Below are positions 1 through 47,183 of a DNA stretch of 47,183 nucleotides, in pieces. Position 1 is the stretch's first letter; every line of letters starts with the position of its first letter. The notes under the pieces are model-generated. The model did not search any database and was not told where the DNA came from. It saw only the letters and a list, made by a program, of their open reading frames with translations. The position numbers and the translations under genes are program-made. This stretch comes from Deltaproteobacteria bacterium (GTDB taxonomy: Bacteria > JAUYMQ01), in contig JAUYMQ010000648.1 of NCBI GenBank assembly GCA_030698575.1, forward strand, positions 1 through 47,183. The letters run 5' to 3'.

Positions 1-141
1 CGATGAGCGCCCGGAGGCCTTCGGCTCGTGAATCGAGCGCGGCCTGTTGCTCCCCGCCACCCCGGGTCAGCCGCTCGGTTTTTCGCTCGGCCTGTCGCAC
101 ACGGTCGCCCGCGGCATGCGCGTTGGCGCGAGCGCGGTCGA
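1..141. repeat. Terminal direct repeat, left copy (circular overlap)
   Basis: Bases 1-141 are identical to 47043-47183. The overlap lies inside one open gene that continues in the same frame across the joint, so it reads as assembly overlap of a circular or circularly permuted molecule rather than two separate repeats. The length of 141 is also a common maximum k-mer of metagenome assemblers (inference). Confidence 0.95.
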
Positions 142-1663
142 TCTGGGCGGACCTGATGCTCCGTGCCTTCTCCGCCCCTTGCTGTGCAGCCTCGCACAGC
201 GCAATGGTTTCGCGCGCAGCCACACCGACTTTCCTGGTCCGCTCCAGGTCCTGCTCGATCCGGGCTACAAGGCGCGCCGCCGCCGCGAAATCCTCCTCCA
301 TATCCTCGAGCACGCCGTGCGTGGTCTGGCCGCAGGTGGGGCAGATCCCCGACTCTAGCGCCGCAGCCTGCTGTTGTTGCACCCGCTGGTCCGCTTTGGC
401 GGCCGCCAGCTCCCCGGTGAGCCCGCGATATTCGGCGCCCGACTCGGCATGTACCGCACGCGCCGCTTCGAGCTCCCGCAACTTCTCCGGCGAAACCATC
501 GGCTCCGGCCCGGCCTCGATGGCTACGATTTCGGCGTTGGCCTGCGCGAGCTCTTGCCGGGCCGCCGCCAGCTCCCTGGCCGCCGCCGCTGCTGCTTCCC
601 CGCCCGACTGCTGGGCGAGCCGCTGCATCTCAGCCTCGAGGTTGCCGACTTCGGCGCGACGGGCCTCCAGGCGTTCTTTGCCCCGGCGCTCCTCCTCGGT
701 TGCAGCGGCGTAGGCCCGCCTGACATCGTCCAGGCGTCTCTGCGCCTCGGCGACCGCGCCCTCGGCCGCCCGAACCCGCTCCGCGCGGGTGCGCTCCCAG
801 CGCCGGATGTCCTCACGGCCGCGGTCCAGCTCGGCGCGCACCGCGGCGACGGTCTCGGACGCCCGATAAGCAGCCTGCTGCGCCGCCTCGGCTTCCTGCC
901 GCAGTCCGGCAATCGTAGTCGTGTCGGGCGCGTCCGGAGTCGGGGCCTCGAGGACCGGGTTGGTGGCGAGCACGGCGCTGCGTGCGGCCTTCTGGCGCTC
1001 CTTGCTGGTGATGCCGAGCACCAGCAGCACGTCCCGCACGTCGCCCTCGCTGCCGCCGGCGAGGCCGAGCTCGGAGAAGCGCGCCCGGAGCGCCGGCAAG
1101 TCGAGCGCTAGCTCATCGACCGAGGTCTGCTTGGCCCGGCTGAGGGCGCCGAGCGCCACCTCGTTGAGCAGCCGCTTTGGAGTCCACTCGGACACGCCGC
1201 CGCACAGGCGCAGTATCATCTTCTCGAGCTGGTCCGGCGCCATCGCCCGCATGGCCTCGAGGTCGAGCAGCATCGGCCCGACGTGAGGCGCGCCGTAGCG
1301 ATCGACGAGGGCCTGGCGCACGATGCTGTTTTTTCTCGCGTCGCACCCGCTGAGCTTCACGTTGCGCCGGCCGCTGTCGCCGTCGGCGGCAAACTCGAAG
1401 CTGGCCTGAGCGCCTCCACTGTCGTGCACCGTCACGCCCCACCGTCCGGTAGTGCCGGTCCAGTCGAGGCACGGGCCGGTGGCCACGACGCCCTCGTTGT
1501 CGGTCATCGCGCCGGGCACCTGCTGCGTCGTCGCGAGCAGGATCGCCTGGGCGATCGAGGTCTTCCCGGTGCCGTTCAAACCGCTGATGATGCCCGCCGC
1601 CGGCAGGTCCAGCGTGAGGACGTGCCCGCGGAAGCCAGCGAGCTCGACTTGGGTGAATCGCAT
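1..1663 (-). CDS. Rad50/SbcC-like ATPase, N-terminal part (gene crosses contig ends)
   Basis: This is the first 554 residues of an 814-residue protein whose gene continues at the right end of the window (stop at 46261). Residues 28-36 form a Walker A loop (GLNGTGKTS, Lys34) after a typical short SMC/Rad50 N-terminus. A long Ala/Glu/Arg-rich coiled coil follows from about residue 240. At 441-444 lies CPTC, the CxxC zinc hook of Rad50/SbcC proteins, mid-coil as expected. The start ATG at 1663 overlaps the stop of the Csx3-like gene (TGATG), with a Shine-Dalgarno-like GGAGG just upstream, so the two are translationally coupled. No SbcD/Mre11 partner is seen; the downstream exonuclease is YqaJ-type. 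Likely role is DNA end processing during recombination or replication. No stop interrupts this frame between 1 and 1663. Confidence 0.9.
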   Translation of the reverse strand, partial: MRFTQVELAGFRGHVLTLDLPAAGIISGLNGTGKTSIAQAILLATTQQVPGAMTDNEGVVATGPCLDWTGTTGRWGVTVHDSGGAQASFEFAADGDSGRRNVKLSGCDARKNSIVRQALVDRYGAPHVGPMLLDLEAMRAMAPDQLEKMILRLCGGVSEWTPKRLLNEVALGALSRAKQTSVDELALDLPALRARFSELGLAGGSEGDVRDVLLVLGITSKERQKAARSAVLATNPVLEAPTPDAPDTTTIAGLRQEAEAAQQAAYRASETVAAVRAELDRGREDIRRWERTRAERVRAAEGAVAEAQRRLDDVRRAYAAATEEERRGKERLEARRAEVGNLEAEMQRLAQQSGGEAAAAAARELAAARQELAQANAEIVAIEAGPEPMVSPEKLRELEAARAVHAESGAEYRGLTGELAAAKADQRVQQQQAAALESGICPTCGQTTHGVLEDMEEDFAAAARLVARIEQDLERTRKVGVAARETIALCEAAQQGAEKARSIRSAQIDRARANAHAAGDRVRQAERKTERLTRGGGEQQAALDSRAEGLRALI

Positions 1664-1986
1664 CACGCCACCTCCATGGGCACGACCGTGGGCACGACGT
1701 CGCCCAGACGTCTGGCGTTGTTGTACGATCCCACGACCACGGCGCCTCCTAACCGTGGATCGTACGTAGCGATCCACTCAGCTAGGCAGTAGCGGGTTAT
1801 CAGCGCTCCGTACACCCAGATCGGCGCGCGGCCAGATAGGATCACGCCCCTGTCTGGAGGGACCTCGCCGTGGCGAGTGCCGATGCTTGGTAGGGCGAAC
1901 ATGGCCAAGTCGGCCGGCACGATCGGCCCCTCGGTGTCGATTTCCACGAGGGTGTACTTCGGTCCCTCCTGAATGGAGTACTTCAT
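1663..1986 (-). CDS. Csx3/Crn3-family protein (ring-nuclease fold), histidines replaced
   Basis: This 107-residue protein matches the CRISPR-associated Csx3 family in length and motif order: SGRAPIWVYGAL at 51-62, YDPRLG at 75-80, AVVVGS at 82-87 and a GD at 95-96. Csx3 (Crn3) binds and cleaves cyclic tetra-adenylate, the messenger of type III CRISPR systems. Asp76 and Arg78 of the family's DPR motif are present. The conserved histidines are not: the positions matching His57, His60 and His80 of the archaeal protein (numbering recalled, not looked up) are Thr64, Cys67 and Tyr88. It may therefore bind cyclic oligoadenylate without cutting it, or have another role. The start overlaps the preceding gene by ATGA with a GGAGGTGGGGG ribosome site. 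It sits directly before the Rad50-like gene. Family call is strong; anti-CRISPR function is inference. Confidence 0.8.
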   Translation of the reverse strand: MKYSIQEGPKYTLVEIDTEGPIVPADLAMFALPSIGTRHGEVPPDRGVILSGRAPIWVYGALITRYCLAEWIATYDPRLGGAVVVGSYNNARRLGDVVPTVVPMEVA

Positions 1987-2300
1987 GCCCCCACCTCCAT
2001 CGGTCGAGCGGTGCGGCCGCTGGCGAGCAGTGCCGTCTCGATCACGCCCATGATTGGCCCCTCGATGGGGGCCAGACGGCGCAAATCGGCGAGCCGCCCG
2101 ACGAAGGCCACCCGCCGGCCGGAGACCGAACGGGCGCACAAGCGAACCATGGTCCACTCGGTCGGGGCCTCGACCAGCACGGCCGCTGCCAGGCATCCGA
2201 ATGCCACCCTCCGGTCGCTGGTGTAGTCGGCTGGTGCCCCGCACAGGGGGCACGTAGTGGGGCGGTGGGGTTTGTGGGCCTCGATGTGTACCTCTTCCAT
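1983..2300 (-). CDS. Small CxxC protein
   Basis: This 105-residue protein has CPLC near residues 17-20, the first half of a zinc-ribbon-like motif, and an Arg-rich C-terminal half. No family is recognised. The ATG at 2300 is chosen over the upstream in-frame TTG because TTGGAGG provides a ribosome site 5-8 bases ahead of it. Its stop overlaps the Csx3-like start (ATGA), so the two are probably translated together. The neighbouring gene product at 2313-2537 also begins with a CPxC motif followed by a similar GRVAV/RRVAF segment, so the pair may be diverged duplicates. Its place at the head of the early operon suggests an early host-takeover or regulatory role (inference). Confidence 0.7.
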   Translation of the reverse strand: MEEVHIEAHKPHRPTTCPLCGAPADYTSDRRVAFGCLAAAVLVEAPTEWTMVRLCARSVSGRRVAFVGRLADLRRLAPIEGPIMGVIETALLASGRTARPMEVGA

Positions 2301-2312
2301 GATTACCTCCAA

Positions 2313-2537
2313 TCACCAGATCCAGACTATTTGCGAGCTCCGCGCCAGTAGATCGCGGAGTTTATCGATTTCCGCGCGCTGCTCGCGCACGACCTCGCTG
2401 GCGTGCCGGCACTGCGTGGTTTCTAGCCACGATCCTCCCACCAACACAGCTACTCGACCGCACCGGTAGCCCACTACCGTCACTGTGCTGTCGAGAATTT
2501 CCGCCTCACAGATCGGGCACTTATCCAGCGCATGCAC
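2313..2537 (-). CDS. Small CxxC zinc-ribbon-like protein, first gene of leftward operon
   Basis: This 74-residue protein begins with CPIC (residues 7-10) and has later Cys and His residues (GYRCG, QCRHA) that could complete a zinc site, then a short helical tail. The start is GTG at 2537 with only a weak ribosome site, so this end is uncertain. It is the first convincing gene downstream of the leftward promoter at 2819-2848, about 275 bases from the predicted transcription start. The stop is 12 bases before the next start. Function unknown. Confidence 0.6.
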   Translation of the reverse strand: MHALDKCPICEAEILDSTVTVVGYRCGRVAVLVGGSWLETTQCRHASEVVREQRAEIDKLRDLLARSSQIVWIW

Positions 2538-2812
2538 GTTCGTTCACCATTGCTCACTTGTGCAGCGGCTGCACATCACCTACGCTCCCACCTGCCCGCT
2601 GCCCCGCAACTGCACGCCCTGCCGCGCCGTATCTCCCGCGCGCCGTAGCGAGCGGTACTGGGGTCCACGCTCCGCCACTCGCGGGGCCGGGCACGGGGCG
2701 CTGAGCCGGGCCGTGTGCTCCCTGCATGGGATCGCCCGGGGCGCCCCGCGCCGGCCTGGGCCCGCTGCGGGGGGTGCGTGGGGGGCTGGTTGTCAGGGAG
2801 CAACCGTTCAAC
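2538..2812 (-). other. Untranslated leader of the leftward operon
   Basis: This is about 275 bases between the predicted start of leftward transcription (near 2812) and the first convincing gene. It is very GC-rich with runs of GCCCC/GGGGC able to fold. An 85-codon open frame (2554-2811) exists but has a TTG start, no ribosome site and a Pro/Arg/Gly-rich translation typical of GC-rich non-coding DNA, so I do not call it. An RNA-level control element such as antitermination would fit here, but I see no recognisable one. Confidence 0.4.
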
Positions 2813-2818
2813 GCCCCT

Positions 2819-2848
2819 ATTGTTCCGCAACACGAAACATCCTGTCAA
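2819..2848 (-). promoter_or_regulatory. Leftward early promoter
   Basis: Read on the minus strand, a perfect TTGACA (2848-2843) is followed 18 bases later by AACAAT (2824-2819). The palindromic operator at 2821-2839 fills the spacer and overlaps the -10; the second operator at 2855-2873 lies 6 bases upstream of the -35. All genes from 2537 leftward through the joint to integrase (40204) are closely spaced in this direction. Confidence 0.65.
2821..2839. promoter_or_regulatory. Operator, family 1, site B
   Basis: TGTTCCGC-AAC-ACGAAACA is a 19-bp imperfect palindrome matching TGTTYCGC-N3-GCGRAACA. It covers the spacer and part of the -10 of the leftward early promoter, so a bound repressor would block it. 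It is 34 bp centre to centre from site C. Confidence 0.7.
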
Positions 2849-2854
2849 CAGAAA

Positions 2855-2873
2855 TGTTTCGCAGGGCGGAACA
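2855..2873. promoter_or_regulatory. Operator, family 1, site C
   Basis: TGTTTCGC-AGG-GCGGAACA is a 19-bp palindrome of the same family as 2821-2839 and 5942-5960. It lies just upstream of the leftward promoter's -35 and 16 bases before the start of the rightward S24-like gene, so it could also control that gene; I see no good rightward -35. Confidence 0.7.
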
Positions 2874-2888
2874 TGGCTGGAGGATCTT

Positions 2889-3278
2889 ATGGGCTGTCGA
2901 AAGGCCTATCAGACAGCAGGGCGCCCGGGGACCTTCGTGGAACGACGTGGCGATCAGGATGTATTTGAAGTGCGATCTGGGCCGAGGGTGTACCTGGGGT
3001 CGGTCGATGAACGGACCGTGAAGGTTGGCGTCGGCGATGTTGTCCTCTTCTCGCCCGATGCCGATGCAGACCGCCTCGCCGATGGTGTGCTGGTAGTCGT
3101 CAGCCGCCGCATGCCCCATACAGGCACGCGACAGATCCTAGTAGTAGAGGGCCGCGCCCTCCCCGGCGGCACCTGGCAGTACCTCCCCTGCGCGGAAGGC
3201 TTTGCCCCGCTCCTGAGCACGGACCCCGCCGTCGAGCTCGTCGGCGTCGTCGTCGAGGTGCGGAGGGCGTTCCGTTGA
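2889..3278 (+). CDS. S24/LexA-C-terminal-like protein without HTH or catalytic serine
   Basis: This is a 129-residue protein. Its second half, with VGVGDVVLF, LADGVLVVV and a closing VELVGVVVEVRRAFR, resembles the beta-rich dimerisation/protease domain of LexA and CI repressors. There is no N-terminal DNA-binding domain, and I see no GxSM serine motif, so autocleavage is unlikely. The ATG at 2889 has GGAGGA 5 bases upstream and is preceded by operator C. It is transcribed divergently from the leftward operon. It might act as an antirepressor or a modulator of a full-length repressor (inference). The S24-like reading is moderate; the protein could be an unrelated small beta protein. Confidence 0.5.
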   Translation: MGCRKAYQTAGRPGTFVERRGDQDVFEVRSGPRVYLGSVDERTVKVGVGDVVLFSPDADADRLADGVLVVVSRRMPHTGTRQILVVEGRALPGGTWQYLPCAEGFAPLLSTDPAVELVGVVVEVRRAFR

Positions 3279-3359
3279 CGAGGGCTGAGGATGACTGGCG
3301 TCTAGCGGGCGATAGCAGGTTGCGTAGGTATTAAGGAAGCACTGGCCGGTGTTGCCCGC

Positions 3360-3388
3360 TTGTCCCCGAAGCCCGCCGATGATACAAG
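3360..3388 (+). promoter_or_regulatory. Candidate promoter of the DUF488 gene
   Basis: TTGTCC (3360-3365) and TACAAG (3383-3388) are separated by 17 bases and lie 22 bases before the DUF488 start, with AGGAGG between. No family 1 or 2 operator overlaps it, so the gene could be expressed in the lysogen. Confidence 0.45.
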
Positions 3389-3409
3389 CCCGACCGAGGC
3401 AGGAGGAAA

Positions 3410-3892
3410 ATGCCAGTGACCGTTCCAATTCAACTCAACACGTGGAGCCAGAAGGCCGCGGGTGATCTGGTCATCTTCAATGTAGGTTACGAGAAGCGGA
3501 GCCTTCACCAACTTTGTGCCACATTGGTTGCCGCCGGGGTCGAAGTTCTGCTCGACGTGCGCGAACGGCCATGGAGCATGCGCCCGGAGTTTCGACGAGA
3601 GCGACTCCGCAAAGAGCTCGATGCCTCGGGCATTGGCTACGTGCATTGCAAGGCTGCCGGGAACCCGTATCGGCCAAAGCCGGGTGAGGTGAAGTCGTTC
3701 GACGATTGCATGAGGGATTACGAGCGCCATATCCGCGCATCTCCTGATGTTGTCGAGGAAATGTCCGGGCTTCTACGTGGTCGGCGCGCAGCGGTTTTTT
3801 GCTACGAGGCTCGCCGTGATCGGTGCCATCGCAGCGTGCTCCTTGACGCCATCGAGCGCATCGCTGGCCCTTTGACCGTCGTCGACCTATAA
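3410..3892 (+). CDS. DUF488 family protein
   Basis: This 160-residue protein has the DUF488 layout. IFNVGYEKRS near residues 21-30 corresponds to the family's 'TiGys' strand. LLDVRERPWSMRPEF near 46-60 is the DVRxxPxSR-like segment. FCYEARRDRCHRSVLLD near 129-145 is the C-x-E...CHR motif. The biochemical role of the family is not established to my knowledge. AGGAGG precedes the ATG. It converges on the next gene and overlaps it by six bases at the stops. The surrounding DNA has visibly lower GC and more A/T-ending codons than the structural genes, which suggests acquired cargo. Together with its neighbour it may be a lysogenic conversion or defence pair (inference). Confidence 0.85.
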   Translation: MPVTVPIQLNTWSQKAAGDLVIFNVGYEKRSLHQLCATLVAAGVEVLLDVRERPWSMRPEFRRERLRKELDASGIGYVHCKAAGNPYRPKPGEVKSFDDCMRDYERHIRASPDVVEEMSGLLRGRRAAVFCYEARRDRCHRSVLLDAIERIAGPLTVVDL

Positions 3893-4708
3893 CCCGAACA
3901 TCGTCATCTGGCCGACCTTAGGCACCTTGAGCGAGTCCAATAGCATGAAGTTCGTGAGGTGGGTGCGTGATGTTCCCACGAAGAAGAAGATGTCGTATCG
4001 GGCCGTGTCGAGCTCGCGACGCATCAAGTCAATGACCTTGCCATTCAAGTTCGCGTCCCTGGCGAACTTCAGCTTCCGGTAGAGCTCGTTGAGGCCCCAG
4101 TTGTTGAGGCGCATGTCGTGTCCATTGCATCTGTTGTCATCGCAACGCCATGGAACGTGAAAGCCCATCTCCGGAAAGGCAATAGGCTTCATTTGGCCAA
4201 ACATGGCACCCTGAGCCAACAGTTCGCGTTCGATCGCTTCCCATTCGGCGCGCTCGGACTCGGGCCTGCGCTTGAGGTAGATCTTATCGAGGTTGATCGC
4301 CTTCGGCCTGACGATTGCGAGGGAGCGTTTTGGAAGCTTTCCTTTAGGACGTTCGGCTGTCATGGACTCGATGGAGTCAGCAATGCCTGGTGAACGCTCA
4401 ACATAATTTCGCCGTTCTTCGGGATCCTTAATTACCGGGCCGAGCTCGATCGAGTCGGGATGGATCCGGATGCTCTCGCTGCGTGGATCCTCAGAATGCG
4501 GCGCTGCGTCAACCGTGATCCACTGCCACGCCTTAAACCGCTTGCCTTCGTCGAGATACCGCTTTGGAACCGGGTGCAACCGCACAATTTCCTTGGTGTC
4601 CTCGCGAAGCGCTCCGGTACACGCGACTTCTCGGTACTTTCTTGAGTACCGCGGGTAGGTCGTCCCCAGCACGAGAAGGCGCGATCGGGTCCACATCTTC
4701 GGGTGCAT
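3887..4708 (-). CDS. Uncharacterised protein with Cys/His motif, facing DUF488
   Basis: This is a 273-residue protein that I do not recognise by family. The N-terminal region (about 10-80) is beta-rich with LVLGTTYPRYSRKYREVACTG and a conserved-looking WQWITVDA. The middle is charged and helical. Near 190-205 lies CDDNRCNGHDMRLNNWG, a C-x4-C-x2-H arrangement that could bind zinc. The C-terminus ends in DIFFFVGTSRTHLTNFMLL and VGQMTMFGL, a compact hydrophobic end. The start ATG has ACTAGGA upstream. It is tail-to-tail with the DUF488 gene, with a six-base overlap. Possible roles include nucleic-acid binding or a nuclease partner; none is shown. Confidence 0.7.
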   Translation of the reverse strand: MHPKMWTRSRLLVLGTTYPRYSRKYREVACTGALREDTKEIVRLHPVPKRYLDEGKRFKAWQWITVDAAPHSEDPRSESIRIHPDSIELGPVIKDPEERRNYVERSPGIADSIESMTAERPKGKLPKRSLAIVRPKAINLDKIYLKRRPESERAEWEAIERELLAQGAMFGQMKPIAFPEMGFHVPWRCDDNRCNGHDMRLNNWGLNELYRKLKFARDANLNGKVIDLMRRELDTARYDIFFFVGTSRTHLTNFMLLDSLKVPKVGQMTMFGL

Positions 4709-4808
4709 TTCCTAGTCCCATTGCTAGTTGTTGATTGGCCATGTTGACATTCACGCGCGCGGGACGCCGCGAGCACGCGGCACCAACTTCGGCCTCCTCC
4801 TTGTGACG

Positions 4809-5132
4809 TCATATCTCCCCCAGCACCGCCTCCCGCCGCGCGCGCCACTCGGCGTCCGTGATGAGGCCGGAGGCTCGAATTTCGTCGAGCTCCTGAAGAC
4901 GGTCCGCCGCACCTCGCCGGGGTGCTATCAATGCGCCTGATGTGGCGATCGCCTCACGAGACGCATTCCGCTTTGCCCGACCGATGAGGTCCGCTCCAAT
5001 AAAGCAGATGATGGCAACCACGACTTGGAGCCATGGGATGATTGCGACCTTGAACATGGCATAGGTGTATAGGGCGCTCACCCCTGCCCACCCAAGAGTG
5101 ATGGCGCCGATGATGGTCAGGACGTAGTTCAT
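4809..5132 (-). CDS. Two-TM membrane protein with SHOCT domain
   Basis: This 107-residue protein has two hydrophobic segments at about 3-27 and 32-52, a basic linker (GRAKRNASR), and a C-terminal LQELDEIRASGLITDAEWRARREAVL that matches the SHOCT (short C-terminal) domain, a helical oligomerisation motif. It should sit in the inner membrane with the SHOCT tail in the cytoplasm. Its ATG overlaps the upstream membrane gene's stop (ATGA). It is the third gene of an operon led by the XRE repressor and so is probably expressed in the prophage state. Superinfection exclusion or abortive infection would fit (inference). Confidence 0.75.
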   Translation of the reverse strand: MNYVLTIIGAITLGWAGVSALYTYAMFKVAIIPWLQVVVAIICFIGADLIGRAKRNASREAIATSGALIAPRRGAADRLQELDEIRASGLITDAEWRARREAVLGEI

Positions 5133-5533
5133 GGGATCAATCCTATGCTATCGAAGGCGTTCGCATGAGCAGGCATCTTAAAGATGCATTCGTACAAGCC
5201 ACGCCGCGCGTCGGAATTCTTGATGGCCAACGTGACATAGTCAGGGTTTTCCGGAGGGTTGATATCCCAACCTTTGCTTTTGAGAAGTTCGTCCACCGAA
5301 ATTCCAGACCCAGCCATAGCACGTCGACAAGACACCATGTCCCATCCCTTTTCGCCCAGCTCCGTCAGGTCATTGTTGAGGTCGAAGTCCTCAATCGCGA
5401 CGACAGAGTACGACCATCCAGATGCGTCTGGACCCGTTTCCAGCCACGCGTGAATGACCAACGTTTTTAATAGCTCCCAAGTCACAGCGGCCAGCAAAAG
5501 AGCAATTATGACATAACCTTGCATCTTCGACAC
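5129..5533 (-). CDS. Single-TM protein with DUF4177-like domain
   Basis: This 134-residue protein has an N-terminal transmembrane helix (about residues 6-26, GYVIIALLLAAVTWELLKTL). A soluble region follows in which YSVVAIEDFDLNNDLTELGEKGWDMVS resembles DUF4177 ('Y.vv...l...LN..G.eGWelv'). The GTG at 5533 is preferred because GGGAGG lies six bases upstream; a TTG at 5539 is an alternative. It starts within a few bases of the repressor stop and ends overlapping the SHOCT gene, so all three are one transcript. A membrane-anchored lysogen-expressed role such as exclusion of related phages is inferred from this context. Confidence 0.7.
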   Translation of the reverse strand: MSKMQGYVIIALLLAAVTWELLKTLVIHAWLETGPDASGWSYSVVAIEDFDLNNDLTELGEKGWDMVSCRRAMAGSGISVDELLKSKGWDINPPENPDYVTLAIKNSDARRGLYECIFKMPAHANAFDSIGLIP

Positions 5534-5535
5534 GT

Positions 5536-5913
5536 TCAACCTCCCGTTTTGTTGTGTCGACGTTGCACGACCTTGATGTGGTCCAATGCCTCGCGACGAG
5601 CATCCGGGTTGAGCCCTTCGAGGATCGTGATGGCCTCCAACGTTTCAGCATCAAGCGTCGCCTCTGGCGGATGGTGGTAGCCGAACAATTCGTACGTTGG
5701 GCATTGGAGCGCATCCGCGAGCACGTCGATGGTCTGGTGCGTCCATCCGATGTTCGAGATCTCCATTCGCGCGATGGTTGATCGGTGCATACCGGCTCGT
5801 TCAGCAAGTTGTTCCTGCGTCAACCCTCGTCGTTTCCTTGCCTCTGCCAGGCGTAGCCGCATCAACAGAGTGTCGCACATGCCGGAGCATTGCTCGATAG
5901 CGCGGCGCGGCAC
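5536..5913 (-). CDS. XRE-family repressor
   Basis: This is a 125-residue protein. Residues about 19-75 form a Cro/C1-type helix-turn-helix (RLRLAEARKRRGLTQEQLAERAGM, then HRSTIARMEISN), with a helical C-terminal tail that probably dimerises. The GTG at 5913 has GAGG five bases upstream; internal ATGs at 5880 and 5862 lack ribosome sites. It is divergent from the HTH gene at 5969, with operator site A (5942-5960) between them. It is a candidate lysogeny repressor acting on the family 1 operators at 2821, 2855 and 5942, though the divergent HTH protein is an equal candidate. Two membrane-protein genes follow in the same operon. Confidence 0.85.
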   Translation of the reverse strand: MPRRAIEQCSGMCDTLLMRLRLAEARKRRGLTQEQLAERAGMHRSTIARMEISNIGWTHQTIDVLADALQCPTYELFGYHHPPEATLDAETLEAITILEGLNPDARREALDHIKVVQRRHNKTGG

Positions 5914-5933
5914 CTTTACCTCATGGTTCTGGC

Positions 5934-5962
5934 TTGACTAACGTTCCGCGTTGCGGAACAAT
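5934..5962 (+). promoter_or_regulatory. Rightward early promoter with operator site A
   Basis: TTGACT (5934-5939) and AACAAT (5957-5962) are 17 bases apart. The spacer holds GTTCCGC-GTT-GCGGAAC (5943-5959), a perfect palindrome of operator family 1 that overlaps the -10. The expected start of transcription, seven bases after the -10, falls on the ATG at 5969, so the message would be leaderless. Confidence 0.7.
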
Positions 5963-5968
5963 GTCTGC

Positions 5969-6382
5969 ATGAAGCTTGCTGCGTACAAGAGACAGCACCG
6001 GTTGACCTACGAGAGGCTCGCGAAGCTGCTGGCGATGACGAAGACATCCGCCTGGCGCTACTGCCAAGGCGAGGTGCCCTCGGCAGCCGCCGCCAACCGC
6101 ATCAGTAGGGCGACGAACGGCGAGGTAACGGTAGAGGAGCTCCTCTACCCCACCGGCGTCTCGCCCGGCGCCCGCATGACCCCTCGCGATCCTATGCCCG
6201 AGCTCGAGGACGACGAGCAGCTCGAGGACGACGCCGCCGACAACCCCGCCGCCCCGGGCACCAACCCCTGCGGCCACCCGAGCACCTTGGTGCGCGGTGG
6301 CGTGACGAACTACTGCTCGGGCTGCGAGAGCGACGCCCGGGAGATGGACGCCAGCGGCGGTGCCGACGCTGCGGCGGCTTAG
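5969..6382 (+). CDS. Small HTH regulator, probably leaderless (Cro-like position)
   Basis: This is a 137-residue protein. Residues 1-60 contain an HTH (KRQHRLTYERLAKLLAMTKTSAWRYCQGE), then comes an acidic stretch (about 78-95, PELEDDEQLEDDAAD) and a CxH...CSGC segment near 105-121 that might hold zinc. There is no ribosome site ahead of the ATG at 5969, and the predicted transcript starts at that A. The operator in its promoter makes autoregulation likely. It occupies the Cro position, divergent from the XRE repressor, and may bind the same family 1 sites (inference). Confidence 0.75.
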   Translation: MKLAAYKRQHRLTYERLAKLLAMTKTSAWRYCQGEVPSAAAANRISRATNGEVTVEELLYPTGVSPGARMTPRDPMPELEDDEQLEDDAADNPAAPGTNPCGHPSTLVRGGVTNYCSGCESDAREMDASGGADAAAA

Positions 6383-6465
6383 GGCGTGGCGCGGGTGTGG
6401 GATGTGCTGCGGCCGGCCGACGCGCAGGCGAAGGCCACCGCGCAAGCGGCGTAGGAGGTGCGGCG

Positions 6466-6639
6466 ATGCGAGCCCTCGTGAGCTCGACAGTGGCATGGGG
6501 TGCAGTGGCGGTCCTCGAGGTTGCGGTGGTGGTGCTCCGTCGCGCCCGCATGCTCGGGAGCCCCTCCATATCTATTGATGCGTCACAGCATGCCGGCGCC
6601 GCCGGGCTGGCGCACGCAAAGGCGAGGGTGCCGCGGTGA
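6466..6639 (+). CDS. Small single-TM protein
   Basis: This 57-residue protein has one hydrophobic helix (about residues 5-24, VSSTVAWGAVAVLEVAVVVL) followed by basic residues, suggesting an inner-membrane peptide with its C-terminus in the cytoplasm. AGGAGG lies five to ten bases before the ATG. Its stop overlaps the GTG of the next HTH gene (GTGA), so the two are coupled. No family is recognised; an accessory early protein is the most that can be said. Confidence 0.6.
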   Translation: MRALVSSTVAWGAVAVLEVAVVVLRRARMLGSPSISIDASQHAGAAGLAHAKARVPR

Positions 6640-7136
6640 GGAACTCGCACAGGACCCCCAGAGCAGCCCGCGTCGCGTTCTCGCGGGCTGCCGCTGCCGT
6701 GGGCTATCAGGACATCGCCGACCTGTTCGGCTGCGACCGGTCGACGGTCAGTCGCTGGTGCTCCGGCGACCTCCCCCTTTACCTCGACACGGCGGGCGCG
6801 GTTGCGCGCCATCTGCAAGGGGTGGAGTGGAGCGAGGAGGTGCGCTCGATCGGCCGCGGGCTCGCCCAGGCGATCGCCGAGGAGGCCGGCGCCACCCTGA
6901 CGGGGCCAGTCCGGCTGGACGCCGACGCGCTGTCGCGGACGGTCTCGCAGACGGCCACCGCGGTGCTCGAGCGCGCCGGCGTGCTGGTGCGGGCCGCGGT
7001 GGACGCGGAGGCCGACGGCGTGGTGACGCCGGACGAGCTGCGCACGCTGATCCGCCTAATGGCCGAGCACGTGGACTGCTGCCGCGGCCGGCTCGCGGTC
7101 CTCGAGGAGCGGCTGCGGGCCGCGTCGAGCGCATGA
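6636..7136 (+). CDS. HTH regulatory protein (CII-like position)
   Basis: This is a 166-residue protein. Residues about 17-50 form a helix-turn-helix (VGYQDIADLFGCDRSTVSRWCSGD). A helical region with VRLDADALSRTVSQTATAV and a C-terminal GVVTPDELRTLIRLMAEHVD follow; this pattern is reminiscent of phage CII/CP76-type regulators, which carry a C-terminal oligomerisation segment. The GTG start overlaps the preceding stop. It sits early in the rightward operon, where lambda-like phages place a lysogeny activator, but that role is inferred from position and HTH only. Confidence 0.7.
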   Translation: MRNSHRTPRAARVAFSRAAAAVGYQDIADLFGCDRSTVSRWCSGDLPLYLDTAGAVARHLQGVEWSEEVRSIGRGLAQAIAEEAGATLTGPVRLDADALSRTVSQTATAVLERAGVLVRAAVDAEADGVVTPDELRTLIRLMAEHVDCCRGRLAVLEERLRAASSA

Positions 7137-7407
7137 GTTGCACGCCCGGGCGGTCCGCCGTCCGGGGTCCCACTCCCGCGGGGGCCAAGGTCGCGGGACG
7201 AGTCGCATGGGGCGACGGGAAACGTGTGAGGCAGTCGAGCACGCCGTCGCCAGGGCCGCGCCTGCATGTGGCCCGCCTCACCCGTCGAGCGCCGGACGGG
7301 CATCGACTGCAGGCGCCGGGCAGGTCGCCCGACATCCAGACCCCGGCCGGTGGGACGCCGGCCCCAGACGCGGCCCCGAACCCTTCGCGGGTAATGCGAG
7401 GGCCTAG

Positions 7408-7476
7408 CGGTGTCACGGGAGCGCCCCCCACCGCGACGTGTGCAAGAGCGCCGGGCCGGCTGAGAGGCCGGCCACC
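7408..7476 (+). repeat. Long direct repeat, copy 1
   Basis: Shares most positions with 7616-7685. Both run from CGGTGTC through GGGAGCGCCCCC and GACGTGTGCA to GGGCCGGCTGAGAGGCCGG and end in CCACC. The end can fold as GGCCGG...CCGGCC. Confidence 0.8.
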
Positions 7477-7501
7477 GTCTACATGACGGCGCGACCGCAT
7501 C

Positions 7502-7553
7502 TGGAGGTTGCGCCGTTGAGCGCCGCGTGGAGGTTGCGCCGTTGAGCGCCGCG
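7502..7553 (+). repeat. 26-bp perfect tandem duplication
   Basis: TGGAGGTTGCGCCGTTGAGC plus CGCCGCG-type ending occurs twice head to tail (7502-7527 and 7528-7553) with no mismatch. A unit of 26 is not a multiple of three, so it is not a coding repeat. Confidence 0.9.
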
Positions 7554-7615
7554 GGCAGGCCGCGGGCCGAGGGCAGGCGAAGGCCCCACGCTCTCTGAGA
7601 GGGGAGCCCAGACCA

Positions 7616-7685
7616 CGGTGTCGCGGGAGCGCCCCCGCCGCCGTGACGTGTGCATGACGCCGGGCCGGCTGAGAGGCCGGCCACC
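7616..7685 (+). repeat. Long direct repeat, copy 2
   Basis: Second copy, 208 bp downstream of the first, with a few substitutions and one indel concentrated in the middle. The last 29 bases are identical, which suggests selection on the hairpin end or a recent duplication. Confidence 0.8.
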
Positions 7686-7889
7686 AGATCCCCTGCGGGG
7701 GTGGGCAATGACGGGCCGCCGAAAGCCGCCGATGTGGCGATCCACGGTTCTGAGCCCTAACCCGGCCGACCTGCGGCGGCGGAACCGCGGGAGCCGCTCA
7801 CGGGCGAAACTGTGAGCCCACCCCAGGGACACGGGGACGGCGAGGGGGCACGCCGCGACGCCGGCGACGGCGCGGAACCGGGACATAGT

Positions 7890-7950
7890 GGGTGCCCGGG
7901 CCCCTTTTCGCAGCGGCCTGCCGCTGGTGCTACAGGGCTGCCGGGCACCC
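7890..7950 (+). other. Nested inverted repeat, possible structured RNA
   Basis: A perfect 10-base outer stem (GGGTGCCCGG at 7890-7899 with CCGGGCACCC at 7941-7950) encloses a perfect inner hairpin CAGCGG-CCTG-CCGCTG (7911-7926). It lies 55 bases before the gene at 8006. There is no T-run, so a simple intrinsic terminator is unlikely; an attenuator or non-coding RNA is possible. Confidence 0.55.
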
Positions 7951-8005
7951 TTGATGCACGAAAGACACGGTAGACAGGACGCGCCGCGGCGCAAGGGAGA
8001 GCCCG

Positions 8006-8650
8006 ATGTTCCACGAACAGACAAGACGCTGTGAGCTAACAAAGCTGACGTTCAAGCGGCAGGGGTCCGACGTACTAGCGGACCTGACACTGCGCGTGCT
8101 CCTCCACTGGCAGGAGTCTTTCCGCCTCGGCATCGACACCAACGAGTTCGCCGAGCGGTACGAAAAGGCGTCGCTACGGACTAACCTCGGCTGGTACGAC
8201 CTTGACGTCGATCCGTGCGGCCTCCACCCGCTGAAGCTGCGGGAGCGGTCGCTGGACAAGCCTCAGGTGGACATCGAACTGCCGGCCGCCGCGCGAAGCC
8301 GCCGCAAGAAGCTCGAGGATCTCCTCCCCGGTTTGGGTGCGCAGTCGGCGCTGGTGTGGCTCACCTTCACGGTGGGCGCACCGTTGATCGGCGATTGTCG
8401 CCATCAGGTATGGGCCCTCTTGCGGGCTCTCGGCGAGGTCGTCGACGTGAAGTTCTGGGCCCTGGGTCGCGGCCGCGCGGAGGGCGAGCAGCTCGACGTT
8501 GATGGCGCGATCGTTAAACACACTGAACGCACCGGAGGCCCTGCCCCAGCGGGTGATTTACCCGCCGCAGCGCGCAACGGCGACGGCCGCGTTGCCGACA
8601 CCGCCGACACCGCCGACACCGCCGACACCGAGCAACCATCGCTCAACTGA
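8006..8650 (+). CDS. Uncharacterised early protein with ADT repeats
   Basis: This 214-residue protein is not recognised. The N-terminal 180 residues look like a folded domain with motifs WQESFRLG and WYDLDVDPCGLHPLKLRE, then a helical charged region. The C-terminal tail contains about four tandem ADT triplets encoded by GCCGACACC-type 9-base repeats (about 8590-8630), probably disordered. GGGAGAG precedes the ATG. It is the first gene after the non-coding region and lies 13 bases upstream of RusA, so a role in replication or recombination is possible. Confidence 0.65.
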   Translation: MFHEQTRRCELTKLTFKRQGSDVLADLTLRVLLHWQESFRLGIDTNEFAERYEKASLRTNLGWYDLDVDPCGLHPLKLRERSLDKPQVDIELPAAARSRRKKLEDLLPGLGAQSALVWLTFTVGAPLIGDCRHQVWALLRALGEVVDVKFWALGRGRAEGEQLDVDGAIVKHTERTGGPAPAGDLPAAARNGDGRVADTADTADTADTEQPSLN

Positions 8651-8663
8651 CGGGGAGGGTACG

Positions 8664-9170
8664 ATGCGCGAGCTCGCCGACGTCACGCTCCGCCTGCCCA
8701 TCGCGCCCGCGGCCAAGGGCAGGCCCAAGGCGCGAGTGCTGCAGCTTGGGGCGCGGACCATCGCTCAGATGTACACCCCGGCGACCACCCGCGCCTTCGA
8801 GGCGACCATCGCCGACATGGCCGCTGCGCGCCTGGAAGGCCGCATCTTGGAGGGCCCGCTCCGCGTCGACATCCTCGCGGTGCTCCAGCGCCCGCAAGGG
8901 CTCCTCCGCAAGCGGGACCCGGAGGGCATCACCTGGGCCCCGAAGCGTCCGGACCGCGACAACCTGGAGAAGGCGGTGCTCGACGGGCTTTCTGCTTGCT
9001 TCCGGGACGACGCTCAGGTCGTCGCCGGCGAGACCATCAAGGTCTACGCCGAGAAGACTGGCTGCCCCCGCGTGGTCGTGCGCATCCGTCAGCTCGGAGA
9101 GCAAGACCTGCTCGCCGCCGCCAACCCCGAGGCGCTCGCCGCGTCACTCGGGCTGCTCGTGGAGGGGTGA
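8664..9170 (+). CDS. rusA: RusA-family Holliday junction resolvase
   Basis: This 168-residue protein has the family signatures. PKAR occurs near residues 21-24 in the first strand. YTP-x-TT follows near 37-42. RPDRDNLEKAVLDGL at 95-109 carries acidic residues Asp97 and Asp99 and Lys103, and DDAQVV at 115-120 follows. RusA enzymes are dimeric endonucleases that cut four-way junctions and are common in lambdoid replication modules. The ATG at 8664 (GGGGAGGG upstream) is chosen over longer in-frame extensions because it begins the conserved domain. It lies immediately before the replication initiator gene. Confidence 0.92.
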   Translation: MRELADVTLRLPIAPAAKGRPKARVLQLGARTIAQMYTPATTRAFEATIADMAAARLEGRILEGPLRVDILAVLQRPQGLLRKRDPEGITWAPKRPDRDNLEKAVLDGLSACFRDDAQVVAGETIKVYAEKTGCPRVVVRIRQLGEQDLLAAANPEALAASLGLLVEG

Positions 9171-9171
9171 C

Positions 9172-10497
9172 GTGGCGGAGATCACCTACACCGTAGCTCC
9201 CGCTCGGGAGTCCTCCACCCGCAAGTTCGCCAAGCTCAGCCGGGATGCCCGGCTTGCCATCAAGTGCCTGCGGGACCAGGTGGATCGATGGGGCTGCGTC
9301 ACGGCGGACCCCTGGGAGATCCAGGGGATGTGCCTCCGAGACTATTCGGAGGAGGAGATAGGGGCGTGTCTGAGTGAGGCTGCGGGGGCGGGGCTCATCG
9401 TGTTGTATGAGGCCGGTGGAGCACCGTGGGCGTGGTTCCCCGACCACGACAGCATGCACGACGGCTCGTATCTGCGCACCAAGCGCGGCCGCCCAACGCT
9501 CCCGCTGCCCCCCTGTCACCCGACGCTCGCGCAGGAGACGAGTACTCCGGAGCAGGTCCAGAGCACTCCGGAGCAGGTCCAGAGTACTCCGGAGCAGGTC
9601 CAGAGCACTCCGGAGCAGGTCCAGAGCACTCCGGAGCAGGTCCAGAGTACTCCGGAGCAGGTCCAGAGTACTCCGGAGCAGGTCCAGAGCACTCCGGAGC
9701 AGGTCCAGAGTACTCCGGAGAACTCCTCACGCGCGCGACGCGCGGACCTCGACCTCGACCTTGACCTCGACCTCGACCTTGACCGCGACCAGACAGGGGC
9801 GGAGGCGGCGCAGGGATCTAGCTACGCGCGCACGCGCGAGGCCGGGCCGCCGCCGCCGACTGCCGACGGTTATGCCGGTTCTGCGTCTCGCTCGTCGGAG
9901 CCGTCATTGCCCGAGCCCGAGCCCGAGCCCAAGCTCGCCGCGGCTCCGGTGTCTGCCGGCCGGGGCAACCCCGGGGCTACCCCGGGCTCTACCCCGGGCT
10001 CTACCCCGGGGCAACCCCGGGGTGACCCTGCGCTGGACTGCCTGTGGCCCAGCTTCCTCGCCGGGGCGGAGCTGCTCCAACGCGGGGGGCACCCGTGCGA
10101 GATGGGGTCGGTGGCCCGGGAGGCATGGGAACGCACGGTTCGGGCCTTCCCGCAGCTCGACCACGAGACCGCCATCGCCGAGTGGGTCGCGCACTGGTCA
10201 GGACCGAGGGCGAAGAAGCGCTACGGCCCGGTGCTGGATGCGGTGGCGAGCTATCACCAGGCCTGCGACCTTGCGCTGAGGAAGCAACTCGAGCAGGAGG
10301 CACGGCAACGTGAACGGGACAAGCATGTGGGCGCGCAAGCCGGAGACGCGAAGTCTGGCGGACATATTGGCGTCGCTGCCAACAAGCACTACGACGAGGC
10401 AGCGTTCGCCCGAGAGCGAGATCGACGCAAACAAAACGTGGGCGTGTCCGGCGCACGGAAACGTGTGCCGACTCCTGCGGAAACCGGAGGGATATGA
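9172..10497 (+). CDS. Replication initiator-like protein with internal iterons
   Basis: This 441-residue protein starts at GTG 9172, one base after the RusA stop. Residues about 15-95 form a winged-helix-like domain (KFAKLSRDARLAIKCLRDQ...EEEIGACLSEAAGAGLIVLY), typical of phage replication initiators of the O/DnaD type. The centre is low-complexity: eight copies of STPEQVQ, a run of DL dipeptides, EPEPEP, and PGSTPG repeats. A C-terminal helical domain (about 285-380) follows. The next gene is a helicase loader, as in the lambda O-P arrangement. The last 188 bases overlap that gene out of frame, so the extreme C-terminus here may not be conserved. Confidence 0.75.
   Translation: MAEITYTVAPARESSTRKFAKLSRDARLAIKCLRDQVDRWGCVTADPWEIQGMCLRDYSEEEIGACLSEAAGAGLIVLYEAGGAPWAWFPDHDSMHDGSYLRTKRGRPTLPLPPCHPTLAQETSTPEQVQSTPEQVQSTPEQVQSTPEQVQSTPEQVQSTPEQVQSTPEQVQSTPEQVQSTPENSSRARRADLDLDLDLDLDLDRDQTGAEAAQGSSYARTREAGPPPPTADGYAGSASRSSEPSLPEPEPEPKLAAAPVSAGRGNPGATPGSTPGSTPGQPRGDPALDCLWPSFLAGAELLQRGGHPCEMGSVAREAWERTVRAFPQLDHETAIAEWVAHWSGPRAKKRYGPVLDAVASYHQACDLALRKQLEQEARQRERDKHVGAQAGDAKSGGHIGVAANKHYDEAAFARERDRRKQNVGVSGARKRVPTPAETGGI
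9541..9720 (+). repeat. 21-bp iterons inside the initiator gene (candidate origin)
   Basis: Eight complete 21-bp units start at 9541, 9562, 9583, 9604, 9625, 9646, 9667 and 9688, with a 12-base partial ninth unit at 9709. Units differ only at the third base (AGT or AGC) and each contains the palindrome CTCCGGAG. A 21-bp period is two helical turns. Lambda's origin likewise lies in iterons within gene O; by analogy this is the best origin candidate (inference). Confidence 0.7.
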
Positions 10498-11125
10498 GTA
10501 TCCGGAGCCCTGCCCTCAGTGCGAACGCGAGCGCAGGCGGGGGAGGCACCCGGGCCACCTGTGGAGTCCCCACGAGGCCGTGGTCAGGGCGAGGATGGTG
10601 GAGCTCAACCGCCACGCCGAAGAGCGGCGCGACAAGGAGGACGGGCAGGCGGACGCGATCGCTGCGCTGGCGAATCTCGTCGCTGGGCGCAGGCCGGGCG
10701 TCTATCTGTGGGGCGAGACCGGCCGCGGCAAGAGCTGGCTGGCCGACCGCGCCGTCATGGCCGCATGGGACCGCGGCATCCCGTCGCTCTGCATCCGCGA
10801 GCGGGAGTTCTTGCAGGCTGCCACGGGGGCGGCGCGGGGCGACGGTGGGTGGTGCGACCAGCTCATCGCAGCGGCAAGATCGGTGTCGCTGCTGTGTCTT
10901 GACGAGTTCGGCCGCACTCGGCGGATAACCGAGGTCCAGCAGGACGCGCTGGACCAGCTCGTGGACGACCGGATGGATCCGAGGCTGCGGACCATCGTGG
11001 TGACCAACATTGACCGAGAACACCTGGCGGCGGACACATGCCGCGGAGCCACGCTGGCGAGCCGGATCGTCGGGCTCTGCGGGCCGCCGGTCTTCATCGA
11101 CGGGCCGGACTGGAGGCACGGATGA
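10310..11125 (+). CDS. DnaC-like AAA+ helicase loader
   Basis: This 271-residue protein has an N-terminal SLADILASLP helix and a Cys set (C46, C53, C68, C71) that likely binds zinc, as in other phage loaders. The AAA+ core has Walker A GETGRGKS (135-142, Lys141), Walker B LLCLDEFG (Asp198, Glu199) and a sensor-1-like VVTNID near 236-241. It should load the host DnaB helicase at the origin. The GTG at 10310 has GGAGG nine bases ahead; an ATG at 10325 is an alternative. Either start overlaps the initiator gene out of frame by about 175-190 bases, which is unusually long. It is followed by an ATGA-coupled gene. Confidence 0.88.
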   Translation: MNGTSMWARKPETRSLADILASLPTSTTTRQRSPESEIDANKTWACPAHGNVCRLLRKPEGYEYPEPCPQCERERRRGRHPGHLWSPHEAVVRARMVELNRHAEERRDKEDGQADAIAALANLVAGRRPGVYLWGETGRGKSWLADRAVMAAWDRGIPSLCIREREFLQAATGAARGDGGWCDQLIAAARSVSLLCLDEFGRTRRITEVQQDALDQLVDDRMDPRLRTIVVTNIDREHLAADTCRGATLASRIVGLCGPPVFIDGPDWRHG

Positions 11126-11376
11126 CGCGCGAACCGGAGCGCAAGCCGTCGCCCTGCGAACCGGGGGCACCGGTGAAGAACCGCAAGCTGTCGCCGGACG
11201 AGTTCATGCGCGAGATGCGCGAGCTGCTCGGCGACTTCAGCATCGACCAGGCGGAGTTCTTGCGTATGCGTAACTGCTGCGGGGACTGCGACGACGGCAG
11301 CGACTGTGATCGCGAGGCGGCACGCGGCATCGGCGCTACTCCAGAGCGGGACACCGGCGCCCCGGAGGCTGAGTGA
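11122..11376 (+). CDS. Small Cys-rich early protein
   Basis: This 84-residue protein begins at an ATG that overlaps the helicase-loader stop (ATGA). The N-terminal half is basic and Pro-rich, the middle is helical (PDEFMREMRELLGDFSIDQAEFLRM), and a NCCGDCDDGSDC cluster could bind metal. Its stop overlaps the next GTG. No family is recognised; coupling to the loader suggests an accessory replication or regulatory role. Confidence 0.65.
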   Translation: MTREPERKPSPCEPGAPVKNRKLSPDEFMREMRELLGDFSIDQAEFLRMRNCCGDCDDGSDCDREAARGIGATPERDTGAPEAE

Positions 11377-11867
11377 GCCACCTCGTCCCGCCGCGGGTCC
11401 GGGCTGATGCCGCCGCGCTCACGCTTGCACGGCTCGGGACCGATGCGGCGCGGGCCCGGCAGCCGGCGTTTCGCTCTGTGGGGCATGCGGCCACCTGGTA
11501 CTTCACCGCGCAACGGCGACACAGTGCGGCCAAGACCAGCCTGGGCGCCGCCACCGAGATCCTCGAGCTCGGCACCTTCGTCGACGGCGGCCGGGGCTCG
11601 GTGGTCGAGGGCTCGTTGTGCCTGCTCGCTGACGTGCACGCGTGCTTGCCCGAGCCACGGGGCGAGCCGAGCTCGACGAGCGTGGAGTGGCAAAAGTGGG
11701 TGGTGTTTTTGGCGTGCCTGCGTGACGGGCACGACATCGAGGGCGCGGCGGGCAAGGTCCGCGAGCTGTTCGACGCGGCCTGCGAGTGGAGTGAAGCGAG
11801 GGCGCTGCTGCTGGTCGCGGTGCGGGACTTCCGCGATAGTCTGCGGCGGAAGGGGTTGCTGCGATGA
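11373..11867 (+). CDS. Uncharacterised helical protein near end of early operon
   Basis: This is a 164-residue protein starting GTG at 11373 (GTGA overlap with the preceding stop) and ending in an ATGA overlap with the next gene. It is mostly helical, with AATWYFTAQRRHSAAKTSLG, a central GSLCLLADVHACLP and a C-terminal ARALLLVAVRDFRDSLRRKG. It lies where many phages place a late-gene regulator (just before terminase), but there is no recognised domain and this is position-based inference only. Confidence 0.6.
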   Translation: MSHLVPPRVRADAAALTLARLGTDAARARQPAFRSVGHAATWYFTAQRRHSAAKTSLGAATEILELGTFVDGGRGSVVEGSLCLLADVHACLPEPRGEPSSTSVEWQKWVVFLACLRDGHDIEGAAGKVRELFDAACEWSEARALLLVAVRDFRDSLRRKGLLR

Positions 11868-12250
11868 CAACGGCGGAGGAGCTCCCCCGCGGCGTGCTGA
11901 GCGTGCTGCGTGAGGTGGATGGCGACCGGAGCGAGTTCGACGAGGACGAAGGAGTCGTCTGGGCCTGTGACGCCCGCGCCATCATCTACCGCGGCATCGC
12001 TGCGATCACCGCTGCCGTCCAGTCGCACGGCATCGGCGCGTACAGCCAGCGCACGGTGCGGCGGATGCTGCGCCGGCGCGAGATCCCGGCGCGGAAGCTA
12101 CAGAACATGTGGACCACCACGAGCGAGCTGCTCGAAGGCCTCCGGGACACGATGACGCGGGCACACGCGGCGGGCATGTGCACCTGCGTCTGGTGCCCGC
12201 AGCATGGCAAAAAGTGGCAGGCGGACAGATTGGCCGCACATGGCCGGTAG
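11864..12250 (+). CDS. HTH/zinc-motif protein, last early gene
   Basis: This 128-residue protein has a helix-turn-helix-like stretch (about 60-85, GAYSQRTVRRMLRRREIPARKLQNMWTT) and a C-terminal CTCVWCPQHG motif at about 107-116 that could bind zinc. It is coupled to the previous gene by ATGA. It ends exactly at the palindromic repeats that precede the terminase operon, so it is a reasonable candidate for the late-promoter activator (inference). No family is recognised. Confidence 0.6.
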   Translation: MTTAEELPRGVLSVLREVDGDRSEFDEDEGVVWACDARAIIYRGIAAITAAVQSHGIGAYSQRTVRRMLRRREIPARKLQNMWTTTSELLEGLRDTMTRAHAAGMCTCVWCPQHGKKWQADRLAAHGR

Positions 12251-12275
12251 TAGCTGTGCTACAGTAGCTATGCTC
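12250..12275 (+). promoter_or_regulatory. Tandem GTAGC-N3-GCTAC motif before the late operon
   Basis: GTAGC-TGT-GCTAC (12250-12262) is a perfect palindrome, followed 14 bp on by a near copy GTAGC-TAT-GCTc (12264-12275). They sit in the only gap (60 bases) between the early and late operons. No good -35/-10 pair overlaps, which suits an activator-dependent late promoter. Confidence 0.5.
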
Positions 12276-12310
12276 ACGCGAGTTGTGATCTGAGACCGGA
12301 GGCCGGCGAT

Positions 12311-12808
12311 GTGGCGGTCAAAACGCAGCACGTCACGGCCGACGAGTGGCAGAAACTGCCATGTCACCCTGGGGGCCGGCAGTGGAACGTCCGCCACGTC
12401 ATAGCGGCCAAACTACGCGCGGAAGGCCATGAGTGGAGCGGGATCGCCGCTGAGCTCGGCAGCTCCGAAAACACCGTCATGCACTATCCGTTGCGTTGCG
12501 ACGGATGGCACCTGCTGCACGAGCACTTCCGGGCGCACTACCTCGCGCGCCTGGAGGATGAGCTCCTCGAACCGGGCCTGAAGCGACACCGTCAACTCCT
12601 GGACTCCGCGAACGAGTTCGTCGCCGTGCAGGCGGTCTCGCTGATGTACGCGGAGCGGCGGGCCAAGGCGAAGGAGTTGAACGGCCTGCTTAAGCAGGAG
12701 GCCGACTGCAAGGCCGGCGACGCCGCGGCATCGACCACTACGACCATCACGGTGGTCAACGAGATCCAGGAGCCGAGCGAGCGCGCTGCCAAGACTGCCG
12801 CCGAGTAG
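12311..12808 (+). CDS. Terminase small subunit (probable)
   Basis: This is a 165-residue protein. It has an HTH near 28-55 (IAAKLRAEGHEWSGIAAELGSSENTVMHY) and then a long helix (about 70-130) suited to ring assembly. The Thr-rich tail (TTTTITVVNE) is typical of small terminase C-termini. It starts at GTG 12311 with GGAGG eight bases upstream and ends three bases before the large subunit. It would recognise the packaging site and recruit the motor. Assignment rests on HTH plus coil and gene order. Confidence 0.75.
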   Translation: MAVKTQHVTADEWQKLPCHPGGRQWNVRHVIAAKLRAEGHEWSGIAAELGSSENTVMHYPLRCDGWHLLHEHFRAHYLARLEDELLEPGLKRHRQLLDSANEFVAVQAVSLMYAERRAKAKELNGLLKQEADCKAGDAAASTTTTITVVNEIQEPSERAAKTAAE

Positions 12809-12811
12809 CTA

Positions 12812-14293
12812 ATGAACACGGCTCGGACCGCGTTCGCACTGTCGCCTCCGGCAGAGCTGGCGAAGGCCACCATCTCGGCCCGTCAGCGCGCGTGGGAGCG
12901 CTGGTTCGCCCAGCGCTCGCTTTCCGATCGACGGCACGACGAGCACGACCAGGGCCGGCTCTTCCGGGTCGAGCTCTGGCGCGACTACGACCCGCACGAG
13001 CAGCAGTACCGGTTCCACCGGAGCCAGGCGCGGTTCAAGAGCCTGTGCGCCGGCCGCCGCGGCGGCAAGACGTATGGCGCCGCCCGGGAGTTCGTCCGGC
13101 GGATCTGGGAGGACTTCGCCGCGGCGGTAGCGGCCGGACGCTCATGGGCACAGCCAAAGCGTTGGCACCCGGCGCCAAAGCCCCTGCTTCACTACTGGGC
13201 AGTCGCACCCACCTACGCGCTAGGGCTCATCCAGCAGCGGGAGCTCGTCGAGATCCTGGCTCCGCACCCGGAGCTAATCCTCGACTGGAACAGCGACCGC
13301 ATCTGGCTTGTAGGTGGCGTCCTAATAGAGTTCAGGTCAGCGGACCGGCCGGACCGGCTCGTCGGCGTCGGGCTCAACGGCATCTGGATCGACGAGGCGG
13401 CACGCGTCAAGGCGATCGCCTGGCTGGACAACATGCGGCCGGCCATTTCGGACAAACAGGGGTGGGCCCTATTCAGCACGACGCCGCTCGGGCGGAACTG
13501 GTTTTGGGAGCAGATATGGGCCAAGGGCGATGCTGGTGAGCCCGGATACGCCAACTTCCACTTCACCTCGGCGGCCAACGTCCGTTGTCCCCAGCTCGCA
13601 GCCGAGGTCGAGGAGGCGCGGCGGACGCTGCCACCGAAATACTTCGCCCGCAACTATCTGGCGAGTTTCGACGCGTTCAGCGGGCAGGTGTACGAGGACC
13701 TGGACCGGCGCGTGCACATGGTGCGGCCCTCGGAGGTGCCGGTCCACCGACTACGGCGCCGCGTTGGGGGCGGGGATTACGGCTTCTCCAATCCGGGTGT
13801 GCTGGTCCAGGCCGGGGTGGACGGCGACGGCACCTGGTGGGTGTACGCCGAGGACTACGCCAAGCGGCTTCCGAGCTACGTTGACCCACCGGGCGACTGC
13901 TGGGTCAAGCGGGCCCGCGCCGCGCAGAAGCAGGGCATTTCGCGGCAGTGGTGGGACCCGAGCAACCCGGGGCACATCGACGCGCTGGCCTCGCACGGCG
14001 TGGCGGCCTACGCCGCCGACAACGAGGTCAACGCCGGCATCCAGAGCGTCGCGACGCTGCTTCACGTGCGGCGGGATATGGGGCGTCCGTCGATGCTCAT
14101 CTCGGCTGACTGTGTCCACCTCTTTCGCGAGCTCGAGGGCTACCACTACGAGACGGACCCCACCACGGGGACCGAGACCGAGCGAGTCTCCAAGGTGAAT
14201 GACCACGCGCCCGACGCGCTGCGCTACGCCGTCCACAGCGAGGCGGTCCGCGGGACGGTGCCCCAGGTAATCCACCTGTCCATGGTGCGGTAG
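12812..14293 (+). CDS. Terminase large subunit
   Basis: This 493-residue protein has the DNA-packaging motor ATPase with Walker A AGRRGGKT (80-87, Lys86), Walker B IWIDEA (191-196, Asp194, Glu195) and a coupling motif FSTTPLGRN near 221-229. The RNase H-like nuclease domain starts with GGDYGF (Asp322 as first metal ligand) and ends near HAPDALRYAV, where the last Asp is expected. It translocates DNA into the prohead through the portal and cuts the concatemer. All key residues are visible and length is normal. The circular overlap at the contig ends is compatible with headful packaging. Confidence 0.95.
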   Translation: MNTARTAFALSPPAELAKATISARQRAWERWFAQRSLSDRRHDEHDQGRLFRVELWRDYDPHEQQYRFHRSQARFKSLCAGRRGGKTYGAAREFVRRIWEDFAAAVAAGRSWAQPKRWHPAPKPLLHYWAVAPTYALGLIQQRELVEILAPHPELILDWNSDRIWLVGGVLIEFRSADRPDRLVGVGLNGIWIDEAARVKAIAWLDNMRPAISDKQGWALFSTTPLGRNWFWEQIWAKGDAGEPGYANFHFTSAANVRCPQLAAEVEEARRTLPPKYFARNYLASFDAFSGQVYEDLDRRVHMVRPSEVPVHRLRRRVGGGDYGFSNPGVLVQAGVDGDGTWWVYAEDYAKRLPSYVDPPGDCWVKRARAAQKQGISRQWWDPSNPGHIDALASHGVAAYAADNEVNAGIQSVATLLHVRRDMGRPSMLISADCVHLFRELEGYHYETDPTTGTETERVSKVNDHAPDALRYAVHSEAVRGTVPQVIHLSMVR

Positions 14294-14302
14294 GAGCGTA
14301 GC

Positions 14303-15823
14303 ATGCCGAGCACTATCGAGCAGTGGCTGCGCTTGAACGCGGTCGCCGGCGGCAGCGAGCGCTACTACCACCTGAACGAGCTGGAGGCGTGGTACTGGGG
14401 CCTCCAGTACAGCAACCTCGCGCACGGGTGGGACGACGTCTCCTACCCGTTGGGGCACGCCCTGGCTGGCCAGCCCATCCCGACACGGAAGAAGCGTCCC
14501 TCGGTGCGCTATCCTCTGGCGCGGCGCATGGTCACCGAGGCGGCCGATCTGCTCGTCGGTGAGGGGCGGTTCCCATTGCTGACGGTGGACGGGGCGCCGG
14601 ACGCGACAGAAGCGCTGCGGACGCTGCTCAAGAAAGCCCGCGCCACCAGACGGGCGCACCCGCTCGCGCGCATGGGGATTTCGGTGGGCTCGGTTGCCTG
14701 CGCCCTCCACTTCGAGGCTGGGCGTCCGACGCTCATCCTGTACCCGGCCAAGCACTGCGAGCCCGTGTTCGGCGACGACGACCCGGCCGCTGCGGCGCAG
14801 TGGGGCATCGAGTCGGACGACCTCGTGTCGCTACGGGTGCAGTACCTCTTTGTCGAAGAGCAGCTCCGGGCCGGGTCGTGGCGGCGCATCTGGTACGGCT
14901 TTCGTCGGGACTACACGCCAAACGCGATTGTCGACTACGACCGCCCAGAGATCGGCGAGGACGGCGCAGACATGCAGCGGATCCCGACGTTTCGGGAGGT
15001 CCGGCGGGTCGAGCACAACTACGGCTTCGTGCCGGTCGAGTGGTTCCGCACCGAGGAGATCGAGGATACCTCGGATGGCTCCGGGCTGTACGAGTCCATC
15101 CTCGACATCCTGGCGGACATCGACTACGCGCTGTCGAGGCTGGCGGGAGCAGTCGAATACAACACCGATCCATTGATGGTCATCAGGGGCATCCCTCACG
15201 AGGAGATGCGCCATGTCCAGGCTCTGCTCATGACGGGCAAAGGCAACACGCTCAGCCTCGGTGGCGGCCGAATGCAGGGCGACTCGCGCGACGCGACATA
15301 CCTGGAGATCACTGGGAGCTCGCTCGAGGCCGCAACCAAGCACATCCAGGAGCAGCGCAGCCGTGCCCTGGAATGCGCCCAGGTCGTCATCCAGCGGCAC
15401 GAGGAGGGCGTGGGGGCGCAGTCGGGGGTGTCCCTGCGGATGCTCTACCGGCCGATGCTGTCGCTAATCCATGGGTACCGGGAACAGTTTGGTAGTAGTT
15501 TTGAGCGGTTGGCGTCCAAGCTGCTTCGCGCGGCCGACCGGCGCCGGGGCGAGCTATCATTCGTCCTGCCAACCTACAGCGCGGGCGACGTAACCGCAGT
15601 CTGGCCGCCGGTGTTTGAGCTGGCCGGAGAGGAGCTCCAGGCGCACGCGCTGACCATGGCTCAGCTCGTCGGATCCCGCGTACTCAGCCACGAGACGGCA
15701 GTTGAGCGCACCGCAGCGCTTCTGTCCGTCGAGGACGTCGAGCAGGAGAAGAAACGGATCGCGAGCGAGCAGGCGGATCTCGTGGAGGCCGTTCCTTCGG
15801 AGGACGACGGCGGCGAGGTGTAG
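14303..15823 (+). CDS. Portal protein
   Basis: This 506-residue protein lies directly between terminase and MuF genes. It has an N-terminal ELEAWYWGLQYSNLAHGWDD segment, an alpha/beta wing (WRRIWYGFRRDYTPNAIVDYD), a stem/crown region with YESILDILADIDYALSRLAGAVEYN, and a charged C-terminal helix (VEDVEQEKKRIASEQADLVEAVPS). These are typical of portal proteins that form the dodecameric DNA gate. AGGAG precedes the ATG. The fold call rests on these features and gene order. Confidence 0.88.
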   Translation: MPSTIEQWLRLNAVAGGSERYYHLNELEAWYWGLQYSNLAHGWDDVSYPLGHALAGQPIPTRKKRPSVRYPLARRMVTEAADLLVGEGRFPLLTVDGAPDATEALRTLLKKARATRRAHPLARMGISVGSVACALHFEAGRPTLILYPAKHCEPVFGDDDPAAAAQWGIESDDLVSLRVQYLFVEEQLRAGSWRRIWYGFRRDYTPNAIVDYDRPEIGEDGADMQRIPTFREVRRVEHNYGFVPVEWFRTEEIEDTSDGSGLYESILDILADIDYALSRLAGAVEYNTDPLMVIRGIPHEEMRHVQALLMTGKGNTLSLGGGRMQGDSRDATYLEITGSSLEAATKHIQEQRSRALECAQVVIQRHEEGVGAQSGVSLRMLYRPMLSLIHGYREQFGSSFERLASKLLRAADRRRGELSFVLPTYSAGDVTAVWPPVFELAGEELQAHALTMAQLVGSRVLSHETAVERTAALLSVEDVEQEKKRIASEQADLVEAVPSEDDGGEV

Positions 15824-15825
15824 AC

Positions 15826-16686
15826 ATGCCACCCTCGCCCGAGGACCTCGCCGAAGTCGAACGCATGCTACGCCGGCAGAGGCAACAGATCGATCGCCTG
15901 GAGCTGGCCCAGCGGCGTCGGCTCTACCGAATCCTGCAGACGGCGCGTAAGGACCTCCGCGACCGGCTCGACACGGTGGCAGCAGACACATTCAGCGCGC
16001 AGCACTACCGGGTGGCGCTGGCGCGGGTGCAGGAAGGGATCGGCGCCCTGCAGCAGGACATGGCTGGCAGGCTGGCGGAGGCCAGCGCCGATGCCTACGT
16101 GCTGGCCAACCGCCACCTCGCCGAGCAGATCGCGCTGTTCGCCCGCACCTTCGAGGGCACGGTCCGGGCGACGTCCTGGCAGCCGGTCCTGGCCGTCGAT
16201 GACGCCGTGCTTCTCAGCAGGCACAAAGCCAGCGCCCAAACGTATGGCGCAGGCCTGATCGGTCGCATCCAACAAGAGCTGGCGGCCGGACTCGCCCAAG
16301 AACTGCCATGGGCCGACTTGGAGAGGCGGATAGCCGGGTTGAACGGAATGCTTGGGCAGGACTATGCCGGGATGAACTCGGCGCATACCCACCGCCAGAG
16401 CCGGGCGGAGCGCATCGTGCGCACCGAAATGGCCTACGCATACAACCGTGCGCACCACGAGGATCTGCTCCGCGCCAATGAGGCGGACCCTGGCTACCAG
16501 AAGACCCTAGTGTCCACGTTCGACACGCGCACCGCGGCCGATTCGCTCCCGCCTACGCACGGCCAGGTGCGCGAGTTGAAAGAGCTATTCCGCGACAACG
16601 CGGGCCGCGAGTACCCGCACCCTCCCGCGCGACCGAACGACCGAGAGGTCGAAGTGCCAACCCGTCCCGAATGGCGCGAAGCCTAG
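15826..16686 (+). CDS. MuF-type head morphogenesis protein
   Basis: This is a 286-residue protein. The N-terminal half is coiled coil. The C-terminal half holds the MuF domain: RAERIVRTEMAYAYNRAHHE near 185-204, then DTRTAADSLPPTHGQ and a closing HPPARPNDREVEV, equivalent to the family's 'PPxHPnCR' end with Asn-Asp-Arg instead of Asn-Cys-Arg. MuF proteins are minor head proteins bound near the portal. No C-terminal toxin or enzyme extension is fused, unlike some MuF polymorphic toxins. Confidence 0.9.
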   Translation: MPPSPEDLAEVERMLRRQRQQIDRLELAQRRRLYRILQTARKDLRDRLDTVAADTFSAQHYRVALARVQEGIGALQQDMAGRLAEASADAYVLANRHLAEQIALFARTFEGTVRATSWQPVLAVDDAVLLSRHKASAQTYGAGLIGRIQQELAAGLAQELPWADLERRIAGLNGMLGQDYAGMNSAHTHRQSRAERIVRTEMAYAYNRAHHEDLLRANEADPGYQKTLVSTFDTRTAADSLPPTHGQVRELKELFRDNAGREYPHPPARPNDREVEVPTRPEWREA

Positions 16687-16701
16687 ACAAGGAGGCTGAC
16701 A

Positions 16702-17346
16702 ATGCCATTGCCGAAGTCCCTGCTGGACAAGCTGAAGGCAAAGCTTAAGGACGACAAGGACCTGTTCACCGAGCTGGAGTCGGCGCAAACCGAGGCGAGC
16801 GAGCTGCTCGACACAACCAAGGCCGAGGCCGCCGAGCACAAGAAGAACCTGAGCAAGGCCGAGAAGGACCGCGACAAGCACAGGTCCGACCTGGAGGCGA
16901 AATCGAAGGGCGAGGGCGAGGAGCTCAGCCAGTTCAAGGCGGAGCGCGACCAGTACAAGGCCGCCGCCGAGGCCGCAGACGGCAAGCTCGCAGAGACCCG
17001 CCGAGAGTACGCCATCCGCGAGCAGCTCGTCACGAAGCACGGCCTGCGCGACGGCGACGGCCTCAAGCTGCTCGACACGTCTGGAGTCACGCTCGACGAC
17101 AAGGGCGCGCTGGTCGGCCTGGACAAAGCCATCAAGGGCTGGCGGGAGAGCAAGCCCTACCTCTTTGGTGAGGCGAAGCCGCCTGCCAACGACGGGGGCC
17201 GGGGGCCGGGGGCCGGCGACAACCGAGGCCAGGGCGGCGGGGGCGGCGGCAACCAGCCGACAGCCGCGGACCGAGCGCGCGCGATCCTCCTGCGTCAGGG
17301 AATCCTCCAGGCGCCAGCCCCGCCGCAACACGCGCAGCAGCAGTAG
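16702..17346 (+). CDS. Capsid scaffolding protein (gp20-like)
   Basis: This 214-residue protein is a highly charged Lys/Glu/Ala coiled coil through residues 5-110, then a small domain with LVTKHGLRDGDGLKLLDTSG and KGWRESKPYLFGE. A Gly-rich linker and a basic C-terminal helix that can dock the coat protein follow. This matches the phage minor structural GP20/scaffold family. AAGGAGG precedes the ATG. The gene sits just ahead of decoration and capsid genes as expected. Confidence 0.88.
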   Translation: MPLPKSLLDKLKAKLKDDKDLFTELESAQTEASELLDTTKAEAAEHKKNLSKAEKDRDKHRSDLEAKSKGEGEELSQFKAERDQYKAAAEAADGKLAETRREYAIREQLVTKHGLRDGDGLKLLDTSGVTLDDKGALVGLDKAIKGWRESKPYLFGEAKPPANDGGRGPGAGDNRGQGGGGGGNQPTAADRARAILLRQGILQAPAPPQHAQQQ

Positions 17347-17407
17347 ACGGCGCGCACACAGCACACCATGACGGCGCGCGGCGCCGCAGCAGCACGGAGA
17401 GAGCACC

Positions 17408-18379
17408 ATGCCCAAGGCACCGAGCTACAGCGTGTCGGCGGAGCAGACCGGCCGCGCCATCCGGACGAGCGACTACGGCGCCCGCTACCTGCAGGGCGTC
17501 ACAGTCGCCAAGGACAACGGTACCACCGGGTTCGGGCAGGTCCTGGCGGGCACGCCGATGGGGCGCATCACCGCCACCGGCAAATACCGCCCGTGTGCCA
17601 AGCAGGCCATCAGCCAGGGTGCCACGGCCGCCGCGCTGCCCGTAAGCGACGCTGCGTGCTTCTACGTCGGCGACGCCGTCGACGTGATCTCCACACTCGG
17701 CGTGGTCGGCTCGGTGAACCTGGTCGCATCCGCTGGTGACGACACGATCGAGGTGGTCGGGCGCAGTCGCGACGGGCTGGCGCACACGGTGGCGCTCGCA
17801 GACCCCGGCGCGAATGACGCTGCTCTCGGCCAGACTGTGACGCGCGCGGCAAACGGCGTGGCCACCATCCAGATCAGCCTCGCCACAGGCGGTGACGGCT
17901 CCATCAGCTCGACGGTGGTGCAGGTCATCGCCGAGCTCAACCGCGGCGAGGCCGGGTCGCTGGTCTACGCCTCGCTGGCCGACGGCGACGACGGAACGGC
18001 TACGACGACCGCTGTGGACGCTGCAGCGCTCGCGGGTGGCCTCGCGCCGGGCGGCACCCTGCTCACCAACTCCACCGTCAGCGCGGTGGCCAAGGCGGCG
18101 AACCCGAACACCGTCACGGTCGGCAGCCAGATCACGGTGGTGTCGGGCGATGTCATCCGCGCTCGCGATGGCAGTCAGACTGCCAGGGGCATCCTCGACA
18201 AGACCCAGTCGACCTATGACCGGCACGCATCGGATCTCGCACAGTCGGCGGTGTACGCGGATGTCAGCGCGGAGATCGGATGGGTGGGGCGCTACCGTCA
18301 GTCGCTGCTGCCCGGCTACGACAGCAGCCTGCTCGTCGACCTCGCTGGCGTCGACCTGGGCGACGACATCCGCATCTGA
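17408..18379 (+). CDS. Head decoration/stabilisation protein
   Basis: This 323-residue protein lies between scaffold and major capsid. The outer parts (FGQVLAGTPMGRITATGKYRPC at 40-61, and VYADVSAEIGWVGRYRQSLLPG near the end) resemble phage head-stabilisation proteins. A central insertion of about 100 residues contains the IQISLATGGDGSISSTVVQV and SLVYASLADGDDG pattern, a module often found inserted in phage capsid and tail proteins. The insert makes it longer than plain decoration proteins. Function is assigned from context and these motifs. Confidence 0.65.
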   Translation: MPKAPSYSVSAEQTGRAIRTSDYGARYLQGVTVAKDNGTTGFGQVLAGTPMGRITATGKYRPCAKQAISQGATAAALPVSDAACFYVGDAVDVISTLGVVGSVNLVASAGDDTIEVVGRSRDGLAHTVALADPGANDAALGQTVTRAANGVATIQISLATGGDGSISSTVVQVIAELNRGEAGSLVYASLADGDDGTATTTAVDAAALAGGLAPGGTLLTNSTVSAVAKAANPNTVTVGSQITVVSGDVIRARDGSQTARGILDKTQSTYDRHASDLAQSAVYADVSAEIGWVGRYRQSLLPGYDSSLLVDLAGVDLGDDIRI

Positions 18380-18441
18380 GCTGACGCGCACTGAGACCCC
18401 GTGATCGGGCCTGCCATGGTCCGCCGCAGAGGAGCACCGAC

Positions 18442-19467
18442 ATGAGCGTAGCAGGATTTTCGCTGCTCGAGGACAGCCTGCTCACCGGGTTGGCCCAGCA
18501 ATTCCCATACTCGCATCGCGTCTACCCGATGCTGCCGCTGTTCCCCCGCGTCGGCTACGACACCGACGAGCTAAAGTGGGACATCATCTTAGGCGCCCGC
18601 GGCATGGCCAAGCTCGTCTCGCTCGAGGGCGAGGCCGGCATCATCGCCCGCGACGGAATCAAGCAAGGGCGTGCCACGCCCACCCATATCAAGGAGAAGG
18701 CGCAGCTCACGAACAGCGAGATCTCGCTGCTGCGCGCTCCTGGTGCGACCGGGGCGCCAGGCACCACGGGCAACCCGGAGCAGGCCGAGCGTGCGGTCAC
18801 TCGGCTGCTGCAGAAGCTGCGGGCGCGGCAGTTCGAGCGCGAGAACTGGCTCTGCACGCAGGCGCTCGTCAACGGCTCAATCGCCTACACGGGCGACCAG
18901 GTACAGTTCAACATCAGCTACGGCTTCCCGACTCTGACGCAGCCGAACCCGCTGTGGGACGATGCCAGCGCGACCATCGTCAAGGACGTCGCGGGCTGGA
19001 TCGACGAGTTCGCGGACTCCGCGGGGTACGCGCCCGACACCATCTTCTTCAATCCGAAGATGTGGCGTGAGTATTTCTTCGGGAACACCCAGTTCATGGG
19101 CCTGGTGAAGGCATCTCCTGGCTTGTCCGAGGCGATGCTGCAGGGCAAGACCGAGCCGTTCCGCATCAGCGGCATGGACGTCGAATGGCGGCCAGTCCGC
19201 GGGCAGTACGTGAACGACTCTGGCAACCTCGTGGATCGCTGGCCCGTCAACCAGCTCACGTTCGCAGCGCTCGGGGACACGGGCGTTGGCATGGGGTTCG
19301 CGGAGTGGGGCGTGCTCCAGAACATGGAGAACGGCTTCCAGTCCGGGCCGTCGTCGCGGTCGTGGCAGGAGCAGGGCGACTCCCAGCAGATCTGGGTGCT
19401 CGCGTACGACAACGGCCTGCCCGTCTTCCCTGACCAGAACCGTGTTCAGCGGGTGACAGTCGCGTAG
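18442..19467 (+). CDS. Major capsid protein
   Basis: This 341-residue protein has the gpE-type capsid pattern. It contains WDIILGARGMAKLVSLEGEAG, a flexible E-loop-like region (RDGIKQGRATPTHIKEKAQLT), a long spine helix (AERAVTRLLQKLRARQFERENWLCTQALV) and a C-terminal domain with TIFFNPKMWREYFF and FAEWGVLQNMENGFQSG. The length fits an uncleaved HK97-fold coat protein. AGAGGAG precedes the ATG. Confidence 0.92.
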   Translation: MSVAGFSLLEDSLLTGLAQQFPYSHRVYPMLPLFPRVGYDTDELKWDIILGARGMAKLVSLEGEAGIIARDGIKQGRATPTHIKEKAQLTNSEISLLRAPGATGAPGTTGNPEQAERAVTRLLQKLRARQFERENWLCTQALVNGSIAYTGDQVQFNISYGFPTLTQPNPLWDDASATIVKDVAGWIDEFADSAGYAPDTIFFNPKMWREYFFGNTQFMGLVKASPGLSEAMLQGKTEPFRISGMDVEWRPVRGQYVNDSGNLVDRWPVNQLTFAALGDTGVGMGFAEWGVLQNMENGFQSGPSSRSWQEQGDSQQIWVLAYDNGLPVFPDQNRVQRVTVA

Positions 19468-19555
19468 TCGCTGGCAACCCCGACGTTCGTGGACGCCCAC
19501 CGGTCGCTGAGCCCTCCTCGCAGCGGCCGGCGGGGCGACCATCACGGAGGCTCGT

Positions 19556-19792
19556 GTGTTCCCAGACTACACGCTTGACGAATGCAAGACGCGCGTCATC
19601 GAGTTGGACGCGGAGATCGCACGCTTGACGAAGCTCTCCACCTCGTTCTCAGTGGGCAAGAAGAGCTTTAACTACACGGGCCAGCTCGACCAGCTCCGCG
19701 CCGAGCGGGAGCTCTGGGTGTCGCGCTACAACGAGCTGAACAACCCTAACACAGCCAATCCGTTCCAGGGCCCGCGCATCGTGCCGGTGTAG
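19556..19792 (+). CDS. Head-tail joining protein (gpW-like/DUF6148-like)
   Basis: This 78-residue protein starts at GTG 19556 with GGAGG upstream. It has two helices (LDECKTRVIELDAEIARLTKL and LDQLRAERELWVSRYNELN) around a short beta hairpin (FSVGKKSFNYTG). This is the layout of small neck proteins that connect the portal vertex to the tail. It follows the capsid gene and precedes further connector genes. Confidence 0.75.
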   Translation: MFPDYTLDECKTRVIELDAEIARLTKLSTSFSVGKKSFNYTGQLDQLRAERELWVSRYNELNNPNTANPFQGPRIVPV

Positions 19793-19793
19793 G

Positions 19794-20135
19794 ATGAGCG
19801 CCTGGAAGGACGTTATTGACGCCCACATGGCGTTCCTCGTCGATGTCGACGGCGACCACGACGACGCCGGTAACGCGGTCCGCGAGCGGGACAGCCTGAC
19901 GTTCACGTTCGAGCGAAACAGCCAGCCGCACGAGATCATGGACGCCGATGGCGGCGCGTACAGCCAGGCCGGCACCCTACTCAGCGGCTCGGTCGACCCG
20001 GCCGAGATCATCCTCGGCGTTGCCGATGTCGTGACCATCGAAGGGGTGCGTTGGCGCGTAGTCGCCGTGTCTGACGTCCGCATCGGCGCCGAGCTGATCA
20101 GCCAGGACGTGACCCTTGCGGCGCTGGAGGGATAG
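19794..20135 (+). CDS. Putative head completion/connector protein
   Basis: This 113-residue beta-rich protein has acidic N-terminal DVDGDHDDAGN and a core SGSVDPAEIILGVADVVTIEGVRWRVVAVSDVRIGAELISQ, resembling small head-completion or stopper proteins. The start ATG is one base after the previous stop, and the next gene starts four bases after its end. Function is inferred from position between joiner and gp10-like genes. Confidence 0.65.
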   Translation: MSAWKDVIDAHMAFLVDVDGDHDDAGNAVRERDSLTFTFERNSQPHEIMDADGGAYSQAGTLLSGSVDPAEIILGVADVVTIEGVRWRVVAVSDVRIGAELISQDVTLAALEG

Positions 20136-20138
20136 GCC

Positions 20139-20666
20139 GTGCCCACCATCACCTTGGGCCAGCTCCCCGGGGAGTTCCGGCTGACCGCGTGGCTCATCGA
20201 GGGCGCTGGAGTGCGGGCGTTGCGCCGAGCTGCACAGAGATCGCGCGTCGAGGTGCAGAAGGTCATTGACGAGACTCAGCCGTACCCGCCTGTGGATACG
20301 GGCCACTATCGCCGTGCGTGGACGGTGGAGAACGTCCCGGACGGTGCCGACCTGTTAAACCCGGTGATGTATGCGCCGGTCATCGAGTACGGGTCGCGAC
20401 CACATTTTGTCCCTTTCGATGCCCTGCTACAGTGGGCTCGCCGGAAGCTCCGGGGCGGCGCTTTGCGGGGCCAAACCAAGGACCGGGCGGCGAAGTCACT
20501 GGCGGCAAGAGCGCAAAAGGCGATTCGCAAACGGGGGACGACACCAAGAGATGTGTTGGGCCGGACGGAGCCAAAGATGTGGCAAGCCGTCCGCCACGCA
20601 CTGGATCATGAGCTCGCACGGGCGGTCCGTCGCGGTGGTGGCGGTGGGGGTGGAGGGCACCACTGA
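20139..20666 (+). CDS. HK97 gp10-like neck/tail completion protein
   Basis: This 175-residue protein has the gp10-like signature: a helix (ALRRAAQRSRVEVQKVIDETQ), PVDTGHYRRAW near 49-60, and PVMYAPVIEYGSRPHF near 72-87. Its tail is basic and Gly/His-rich (RRGGGGGGGGHH). The family forms part of the head-tail interface. Starts at GTG 20139 with GGAGGG upstream; the stop overlaps the next start (TGATG). Confidence 0.85.
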   Translation: MPTITLGQLPGEFRLTAWLIEGAGVRALRRAAQRSRVEVQKVIDETQPYPPVDTGHYRRAWTVENVPDGADLLNPVMYAPVIEYGSRPHFVPFDALLQWARRKLRGGALRGQTKDRAAKSLAARAQKAIRKRGTTPRDVLGRTEPKMWQAVRHALDHELARAVRRGGGGGGGGHH

Positions 20667-21283
20667 TGGCACTCTCAGCGCAAAACGCCATCCGCGACAC
20701 CCTCGGCGCCTGGCTGGAGGGGCTTTCTTTCACACCCATAAATGGCGGCGCTGCCTACCAGCTCGCCGCGGTTAGGGCGCGCGGGCCGCAGTCTGGCGAT
20801 GTCGTGCAGTATCCCTCGGCGGCCATCCTGGTCGATGGCGGCTACACCGACCAGGCGCCCGTCGAGGTGAGGGGCACGCGCGCCCCCGACGAAGGGGATG
20901 GCACTTATCTTGAAAAGACGGGGGAGTTCGGCGGCGAGGCGACCATTGCGCTCTACGCGAACGATCCGGAGCAGGAGGACGAGCTGCTTGCGGGCATCGA
21001 GCATGCTCTCGTGCCGGCAGGCTCTCAGGTCCCTCGGCTCGTGCTGACAGCCATCGGTTACCATAACCGGAAGGTCACGGTCCGCCGACGCGAGGTCAGG
21101 CCGGTCCGCTTTCAGGAGACCGCGCAACACGCCGTCTGGCGGACGGTCATCGTCTGCGGCGTAGCCATCGACGTCGTGCGGATTGTGCCGGCAGCCGACC
21201 TGGTACCGCAGCTAGACCTGTCCATCGACGGCGGCGACGAGATCGCGATTGACCCGGTGGAGGGGACCACCGAGATCCCATAG
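20666..21283 (+). CDS. Tail terminator/completion-like protein
   Basis: This is a 205-residue protein with an N-terminal helix (SAQNAIRDTLGAWLEGL), a beta-rich body (YPSAAILVDGGYTDQAPVEV; GGEATIALYAND) and an Ile/Val-rich end. Its place immediately before the sheath gene is that of tail terminator proteins in contractile phages. No strong motif; assignment by size and gene order. Confidence 0.6.
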   Translation: MALSAQNAIRDTLGAWLEGLSFTPINGGAAYQLAAVRARGPQSGDVVQYPSAAILVDGGYTDQAPVEVRGTRAPDEGDGTYLEKTGEFGGEATIALYANDPEQEDELLAGIEHALVPAGSQVPRLVLTAIGYHNRKVTVRRREVRPVRFQETAQHAVWRTVIVCGVAIDVVRIVPAADLVPQLDLSIDGGDEIAIDPVEGTTEIP

Positions 21284-21292
21284 GAGTGGCCG

Positions 21293-23434
21293 ATGAGCTT
21301 CGCCCGTTCTTACGACGCCGAGCAGGCGCTGGCGGCCCTCGCCGCGGTGCCGGGTACAGTAGTCATCCGGCAGACGCCGCAGTCTGCGTTCCTCGGGGCT
21401 GGGTATGGGTGTGTTTGTGTGGTGGGTGAGGTCGGCAATGACCAGTTCGGCGACCCCAACAAAACGCTCGTCAACACACCGCGGCAGATCACGAGCGACG
21501 ACCAGATCAGCAGCGACTACGGCGGGTTGTCGGACTACATCGGCTCCGCGGCCGATGGCTGGGAGGGCAACATCGCCAAAGCCCTAGCGTTGCCCGGGCT
21601 CGAGTTCACGAAGTTGGCGCTCGTCACTCCACAGCTCAGCGCGGGGCAGGTCACCTTCACCCGGCCCAACCCCGGCAAAGCCACCGTCACGCCCGGCAAC
21701 GGCGCACCCTGGCGCTTCGACTCGGGCGATACGCTAGGGCTGTCGGTCGACGGCGGGCTTGTGGACGTGGCGACGTTCGACGCAGCGCGGGCTGCGCGGC
21801 AGGGTGCCGGACTTGCCATCGTCGACCTTGCCGGCGATACCCTACAAGTCGCAATCGATGGGGGCCCGACCCAGACGATCACGTTCGAGGCGCCAGGTGA
21901 CCTGGCGGCTGTAGTAAGCGAGGTCAATGCGCAGCTCGAAGGCGGGTACGCCTACGGCAACGGTGGCGAGCTGGTCATCGCCAGCGACACCTATGGCACC
22001 GGCTCGTCTGTCGAGATTATCGGCGGGACCGCGCTTGCCGAACTCGGCCACGCTGTCGGCACGACATCGGGCAGCGGCGACACAGTGAACATTCGCGCGG
22101 TCACGGCAGCGGAGTTCAAGGCGGTCGTCGAGGCGGACATCGCCGGCGTCACGGTGGACGGCGCTACCGGCGCACTCAGCACAGATACGGAGGGGGACGG
22201 CGGGTCAATCCAGGTGGACGCCGGCAGCTCGACCGTCGAAGGGGCGACGAAGCTCAACGTCTCGACCGCCGAGGTAACGGGCGGCTCCGGCGCGGCCGCG
22301 GCCACCAGCGTGCCGGCCGGTACGCGAGTGCGGCGAGGGTCTAGCGGAGCGGTGTATCTGACGCTCGAGGACCTGTCCTTCCCCGCGGGCTCGTCAGGGA
22401 CTTCGCTGCAGCAGTCTGTACGAGTGCGCCCACTCAACGACAGCACAATAGCCAGCAACGCTGGCGCTGTGACGGTCATCGTCGATACGCTCAATGACGC
22501 CACTTTCACGGTCACCAACGCGGCGCCCTTAACCCCACCCGACTTCGACGCAGCATACGCCACCGCCATCGCGGCAACGCTCGCCAACACGGGCATCTCG
22601 GCCGACATCGACATCATCCTGGCACGCCGGCACACGGCTGGGGTGCACACGGTTCTGCGGGCGAACGCTCTGAGCGCCGCCAGCGGCCGACGTGGACGCG
22701 TTGCATTGCTGTCGCCGCCCGTCGGCACGGCAAATGCCACCGCGGCCGGATCGAGCGGCGTGGGCGTCGGCGTGTCTCGGGGGCGCTACTATGGCTACGC
22801 CTACCCAGCGTTCCGGACCGTCCTCAGCGACGATCCGGCCACGAAGATCGACATGCCCGCCGACCTGGCGCTCGCGCACCTCTGCAGCGTCATGCGGCCT
22901 GAAGAGAACGTCGGCGCCGACCGCTCCCGGCTGATCTATGTCCTGGGCCTCGAGAGCGGCCTCGATGTCACCCCTAGCCAGGCGCAGTATCAGGCGTGGC
23001 TCGAGGCCGGGATCGCTCCGCTGCAGATCTCGCAGGGGGCGGCGGAGTTTCTAAACGACCCGACGACCGAGCTCGTTGAGACGGCCTGGAATGAGCTCAA
23101 TGAGGTGAGGATGGCGCTGTTCCTCACCTCCTCGCTACACGACATCGGCGCGAGGTGGGCAAAAAAGCTCAGGAGCGACAGCAACAAGCGAGGGCTGTTG
23201 CTCGACCTCGAGGGCTTCTTCGACACGCTGAACCCCGCGGGCAACCCGGAGCTGCAGCGCATCGCCGGCTACAGCATCGACGACGAGTCGGGCAACACGC
23301 CGGTCACGCTGGCGGCGGGCCTGCACATCGTCAAGATCGCCGTGCAGACGCTGCCGCACATGAACACCATCGTGTACCAACTTTTGGCGGGGAAGACGGT
23401 CAAGGTCACAGCCGCGGCCGCGGCAGCCGGCTGA
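21293..23434 (+). CDS. Tail sheath protein
   Basis: This is a 713-residue protein and the clearest sign of a contractile tail. The C-terminal third has sheath-family features: VGVGVSRGRYYGYAYPAFRTV, DLALAHLCSVMRPEENVGAD, INQGV-like LQISQGAAEFLND, and a final domain with GNTPVTLAAGLHIVKIAVQTLPHMNTIVYQL. The middle carries surface domains, one of which (LQVAIDGGPTQTITF, VVSEVNAQL) resembles the flagellin-hook-IN-like module of other surface proteins. AGGAG precedes the ATG. Confidence 0.93.
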   Translation: MSFARSYDAEQALAALAAVPGTVVIRQTPQSAFLGAGYGCVCVVGEVGNDQFGDPNKTLVNTPRQITSDDQISSDYGGLSDYIGSAADGWEGNIAKALALPGLEFTKLALVTPQLSAGQVTFTRPNPGKATVTPGNGAPWRFDSGDTLGLSVDGGLVDVATFDAARAARQGAGLAIVDLAGDTLQVAIDGGPTQTITFEAPGDLAAVVSEVNAQLEGGYAYGNGGELVIASDTYGTGSSVEIIGGTALAELGHAVGTTSGSGDTVNIRAVTAAEFKAVVEADIAGVTVDGATGALSTDTEGDGGSIQVDAGSSTVEGATKLNVSTAEVTGGSGAAAATSVPAGTRVRRGSSGAVYLTLEDLSFPAGSSGTSLQQSVRVRPLNDSTIASNAGAVTVIVDTLNDATFTVTNAAPLTPPDFDAAYATAIAATLANTGISADIDIILARRHTAGVHTVLRANALSAASGRRGRVALLSPPVGTANATAAGSSGVGVGVSRGRYYGYAYPAFRTVLSDDPATKIDMPADLALAHLCSVMRPEENVGADRSRLIYVLGLESGLDVTPSQAQYQAWLEAGIAPLQISQGAAEFLNDPTTELVETAWNELNEVRMALFLTSSLHDIGARWAKKLRSDSNKRGLLLDLEGFFDTLNPAGNPELQRIAGYSIDDESGNTPVTLAAGLHIVKIAVQTLPHMNTIVYQLLAGKTVKVTAAAAAAG

Positions 23435-23467
23435 TCTCTGAGGCGCCAGACACACTGAGGTACTGCC

Positions 23468-23902
23468 ATGGCAGAGCGAGCTCGCGGCCAGGACACCGTC
23501 TTCACTATGATCTCGGGCGGCGACATCGTGGCCGACTTTTTAGCCCAAGATGTGACCGTCGAGACCGTGATGTCGGTCGACTCGCAACGGTATATCGGGG
23601 AGACGGCCAACCGGTATGCGGAGTCCTTCGAGGGCTATCGACTGCAGGTGTCGGGCCACGCCGAGGGCTCGTCCGCCATCGGTGGGGTGTTGGCGGTGTT
23701 CGACGCCGTCGAGAGGCGGGCGCGAGGCGAGAAAGTGGGCCACACAATCCACGTCAGCTCAACGCTCTTTTTTCCTAACGGCGACCTCCGGTCTTGGACC
23801 GGCAAAGATGTACGGTTCGAGAACCCGAGTTACCAAGTGCGCGGTAACGAGTTCATCACATTTAGCTTTTCCGCCAACTGCTCGGCTGCAAAGCGCTCCT
23901 AA
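23468..23902 (+). CDS. Tail tube protein
   Basis: This 144-residue protein follows the sheath. It contains TMISGGDIVADFLAQDVTVETV, a Tyr/Glu-rich RYIGETANRYAESFEGY and a closing GNEFITFSFSANC, matching phage tail tube fold patterns of alternating beta strands. It forms hexameric rings inside the sheath. GAGG precedes the ATG. Confidence 0.85.
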   Translation: MAERARGQDTVFTMISGGDIVADFLAQDVTVETVMSVDSQRYIGETANRYAESFEGYRLQVSGHAEGSSAIGGVLAVFDAVERRARGEKVGHTIHVSSTLFFPNGDLRSWTGKDVRFENPSYQVRGNEFITFSFSANCSAAKRS

Positions 23903-23923
23903 GCACTGCCCAGGAGACATAAC

Positions 23924-24316
23924 ATGGCGAAGCCGCACGATGGACCGGCATACCTGGTCCCGTTCCTCGACAAGCACGGTGGGGGCAAGGTGCTGATGCG
24001 CTACCTGCCGATGGCGCAGGAGCGCCGTCTCTATGAGCAGCACAAGGACAATGCGGCTGCACTTGCGGACGAGATAATGTTGCGGGGCCTGGCTGAGGTG
24101 AGCGCCGACATCGCCGCCGGCGCCGGCATCCACGACGGAGAGCTGTCGGAGCACGGCTTGGTCCCGGTCGACGACAACCGGCCCGGCCGAGTCGAGGTGT
24201 GGGAGAGTCTCGGGCCGAAGCGGCGCAAGTGCGTCGAGCTGGCATGGGCGAGCCGCAACACCGTGGACGAGGCAGACCAGGATTTTTTCCTGGCGGGGGT
24301 ATCGGACATCGTGTGA
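23924..24316 (+). CDS. Tail assembly chaperone, short form
   Basis: This 130-residue acidic/helical protein lies between tube and tape measure, where contractile and siphophage chaperones sit. AGGAG lies ten bases ahead of the ATG. A slippery heptamer (24283-24289) near the end allows a -1 shift into the next frame, giving a longer fusion. The short form would be the major product, as with lambda gpG. Confidence 0.8.
   Translation: MAKPHDGPAYLVPFLDKHGGGKVLMRYLPMAQERRLYEQHKDNAAALADEIMLRGLAEVSADIAAGAGIHDGELSEHGLVPVDDNRPGRVEVWESLGPKRRKCVELAWASRNTVDEADQDFFLAGVSDIV
24283..24289 (+). promoter_or_regulatory. Programmed -1 ribosomal frameshift site
   Basis: T-TTT-TTC fits X-XXY-YYZ in the chaperone frame (codons gaT TTT TTC). 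A -1 slip continues directly into an open frame that runs to 24543, adding 84 residues after 122 shared ones (206 total). GC-rich sequence follows and could stall ribosomes. Confidence 0.8.
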
Positions 24317-24543
24317 TCGCGTTCTGGGCGCCCCCGCCCATCCTCGACCGGTACGCTACCTACCTCAAGCGGCACGGCATCGAGTTACGGTACCGCGCGC
24401 AGAAAGACCTCGACATTCAGCGGGGTGCGGCCATGCGGGCCGGGCGGCAGAGCTGGGAGCTCATCCAGCGCATGACGTTCGTCGAATTCGACGGAATGTA
24501 TCGTTGCCTGGCGGCCTTCGTGGAGAAAACCAATGGCGATTAG
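24289..24543 (+). CDS. Tail assembly chaperone, frameshift extension
   Basis: This is the open frame entered by -1 frameshifting at 24283-24289. The added part begins PGGGIGHRVIAFWAPPP and has a helical domain (LDRYATYLKRHGIELRYRAQKD and WELIQRMTFVEFDGMYRCLAAF). An independent start at GTG 24313, overlapping the upstream TGA, is possible but has only a weak ribosome site. The extension would bind the tape measure, as gpGT does in lambda. The stop overlaps the tape-measure start region. Confidence 0.75.
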   Translation, partial: PGGGIGHRVIAFWAPPPILDRYATYLKRHGIELRYRAQKDLDIQRGAAMRAGRQSWELIQRMTFVEFDGMYRCLAAFVEKTNGD

Positions 24544-26182
24544 CCGGGTGCAAGTCATCGCCTTCTTCCGCGCTCGCATGGGGCAGTTTCAGCGGGCGGT
24601 GCGGCAAGGCACGCTCATCGTGCGTGCGCTAGAGCATCGCCTGGCGCGGGTAAAGCACGCGCTCCACGGCGTGGGCCACATGGTGATGTTCCCCGCTGCG
24701 GCGGGCATCGGGTACATGGCGAAGAAGGCAATTGAGCTCAACAAGGAGCTCGAAACTACGAAGATCGGCATCGCGACGATGCTGCAGCAGTCGAGCCGGG
24801 GAGGTCGCGGGCCGTTTGAGGACTTCGCGACCGGGCTCGGCTTGAGCAACCGTTTGATGCGAACACTGCAGGATCGGGCAGCAAAACTTCCAGGCACGAC
24901 CCAGGACTTCCGGCGCGGGTTCGAGCTGCTTCTCCCCGTAGTAGCGAAGACAGGCGGCTCGGTTGAGGACGTGCTGAAGTTGTCCGAGAAGGTGGTCGTG
25001 GCCGCCAAGGTCAACAATGTCTTCGGCGGGGCTGAAACAGTGGCCCGAGATATCAACCAGATCCTGAGTGGCAGCGTCGCCATCAACCAACTCCAGACCT
25101 TCGCGCTGCGCGATGACGCCAAGCGGATTGCGCAGTTGGCGCGCAAGGACCGAGCAGCGGCGCTGCGGGAAATCAGCCAGGCATTGGAGGTGTCACCGGA
25201 GGCCCTAGTGGCATTCGAATCGACCTTCGATGCCAAGTGGTCGACGTTCAAAGACAACCTGTCGAGGATACTAACAAATGTGGGCGGGCCAGCCTTTGAT
25301 GTTATCACGCGCAAGCTTGGCGAATGGAATGCCTGGCTCGCCGCCAATGAACAGAGAGTCAATGCCATCGCCAAAGAGGTCGGAGACAAAATCGTCGACG
25401 GCGCGCGGAAGTTTGTCGGCCTGCTGAAGGACGCGAAGGGTGTCGTAGACGACATCGGCAAGCACTGGGGTCTGATTAAGGACACGATTGCCACGATTGC
25501 CACCGTGTGGCTCGGCGGAAAGGTCTGGGTGGCGCTCAAGAATATCGCCATCGCTGTGGGCACGAACCCGATCTTGCTTGCTGTGTTCGGGATACCTGCG
25601 GCGATAGCGGCGGCGGCCCTTCTCGACAAACAAGACCCACTCGCCGACGCGGCGGTGGAGAAGGGCGCCAAGTTGATCAGGCTCACCCCGACGAATAGAC
25701 AAATCGAAGCGTTCCGCGAAAGGCGACGAGAGGATGCACTCTCTTTTGACGAGCTTCGAGTCTGGACGGCGACGGAGAAGGAGCTGCGCCAGAAGCACGG
25801 CGACCGCTCCGTGTCACGGGACATGGATATGGTTGCCAGAGAGACACTCGTGCGCATCGCGAAGACAAAAAAGGCCGAAATTGAGGCTCAGGTGGAGTCG
25901 CGTAAAAAGTTCGCCGCGGCAGGACAATTCAAAGGCCTACCAGAGACCGGGTTCAACCCCGCGCGATTGTCCGACGCCGATCGGTTGGAAGCGGCGGCCG
26001 AAAATCTGCACAAGAAGTTCAAGAATGCGGATCGGCCCCATATCGACGCCCGCGGCAGTACGTTTCGCATCGAGCAAAACTTCGACGAGGGCGACCCCGA
26101 TCGAGTAGCCCTCGGGATCCGCCGCGGCATCATGCAGCCGTTCCTACCGATGCTGACGAGCACGGTGGGCATCGGGCGCTGA
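24533..26182 (+). CDS. Tape measure protein
   Basis: This is a 549-residue protein. It has a helical N-terminus, a central region (about 55-290) of tape-measure type (GYMAKKAIELNKELETTKIGIATMLQQ; EDVLKLSEKVVVAAKVNNVFGG), a hydrophobic pair near 315-365 (TIATIATVWLGG; NPILLAVFGIPAAIAAAALL), and a charged helical C-terminus. At about 1.5 angstrom per residue it would specify a tail near 80 nm (inference). It sits after the chaperone pair as usual. Confidence 0.9.
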   Translation: MAISRVQVIAFFRARMGQFQRAVRQGTLIVRALEHRLARVKHALHGVGHMVMFPAAAGIGYMAKKAIELNKELETTKIGIATMLQQSSRGGRGPFEDFATGLGLSNRLMRTLQDRAAKLPGTTQDFRRGFELLLPVVAKTGGSVEDVLKLSEKVVVAAKVNNVFGGAETVARDINQILSGSVAINQLQTFALRDDAKRIAQLARKDRAAALREISQALEVSPEALVAFESTFDAKWSTFKDNLSRILTNVGGPAFDVITRKLGEWNAWLAANEQRVNAIAKEVGDKIVDGARKFVGLLKDAKGVVDDIGKHWGLIKDTIATIATVWLGGKVWVALKNIAIAVGTNPILLAVFGIPAAIAAAALLDKQDPLADAAVEKGAKLIRLTPTNRQIEAFRERRREDALSFDELRVWTATEKELRQKHGDRSVSRDMDMVARETLVRIAKTKKAEIEAQVESRKKFAAAGQFKGLPETGFNPARLSDADRLEAAAENLHKKFKNADRPHIDARGSTFRIEQNFDEGDPDRVALGIRRGIMQPFLPMLTSTVGIGR

Positions 26183-26191
26183 GAGGCAGCC

Positions 26192-27349
26192 ATGGCCAAT
26201 CGCACGGCCGCGCTCGCGCTGGCGCTCTATGGTGCGTTCGACCCGCTGGACGCCGAAACCTGGGCGGGGACGCCGTTCGTGATCCGGGAGACCCAGCTCC
26301 GCGGGCTGCAGCGCGTGCTTGAGCTGTCGGGGCCGTGCCTCCCGTTCGCGCCACTGTCTCTGCCGATGCGCCGGCGCGGGCGGACCACCCACTACCAGGG
26401 CCAGCCAAAGGCCGTGCAGCAAGTGCTTGGCTACGATCAGGGCGAGACCACGCTCGAAGGAGTTTGGCGCGCGACTGACCTCACCGTCGAGGACACCTTT
26501 GCGCTGTGGGGGCTGTACGGCGTGGCGGTGACGCCGGTGCTGAGCGTCGACGATCTGCGCGACAAAGTCTACGACATCATCCGCGGCGGCCAGGAGGTGG
26601 CGGTCCGGTGGGCTGGCATGGAGCGGGTCAGCTCCATCATGGACTTCGAGCCGCAGATCATCTCGCGCAAAGAGGTGCGGTGGCGGTGGCGATTCGAGTG
26701 GGCTGGCGAGGGCAAGTTCCCAACCATCCCGATCGAGGACCCGCTCGACATCAGCATCGTCAACGTCTTCGACCTGCTCCAGAAGGCAGCGGACCTGCTC
26801 GCGTTCCCGGCGCAGCTCGCTCTAGACGTCGTGGACTTCATCGAATCGCGTGTGGCAGCTCTCCAGGGCAAGATCCAGGAACTAAAGGAGGCTGTGCAGC
26901 TCTACAGCGCGGCCGTTGAGCGCGCAAGCAAGGTCGCCAACCGCATCACGGGCATCTCGGACCAGATACGCACCGGCGCGTTGGACATCCGCGACCACGT
27001 CGCCGACATGTACGCCGAGGTCGTCAACCAGGGCGAGATCGACGGGGTGCCAGGAGGCCTCGCCACCCGCGCTCGACTGCAGGCATGGATCACCGAGACC
27101 AGCCGAGCCACCGGCACCATGGCGGCGCGGGCCGGAGAGACGGCGGCGGTGTGGCGGCAGGTGGCTCAACCCGACGTGGACGCGATCATCATCGCGCAGG
27201 GGGAGACGGACCTCCGCATGCTCGCTCTGCAGCAGTGGGGCTCGGCTCGTGAGTGGGGCCGGATCGCTGACTACAACGGGCTCGGGCTGTCTGGCTCCAC
27301 CGTGCCGGCAGGGACCACGTTGCTGATACCAGCACGAACGGTGGCCTGA
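26192..27349 (+). CDS. Baseplate/tail protein with C-terminal LysM
   Basis: This 385-residue protein has an N-terminal beta domain, a long central coil (QLALDVVDFIESRVAALQGK...VERASKVANRITG) and a C-terminal LysM-like segment. In the last, IIIAQGETDLRMLALQQWG is followed by WGRIADYNGL and STVPAGTTLLIPA at about 328-384. LysM-bearing proteins of contractile phages sit at the tube-baseplate joint (T4 gp53-like) or help puncture the wall. It lies between tape measure and hub genes, which fits. Confidence 0.8.
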   Translation: MANRTAALALALYGAFDPLDAETWAGTPFVIRETQLRGLQRVLELSGPCLPFAPLSLPMRRRGRTTHYQGQPKAVQQVLGYDQGETTLEGVWRATDLTVEDTFALWGLYGVAVTPVLSVDDLRDKVYDIIRGGQEVAVRWAGMERVSSIMDFEPQIISRKEVRWRWRFEWAGEGKFPTIPIEDPLDISIVNVFDLLQKAADLLAFPAQLALDVVDFIESRVAALQGKIQELKEAVQLYSAAVERASKVANRITGISDQIRTGALDIRDHVADMYAEVVNQGEIDGVPGGLATRARLQAWITETSRATGTMAARAGETAAVWRQVAQPDVDAIIIAQGETDLRMLALQQWGSAREWGRIADYNGLGLSGSTVPAGTTLLIPARTVA

Positions 27350-28972
27350 GTGGCGACCTACTATCCGGCAGCGCTCGTGAGGCTGCGCGTCAGGCTCGAG
27401 GAGCCCACGCGGATGGACCTGGCGATGCTCCCGCGCATCCAGGAGCCTGATGGCCTGGCCGGGCTCGTTCCGCTGCCGTCGCTAGGGCCTGCATCGGTCG
27501 GACTGCCGGCACCGGACGGGCTCAGCCTTGTCGAGGGCGTGCTGCCAAGCCGTGTGGTGTGGCGCAGCAACACGCTGCGCGAGCCCGACGAGGCCACGGT
27601 CGTCATCGACTCGCACTACCTGCCGCTCGACCCGCGCATGGTGCGGCAGGTGGCGGTGGACATCTACATGGGAGGACTGCTGCCGGCGCAGTACGATGCC
27701 GGGATGACGGCTGGCACTGGCGCGGCACTGCTGACCACGCCGGACAAGCTGCGCTTCATCGGGTGGGTGGACGAAGGGGTCTGGGACGTTCATGACGGGA
27801 CGATTTCGCTGGAGTGCCGGAGCCTGCAGGCCCTATTGACCGACAGCAAGATCGGCGCCTCGTTGCTCGGCGACATCGAGCTCGCCCGACCACTCCACGC
27901 AGTCGTGCACGACGTGGTGCAGGCGGCGCCGATGGCCCGCGGCATGACGGTCGTTGCGCGGACGGACAGCCCAGGGACGATACCGGTGCTGGGCACGGTG
28001 GTGCCGCCCCACTGGATCCGGGTCGCGGGCAAGACCAAGGGCGCTCGCATGCCCATCGAGGATGGCGCAGAGAGCTACTGGAGCATCATCGAGAGGTTGT
28101 GCCTCGCAGTGGGGTGGGTGCCATCGGTGCAGCTCGACCGGGTGGTGGTGCAGCCCGCGAAGACCCTGACGGCGGATCGATTCTCCGCGCCGGTGGTGGA
28201 CGTCGCCTGGCCGACGGGGGTGGCGACGCCAGCTAAGGTGCCGTTTCAGCGTACAATCTCGCAAACTGGCGAGACGGTCCGCATCCGGCGCCTGGCGTGG
28301 GGTCACAACCTGGAGACGTTCCGCTTGACGCGGCCATGGGCGGAGACCCGCCGGAAGCCAATCGAGGTGAGGGCCTGGAACAAGGAACTCGGGATCGTGG
28401 CCACCGCGCGCTGGCCTATATTGCCGGAGCCGGCAAGGGTGGCACCATCCGGCCAGAAGGCCACTGAAGAGGTGGATGTCATCGTCGTCTACGGACAGCA
28501 CACACCGGTGACGCTGCTCCAGCTCGCCGAGCAGCTCTGGCACGAGCGTGCACACCGCGACGTCCGAGGCGAGTTCTCGACGCGCGACCTCGCGAGCTTC
28601 GGTGGGGGGGCGCCTGGCGACCTGTACCACGACGACCTGATGGGCCTCGAGGCTGGCGACGCGGTAGAGGTGGGCATCTACGGCGCTCGCAACCAGGCCA
28701 GTGCGCCGGAGGCTGTGAAGGCGCTGAGCGCTCCGGAGCTAGGGGCGTTCCTCGTATCCCGCGGATTCCGGCCCGACGTGGCGGCGCAGTTTGCCGCGGC
28801 CGCACTGACCACGCCACTGCTGAATGTGTTCCGCGTCGTCGCCGCTGAGCACACGTTCGACGCCGAGGAGGGCTACAGCCTGTCGGTGGAGTTCGCCAAC
28901 TACCTCCGTGCCGACCCCGCAGCAGCAGCCCAACAGGCACAGGCAGCAGCGCTCGATGCGACCGCGCAGTAG
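27350..28972 (+). CDS. Baseplate hub protein (gpD/gp27-like)
   Basis: This 540-residue protein starts at GTG one base after the LysM gene. Its beta-rich domains include FIGWVDEGVWDVHDGTISLECRSLQALL and ESYWSIIERLCLAVGWVP. A late region with QLAEQLWHERAHRDVRGEFSTRDLASFGG is typical of hub proteins that form the trimeric platform for the spike. The C-terminal tail is Ala/Gln-rich. Size, order and motifs agree; the specific subfamily is uncertain. Confidence 0.8.
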   Translation: MATYYPAALVRLRVRLEEPTRMDLAMLPRIQEPDGLAGLVPLPSLGPASVGLPAPDGLSLVEGVLPSRVVWRSNTLREPDEATVVIDSHYLPLDPRMVRQVAVDIYMGGLLPAQYDAGMTAGTGAALLTTPDKLRFIGWVDEGVWDVHDGTISLECRSLQALLTDSKIGASLLGDIELARPLHAVVHDVVQAAPMARGMTVVARTDSPGTIPVLGTVVPPHWIRVAGKTKGARMPIEDGAESYWSIIERLCLAVGWVPSVQLDRVVVQPAKTLTADRFSAPVVDVAWPTGVATPAKVPFQRTISQTGETVRIRRLAWGHNLETFRLTRPWAETRRKPIEVRAWNKELGIVATARWPILPEPARVAPSGQKATEEVDVIVVYGQHTPVTLLQLAEQLWHERAHRDVRGEFSTRDLASFGGGAPGDLYHDDLMGLEAGDAVEVGIYGARNQASAPEAVKALSAPELGAFLVSRGFRPDVAAQFAAAALTTPLLNVFRVVAAEHTFDAEEGYSLSVEFANYLRADPAAAAQQAQAAALDATAQ

Positions 28973-29585
28973 ACCACGCCTATCCGGCGCCCTCGAGGAG
29001 CTGGCACACCGCCTGATACAGCGGGCGACCCGCGTGGCGCGCGACATCGTGACGCAGGCGCTGCTCGAGCGGGATCGGCGGGGAGAGCGGAGCCTCCAGT
29101 TCGCGACGGTCGAGGCGGAACCCACTGCGATTCGCCCTCTGGCGCACACCACCTACGTGGACGTGACGTGCCAGCCGTCGGGGCTGAGACTGACCGCGCA
29201 GGTCGCCACATCGGTGGTAGGCGGCATAGGGCCGCTCAGGCCGCTCGAGCCGGTGCTCGTGGCGGTGCCCCGCGGAGAGCTCCTCGGCGAGAGCTGGATC
29301 ATCGCGAGGCTCAACACGGTGGTTAGCCCGGCGCCTCTGCCGACGGCGCCGACGAACGTGCTGATCGAGTCGTTGCAGGGCGTGCTCGAGCTGCGCAGTC
29401 TGCCGGGAGTGTGGCTCAACGGACCGGGAGCGGCGGCCGCGCGGATGGGCGACACGGTGACGCTAAGCGCGGACTGGCTCGCATGGCTGCTGGGGCTTGC
29501 CACCGCTGCGCAGTACCCGACGACGCCGCCGCCGACGCCGATCGGCGCCATCGCCACCGGCAGCGCTCTGACGCAGATCGGGTGA
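28956..29585 (+). CDS. Baseplate spike/gpV-like protein
   Basis: This 209-residue protein starts inside the hub gene's last codons (17-base overlap). An N-terminal helix (ALEELAHRLIQRATRVARDIVTQALLERDRRGE) leads into beta structure (TTYVDVTCQPSGLRLTAQVATSV). The end, AARMGDTVTLSADWLAWLLG...GAIATGSALTQIG, resembles the closing segment of small baseplate assembly/spike proteins with a PAAR-like 'GDxV...G.I.tGS' pattern. It is placed right after the hub, where gpV/gp5-like spikes sit. Confidence 0.65.
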   Translation: MRPRSRPRLSGALEELAHRLIQRATRVARDIVTQALLERDRRGERSLQFATVEAEPTAIRPLAHTTYVDVTCQPSGLRLTAQVATSVVGGIGPLRPLEPVLVAVPRGELLGESWIIARLNTVVSPAPLPTAPTNVLIESLQGVLELRSLPGVWLNGPGAAAARMGDTVTLSADWLAWLLGLATAAQYPTTPPPTPIGAIATGSALTQIG

Positions 29586-29588
29586 CCC

Positions 29589-30308
29589 ATGGCCAGCGTG
29601 ACTGCAGCGGTGGCCGTCGCGAGCAACCGCGTCCGCGTGGTGTTGTCGGCGGCGCCGGCGGAGTCGGGCATCCACTCGGCCGGCCTCGCGAGCAACTGGC
29701 AGATCACCCGCGACCTCGAGGCGCGGCCAGTCGCCGCTGTCGAGCGAGAGTCTGCTACTCGGTGGGTGCTGTCGTGCCCCGTCGCGTGGGATACCGGCGG
29801 GACGTGGCGCGCTGGAGCAGCGACGACGCTCCGGACGCTGGCTGAAGGGGCGCAGTACGACTCGCCGGCGCGACGGGACTTCACGCCGGCGGTGGCGGTG
29901 CCGACGGCGAAGGCCTCGCTGCTACGCGCCACAAAGCGGGACTTCGCCCTGACCACGCTCGCCAGAGGTAGCACTCCGGCTGGCTGCTACTTCGTCGCGT
30001 CCGGCGACTACGCGCTGTGGGCCGGTGACGAAGCGCGCGAGAGCGACTACCTGCGGCGGCTGCAGACTCCGCGCGGCGGGTTTGCGCACGCCCCCGATTA
30101 CGGGGTGGGGCTGCAGCCGAAGCGGCTGGTGAGCGTCCAGCAGCTCCTCGACGCCAAGCGGGAGATCGCCGAGCAGCTCAAGCAGGAGCCGCGGGTCATC
30201 GCGGTCGCCCCTCGCATTCAGCGCCGAGGCACCGGCGTAGTGATCGTGACTGTGCAGGTGCAGACGGCTGACGGGCCGGTGGTCACGGCCGCACAGGTAC
30301 TCGGGTAG
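29589..30308 (+). CDS. Baseplate wedge protein with gp25-like C-terminus
   Basis: This is a 239-residue protein. The C-terminal half (about 138-239) has GDYALWAGDEARESDYLRRL, TPRGGFAHAPDYGVGL and a helix KREIAEQLKQEPRVI followed by VVIVTVQVQTADG, matching the gpW/T4 gp25 lysozyme-like wedge family. The N-terminal half is a beta domain of unknown type, longer than in plain gp25 proteins. It precedes the baseplate J genes, the usual order. Confidence 0.8.
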   Translation: MASVTAAVAVASNRVRVVLSAAPAESGIHSAGLASNWQITRDLEARPVAAVERESATRWVLSCPVAWDTGGTWRAGAATTLRTLAEGAQYDSPARRDFTPAVAVPTAKASLLRATKRDFALTTLARGSTPAGCYFVASGDYALWAGDEARESDYLRRLQTPRGGFAHAPDYGVGLQPKRLVSVQQLLDAKREIAEQLKQEPRVIAVAPRIQRRGTGVVIVTVQVQTADGPVVTAAQVLG

Positions 30309-30320
30309 GGTAGGTAGTAG

Positions 30321-31436
30321 ATGGCTGACTTCCCCTCCCGAGACGACCTCGTCCAGATCGGTAAGGACGAGATCACGTCGGGCAACAGCCAGATCGACCC
30401 GAGCGCCGTCGACATTAAGGGTCACCCGGCCAACATCATCGTCCACACGGGCGCATCCATGGCCGAGGAGGTCGCGCGTCAGGGGCTCGTGCTCGAGCGC
30501 GCACAGTACCTTGACACAGCCGGCGACGTGTCGGCCGCCACGCTCGACGAGCTGATCTGGGACCGTTACGGCCTGGTCCGCCAAGGGGCCACGCCGAGCG
30601 TGGGCGAGGTGCGATTCTCCCGGCCGACAGCGGGCTACGGCGCCATCACGGTTTCCGCCGGCACGGTCCTGGTGAGCACGGGCGGCGTGCGGTTCCAGAC
30701 GACCGCAGATGCGTCGTTCGGCGCCGCTGCCACGGGGCCGGTCACAGCGCCGATCCGGAGCGTACAGAGCGGCGCCGGCCAGAAGGCTACCGCGGGCACC
30801 ATCACGGCCTTTGAGGCGCAGGTCGACGATACCTCGGTCGTTGTCACCAATCCGGAGGGCACCGCCGGTGACGCCGACGCGGAGAGCAACACGGAGTTCG
30901 TCGCGCGAGCGCGCAACTTTTTTCCCGCTGCTGCAAAGGGCACCCTGCCGGCGATCGAGTACGGCGCCAAGCAGGTGGACGGCGTAGCCTTCGCGGTGGC
31001 TACTGAGGTCACCGAGCCCGACGGCGCGCCGGCCCGGTACATCAAGCTGCAGGTGGCAGACAAAGACGGTGCGAGCTCGAGCGCCCTGACAGACGCTGTG
31101 GCGCTGGCGCTCCGCGAGTGGCGTTGCGGCGGGATGCGCGTGGAGGTGATTGGGGCGACGGTCACGAAGGTGGCCATCACCATCGCCATCATCACCAAGA
31201 GCGGCTTTGACCCGGCTGCCGTAGCCGACCAGGTCAAGGCTGCCATCGTCGCCGCGCTGGACGCGCTCGGGCCTGGCGAAACGCTCTACTACTCCACCAT
31301 TGTGGCTGCCGCGCAGCAGGTGCCCGGCGCGATAGTCCCGAACGACGCTGTCACGGCGCCAGCCACAGCACTGCAGCCAGACGACGGCGAGGTCTTCCGC
31401 ACGGAGCTCGGCCTCATCACGGTGACCAGCCCATGA
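30321..31436 (+). CDS. Baseplate J-like protein
   Basis: This 371-residue protein has the J-like layout: an N-terminal helical part with LVQIGKDEITSGNSQIDP and TLDELIWDRYGLVRQG, a beta domain (VRFSRPTAGYGAITVSAGT; VQSGAGQKATAGTI), and ESNTEFVARARNFFPAAAKGTLPAIEYGAKQ near 190-220. J proteins form the baseplate wedge periphery that carries fibres. The last codons overlap the next start. Confidence 0.9.
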   Translation: MADFPSRDDLVQIGKDEITSGNSQIDPSAVDIKGHPANIIVHTGASMAEEVARQGLVLERAQYLDTAGDVSAATLDELIWDRYGLVRQGATPSVGEVRFSRPTAGYGAITVSAGTVLVSTGGVRFQTTADASFGAAATGPVTAPIRSVQSGAGQKATAGTITAFEAQVDDTSVVVTNPEGTAGDADAESNTEFVARARNFFPAAAKGTLPAIEYGAKQVDGVAFAVATEVTEPDGAPARYIKLQVADKDGASSSALTDAVALALREWRCGGMRVEVIGATVTKVAITIAIITKSGFDPAAVADQVKAAIVAALDALGPGETLYYSTIVAAAQQVPGAIVPNDAVTAPATALQPDDGEVFRTELGLITVTSP

Positions 31437-32377
31437 CGCAGCTCACCGCGCGCACCCAGGACGAGCTGCTCGAGATCGTCCGCCGCACTACGCCACCCAG
31501 CTACTATGAGCCGCTCGAGGCGCACCCCAACAGCGGCTGGGAGATCCACCGAGCGCACGCAGAGCAGGCAGCGCGAGTCAGCCGCGGCATAGCGCAGATG
31601 GAGCAGGACCTGCGGTACCGGGAGGCCACCGGAGCCGTGCGCGCCACCGGGACTGTGCAGTTCTCACGCTCCAGCGCTGCCGCTGGGGTCGTCACCATTG
31701 CGGCGGGGAGCCACGTGCTGACCGATAGTGGGCTGTCCTACCTCACGACAGCGCCCGCGGTCTTCGGCGCCGCCGACCTGGGGCCGGTCGAGGTGGCGAT
31801 CCAGGCGCGGCGGGATGGCTACGCCTACAACGTGGGCGCCGGTGCGATCACGCGCATCGGCACGCTCGCCGAGGGCTCCGGCAGTGACGCGACACTGGCC
31901 GTCACAAATACCGACCCTGTCACCGGCGGCCATCCGGATGCACTCCAGGCGCTCGGCTGGGACCGGGGAATTCCGCGAAGGCGCGGCGAGAGTGACGACG
32001 AGTACCGTGAACGCATCCTCGCGGTCACCGACGTAGTGACGCCGGCGGCTATCGAGCGGCTGATCCAGCGGTGGGGGGTGCGCTACTCCGTGTCGCCCAC
32101 GCTGCTCGAGCCGTGGACCCACGCGATCTACGCCGACGAAGCCTACGCCGACAACGACCCCGAGCTATGGGCCCACAGTAGCGTGACACACCGCGGGGCC
32201 TTCACCGTGTGGCTGCCAGACGTCGGGGATTTGCTGATGCCGAAGACAAGCGTGGCTGCCCGGCTGCTCGACATGCTCGACCGCATCAAGGGCGGCGGAA
32301 TCGCGATACGCATCGTGCAGTGCGGCGTGGATCCGGCGGACGCGCTGACCGACAACTACAGCAACGACCTGGTGTAG
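31433..32377 (+). CDS. Second baseplate J-like protein
   Basis: This 314-residue protein is paralogous in layout to the preceding one: QFSRSSAAAGVVTIAAGSHVLT beta domain, then RGESDDEYRERILAVTDVVTPAAIERLIQRWG, the J-family helical motif. A C-terminal beta part (AFTVWLPDVGDLLMP) follows. It occupies the slot of gpI-type wedge proteins. Its ATG overlaps the upstream stop. Two J-like genes in tandem suggest a heteromeric wedge (inference). Confidence 0.85.
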   Translation: MTQLTARTQDELLEIVRRTTPPSYYEPLEAHPNSGWEIHRAHAEQAARVSRGIAQMEQDLRYREATGAVRATGTVQFSRSSAAAGVVTIAAGSHVLTDSGLSYLTTAPAVFGAADLGPVEVAIQARRDGYAYNVGAGAITRIGTLAEGSGSDATLAVTNTDPVTGGHPDALQALGWDRGIPRRRGESDDEYRERILAVTDVVTPAAIERLIQRWGVRYSVSPTLLEPWTHAIYADEAYADNDPELWAHSSVTHRGAFTVWLPDVGDLLMPKTSVAARLLDMLDRIKGGGIAIRIVQCGVDPADALTDNYSNDLV

Positions 32378-32378
32378 C

Positions 32379-33674
32379 ATGGCGATCAACGACGGAGGTC
32401 CGAAGCGGCACAATCAGCCGACAGGGATGCAGATCCTGAGCACGGACTTGAACCGCATCTCACGCTACCTGTCGCGCGCTCTGCTCGAGGTGCTGAGGCG
32501 GGTGTACCAGGACCAGTCAGCCACACAACAGGACGGCGTGTTATATGGCCTGACCGTGAGCCTTGCCAACTCCGGCGAGATGGCCGTGGACGTGGCGCCG
32601 GGCCTCGGATTCGTGCGCTCCGCAGATCCGGCCGCCGACAATACGTTGGACTCAGATTACCTGTGGTCGGAGCTGTTCGACGCAGCGACGGATGCCTCGA
32701 TTGACCCAGGTGACGCAGCAAACCCTCGGAAGGACGCGGTCTACCTCGAGTACGGCGCCGGCGTGATCGATCAGGAGCAGCGCACGGTCAAAAATCCCGT
32801 CACGGGGGAGGTGGCGAATGCTCTATCGGACGTCTCGCGAGGCCCGCGCCCCTCCATCGGAGTCGCCAAAGGCACTCCGGCATCCGCTCCGTCGGTGCCG
32901 TCGGTGCCGTCTGGTGCGATCCGCCTGGCCACGATTACCGTGCCAGCCGGGGCGGTAGCGCCGGGGGAGCTGACCGTCGCTGATGCGCGCAATATGCTCC
33001 CAACGCCGAGCCGTCCCAACAACGTGCTGGCGACCAGCCTGAAGGTCTTGTCAGGGCTATTTGGTCTCGACGCGATAGGCAACGCAGTTGTTGCGGCGCT
33101 GACCGCAGCGTCCGCCACGGTAGAGGGCGGTATCGACGCCGGCGGCAACATCAACTCCGACGCTCATATAAGCGCCGCCGGCAATGTGGCTGCGGGCAAC
33201 AACGTCAATGCCAACGGTGATGTGAACGCTGGTGGTGGTGTAATTGCGCAGGGACCGATTTCAGGATCTTCCCTGGCCTGTAGTGGGGTCATGGAAGCGG
33301 CACTCGGGGTGCAAACAGGCGGGGGCGTAGTCGCCCAAGGTGCGATGTACTCGGAGGGGTTCCGGGCCTTGGTCGCCGCAAGCTCTGCGGATTACGACAT
33401 TATTACTGGCATCAGGTCCACGCTGGAGGGAGGTGCAGGCGGGTCTGCCGTGGAGCATGTCAGCTTACTGCATGGGCTCCCTGCGTTCAATCAGGCGACC
33501 GCTGTCGTAATCCCCAGCATCGCCGAATCGTTCCCACCACTAATCGCGCGCCCGTCAAACATCGACTCCGACTCCGTGGTAATCAGCATCAGGCGAGCGG
33601 ATGGAGCCTCCCTGGAGGCCCTGGATACGGACGGTGCGAGGATGCACGTCCTAATCCTAGCGCACAAATCCTAG
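32379..33674 (+). CDS. Tail fibre/collar protein with beta-roll repeats
   Basis: This is a 431-residue protein. The N-terminal 200 residues look like an attachment domain (GMQILSTDLNRISRYLSRALLEVLRRVYQDQ; VSLANSGEMAVDVAPG). The middle (about 245-300) is Gly/Asn/Ala-rich with short periodic units (GGNINSDAHISAAGNVAAGN, NVNANGDVNAGGG) typical of trimeric beta-roll fibre shafts. A C-terminal globular part, possibly the receptor-contacting tip, ends in IRRADGASLEALDTDGARM. Confidence 0.75.
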   Translation: MAINDGGPKRHNQPTGMQILSTDLNRISRYLSRALLEVLRRVYQDQSATQQDGVLYGLTVSLANSGEMAVDVAPGLGFVRSADPAADNTLDSDYLWSELFDAATDASIDPGDAANPRKDAVYLEYGAGVIDQEQRTVKNPVTGEVANALSDVSRGPRPSIGVAKGTPASAPSVPSVPSGAIRLATITVPAGAVAPGELTVADARNMLPTPSRPNNVLATSLKVLSGLFGLDAIGNAVVAALTAASATVEGGIDAGGNINSDAHISAAGNVAAGNNVNANGDVNAGGGVIAQGPISGSSLACSGVMEAALGVQTGGGVVAQGAMYSEGFRALVAASSADYDIITGIRSTLEGGAGGSAVEHVSLLHGLPAFNQATAVVIPSIAESFPPLIARPSNIDSDSVVISIRRADGASLEALDTDGARMHVLILAHKS

Positions 33675-33682
33675 AGGCTAAT

Positions 33683-34012
33683 ATGACCTTTAATTTCGCG
33701 GCCGACAGCCCTCTATCAGCCGCCGGCCAAAATGGAGCCGAGTTCGTCTCCCCCGCCCTCGATGCGAGTGGGCACGACGAGATCGCGGTCATCTGCCACG
33801 CCGATCAACCCGGCGCGTACCAGGTCGAATGGGGCCACTCATTCAGCGGGGTCGTCTACTGGGACGGCGCAAGCGATGAGGTGGTTCTCGCGGCAGAGGC
33901 GCGGGAGGCACTCGTGCTGCCGGTGTACGGCCGGTGGGTTCGCTTCCGCTTCCGTAATGCCGGAGAGGCGCAGACCACCTTCCGCTGCAGCGGCCGGTTG
34001 CACAGGAGATAG
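33683..34012 (+). CDS. Small beta-sandwich tail-associated protein
   Basis: This is a 109-residue protein rich in beta strands (DEIAVICHADQPGAYQVEW; SGVVYWDGASDEVVLAAEAREALVLPVYGRWVRFRFRNAG), consistent with a jelly-roll decoration or fibre accessory domain. It lies between two fibre genes, with GAGG before the ATG. Family not recognised. Confidence 0.65.
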   Translation: MTFNFAADSPLSAAGQNGAEFVSPALDASGHDEIAVICHADQPGAYQVEWGHSFSGVVYWDGASDEVVLAAEAREALVLPVYGRWVRFRFRNAGEAQTTFRCSGRLHRR

Positions 34013-34014
34013 GC

Positions 34015-34653
34015 ATGGCTCTTAGAGTCGGCGGCACACGCATCAGCCAACTCAGCGACGCGCTATTGCCCGCGGGCTCGGGCCAGAGCGTGATGCACAC
34101 CGGCAACGCGCCGGGCCCTCCGGGCACAGGCACATGGCGCAAGGGCAATCAGTCGGTGGACTCCGACGGCGTGCTCTGGATCTGCACCGCCTCCGGCTCG
34201 CCGGGGACGTGGGCGCGGGTCGCCGGCGGCGGGGCTGAGCCTGGGAGCCCCCCGGAGCCGTACAGCGGCATCAACGCCGACGACCTCGAGGTTTCCCGCG
34301 GGCACATCCTGCGCTTGGCCGGGACCGGCCCGAGGCGCTTCGTCCTTGCAATCGCGGACACCATTGAGCACGCCGCTGCGGTGGGGGCCGTGGCCAGCGG
34401 CGCCGACATCGAGGCAGGCCAAGCCATCGGCGTCTACACCTACGGCGACTTCCCCGTGCGCTTCGAGGCCGGCCTCGAGCTCACCGAGGGTCAGATGGCG
34501 TGGCTGTCCCGGACGCAACGGGGCGTGGCCACGAACGTCCCGCCTACGGAAGACCAGCCGGGCAAAGAGCTGGGGCAGATCCTTGACGCGAGCCCGTACG
34601 CGGCTGACGGAGTCGCCGTCGTCGCGTGGGATCGCACACTTCCATCAACCTAA
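34015..34653 (+). CDS. Structural protein with DUF2190-like C-terminus
   Basis: This 212-residue protein begins with a Gly/Pro-rich segment (SGQSVMHTGNAPGPPGTGTW) of the kind found in fibre-associated proteins. The second half (about 100-212: FVLAIADTIEHAAAVGAVASGADIEAGQAIGVYTYG...MAWLSRTQRGVATN) resembles capsid-decoration DUF2190-like beta domains. AGGAG precedes the ATG. Probably a virion surface protein. Confidence 0.6.
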   Translation: MALRVGGTRISQLSDALLPAGSGQSVMHTGNAPGPPGTGTWRKGNQSVDSDGVLWICTASGSPGTWARVAGGGAEPGSPPEPYSGINADDLEVSRGHILRLAGTGPRRFVLAIADTIEHAAAVGAVASGADIEAGQAIGVYTYGDFPVRFEAGLELTEGQMAWLSRTQRGVATNVPPTEDQPGKELGQILDASPYAADGVAVVAWDRTLPST

Positions 34654-34670
34654 CCTAAGGAGGGCCAGGA

Positions 34671-37016
34671 ATGGCAACCTACAAGGCGCGATACCTCAGC
34701 CGGGCCATCGGCACGGGGGCCATGCTCCTCACGCTTGGGGCCGGCGACTACCTTGAGGCCGGCTCCGGCATCCGCTCGCTGAGCGGACAGGTGCTGTCGC
34801 TGGCATCTGGTGACGGCACCGATGGTGTACAGGTCGAGGAGGACCTCAGCGTCCTCGGCGACCTGACGGTAACCGGTAACGTCTTCGTGCAGGGCTCGCG
34901 GATCGAAATCGACTCGACCGTGTCGCTGAACAAGGACAACCTGCTGGTGCTGAGCTCGGAGCCAAGTGCGGCAGTCGACGCCGGGTGGCTCGCGGAGCTC
35001 TACTACACCGCCTGGGGTGCGGCCGACGAGTCGGACACGGCTCAGGACGGCGGTGCTGCCACAATTACGTTGGCGGCGGGGGCATCCGCGGCCGACGACA
35101 ACTACAACACCTGGGCAATCGCCATCACCGGCGGTACCGGCGCCGGTCAGCAGCGAACGATTTCGGATTACAACGGGACGACCAAGGTCGCTACGGTCGA
35201 CCGCGCATGGGACACGCAGCCCGACGCGACTTCGACCTACGCGCTGCACCAGACCCCAAACCGCTACCGCGGCATCCTCTACGACACCTCCGAGGGCGTC
35301 TTCGCTGCCCTGCAGACGGCTGCCGACCCCGGAGCGGGCGCCACAACGGTCGCCGACTACATCGGCCTGCACGTCGGAGGCTTCGAAGCGGACGACGCGG
35401 TCACGCTGTCGAGCACCCTGGCTGTGCAGGACACCGCGACGATGCGGACGATCTTGCCGGAGGCGGACAGCCAGTATGACCTCGGGTCGGACGCCGTTCG
35501 CTACTCGACGATCTACTGCGATACCATCGACGCAGCTACGTCAGTAATCGCCGGGTCTACCGCGGCCGTGTTCACGGTCAACTCGGACGCGGCGGCTGGT
35601 GGGGACGAGGACACGATCCTCCGGTTCAAGGCTACTGACGCAGCCGGTGAGACCAACAGCGTCTTCACCGGAGACATCAAGCTTGCCGCGACCGGAGGCG
35701 TACCGGCGTGGATGATCTACGTCGACGACGACGGCACCGCGGCCGAGGCGATCGTCTGCATCGGGCTGTATGGGGAGACCACGGCCGGCGTGGATGCTGC
35801 GCTGCTGTTTTCCGGCGCCAATGATGCCGGCCAAAACCGCGTGCTTTACGCGAAGTTCGACGCACAGGAAGAAAAGCTCACGCTCGGCCACAGTGACGGT
35901 AACGCGACCGCCATTGAGCTCGCCGGCGCAGTGACGTTCGGCTCGACGTTTACCTACAACGTCGGAGGATCGGCCTTCGCCGTTGACGCTTCCTCGGTTT
36001 CGCTTGATGCAACTACATCAAGCAACCTCACCGTCACCGGAGATGGGCAGAGCCTCACGCTGGCGGCGGCTGGCGGCGGTGTGCAGCAAGCCATCCTGAG
36101 CTCGGCGGGTACTGGGGTCAACGCACTCTACTTCAATGCTTCCGCTGGTGGAATCGACATCGACTTCGCCACTGGCATCGCGATCGATGGTGCGGGTACC
36201 TCGAACTTCACCGTCGATACCGGCAACCTCACCCTCAGCACGACTACGTCGGGCAACCTGGTCCTGTCTGCCGTAGGCTTGATGGACATCAACGCCAGCG
36301 CCAGCCTCGACATTGACGTCACTGGTACGTTCGACATGCTGTCGAGCGGTGCTTTCTCGATCGATGGCACCGGGGCCAGCAACCTCAGCGCAACGTCCGG
36401 CAACCTCACCCTCAGCACGATCACGTCCGGTGACTTGATTCTGACAGCAGCCGGGAAGGTTGATGCGTCGGGCGGTACCCTGGACGTGCCGGCGGGAACG
36501 GGCTTTTCCATCGCTGGTACCGCGCTGACGACCGCAGCGTTCACCGCGGCGAACCTCGACGACCTCTTGGACGGCTCCGACGCGAGTAGCCTGCACACCC
36601 ATACCGGCGCGCAGGAAAGCTACGCCAACAGCACCGGCGCTGAGATCGCCGCGTACGAGTTGGTCTACATCAGTGGGACCAACGCCGTCACAAAAGCCAT
36701 CGCCACGTCGGCGGCAGCGTCGATGGCAATCGGTGCACCGCAAGTGGCAATTGACAACGGAAACTCCGGCAACGTCAAAACCACGGGGAAGATCACGGCC
36801 AAGTTCGTGGCCGGGCTCGTTGGTGGGGCCGCACCGGCGGCGGGGATGCTCGCCTACGTCAGCAAGACGGCCGGGTCCGCTACCACGGACGTGTCTGGAT
36901 TCACCGAGGGTTCGGACCAGATCACGGTGTGCGGTGTCATCGCTGATGCGAGCGGGTACGCCGGCGCCGGTACCTGCGTGATCCAGCCTCTCCACACCAT
37001 CCCGCAGACCGTGTAA
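34671..37016 (+). CDS. Long tail fibre protein with repeats
   Basis: This 781-residue protein has LSVLGDLTVTGNVFVQGSRIEID near residue 65, a common phage tail-fibre entry motif. Long beta-helical stretches follow. Near 500-620 at least two diverged repeat units contain NFTVDTGNLTLSTTTSGNLVLS and NLSATSGNLTLSTITSGDLILT. The repeats include an identical 24-base DNA segment (from about 36221 and 36398). The C-terminal domain (YANSTGAEIAAYELVYISGTNAV...TIPQTV) is likely the receptor end. AAGGAGG precedes the ATG. Probable host-range determinant. Confidence 0.8.
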   Translation: MATYKARYLSRAIGTGAMLLTLGAGDYLEAGSGIRSLSGQVLSLASGDGTDGVQVEEDLSVLGDLTVTGNVFVQGSRIEIDSTVSLNKDNLLVLSSEPSAAVDAGWLAELYYTAWGAADESDTAQDGGAATITLAAGASAADDNYNTWAIAITGGTGAGQQRTISDYNGTTKVATVDRAWDTQPDATSTYALHQTPNRYRGILYDTSEGVFAALQTAADPGAGATTVADYIGLHVGGFEADDAVTLSSTLAVQDTATMRTILPEADSQYDLGSDAVRYSTIYCDTIDAATSVIAGSTAAVFTVNSDAAAGGDEDTILRFKATDAAGETNSVFTGDIKLAATGGVPAWMIYVDDDGTAAEAIVCIGLYGETTAGVDAALLFSGANDAGQNRVLYAKFDAQEEKLTLGHSDGNATAIELAGAVTFGSTFTYNVGGSAFAVDASSVSLDATTSSNLTVTGDGQSLTLAAAGGGVQQAILSSAGTGVNALYFNASAGGIDIDFATGIAIDGAGTSNFTVDTGNLTLSTTTSGNLVLSAVGLMDINASASLDIDVTGTFDMLSSGAFSIDGTGASNLSATSGNLTLSTITSGDLILTAAGKVDASGGTLDVPAGTGFSIAGTALTTAAFTAANLDDLLDGSDASSLHTHTGAQESYANSTGAEIAAYELVYISGTNAVTKAIATSAAASMAIGAPQVAIDNGNSGNVKTTGKITAKFVAGLVGGAAPAAGMLAYVSKTAGSATTDVSGFTEGSDQITVCGVIADASGYAGAGTCVIQPLHTIPQTV

Positions 37017-37081
37017 TAACCCGCCGCGGGCGGTGATCTGACTGTTCGCGGCTCCTTTCCCCGACGTCTAAGGAGGGCACC

Positions 37082-37552
37082 GTGAGTGAGCGCAAGTGGA
37101 TAGGTTGGGACCGGGCGGCCTCCGGGCCGTGGTCCGGCGCCCCAACACCGACGCCGCTGCTCACGGTTGCCTCTGCCGCGGGTATCTCAGTCGCCGATGA
37201 CGCCTACACCGCGGACGGCTCACCGGTGGCCGATCGGGACTGGCCCTTCGTGTTCGATGCCGACGCGGCCAACTCCACATATGGCGCCGGCAAGTGGGAG
37301 CTTCGGCTCGCCTACGCTGTCAAGGTCGACGCCGGCACGGGCTACCTCCGCCTGCGCCAGGTCGACGGTACTGCGACCATGGGTAATGAGGCGTCACTTA
37401 CCGCCACCTCGCTGACCGCGGCCGTGGGTGCTGCGGCTACGACGAACCTCCCCGCGTCCGGTGTGGTCCGGTGCCGAGTACAGGCTAAGGTCACGACCGG
37501 GAACACCCTGACTATCGAGAGCCTGCGCGTGGAGGCGCGGGCGAAGGAGTAG
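37082..37552 (+). CDS. Putative virion surface protein
   Basis: This 156-residue protein starts at GTG 37082 with AAGGAGGG upstream. It is beta-rich and Thr/Ala-rich (DADAANSTYGAGKWELRLAYAVKVDAGTGYLRLRQVDG; TNLPASGVVRCRVQAKVTTGNTLTIESLRVEARA), like small carbohydrate-binding or fibre-tip domains. A perfect CCGCC-GCG-GGCGG inverted repeat (37021-37033) lies between it and the fibre gene. No family recognised. Confidence 0.65.
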   Translation: MSERKWIGWDRAASGPWSGAPTPTPLLTVASAAGISVADDAYTADGSPVADRDWPFVFDADAANSTYGAGKWELRLAYAVKVDAGTGYLRLRQVDGTATMGNEASLTATSLTAAVGAAATTNLPASGVVRCRVQAKVTTGNTLTIESLRVEARAKE

Positions 37553-37559
37553 AGCAGAC

Positions 37560-37952
37560 ATGGGTCGCAAGAACAGGCTGTCGCCAGTGCCATCACCGAA
37601 AGCCGACGACGAAGAGCAGGAGGCGGTGGACGCTAAGCAGGACACCGGGCCTGAGCCCGCACCGAAAGACGGCGACGATGGGGATCCACCCGGCTACTGG
37701 GCGCGAGAGAACGACCTCGAGGACCTGCTCGATGCCGAGGGCGTGCATGCCAAGGCGCTTGGAGACCTCGGGCGCTTGTTGGCGCCGCTGCTGGTGCATC
37801 CGCAGGTCGCAACGGCTGCCAATGAGATCCGCATCGCCGGTGGCGTGCGGGAGAAGGCGCTTCGACGCCTGTTCCGGCGGGCGAATGTGCCTGAGAGCAA
37901 GTGGAAGACCGCGCAGCTCGACCCGGGGACCGGCAAGATCACGGTCCCATGA
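37560..37952 (+). CDS. Uncharacterised late protein
   Basis: This is a 130-residue protein. The first 50 residues are charged and probably disordered (KADDEEQEAVDAKQDTG), and the rest is helical and basic (LEDLLDAEGVHAKALGDLGRLLAPLL; VREKALRRLFRRANVPESKWKTAQLD). The stop overlaps the next ATG (ATGA). It resembles small phage proteins found near lysis or tail ends, but no family is recognised. Confidence 0.65.
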   Translation: MGRKNRLSPVPSPKADDEEQEAVDAKQDTGPEPAPKDGDDGDPPGYWARENDLEDLLDAEGVHAKALGDLGRLLAPLLVHPQVATAANEIRIAGGVREKALRRLFRRANVPESKWKTAQLDPGTGKITVP

Positions 37953-38182
37953 GTCAGACCGACATGCGGGCGGGGGTCGCGGACCCGATGGAGCACCGCC
38001 GGCTGAGCGATCCGTGGCCGGTGCTCATCGTGCCGGTCCTCGCGGTCGAGCAGATGACAGACAAGCAGCTCCGCGCGGTCCTCGCGGCCGAGGCGGAGAA
38101 GGCGCAGGGCGAGCAGAGGACCGAGGCCGAGCGCGGCGCTGAGGACCATGGAGGTCTGCAAGTGAACGTCACGACAGCATAG
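37949..38182 (+). CDS. Small uncharacterised late protein
   Basis: This 77-residue protein is coupled to the previous gene (ATGA). It has a short hydrophobic patch (WPVLIVPVLAVEQM) and a charged helix (QLRAVLAAEAEKAQGEQRTEAERGAE). The hydrophobic stretch is short for a transmembrane helix, so a holin call is not supported. It overlaps the region where an amidase N-terminal half would be expected for the following frame. Confidence 0.55.
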   Translation: MSQTDMRAGVADPMEHRRLSDPWPVLIVPVLAVEQMTDKQLRAVLAAEAEKAQGEQRTEAERGAEDHGGLQVNVTTA

Positions 38183-38499
38183 GGGTTGACGTCGTATCGC
38201 CGATCGACGAGGACGTGCGGTGTCGTGACCCAGACTGGGACGAAATCGCCGTCGCTACTTGGGCGCCCAAGTCCGACGGCGGGCGCTATCGGCTCGACAC
38301 GCAGGCAGCGATGATAGCGACGCGCGAGCTCGTGCATGAGCTGTGCGAGCGGTTTGGCGTGCCTGAAGTCTGGCCGTCGGAGCGCGAGACGCTGTCAGAC
38401 GCTCGGGTGCGAGAGCCCGGCGTCTACGCACACGGACATTTATCTACGACGCGCTGGGACGGCCACGCACTGCTTGACGCGTGGGAGTCTGCAGCATGA
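38143..38499 (+). pseudogene. C-terminal half of an N-acetylmuramoyl-L-alanine amidase
   Basis: This open frame reads ERHDSIGVDVVSP, then TQAAMIATRELVHELCERFGVP, then REPGVYAHGHLSTTRWDGHALLDAW. These correspond to the 'N..SIGVElv', helix and 'pGv.aHg..s..RwDGH' segments of amidase_2-type endolysins. The N-terminal half with the first zinc-binding His is missing: a stop lies at 38140-38142 and upstream frames do not encode it. The frame has only a GTG at 38215 as a start, which falls after the SIGVDVV segment. Either the lysis enzyme is decayed or the domain has been reused. No other endolysin or holin is recognised in the genome. Confidence 0.55.
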
Positions 38500-38836
38500 C
38501 CGACTATCGACAGGCCAGCTCGTGCCATACCGAGGCCGAGGTGACCCGCTGGATACCTGAGTCACCGACGCATCCAGGGGTGTATGCCGTCGCAGCCCGC
38601 ATTCGTCCCCGTCGAGCACGGGTTCATGTCGACGCAGGAGGATCACCCTCCGCGGCCACGCTGCCGCTACGCTGTGTGGATCCTGACTCCGAAGAGGTAG
38701 ACGGCCTGGTGGTGGCCAGAGCCTGCGGAGGACCAGGGATCCTCGGCAGCAGGCACGGCGCCCTAGACCCCCCCGATGCGGCTTGCGGAGGACCCCGGAT
38801 CCTCGTCGGCAGGCGGCCCGTCCGTCATCCATCCTC
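38500..38836. other. Junction between late operon and control module
   Basis: No confident gene. A 38-codon frame (38584-38700, plus strand, AGGGG upstream) and a longer frame from ATG 38496 are possible but unsupported; the latter becomes Pro/Ser/Arg-rich and runs antisense over the gene at 38837. Two 31-base imperfect direct repeats (38724-38754, 38784-38814) lie here. Confidence 0.5.
38724..38814. repeat. Paired 31-base repeats with inverted GAGGA/TCCTC
   Basis: Copies at 38724-38754 and 38784-38814, 60 bp apart, match at about 27 of 31 positions. Each contains GAGGACC...GGATCCTC, able to form a short hairpin. They lie where rightward late and leftward control transcription meet, so a bidirectional terminator is possible although no T-run follows. 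Confidence 0.45.
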
Positions 38837-39304
38837 CTACGGCCGGAATCTCACCCCCGCCTTCCTCGCCAGCCAATGGACCGTCGCCTCTGGCGCTACC
38901 CCCAGCTCCTGCGCGAGCGTCCGATACAGCCCTGGCTCTCCCCTACGTCTTGCCACCTGCTCCCGCACGTATTTTACCCTCTCCCTGTGCCGCGCCCTGC
39001 GAGCCGTCTCCTCCGGCTCCGGAGCCTTCGACCGGTACCCAAGCTCCAGTGCGATCTCCCGGATGGTTCTCGGCGAGTACCCGGTCTCGCCGGCGAGCGG
39101 CTCGGCATCAGGACGGTCTGGCCAGGCCTCGCGGACTCGGTCCCTAACCTGCTCCGGTGTCATCGGGTGGCGGCGGAGCCCGAGACTGTGGGCCGTGTTC
39201 GTCGCCTGTCGCACGGTGAGGCCGAACTCAGCAGAGACGGCCCGAGCGCCGCCCTCGCGGTAGATGGCGGCAAAGCGGGCGCGGCGCTCGGGAGTCCAGC
39301 GCAT
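38837..39304 (-). CDS. Putative regulator with three HTH-like segments
   Basis: This is a 155-residue basic protein. Three segments look like helix-turn-helix units: GGARAVSAEFGLTVRQATNT near 18-37, LAGETGYSPRTIREIALELG near 70-89, and LAQELGVAPEATVHWLARK near 131-149. Such serial HTHs occur in GcrA-like and sigma-region-4-like regulators. The ATG overlaps the preceding stop (TAATG). It is the last gene of the operon controlled by the 39601-39629 promoter. The DNA target is unknown. Confidence 0.65.
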   Translation of the reverse strand: MRWTPERRARFAAIYREGGARAVSAEFGLTVRQATNTAHSLGLRRHPMTPEQVRDRVREAWPDRPDAEPLAGETGYSPRTIREIALELGYRSKAPEPEETARRARHRERVKYVREQVARRRGEPGLYRTLAQELGVAPEATVHWLARKAGVRFRP

Positions 39305-39561
39305 TATACGGCGACCAAGTCCACGGCCCATGGCCCATTGGCGTCGCCGATCCCGACGAGCCCTCCATCGGGCTTGCGGGCGATGCAGATGTCGTTGCTC
39401 GCCTCCCGTGCGTGGAGCACCTCCCACCCCTCCCACAGCGCGGCCTCTTCGGCCGTCATGTTCTCGTCGCCCACCGCGCAGCCACGGCCCTCGTCGTTGC
39501 CCTCGGTCCACTGGGTTTGCAGATATCCATCAGCGTGTTGTCCCATCTGTCGCGTGCTCAT
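39304..39561 (-). CDS. Small uncharacterised protein of control module
   Basis: This is an 85-residue acidic protein with GYLQTQWTEGNDEGRG, EEAALWEGWEVLHAREAS and a C-terminal beta segment GGLVGIGDANGPWAVDLVAV. The ATG at 39561 has AGGAGG nine bases upstream, better than the in-frame upstream start at 39591. It is first in the operon behind the operator-controlled promoter at 39601-39629, and so is expected to be silenced by the module's repressor. An antirepressor or Cro-like counterpart is possible (inference). Confidence 0.6.
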   Translation of the reverse strand: MSTRQMGQHADGYLQTQWTEGNDEGRGCAVGDENMTAEEAALWEGWEVLHAREASNDICIARKPDGGLVGIGDANGPWAVDLVAV

Positions 39562-39600
39562 CACTCGCCTCCTGTGTTGCCGGTCCCTCACCCTACCGCC

Positions 39601-39629
39601 ATGTTAGCGCCACGCTAACACCAGGTCAA
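39601..39629 (-). promoter_or_regulatory. Leftward promoter of second control module
   Basis: On the minus strand TTGACC (39629-39624) and TAACAT (39606-39601) are 17 bases apart. Operator 39604-39618 covers the spacer and overlaps the -10. Transcription would start near 39594, 33 bases ahead of the gene at 39561. Confidence 0.75.
39604..39618. promoter_or_regulatory. Operator, family 2, site 1
   Basis: TTAGCG-CCA-CGCTAA, a perfect 15-bp palindrome, overlapping the -10 of the leftward promoter. It is 34 bp centre to centre from site 2. Confidence 0.75.
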
Positions 39630-39637
39630 GCGAAAGG

Positions 39638-39652
39638 TTAGCGCTCCGCTAA
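39638..39652. promoter_or_regulatory. Operator, family 2, site 2
   Basis: TTAGCG-CTC-CGCTAA, a perfect 15-bp palindrome just upstream of the promoter's -35. Its first three bases are the stop codon of the repressor gene, so the last codons of that gene double as operator DNA. Confidence 0.75.
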
Positions 39653-39895
39653 AAAAGTCGATCGGGCCGCAGCGAGCAGCTCTGGGTGTTCTTCCCACGC
39701 GGACAGCAGCAGCATCACCGCCCGCGGCGCGACCACCGAGACCTCTCCCCCGCGGCGCCGGTCGGTCCTGCGACCGGTGCGCCAGTAGGATACGGTGGGC
39801 ACGGATACGTCGAGCAGTGCGGCGAGATCCTCACCGGTCAAGTGGAGTCGAGCGAGGAGACCGGCGAACTCTGAGGCAGTTGTGGTGATGTCCAT
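39638..39895 (-). CDS. Small HTH repressor of the second module, probably leaderless
   Basis: This is an 85-residue protein. Residues about 19-42 form a classic HTH (LTGEDLAALLDVSVPTVSYWRTG), then come a basic loop (RRTDRRRGG) and a C-terminal helix pair (RAVMLLLSAWEEHPELLAAA) for dimerisation. The ATG at 39895 has no ribosome site; the predicted transcript begins at about this base. Operator site 3 lies in its own promoter and site 2 covers its last codons, so autoregulation is likely. It sits beside attP and integrase, the usual place for an immunity repressor, though the XRE gene at 5536 is a second candidate. Confidence 0.75.
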   Translation of the reverse strand: MDITTTASEFAGLLARLHLTGEDLAALLDVSVPTVSYWRTGRRTDRRRGGEVSVVAPRAVMLLLSAWEEHPELLAAARSTFLAER

Positions 39896-39901
39896 CACGA
39901 T

Positions 39902-39930
39902 CTATTAGCGCGGCGCTATGGCTCCGTCAA
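39902..39930 (-). promoter_or_regulatory. Repressor promoter with family 2 operator site 3
   Basis: TTGACG (39930-39925) and TAATAG (39907-39902) are 17 bases apart on the minus strand. TTAGCG-CGG-CGCTAT (39905-39919) overlaps the spacer and -10. The expected start, seven bases after the -10, is the A of the repressor ATG at 39895. Confidence 0.75.
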
Positions 39931-40073
39931 ATGCTCGGCGCTCGATGGCGAGCCTAGCTCCGCGCCGGAGGAGAACCCTGAATCCTCGCCGGTCGCACAG
40001 CAAAACCACGATTGCGCACCGAAACGCCGTCCGGCATGTCCAGAGACGGTGCGGTTGTGCTGTGTTTTCGGCC

Positions 40074-40123
40074 GCAGAATCGCACTCTGGAGGCCGTCGG
40101 TTCGATCCCGATCAGCTCCACTA
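40074..40123 (+). other. attP core: 3' half of a tRNA-Ala(CGC)-like gene
   Basis: The sequence folds as the 3' part of a tRNA. It has an anticodon stem GCAGA/TCTGG (four pairs), the seven-base loop ATCGCAC with anticodon CGC, a five-base variable loop, T-stem GTCGG/CCGAT closing TTCGATC, and the acceptor strand CAGCTCC plus A. The U at position 70 and the acceptor match tRNA-Ala. No D-arm or 5' acceptor is present upstream, so it is not a working tRNA. It lies 81 bases beyond the integrase stop. Phages commonly carry such a copy so that integration restores the host tRNA. Confidence 0.8.
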
Positions 40124-40203
40124 ATTCCGCCGCTTTGCATGTATGGCCACCGGGTTCCTGTGCGGTCCCGCACATAAACCGCGCAGGAATCCCGGAGGCC
40201 GAT

Positions 40204-41397
40204 CTAGTCGTCATCCTTGCCACCCATTACCGTCAGCCGAGCTCCCTGGAGAGCCCGCCGAAGGTGCGCCCCAATCGCTTGCGTCGCCGGGTCCGACTGC
40301 CCCGGAAGCGCGTGCCGATAGACGCGGCTCGCCGTTCGCTCGTCCTCGTGCCCGAGCAGGCTCGCCAGCGCGCGCAGGTCGCCGCCGGCCAGTGTCGCAG
40401 CGGTGTGCCGCAGGCCGTACGGCGAGACGTATGGAACTCCGGCCAGCTCCGACGTGGCGCGGATGCGTCGCCGTAGCGGCTTGGCGTCGCAGGCCTGGCT
40501 CTCGTGCCTCCGCCCGAGCGGGAACAACAGGCCCGCACCGCCGGCCTCAGCGTCGCGCCGGTTGACCCACGCGCGTACCACCTCGAGGCACGTGTCATCC
40601 GCGATCGTGAATGCACGCACCGCGCGGCGCGACTTCACCCGCTCGCCTTCGCGCGGGCGCACGTAGACCACGCCGCGCATGGCGTCCACATCCGCGACGC
40701 GCAGGCGCAGCGCTTCTCCCGGCCTCGGTGCGTGGCAGAGCACGATGGCGAGCGCTGGCCACTCGGGCCACCGCTTCTCGAGCTTGAACACGGCCCGAAA
40801 CCAGCGGTCGAGTTGGTGCGGGTGTAACCACTCGCGCCCGTGCTCCCCCTCCGGGCGTTTGATGTCCGCCCACGTCACGGACGGTGCATGGCCGCAAGCC
40901 ACAAGATGTCTCTGCATCGCTGTAACCGCGTCGAGCTCCGCCGCTACGGTGCGCTGCGAGATCTTGGAGCCCGTGCGCGAGCCGTCCATCTTGAGCCTGG
41001 CGTCTCTGTAATCAATGCCCTGCTCGCGCGTAATGCGCAGAGGGCACGGCTCGCCCAGGAGCCTACCGACCGCACTGAAGCGATCCCGGTAGGTCGTCAG
41101 GCCACTCTCGGCGTCGCCCTCGTCCTTGCGCCATGCCAAAAATTCGGCCACTGCCTCGGTCCATGTGGTCGGTGCCGTCAGCCGTCCCGCGAGGAGCTCC
41201 TCTGCGATGCGCCTTGCCGCGGCTTCTGCCTGCTTTTGTGTGGTGGCGATCGGAAGAGGGATCTCGCGCGTGCGAGGGCGTCCTCTGTCACTGTCCCAGG
41301 TGGTAGTGACGACGATCCATCTGTGGGTGACGTCGCCGTCCCACTTGTTGCGCCGCCAGCTTGCGACGGCGCGGTCTCCTGTGTACTTCCGGCCCAT
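40204..41397 (-). CDS. int: Tyrosine recombinase integrase
   Basis: This is a 397-residue protein. It has an N-terminal arm/SAM-like region (about 1-170) with TWTEAVAEFLAWRKDEGD. The catalytic domain has Arg225 (APRPGEALRLRV), a likely Lys255, a Y-x-x-R box (Tyr327, Arg330 in PYGLRHTAAT, where most integrases have His at the first position), His350 (LLGH) and nucleophile Tyr360 (SRVYRH). The ATG at 41397 with GGAGG upstream is chosen over a longer in-frame extension that overlaps other genes. It is last in the long leftward operon, just before attP. It inserts and, with help, excises the prophage. Confidence 0.93.
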   Translation of the reverse strand: MGRKYTGDRAVASWRRNKWDGDVTHRWIVVTTTWDSDRGRPRTREIPLPIATTQKQAEAAARRIAEELLAGRLTAPTTWTEAVAEFLAWRKDEGDAESGLTTYRDRFSAVGRLLGEPCPLRITREQGIDYRDARLKMDGSRTGSKISQRTVAAELDAVTAMQRHLVACGHAPSVTWADIKRPEGEHGREWLHPHQLDRWFRAVFKLEKRWPEWPALAIVLCHAPRPGEALRLRVADVDAMRGVVYVRPREGERVKSRRAVRAFTIADDTCLEVVRAWVNRRDAEAGGAGLLFPLGRRHESQACDAKPLRRRIRATSELAGVPYVSPYGLRHTAATLAGGDLRALASLLGHEDERTASRVYRHALPGQSDPATQAIGAHLRRALQGARLTVMGGKDDD

Positions 41398-41609
41398 TGG
41401 GTACCTCCAGCCCCGGACCGGCGTCTCGGTGCCGGAGGCAATGATGCGCCGTCGTCCGTCACCTCCGCAAGGGCCCTTTCGGCCTCGGCAAGCTCGGCTT
41501 CCACGGCGGCGCGGGCCGCTCGCAGCTCCCCAACTCGGCGGAAAAGGTAGGCACGGGCTGTGGTGGGCATGCCGGCGGGCTCCGAAGCGTCGCGATCGTC
41601 GCCCATCAT
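41178..41609 (-). CDS. Small coiled-coil protein overlapping integrase
   Basis: This is a 143-residue frame whose ATG overlaps the stop of the preceding HTH gene (ATGA). Residues 15-52 (TTARAYLFRRVGELRAARAAVEAELAEAERALAEV) form a convincing coiled coil; the rest is Ser/Pro/Gly-rich. The last 220 bases overlap the integrase gene out of frame, which is unusually long, so the true product may be real only in its N-terminal part or the overlap may be tolerated disordered tail. Translational coupling supports a gene here; function is unknown (possibly an excisionase-like accessory by position). Confidence 0.5.
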   Translation of the reverse strand: MMGDDRDASEPAGMPTTARAYLFRRVGELRAARAAVEAELAEAERALAEVTDDGASLPPAPRRRSGAGGTQWAGSTQETAPSQAGGATSGTATSPTDGSSSLPPGTVTEDALARARSLFRSPPHKSRQKPRQGASQRSSSRDG

Positions 41610-42568
41610 GCCGCGGCCGGCTCCTGGGCGAGCTGCTCGATCGCCGCCCGCTCCTCGTCTGTTGCCGGGCGACCCGCGATGATGTCGCCGATTCGTCGCA
41701 ACGGGATGCTCGTCTCCTCCGCAAGCCGCCTGTTGGTCCACCCCGTGTCGACCAACGCCTGAAGCTGGCGCGGCAGGCCCGCCGCGCGGTACGGCTTTGG
41801 GGCAGCGAAGCGATCTGAACGCCCAGTCGTGGCGGGCTTCTGCGAGGGGCTCGCCACGGCTGGCTTCCGCGCGGGGGAATCAGTAGGTGGCGGCTCAGGC
41901 TCGACGGGTGTCGGATCTGACGGCGGACCGGCCGAGCCATCCGGCGCTGTTGAGTGGCTGCCGTTGCCGCCGCATTTCAGCACGTGGCGCCAGAGCTGCG
42001 CACAGCTAAAGGCGCTGTGGCACCGAGGGCACTCCTCGTTGGTAGGTGCCCGCGCCGCATCGAGGCTGCGAAGCTGCCCGACGTGCGGGAACGGCGGCAC
42101 ATCGACCGGCTGTTTTGCCGCACGCGCTCGAGCTCCATACTTCTTCAGAGTTTTATCGACGGCGTCGCTGCCACCGCCAAGCTCCGCCGCGATTTCCGGC
42201 GTTGCCCTGCCGGCCTCGACAAGGTCAGCGATCGCGTCGAGGCGCTTCTGGTTGCGCCACTTGGCCGTTGGGTTGACGCTGCGAGCGACCTTTTGCTTAG
42301 ACTGACTGCGCTTCGCCGGCGCCGGAGGCTCCGCCGGCGCCTGAGGCTTCTTCGGTCGCTGCGGCGCTGGCTGGGGTTGCGCCGAAGATGCGGAGGCATC
42401 GAGCGCAGGCTGCACGCCGGTGCCAACTATCCACGCATCGACCTCTTCACGCAGGGCAATTGCCAGGGTGGCGCGGATGAGGGCATCAAGCTCGACGATC
42501 GTCGCAGCCGCCTGGTCCCGAAGGGCGGTGATCAGCGGCTCGTGTAGTTTGGTTTGGGTCTTAGGCAT
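41606..42568 (-). CDS. HTH and zinc-finger DNA-binding protein
   Basis: This is a 320-residue protein. It has an N-terminal helical region (1-50), a Pro/Ala/Gln linker, and an HTH at about 105-137 (RLDAIADLVEAGRATPEIAAELGGGSDAVDKTLKKYG). A CPRC...HVLKC zinc finger follows near 180-199, then a second Pro-rich linker and a C-terminal HTH (NRRLAEETSIPLRRIGDIIAG) near 276-298. Three DNA-binding-type units on flexible linkers suggest a regulator or a recombination accessory. It lies five bases after the PolX-like gene and couples to the next gene. No family recognised. Confidence 0.7.
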   Translation of the reverse strand: MPKTQTKLHEPLITALRDQAAATIVELDALIRATLAIALREEVDAWIVGTGVQPALDASASSAQPQPAPQRPKKPQAPAEPPAPAKRSQSKQKVARSVNPTAKWRNQKRLDAIADLVEAGRATPEIAAELGGGSDAVDKTLKKYGARARAAKQPVDVPPFPHVGQLRSLDAARAPTNEECPRCHSAFSCAQLWRHVLKCGGNGSHSTAPDGSAGPPSDPTPVEPEPPPTDSPARKPAVASPSQKPATTGRSDRFAAPKPYRAAGLPRQLQALVDTGWTNRRLAEETSIPLRRIGDIIAGRPATDEERAAIEQLAQEPAAA

Positions 42569-42573
42569 TATCG

Positions 42574-43533
42574 TCAGTCTCCTCGCCGCATCTCCGGAGG
42601 GACATCATTCCACCCCAGCGCTGCGAACACGTCTTGCTCGGTGGGTGTAAGCAGCACATTTCCGGCCTGCCCGTGCAAGGCGCAGTCAAACACCCGGAGC
42701 CTCTGCCGGGCAGCAGCCCGCATCAGTTCCCGTGAAAAATCCGCCGGCCCCGTGCGGATCGCGAGCAGTAGCCCCCACTGGGCAGGAGGGCGGCAAAGGA
42801 ACAGGTCGAGCGGGCACCGGAGCGCCGGCACCTGGTAGCGTCTGTAGCGGTCGCCGCATTTGGAGGGCCGCGCGAGCATCCCTCGCCGAACCAGGTCAGC
42901 GAGCACGGCGCCGAGGTCCTTGGCCAGCTCTGCGACGAGTCGGCGCAGCTCGAGCGTGGTGGCGAGGAGCCGGTGCTCCGCCTCGTCGTGGCGCAGCGAT
43001 AGACGCTCGAGCACCTGGACGCGAGCTTGCATCCGCTCGAGGCGCTCGAGCGCGTAGTCAGCGGGGATGCTCAGGTGCATAGTCGAGGCCTGCGTTGGCC
43101 CATCGCACTCGAGCGCGGAGGCAGGCTCGCAGTCCTCAAAACAAATCGTATGCGTGACGGCGAGCGATCCGGATGCTGCGCGCTTGAACGTGGCCAGTAC
43201 CCCGACGCCATCGCACTCGTGCGCCGCCGTGCCCTCGACCCACCCGACGCCGTCCTCCGTGACCCCGCCGACAATCCTCCACGCGCCGCCGCACTCGTCG
43301 CAGGGGATCCGATCGCGCTCCTCATGCTGGCGCAGGGCATCGTCGTATCCGCGCTCATACATCTGGCATCCTTCGCACAGTAGGCGCACGTGATCTGCGA
43401 CATCAATCGCAGCGGCGCGCGTCTGGTCGTATGTGCAACCGCACGCATCACACGGGCCTCTGGTCCACGGCTCTATGCGCCTCATACGCACGTCGGAGAC
43501 TGCCACCGGCTGTGGGACTGATACGACGTTCAC
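42574..43533 (-). CDS. Zinc-finger protein with PolX palm/thumb C-terminus
   Basis: This is a 319-residue protein. The last 80 residues match the phage family of PolX/nucleotidyltransferase C-termini: PLDLFLCRPPAQWG (Asp243 equals the third catalytic Asp), LLLAIRTGPADFSREL, and TPTEQDVFAALGWNDVPPEMR. The usual N-terminal nucleotidyltransferase half with GS...D-x-D/E is absent. Instead residues 28-81 hold three CxxC pairs (28/31, 53/56, 78/81) and 160-210 a coiled coil. It cannot be a complete polymerase; a binding or scaffold role in repair is more likely. The GTG at 43533 overlaps the exonuclease stop (GTGA) with GGGAGG upstream. Confidence 0.75.
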   Translation of the reverse strand: MNVVSVPQPVAVSDVRMRRIEPWTRGPCDACGCTYDQTRAAAIDVADHVRLLCEGCQMYERGYDDALRQHEERDRIPCDECGGAWRIVGGVTEDGVGWVEGTAAHECDGVGVLATFKRAASGSLAVTHTICFEDCEPASALECDGPTQASTMHLSIPADYALERLERMQARVQVLERLSLRHDEAEHRLLATTLELRRLVAELAKDLGAVLADLVRRGMLARPSKCGDRYRRYQVPALRCPLDLFLCRPPAQWGLLLAIRTGPADFSRELMRAAARQRLRVFDCALHGQAGNVLLTPTEQDVFAALGWNDVPPEMRRGD

Positions 43534-44198
43534 GCTCCACCTCCCGACTGCGGCGGCTGCGACGCACGCCACCGCTGGTAGTTTTCCTCCTGCGCTGCTG
43601 CCTGTCGGTGCAACCAGGCATCCGCCTCGTGGGCGTCGACGGGGAGATGCTGACATCCTGGATGCGTCCGCAGATGCCAGAGCAGCGCGCCAGTCATCAG
43701 GCAGTCCGCACTCGCCCGGTGGGCCTGGCCGGGACAGCGGATGCCGAGCCGAGCGCAGACGCTGGTGAGCCGGTGGCGGCCCGGGCCCCGCCAGTACCGC
43801 CCCACCGCGTCGAGCCGCACGATGACCAGTGGGTCGATGACTGGCTTGCCCGCGGTGGCCTCGTCCCAGGCAACCCCAAGGCTGCGACTCAGGATTGGCT
43901 CGTCGTAGCAGAGAAAGTTGTAGCCGACGAGGACCTCCGCCTCGTCCACGTGGTCGAGGAACCGCTCGGCGACGTCCTCGATGCGCGACTCCCGCGCCAC
44001 CATGGCGTCGGTGATGCCGTGCACGGCGGAGGCCTGCTCGGGGATCGGGATGCCAGGATTGATGAGCCTCCCCATTCTTGCGCCGGGGCGCCCCCTGTCG
44101 AACGGGACGGCGGCCAGCTCGACTATGGCCGCTGTGGTGGTATCGATGCCGGTGGTCTCGGTGTCGATGACGAGCCAGCGCGCCTCCCAGATGTTCAC
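43530..44198 (-). CDS. DnaQ-like 3'-5' exonuclease (DEDDh)
   Basis: This is a 222-residue protein. Exo I is LVIDTETTG (Asp12, Glu14), followed by VHGITDAMV. Exo II is GYNFLCYDEPIL with its Asp, and Exo III is HRASADCLMTG with the DEDDh His and Asp. The GTG at 44198 directly behind AGGAGGGG is chosen over the 36-residue upstream extension, which is Arg-rich shadow. It would proofread or trim 3' ends in the recombination operon. It is followed by the PolX-thumb gene, an interesting pairing of a proofreading fold with a polymerase fragment. Confidence 0.88.
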   Translation of the reverse strand: MNIWEARWLVIDTETTGIDTTTAAIVELAAVPFDRGRPGARMGRLINPGIPIPEQASAVHGITDAMVARESRIEDVAERFLDHVDEAEVLVGYNFLCYDEPILSRSLGVAWDEATAGKPVIDPLVIVRLDAVGRYWRGPGRHRLTSVCARLGIRCPGQAHRASADCLMTGALLWHLRTHPGCQHLPVDAHEADAWLHRQAAAQEENYQRWRASQPPQSGGGA

Positions 44199-44208
44199 CG
44201 TGCCCCTC

Positions 44209-45258
44209 CTATGCCCACGGGTCGAAGTCGCCGCCGGCCGCCGGCCCCTGCGCGGGGGGCGCCGTCGTCGCAGTCGTTGTTGGTGCAGGGGTTGCCGTCG
44301 TCGCACGCGTCGCGCTCATGGCAGTGAAGGGGTCGTCATCGCCTTCCAGCGGCTTACGCTGTACGGACGCGGGGTTGCGGTCGGTCGGGAAGAGCCGCGC
44401 GGTGCGCTCGCCGTTTTTTTCCATCTGGTGCGCGGGGGGCGCCGTCGTCGCACGCTCGGATTGTGCAGGCGTCGCCGTATCATCTGACTCGGCCTCGTCG
44501 GCCTCGTTGTCGATCCAATCGTGGGCCTCGACCAGCTTGGTCGTGGGGAGATCGCCGAGGCGGACGAGTGTGAAGTCCTGCAGGAGGTTTTGCTCGGCGT
44601 CGTCGTCGATCTCCCTCAGGCGCTGGCGGAGAGCGGCGACGTCCGTGTGTGAGATAGTCTCTGGCTGCCGTCGCCGGCGGCTGGTGGGGCGCTCGGGTTC
44701 ACGGTTTGTCTTCTGTGAGCGCCGTGGAGCGGGCTCGTCGTCTTCATCCTGCGGGAAGTCCTCGCTACCGATGTGGCTCAGATCCAGTATGTTTGTGGCC
44801 CGGATCTCAGCCATCTCACTATCGGTGATCTCCTCCTCCGGCGTGATCGAGTAGGTGGTCTTCGGGTCGCCCTTCTGCCCCACCCGCTCGATTTGATACC
44901 ACCACAGCTCGCGACCGAGCTTCTTGGTGGCTCGGCAGACTAGCTTGAACCAGCCAATTCCACCCTCCACAACCTTCATCCGACATTCGTCCCGGACGTA
45001 GAAGCACACCATGACCTTGACGCTCTTCCGGCTGCCCTTGCGGCACGCGCGGCAGTCGGACCCGCCGCAGTCGACGTAGGTCTGCCCGGTCCAGTGTACC
45101 TCCCGGATCCGCGGGTCACCCACGAACGCCCCCACCACCGTATCCTCGTCATCCTCCAGGCGGACGTAGATCGATGCCCTCTTGGCGATGTCCTTCGCGG
45201 TCGCCAATGCGGCGTCCCACGCGTCCGCACCTCGCGCCCGTCCGTTGCCTCTTGCCAT
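44209..45258 (-). CDS. Putative ssDNA-binding protein
   Basis: This is a 349-residue protein. The N-terminal 145 residues contain TYVDCGGSDCRACRKGSRKSVKVMVCFYV, with clustered Cys that may bind zinc, then GWFKLVCRATKKLGRELWWYQIERVGQKGDPKTTYSITPEEE. This resembles the end of gp32-like ssDNA-binding cores ('...G.d.Y.itp'). The remainder is low-complexity, acidic and Thr/Ala/Pro-rich and ends DPWA, reminiscent of SSB acidic tails that recruit partners. ATG 45258 overlaps the exonuclease stop with GGAGG upstream. Context between YqaJ and DnaQ genes supports a recombination role. Confidence 0.65.
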   Translation of the reverse strand: MARGNGRARGADAWDAALATAKDIAKRASIYVRLEDDEDTVVGAFVGDPRIREVHWTGQTYVDCGGSDCRACRKGSRKSVKVMVCFYVRDECRMKVVEGGIGWFKLVCRATKKLGRELWWYQIERVGQKGDPKTTYSITPEEEITDSEMAEIRATNILDLSHIGSEDFPQDEDDEPAPRRSQKTNREPERPTSRRRRQPETISHTDVAALRQRLREIDDDAEQNLLQDFTLVRLGDLPTTKLVEAHDWIDNEADEAESDDTATPAQSERATTAPPAHQMEKNGERTARLFPTDRNPASVQRKPLEGDDDPFTAMSATRATTATPAPTTTATTAPPAQGPAAGGDFDPWA

Positions 45259-46250
45259 CACTTAACCTCCGAAACCGTAAAACGACGGTAGCTGGACGTC
45301 GCGCAGTACTCCGCCGCGAGGTCCGGTCGCTCCGCCCGCAGTCGTTTGATGTCGATCCGCTCGGACTGGACAGTCGTCCACCGCACCAGGTGGCTGCCGG
45401 CAGAGCCCTTCTCGTGCTCTCCGAGCATTGTTTTGATTTGATTTTCCACCGCGGTCCGCCGCCGCTCGAGTGCCTTCTGCTCGTCGCAGATGGACTCCCG
45501 CTCCGCGATGAGCGACAGCGCGTCCGCCGGCAGCCGCACGATGTCTGGGGTGGACTCGGCCCACAGCAGCGCCAGCGCTTCCGCGGTGCTCTCGGTGTCG
45601 TCCACCGGGGGCATCTCGCCCGACTGCACGTAGCCCCAGAACTCGCGTTCCTGCTGGAGCAGCCAGGCGATGGCGTCCTCGTCGCGGTTGACGATGCGCT
45701 CTTCATAGTGGTTGCCGCCGAGCAGGACGGGGACGTAGGCCCGCTGCACCATGGGCCCGAGCACCGCGAGGTAGTGGAGGGTCTGCCAGTAGTAGTCGGC
45801 CGGCACTCCACCCGCCCACTTGCGCTTCATGTACTCGCCGCCGGTCTTCACCTCGACGAGCACCGGCCGCCGGTTCTCGTCCAGTGCAATGCCGTCGAGG
45901 TTGGCGAGAGCCCACGGCACATCGGGGTGGCGGAGGGTGGCCCCGACGCGGTGGACGGTGAGCTCCGGGTGCGACTCGGCGAACTTCTGGAGCACCGTCG
46001 CCTCGTGGCGGTGCCCCCACTCCATGGGCTCAGTCTGCTCCCGAGGTGGGATCCGGTCGGTCTTGTCCGCCCAGAGGTAGACCCGCGAGCGGTAGTCGCT
46101 CTTGCCAACCGCGGCCGCGGCGTCGGATCCGCCGATGCCACCCTTGCGCAGCTCGAGCCATCGCTCGTGCGTCATGGCGTCGTGCCAGCCGATGATCCCC
46201 GCGTGCCCGACGCGCGTTGCAGTCCGGGGGATGGTCTGTATAGCGCCCAT
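45258..46250 (-). CDS. YqaJ-type phage recombination exonuclease
   Basis: This 330-residue protein of the lambda-exonuclease-like PD-(D/E)xK family has a GGIGGSDAAAAVGKSDY start motif (37-53), EWGHRHEATV with Glu83, and ANLDGIALDENRRPVLVEVKTG containing Asp119, Glu133 and Lys135 as the D...ExK centre. A Gln/Tyr helix (YYWQTLHYLAVLG) near 149-161 is typical. The enzyme degrades 5' strands to give 3' overhangs for annealing. The ATG at 46250 is chosen because the upstream extension lacks conserved features. It lies between the Rad50-like ATPase and the ssDNA-binding protein. Confidence 0.92.
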   Translation of the reverse strand: MGAIQTIPRTATRVGHAGIIGWHDAMTHERWLELRKGGIGGSDAAAAVGKSDYRSRVYLWADKTDRIPPREQTEPMEWGHRHEATVLQKFAESHPELTVHRVGATLRHPDVPWALANLDGIALDENRRPVLVEVKTGGEYMKRKWAGGVPADYYWQTLHYLAVLGPMVQRAYVPVLLGGNHYEERIVNRDEDAIAWLLQQEREFWGYVQSGEMPPVDDTESTAEALALLWAESTPDIVRLPADALSLIAERESICDEQKALERRRTAVENQIKTMLGEHEKGSAGSHLVRWTTVQSERIDIKRLRAERPDLAAEYCATSSYRRFTVSEVK

Positions 46251-46260
46251 GCCACCCCCC

Positions 46261-47183
46261 CTACACCGCCAGCCGGCGCTGCTCGATGTCCACCACCACC
46301 GCGCCGGGGCCCCACCCTGTGGGGTCGACGGCGAACACGAGCACCTGGTCGAGGTGGCCCCCGTCCACGAGCCAGCGCGCCAGGCGCCAGAAAGTGGCTC
46401 GGTTCTCCGCGTCGAGGGCCTCACCACCGTCCAGCACCACCACCCGGCAGGGCGACTGCGCCAAACGGTGGAGCGTGGCACTCAACATGATCATCGCCAT
46501 CGCGAAGTGCCCCGCGCTGAGGCTGGACAGCGGAGCGAAACCGCGGACCGTCTCATAGCCGAGCCCGAAGCGGGCGCCGAAACGCGCCGTGAAGGTGCCG
46601 ATGTTGACGCCGTACTTCTTCGCGAGCTTGTCCATCGGTCGCGTGATCGGGGCCACGAGCCCCTCGAGCACCTCGCGCTCGAGGCCGTGGGCCGCCGCCG
46701 CCACGGACCTCCAGATATCCCCCCACGCCTGGGCACGCAGCCGCTTGCACTGCGCGTCTGCCTTGCGCTGCGCGTCCTCGTCCGCCAGCGCCCGCTGCGC
46801 CTGAGCGGAGTGGTAGGCCTCAGATGCCTCCTTCGCCGCGCGCTTGGCGTGCTCGCTCTGCTCCTCGGCTGCCAGCAGACGGCGTGCGACCTCCGCGGGC
46901 TCGGGCGGTCTGCCGGTGTCGTCGGCTGAGGTGGCGACGAGGGCGCGCTTCGCCGCCGCGAGCTGAGCATCCGCAGCCTCGAGCTGCTCGAGAGCCTCAC
47001 ACCGTCGGGTGGCTACCGCATCGAGCTGCTCGGCGAGCTCGGCGATGAGCGCCCGGAGGCCTTCGGCTCGTGAATCGAGCGCGGCCTGTTGCTCCCCGCC
47101 ACCCCGGGTCAGCCGCTCGGTTTTTCGCTCGGCCTGTCGCACACGGTCGCCCGCGGCATGCGCGTTGGCGCGAGCGCGGTCGA
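46261..47183 (-). CDS. Rad50/SbcC-like ATPase, C-terminal part
   Basis: This continues the gene that starts at 1663; the 141-base overlap is read in the same frame in both copies. It holds the descending coiled coil, then an ABC-type signature (LSAGH, about residues 729-733 of the whole protein) and a Walker B strand (VVVLD, Asp759) followed by a D-loop-like ALDAENR. The residue after the Walker B Asp is Gly rather than the usual catalytic Glu; a Glu lies three residues further on, so hydrolysis may be altered or use that residue (inference). The stop at 46261 is 10 bases upstream of the YqaJ-type exonuclease start, so the two probably act together on DNA ends. Confidence 0.9.
   Translation of the reverse strand, partial: DRARANAHAAGDRVRQAERKTERLTRGGGEQQAALDSRAEGLRALIAELAEQLDAVATRRCEALEQLEAADAQLAAAKRALVATSADDTGRPPEPAEVARRLLAAEEQSEHAKRAAKEASEAYHSAQAQRALADEDAQRKADAQCKRLRAQAWGDIWRSVAAAAHGLEREVLEGLVAPITRPMDKLAKKYGVNIGTFTARFGARFGLGYETVRGFAPLSSLSAGHFAMAMIMLSATLHRLAQSPCRVVVLDGGEALDAENRATFWRLARWLVDGGHLDQVLVFAVDPTGWGPGAVVVDIEQRRLAV
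47043..47183. repeat. Terminal direct repeat, right copy
   Basis: Exact copy of bases 1-141. Removing it leaves a circle of 47,042 bp. With headful-type terminase and portal genes present, a circularly permuted virion genome is the simplest reading, though a circular replicating prophage form is not excluded. Confidence 0.95.

Follow-up and report, generated by a model that had tools for sequence, protein, structure and literature searches.

The closest described counterpart of the protein considered here is AfCsx3 (Crn3/Csx3; PDB 3WZI, 6VJG and 6YUD), in which H57, H60 and H80 lie on one face, and I22, S44, G45, R46, I49 and R71 on the opposite face hold cyclic tetra-adenylate (cA4). It is this second face, that of D69, which supplies most of the cA4 contacts. 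H60 and D69 are essential, the H60A and D69A substitutions each abolishing activity, and R71A and H80A strongly lower it. The H60A protein, though inactive, still binds cA4 and becomes milky, a change that the authors attribute to cA4-bridged fibres, and the Methanosarcina mazei Csx3 gives partial relief of cA4 immunity in vivo (PMC7371418). A Csx3-like fold also occurs in Cat1 (CARF domain, PDB 9MUD), a TIR NADase fusion and host type III effector that sandwiches cA4 between stacked CARF dimers in filaments and displays no detectable ring-nuclease activity (PMC12162218). Some members of Csx15, another CARF family that is CRISPR-associated and reported absent from phages, act as cA4 sponges by stacking, with the caveat from the same authors that the large amounts of cA4 made by type III systems may defeat a sponge (PMC13148439). 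Viruses are known to encode cA4 counter-defence in the form of AcrIII-1 (DUF1874) and AcrIII-2 (viral SAVED), both of which cut cA4. A survey published in 2025, covering 28,114 phage genomes, lists AcrIII-1, Csx20 and Csx16 and no Crn3 (PMC12409355), and we found no report of a phage Crn3 in the literature searched.

We analysed a stretch of 47,183 nucleotides (the window), contig C71 of a 653-contig MAG bin (G000). A 141-base direct repeat at its two ends indicates that the contig is circular, with a length of about 47.0 kb, and its terminase, portal, major head, baseplate and tyrosine recombinase genes identify it as a contractile-tailed temperate phage. Only distant matches to its terminase and its YqaJ nuclease were found in phages, and a search of viral contigs through the YqaJ nuclease returned no relatives of the whole phage. 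An earlier note, made from the sequence, had described a Csx3/Crn3-like gene near one end of the window; its position and strand are as described (Table 1), and the SGRxPIW, YDPRLG and AVVV segments it named are present. The gene lies among phage genes rather than in a type III CRISPR locus.

The profile search and structure prediction that the earlier note proposed as checks both returned Csx3. The protein exceeds the curated cut-offs of Pfam Cas_csx3 (PF09620; E = 4.4e-23, 81.4 versus 21 bits) and of NCBIfam Crn3/Csx3 (TIGR02579; E = 2.1e-22, 79.2 bits versus an equivalog cut-off of 55.4), and matches the PADLOC Csx3 models (E = 2.1e-23) and the AfCsx3 sequences in the PDB (E about 1e-15). 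An AlphaFold2 model built with 70 homologues has a pLDDT of 90.3 and the Csx3 fold. Among solved structures it matches AfCsx3 entries best, 6YUD with bound cA4 being one of them (Foldseek E = 5e-9), and it superposes on AfCsx3 with a Z score of 15.7 over 98 residues at 2.1 Å; the second distinct structural match is the Cat1 CARF domain (Z score of 10.5). No Pfam family other than Cas_csx3 matched at E values up to 1, which leaves the protein outside DUF1874 and SAVED, and SAVED chains matched the model weakly in structure comparison (Z scores of 3–4.6). The folds of AcrIII-1 and AcrIII-2 differ from that of the window protein. It is a Csx3 homologue by descent, which we file, as to function, outside the Crn3 ring nucleases. 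No matching PHROGs family and no convincing match in a viral structure library were found, and close relatives were detected neither in viral contigs by a single-sequence scan nor among 50,697 phage records by tblastn. In the tree the window protein stands alone on a long branch of 1.66 changes per column.

The window protein resembles AfCsx3 in fold, in sequence (about 40% identity), in its D69 and R71 equivalents and in the SGR-P-I-W ligand face, and departs from it at the histidines, in a 7-residue insertion and in being phage-borne without nearby cas genes. Alignment with AfCsx3 (numbered as in PMC7371418) and with 95 homologues places Thr64, Cys67 and Tyr88 at H57, H60 and H80, the family's histidine positions, as the earlier note had read them. 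Those histidines are conserved in 94.7%, 96.8% and 89.5% of the 95 homologues, respectively. Across the same sequences conservation reaches 85% or more in 21 columns, and the window protein retains 17 of them; its four changes are L51V and all three histidines, and the chance that four changes would take in all three is 0.003. The AfCsx3 base-face residues I22, S44, G45, R46, I49, D69 and R71 are all identical (I22, S51-G52-R53, I56, D76 and R78 in window numbering). The insertion, HGEVPPD (residues 39–45), precedes the third long strand, which ends in SGR, and by topology should sit on the histidine side of the predicted fold.

The window protein is not the sole homologue to lack all three histidines, as two cyanobacterial Csx3 proteins fused to an AAA ATPase domain (L088 and L098) lack them too, L088 having also lost R71. 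The second Csx3 copy of a tandem on an Allocoleopsis plasmid likewise looks degenerate by eye. In contrast to the window gene, these cyanobacterial fusions occur at cellular or plasmid loci. Among phage copies, loss of all three histidines was seen only in the window.

Table 1. Position of csx3 in the window and the features of its operon and control region
Feature	Position	Strand	Basis
Csx3-like protein, 107 aa	1663..1986	-	profile, structure and alignment evidence
First gene of leftward operon, 74 aa small protein with CPIC	2313..2537	-	gene calls, profile search
Second operon gene, small CxxC zinc-ribbon-like protein	1983..2312	-	sub-threshold rubredoxin-like match
Start of csx3, ATG preceded by Shine-Dalgarno-like GGAGG	1984..2001	-	sequence
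Downstream P-loop SMC/SbcC-like ATPase gene	1..1663, across circle junction to about 46261	-	P-loop by eye
YqaJ/lambda-exonuclease recombinase, downstream, same direction	45258..46481	-	profile searches
Promoter-like TTGACA-18-AACAAT of leftward operon	2819..2848	-	1 found versus 0.2 expected
Operator-like palindrome overlapping leftward promoter	2822..2838	.	motif scan
Second operator-like palindrome, upstream of leftward promoter	2856..2872	.	motif scan
Same operator motif between divergently oriented HTH regulator genes, here the fully palindromic GTTCCGCGTTGCGGAAC	5943..5959	.	motif scan
HTH repressor-like regulator	5536..5913	-	HTH_31, HTH_3 matches

The csx3 gene is translationally coupled to its neighbours in a leftward operon: its ATG overlaps the stop codon of the preceding gene by 4 nt (ATGA), and its own stop overlaps the start of the downstream gene (TGATG). 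Two copies of GTTYCGCRNNNCGRAAC adjoin the leftward promoter-like site. When up to one mismatch is allowed, the motif occurs in the window only in this region and at the palindrome between the divergent regulators, with 6 strand matches against 0.17 expected and none in 100 shuffles. This shared motif supports, but does not prove, that csx3 belongs to an early operon under a prophage repressor. The earlier note had counted csx3 among the first genes of an early leftward operon; the direction and a probable repressor link stand, and its place can be refined to that of third gene. Adjoining the phage early region, a DUF488 protein (3410–3892, + strand) and its partner (3887–4708, − strand) match the PADLOC candidate defence pair PDC-M19A/M19B (E = 1e-24 and 8e-33).

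We propose that the window protein is a phage pseudo-enzyme that binds cA4 while cutting it hardly or not at all, and so sequesters it from type III effectors, a proposal to which, by analogy with related proteins, we would give an even chance. Under this model, cA4 would be bound on the retained D69-type face of the dimer, hydrolysis would be absent or nearly so with the H57/H60/H80 face gone, and the ligand would be sandwiched head-to-tail between stacked dimers, as with AfCsx3-H60A and Cat1. The cA4 thereby withdrawn from the CARF effectors of type III CRISPR would give the phage early protection. Binding, lack of cleavage, sequestration and an anti-CRISPR role are all properties that we infer; from the H60A precedent, no Mn-dependent cleavage of cA4 is predicted. 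Sequestration is the best-supported reading because the window protein shares its arrangement of features with AfCsx3-H60A, Cat1 and Csx15. In its favour we count the profile and fold matches, the selective loss of the histidines, the in vivo effect of the M. mazei Csx3 and the shared operator motif at the operon promoter. Cat1 differs in its cap and base residues, but we count in favour also its profile match, which, read ungapped (39–98 to 200–259), has K225 where AfCsx3 has H60 and N234 where it has D69. Against it we count a bin that lacks type III genes (to which the phage is weakly linked), the large amounts of cA4 in type III systems and the dependence on a single long-branch sequence. 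As the lost H80 is the main cap-face contact, cA4 affinity or stacking may also be lower in the window protein.

The same residues could instead belong to a rebuilt active site, in which Cys67 and Tyr88 together with His39, Glu41 and Asp45 of the inserted loop replace the histidines and cA4 is still cut. By topology the three loop residues would share a face with Cys67 and Tyr88, since the insertion, which AfCsx3 lacks, lies next to where the strand begins, at the far end from SGR. D69 and R71 are kept, and AcrIII-1 and other ring nucleases need no metal (PMC7371418). We consider such a site improbable, given that H60A or D69A alone kills the activity of AfCsx3 (PMC7371418) and that other Csx3 proteins with a long loop at this place (L024, L028 and L032) retain their histidines.

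Slightly less probable again is a change of ligand, to a different cyclic nucleotide of the CBASS type or to RNA, following the change of the cap face. RNA is a known ligand of Csx3 as well, a tetraloop being bound at the same face (3WZI, which the window protein matches in sequence and in structure; PMC7371418), and the altered cap face and uncertain host leave room for another messenger. However, all known base-face contacts to cA4 are identical in the window protein, and no SMODS cyclase was found in the bin. We judge it no likelier that the gene is a decaying passenger, a former phage ring nuclease whose function has been lost. Its long branch and the lack of a close relative among the sequences searched would fit decay, but the frame is intact, a Shine-Dalgarno-like sequence and overlapping start and stop codons are in place, and the loss is confined to one functional face of a protein that keeps most of the conserved columns.

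Sequestration of cA4 would matter in a host with type III CRISPR, the presence of which the earlier note had proposed to check. The bin that contains the phage is 91.6% complete, and we found no RAMP, Cas10-palm or Cas1 match in it, and no 16S. The link between phage and bin is itself weak: their tetranucleotide correlation is 0.78, compared with 0.62–0.96 for sampled bin contigs. Near the integrase, positions 40088–40124 resemble a tRNA 3′ end and, by sequence, probably form the attP core; nothing in the bin matches this stretch over its full length, and the host may therefore be an organism other than that of the bin. The earlier interpretation is supported in part: the homology, the phage context, the probably repressor-linked early operon and the loss of the histidine face with retention of the ligand face have held, binding without cutting is the best reading, and no type III genes were found in the bin.

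Csx3 is not confined to this phage. An alignment-based scan found it encoded in 13 IMG/VR contigs, as fragments in L014 and L018; two DNA-motif scans of viral contigs added no further Csx3 contig, and a weak 43-residue fragment in L133 was discounted. In a Synergistota 'plasmid', Crn3 lies two genes past a Cro-like gene that is itself next to a LexA-type repressor, and a Pyramidobacter chromosomal contig (L096) has a Csx3 near-copy. Like the window, these are phage or phage-like contigs (L005–L017 and the chromosomal L096), and no RAMP cas genes occur in the 14 virus and plasmid records (13 virus and the Synergistota plasmid); unlike the window protein, every copy complete enough for scoring keeps all three histidines. 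The absence of RAMP genes from phages with a histidine-intact Csx3 is consistent with counter-defence. In the records examined, viral csx3 neighbours include UvsX, primase and ribonucleotide reductase (L006), SSB and RecT (L010), SbcCD (L016) and terminase (L011). The tree requires several separate acquisitions or losses of viral Csx3 (8 changes, at least 3 of them forced by well-supported branches) and gives the window protein no firm place among the homologues.

Judged from these sequences and the literature searched, Csx3 carried by phages seems to be a probable type III counter-defence class that has not been reported, with the window protein as its pseudo-enzyme variant. Viral counter-defence would gain a ring-nuclease family with it, given the survey without Crn3 and the lack of a PHROGs or viral structure match. 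A broader scenario, which we hold tentatively and at somewhat less than an even chance, is that phages acquired Csx3 on several occasions, that it joins AcrIII-1 and AcrIII-2 as a third viral means of countering cA4, and that one lineage made of it a non-cutting sponge that polymerises on cA4; in the literature searched, no type III anti-CRISPR is reported to act in this way. The histidine-less protein makes it testable whether a sponge can beat large type III cA4 pools, and with the histidine-intact phage Csx3 it forms a natural pair that separates binding from cutting. Two viral Csx3 domains (L009, 5401–6282; L014, 5365–6198) are in frame with an N-terminal domain that is weakly NUDIX-like, below the cut-off. 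Another viral Csx3 (L013, 5968–6294) presents the reverse pattern, with the histidines kept and the ligand-face SGR altered (G45N and R46A).
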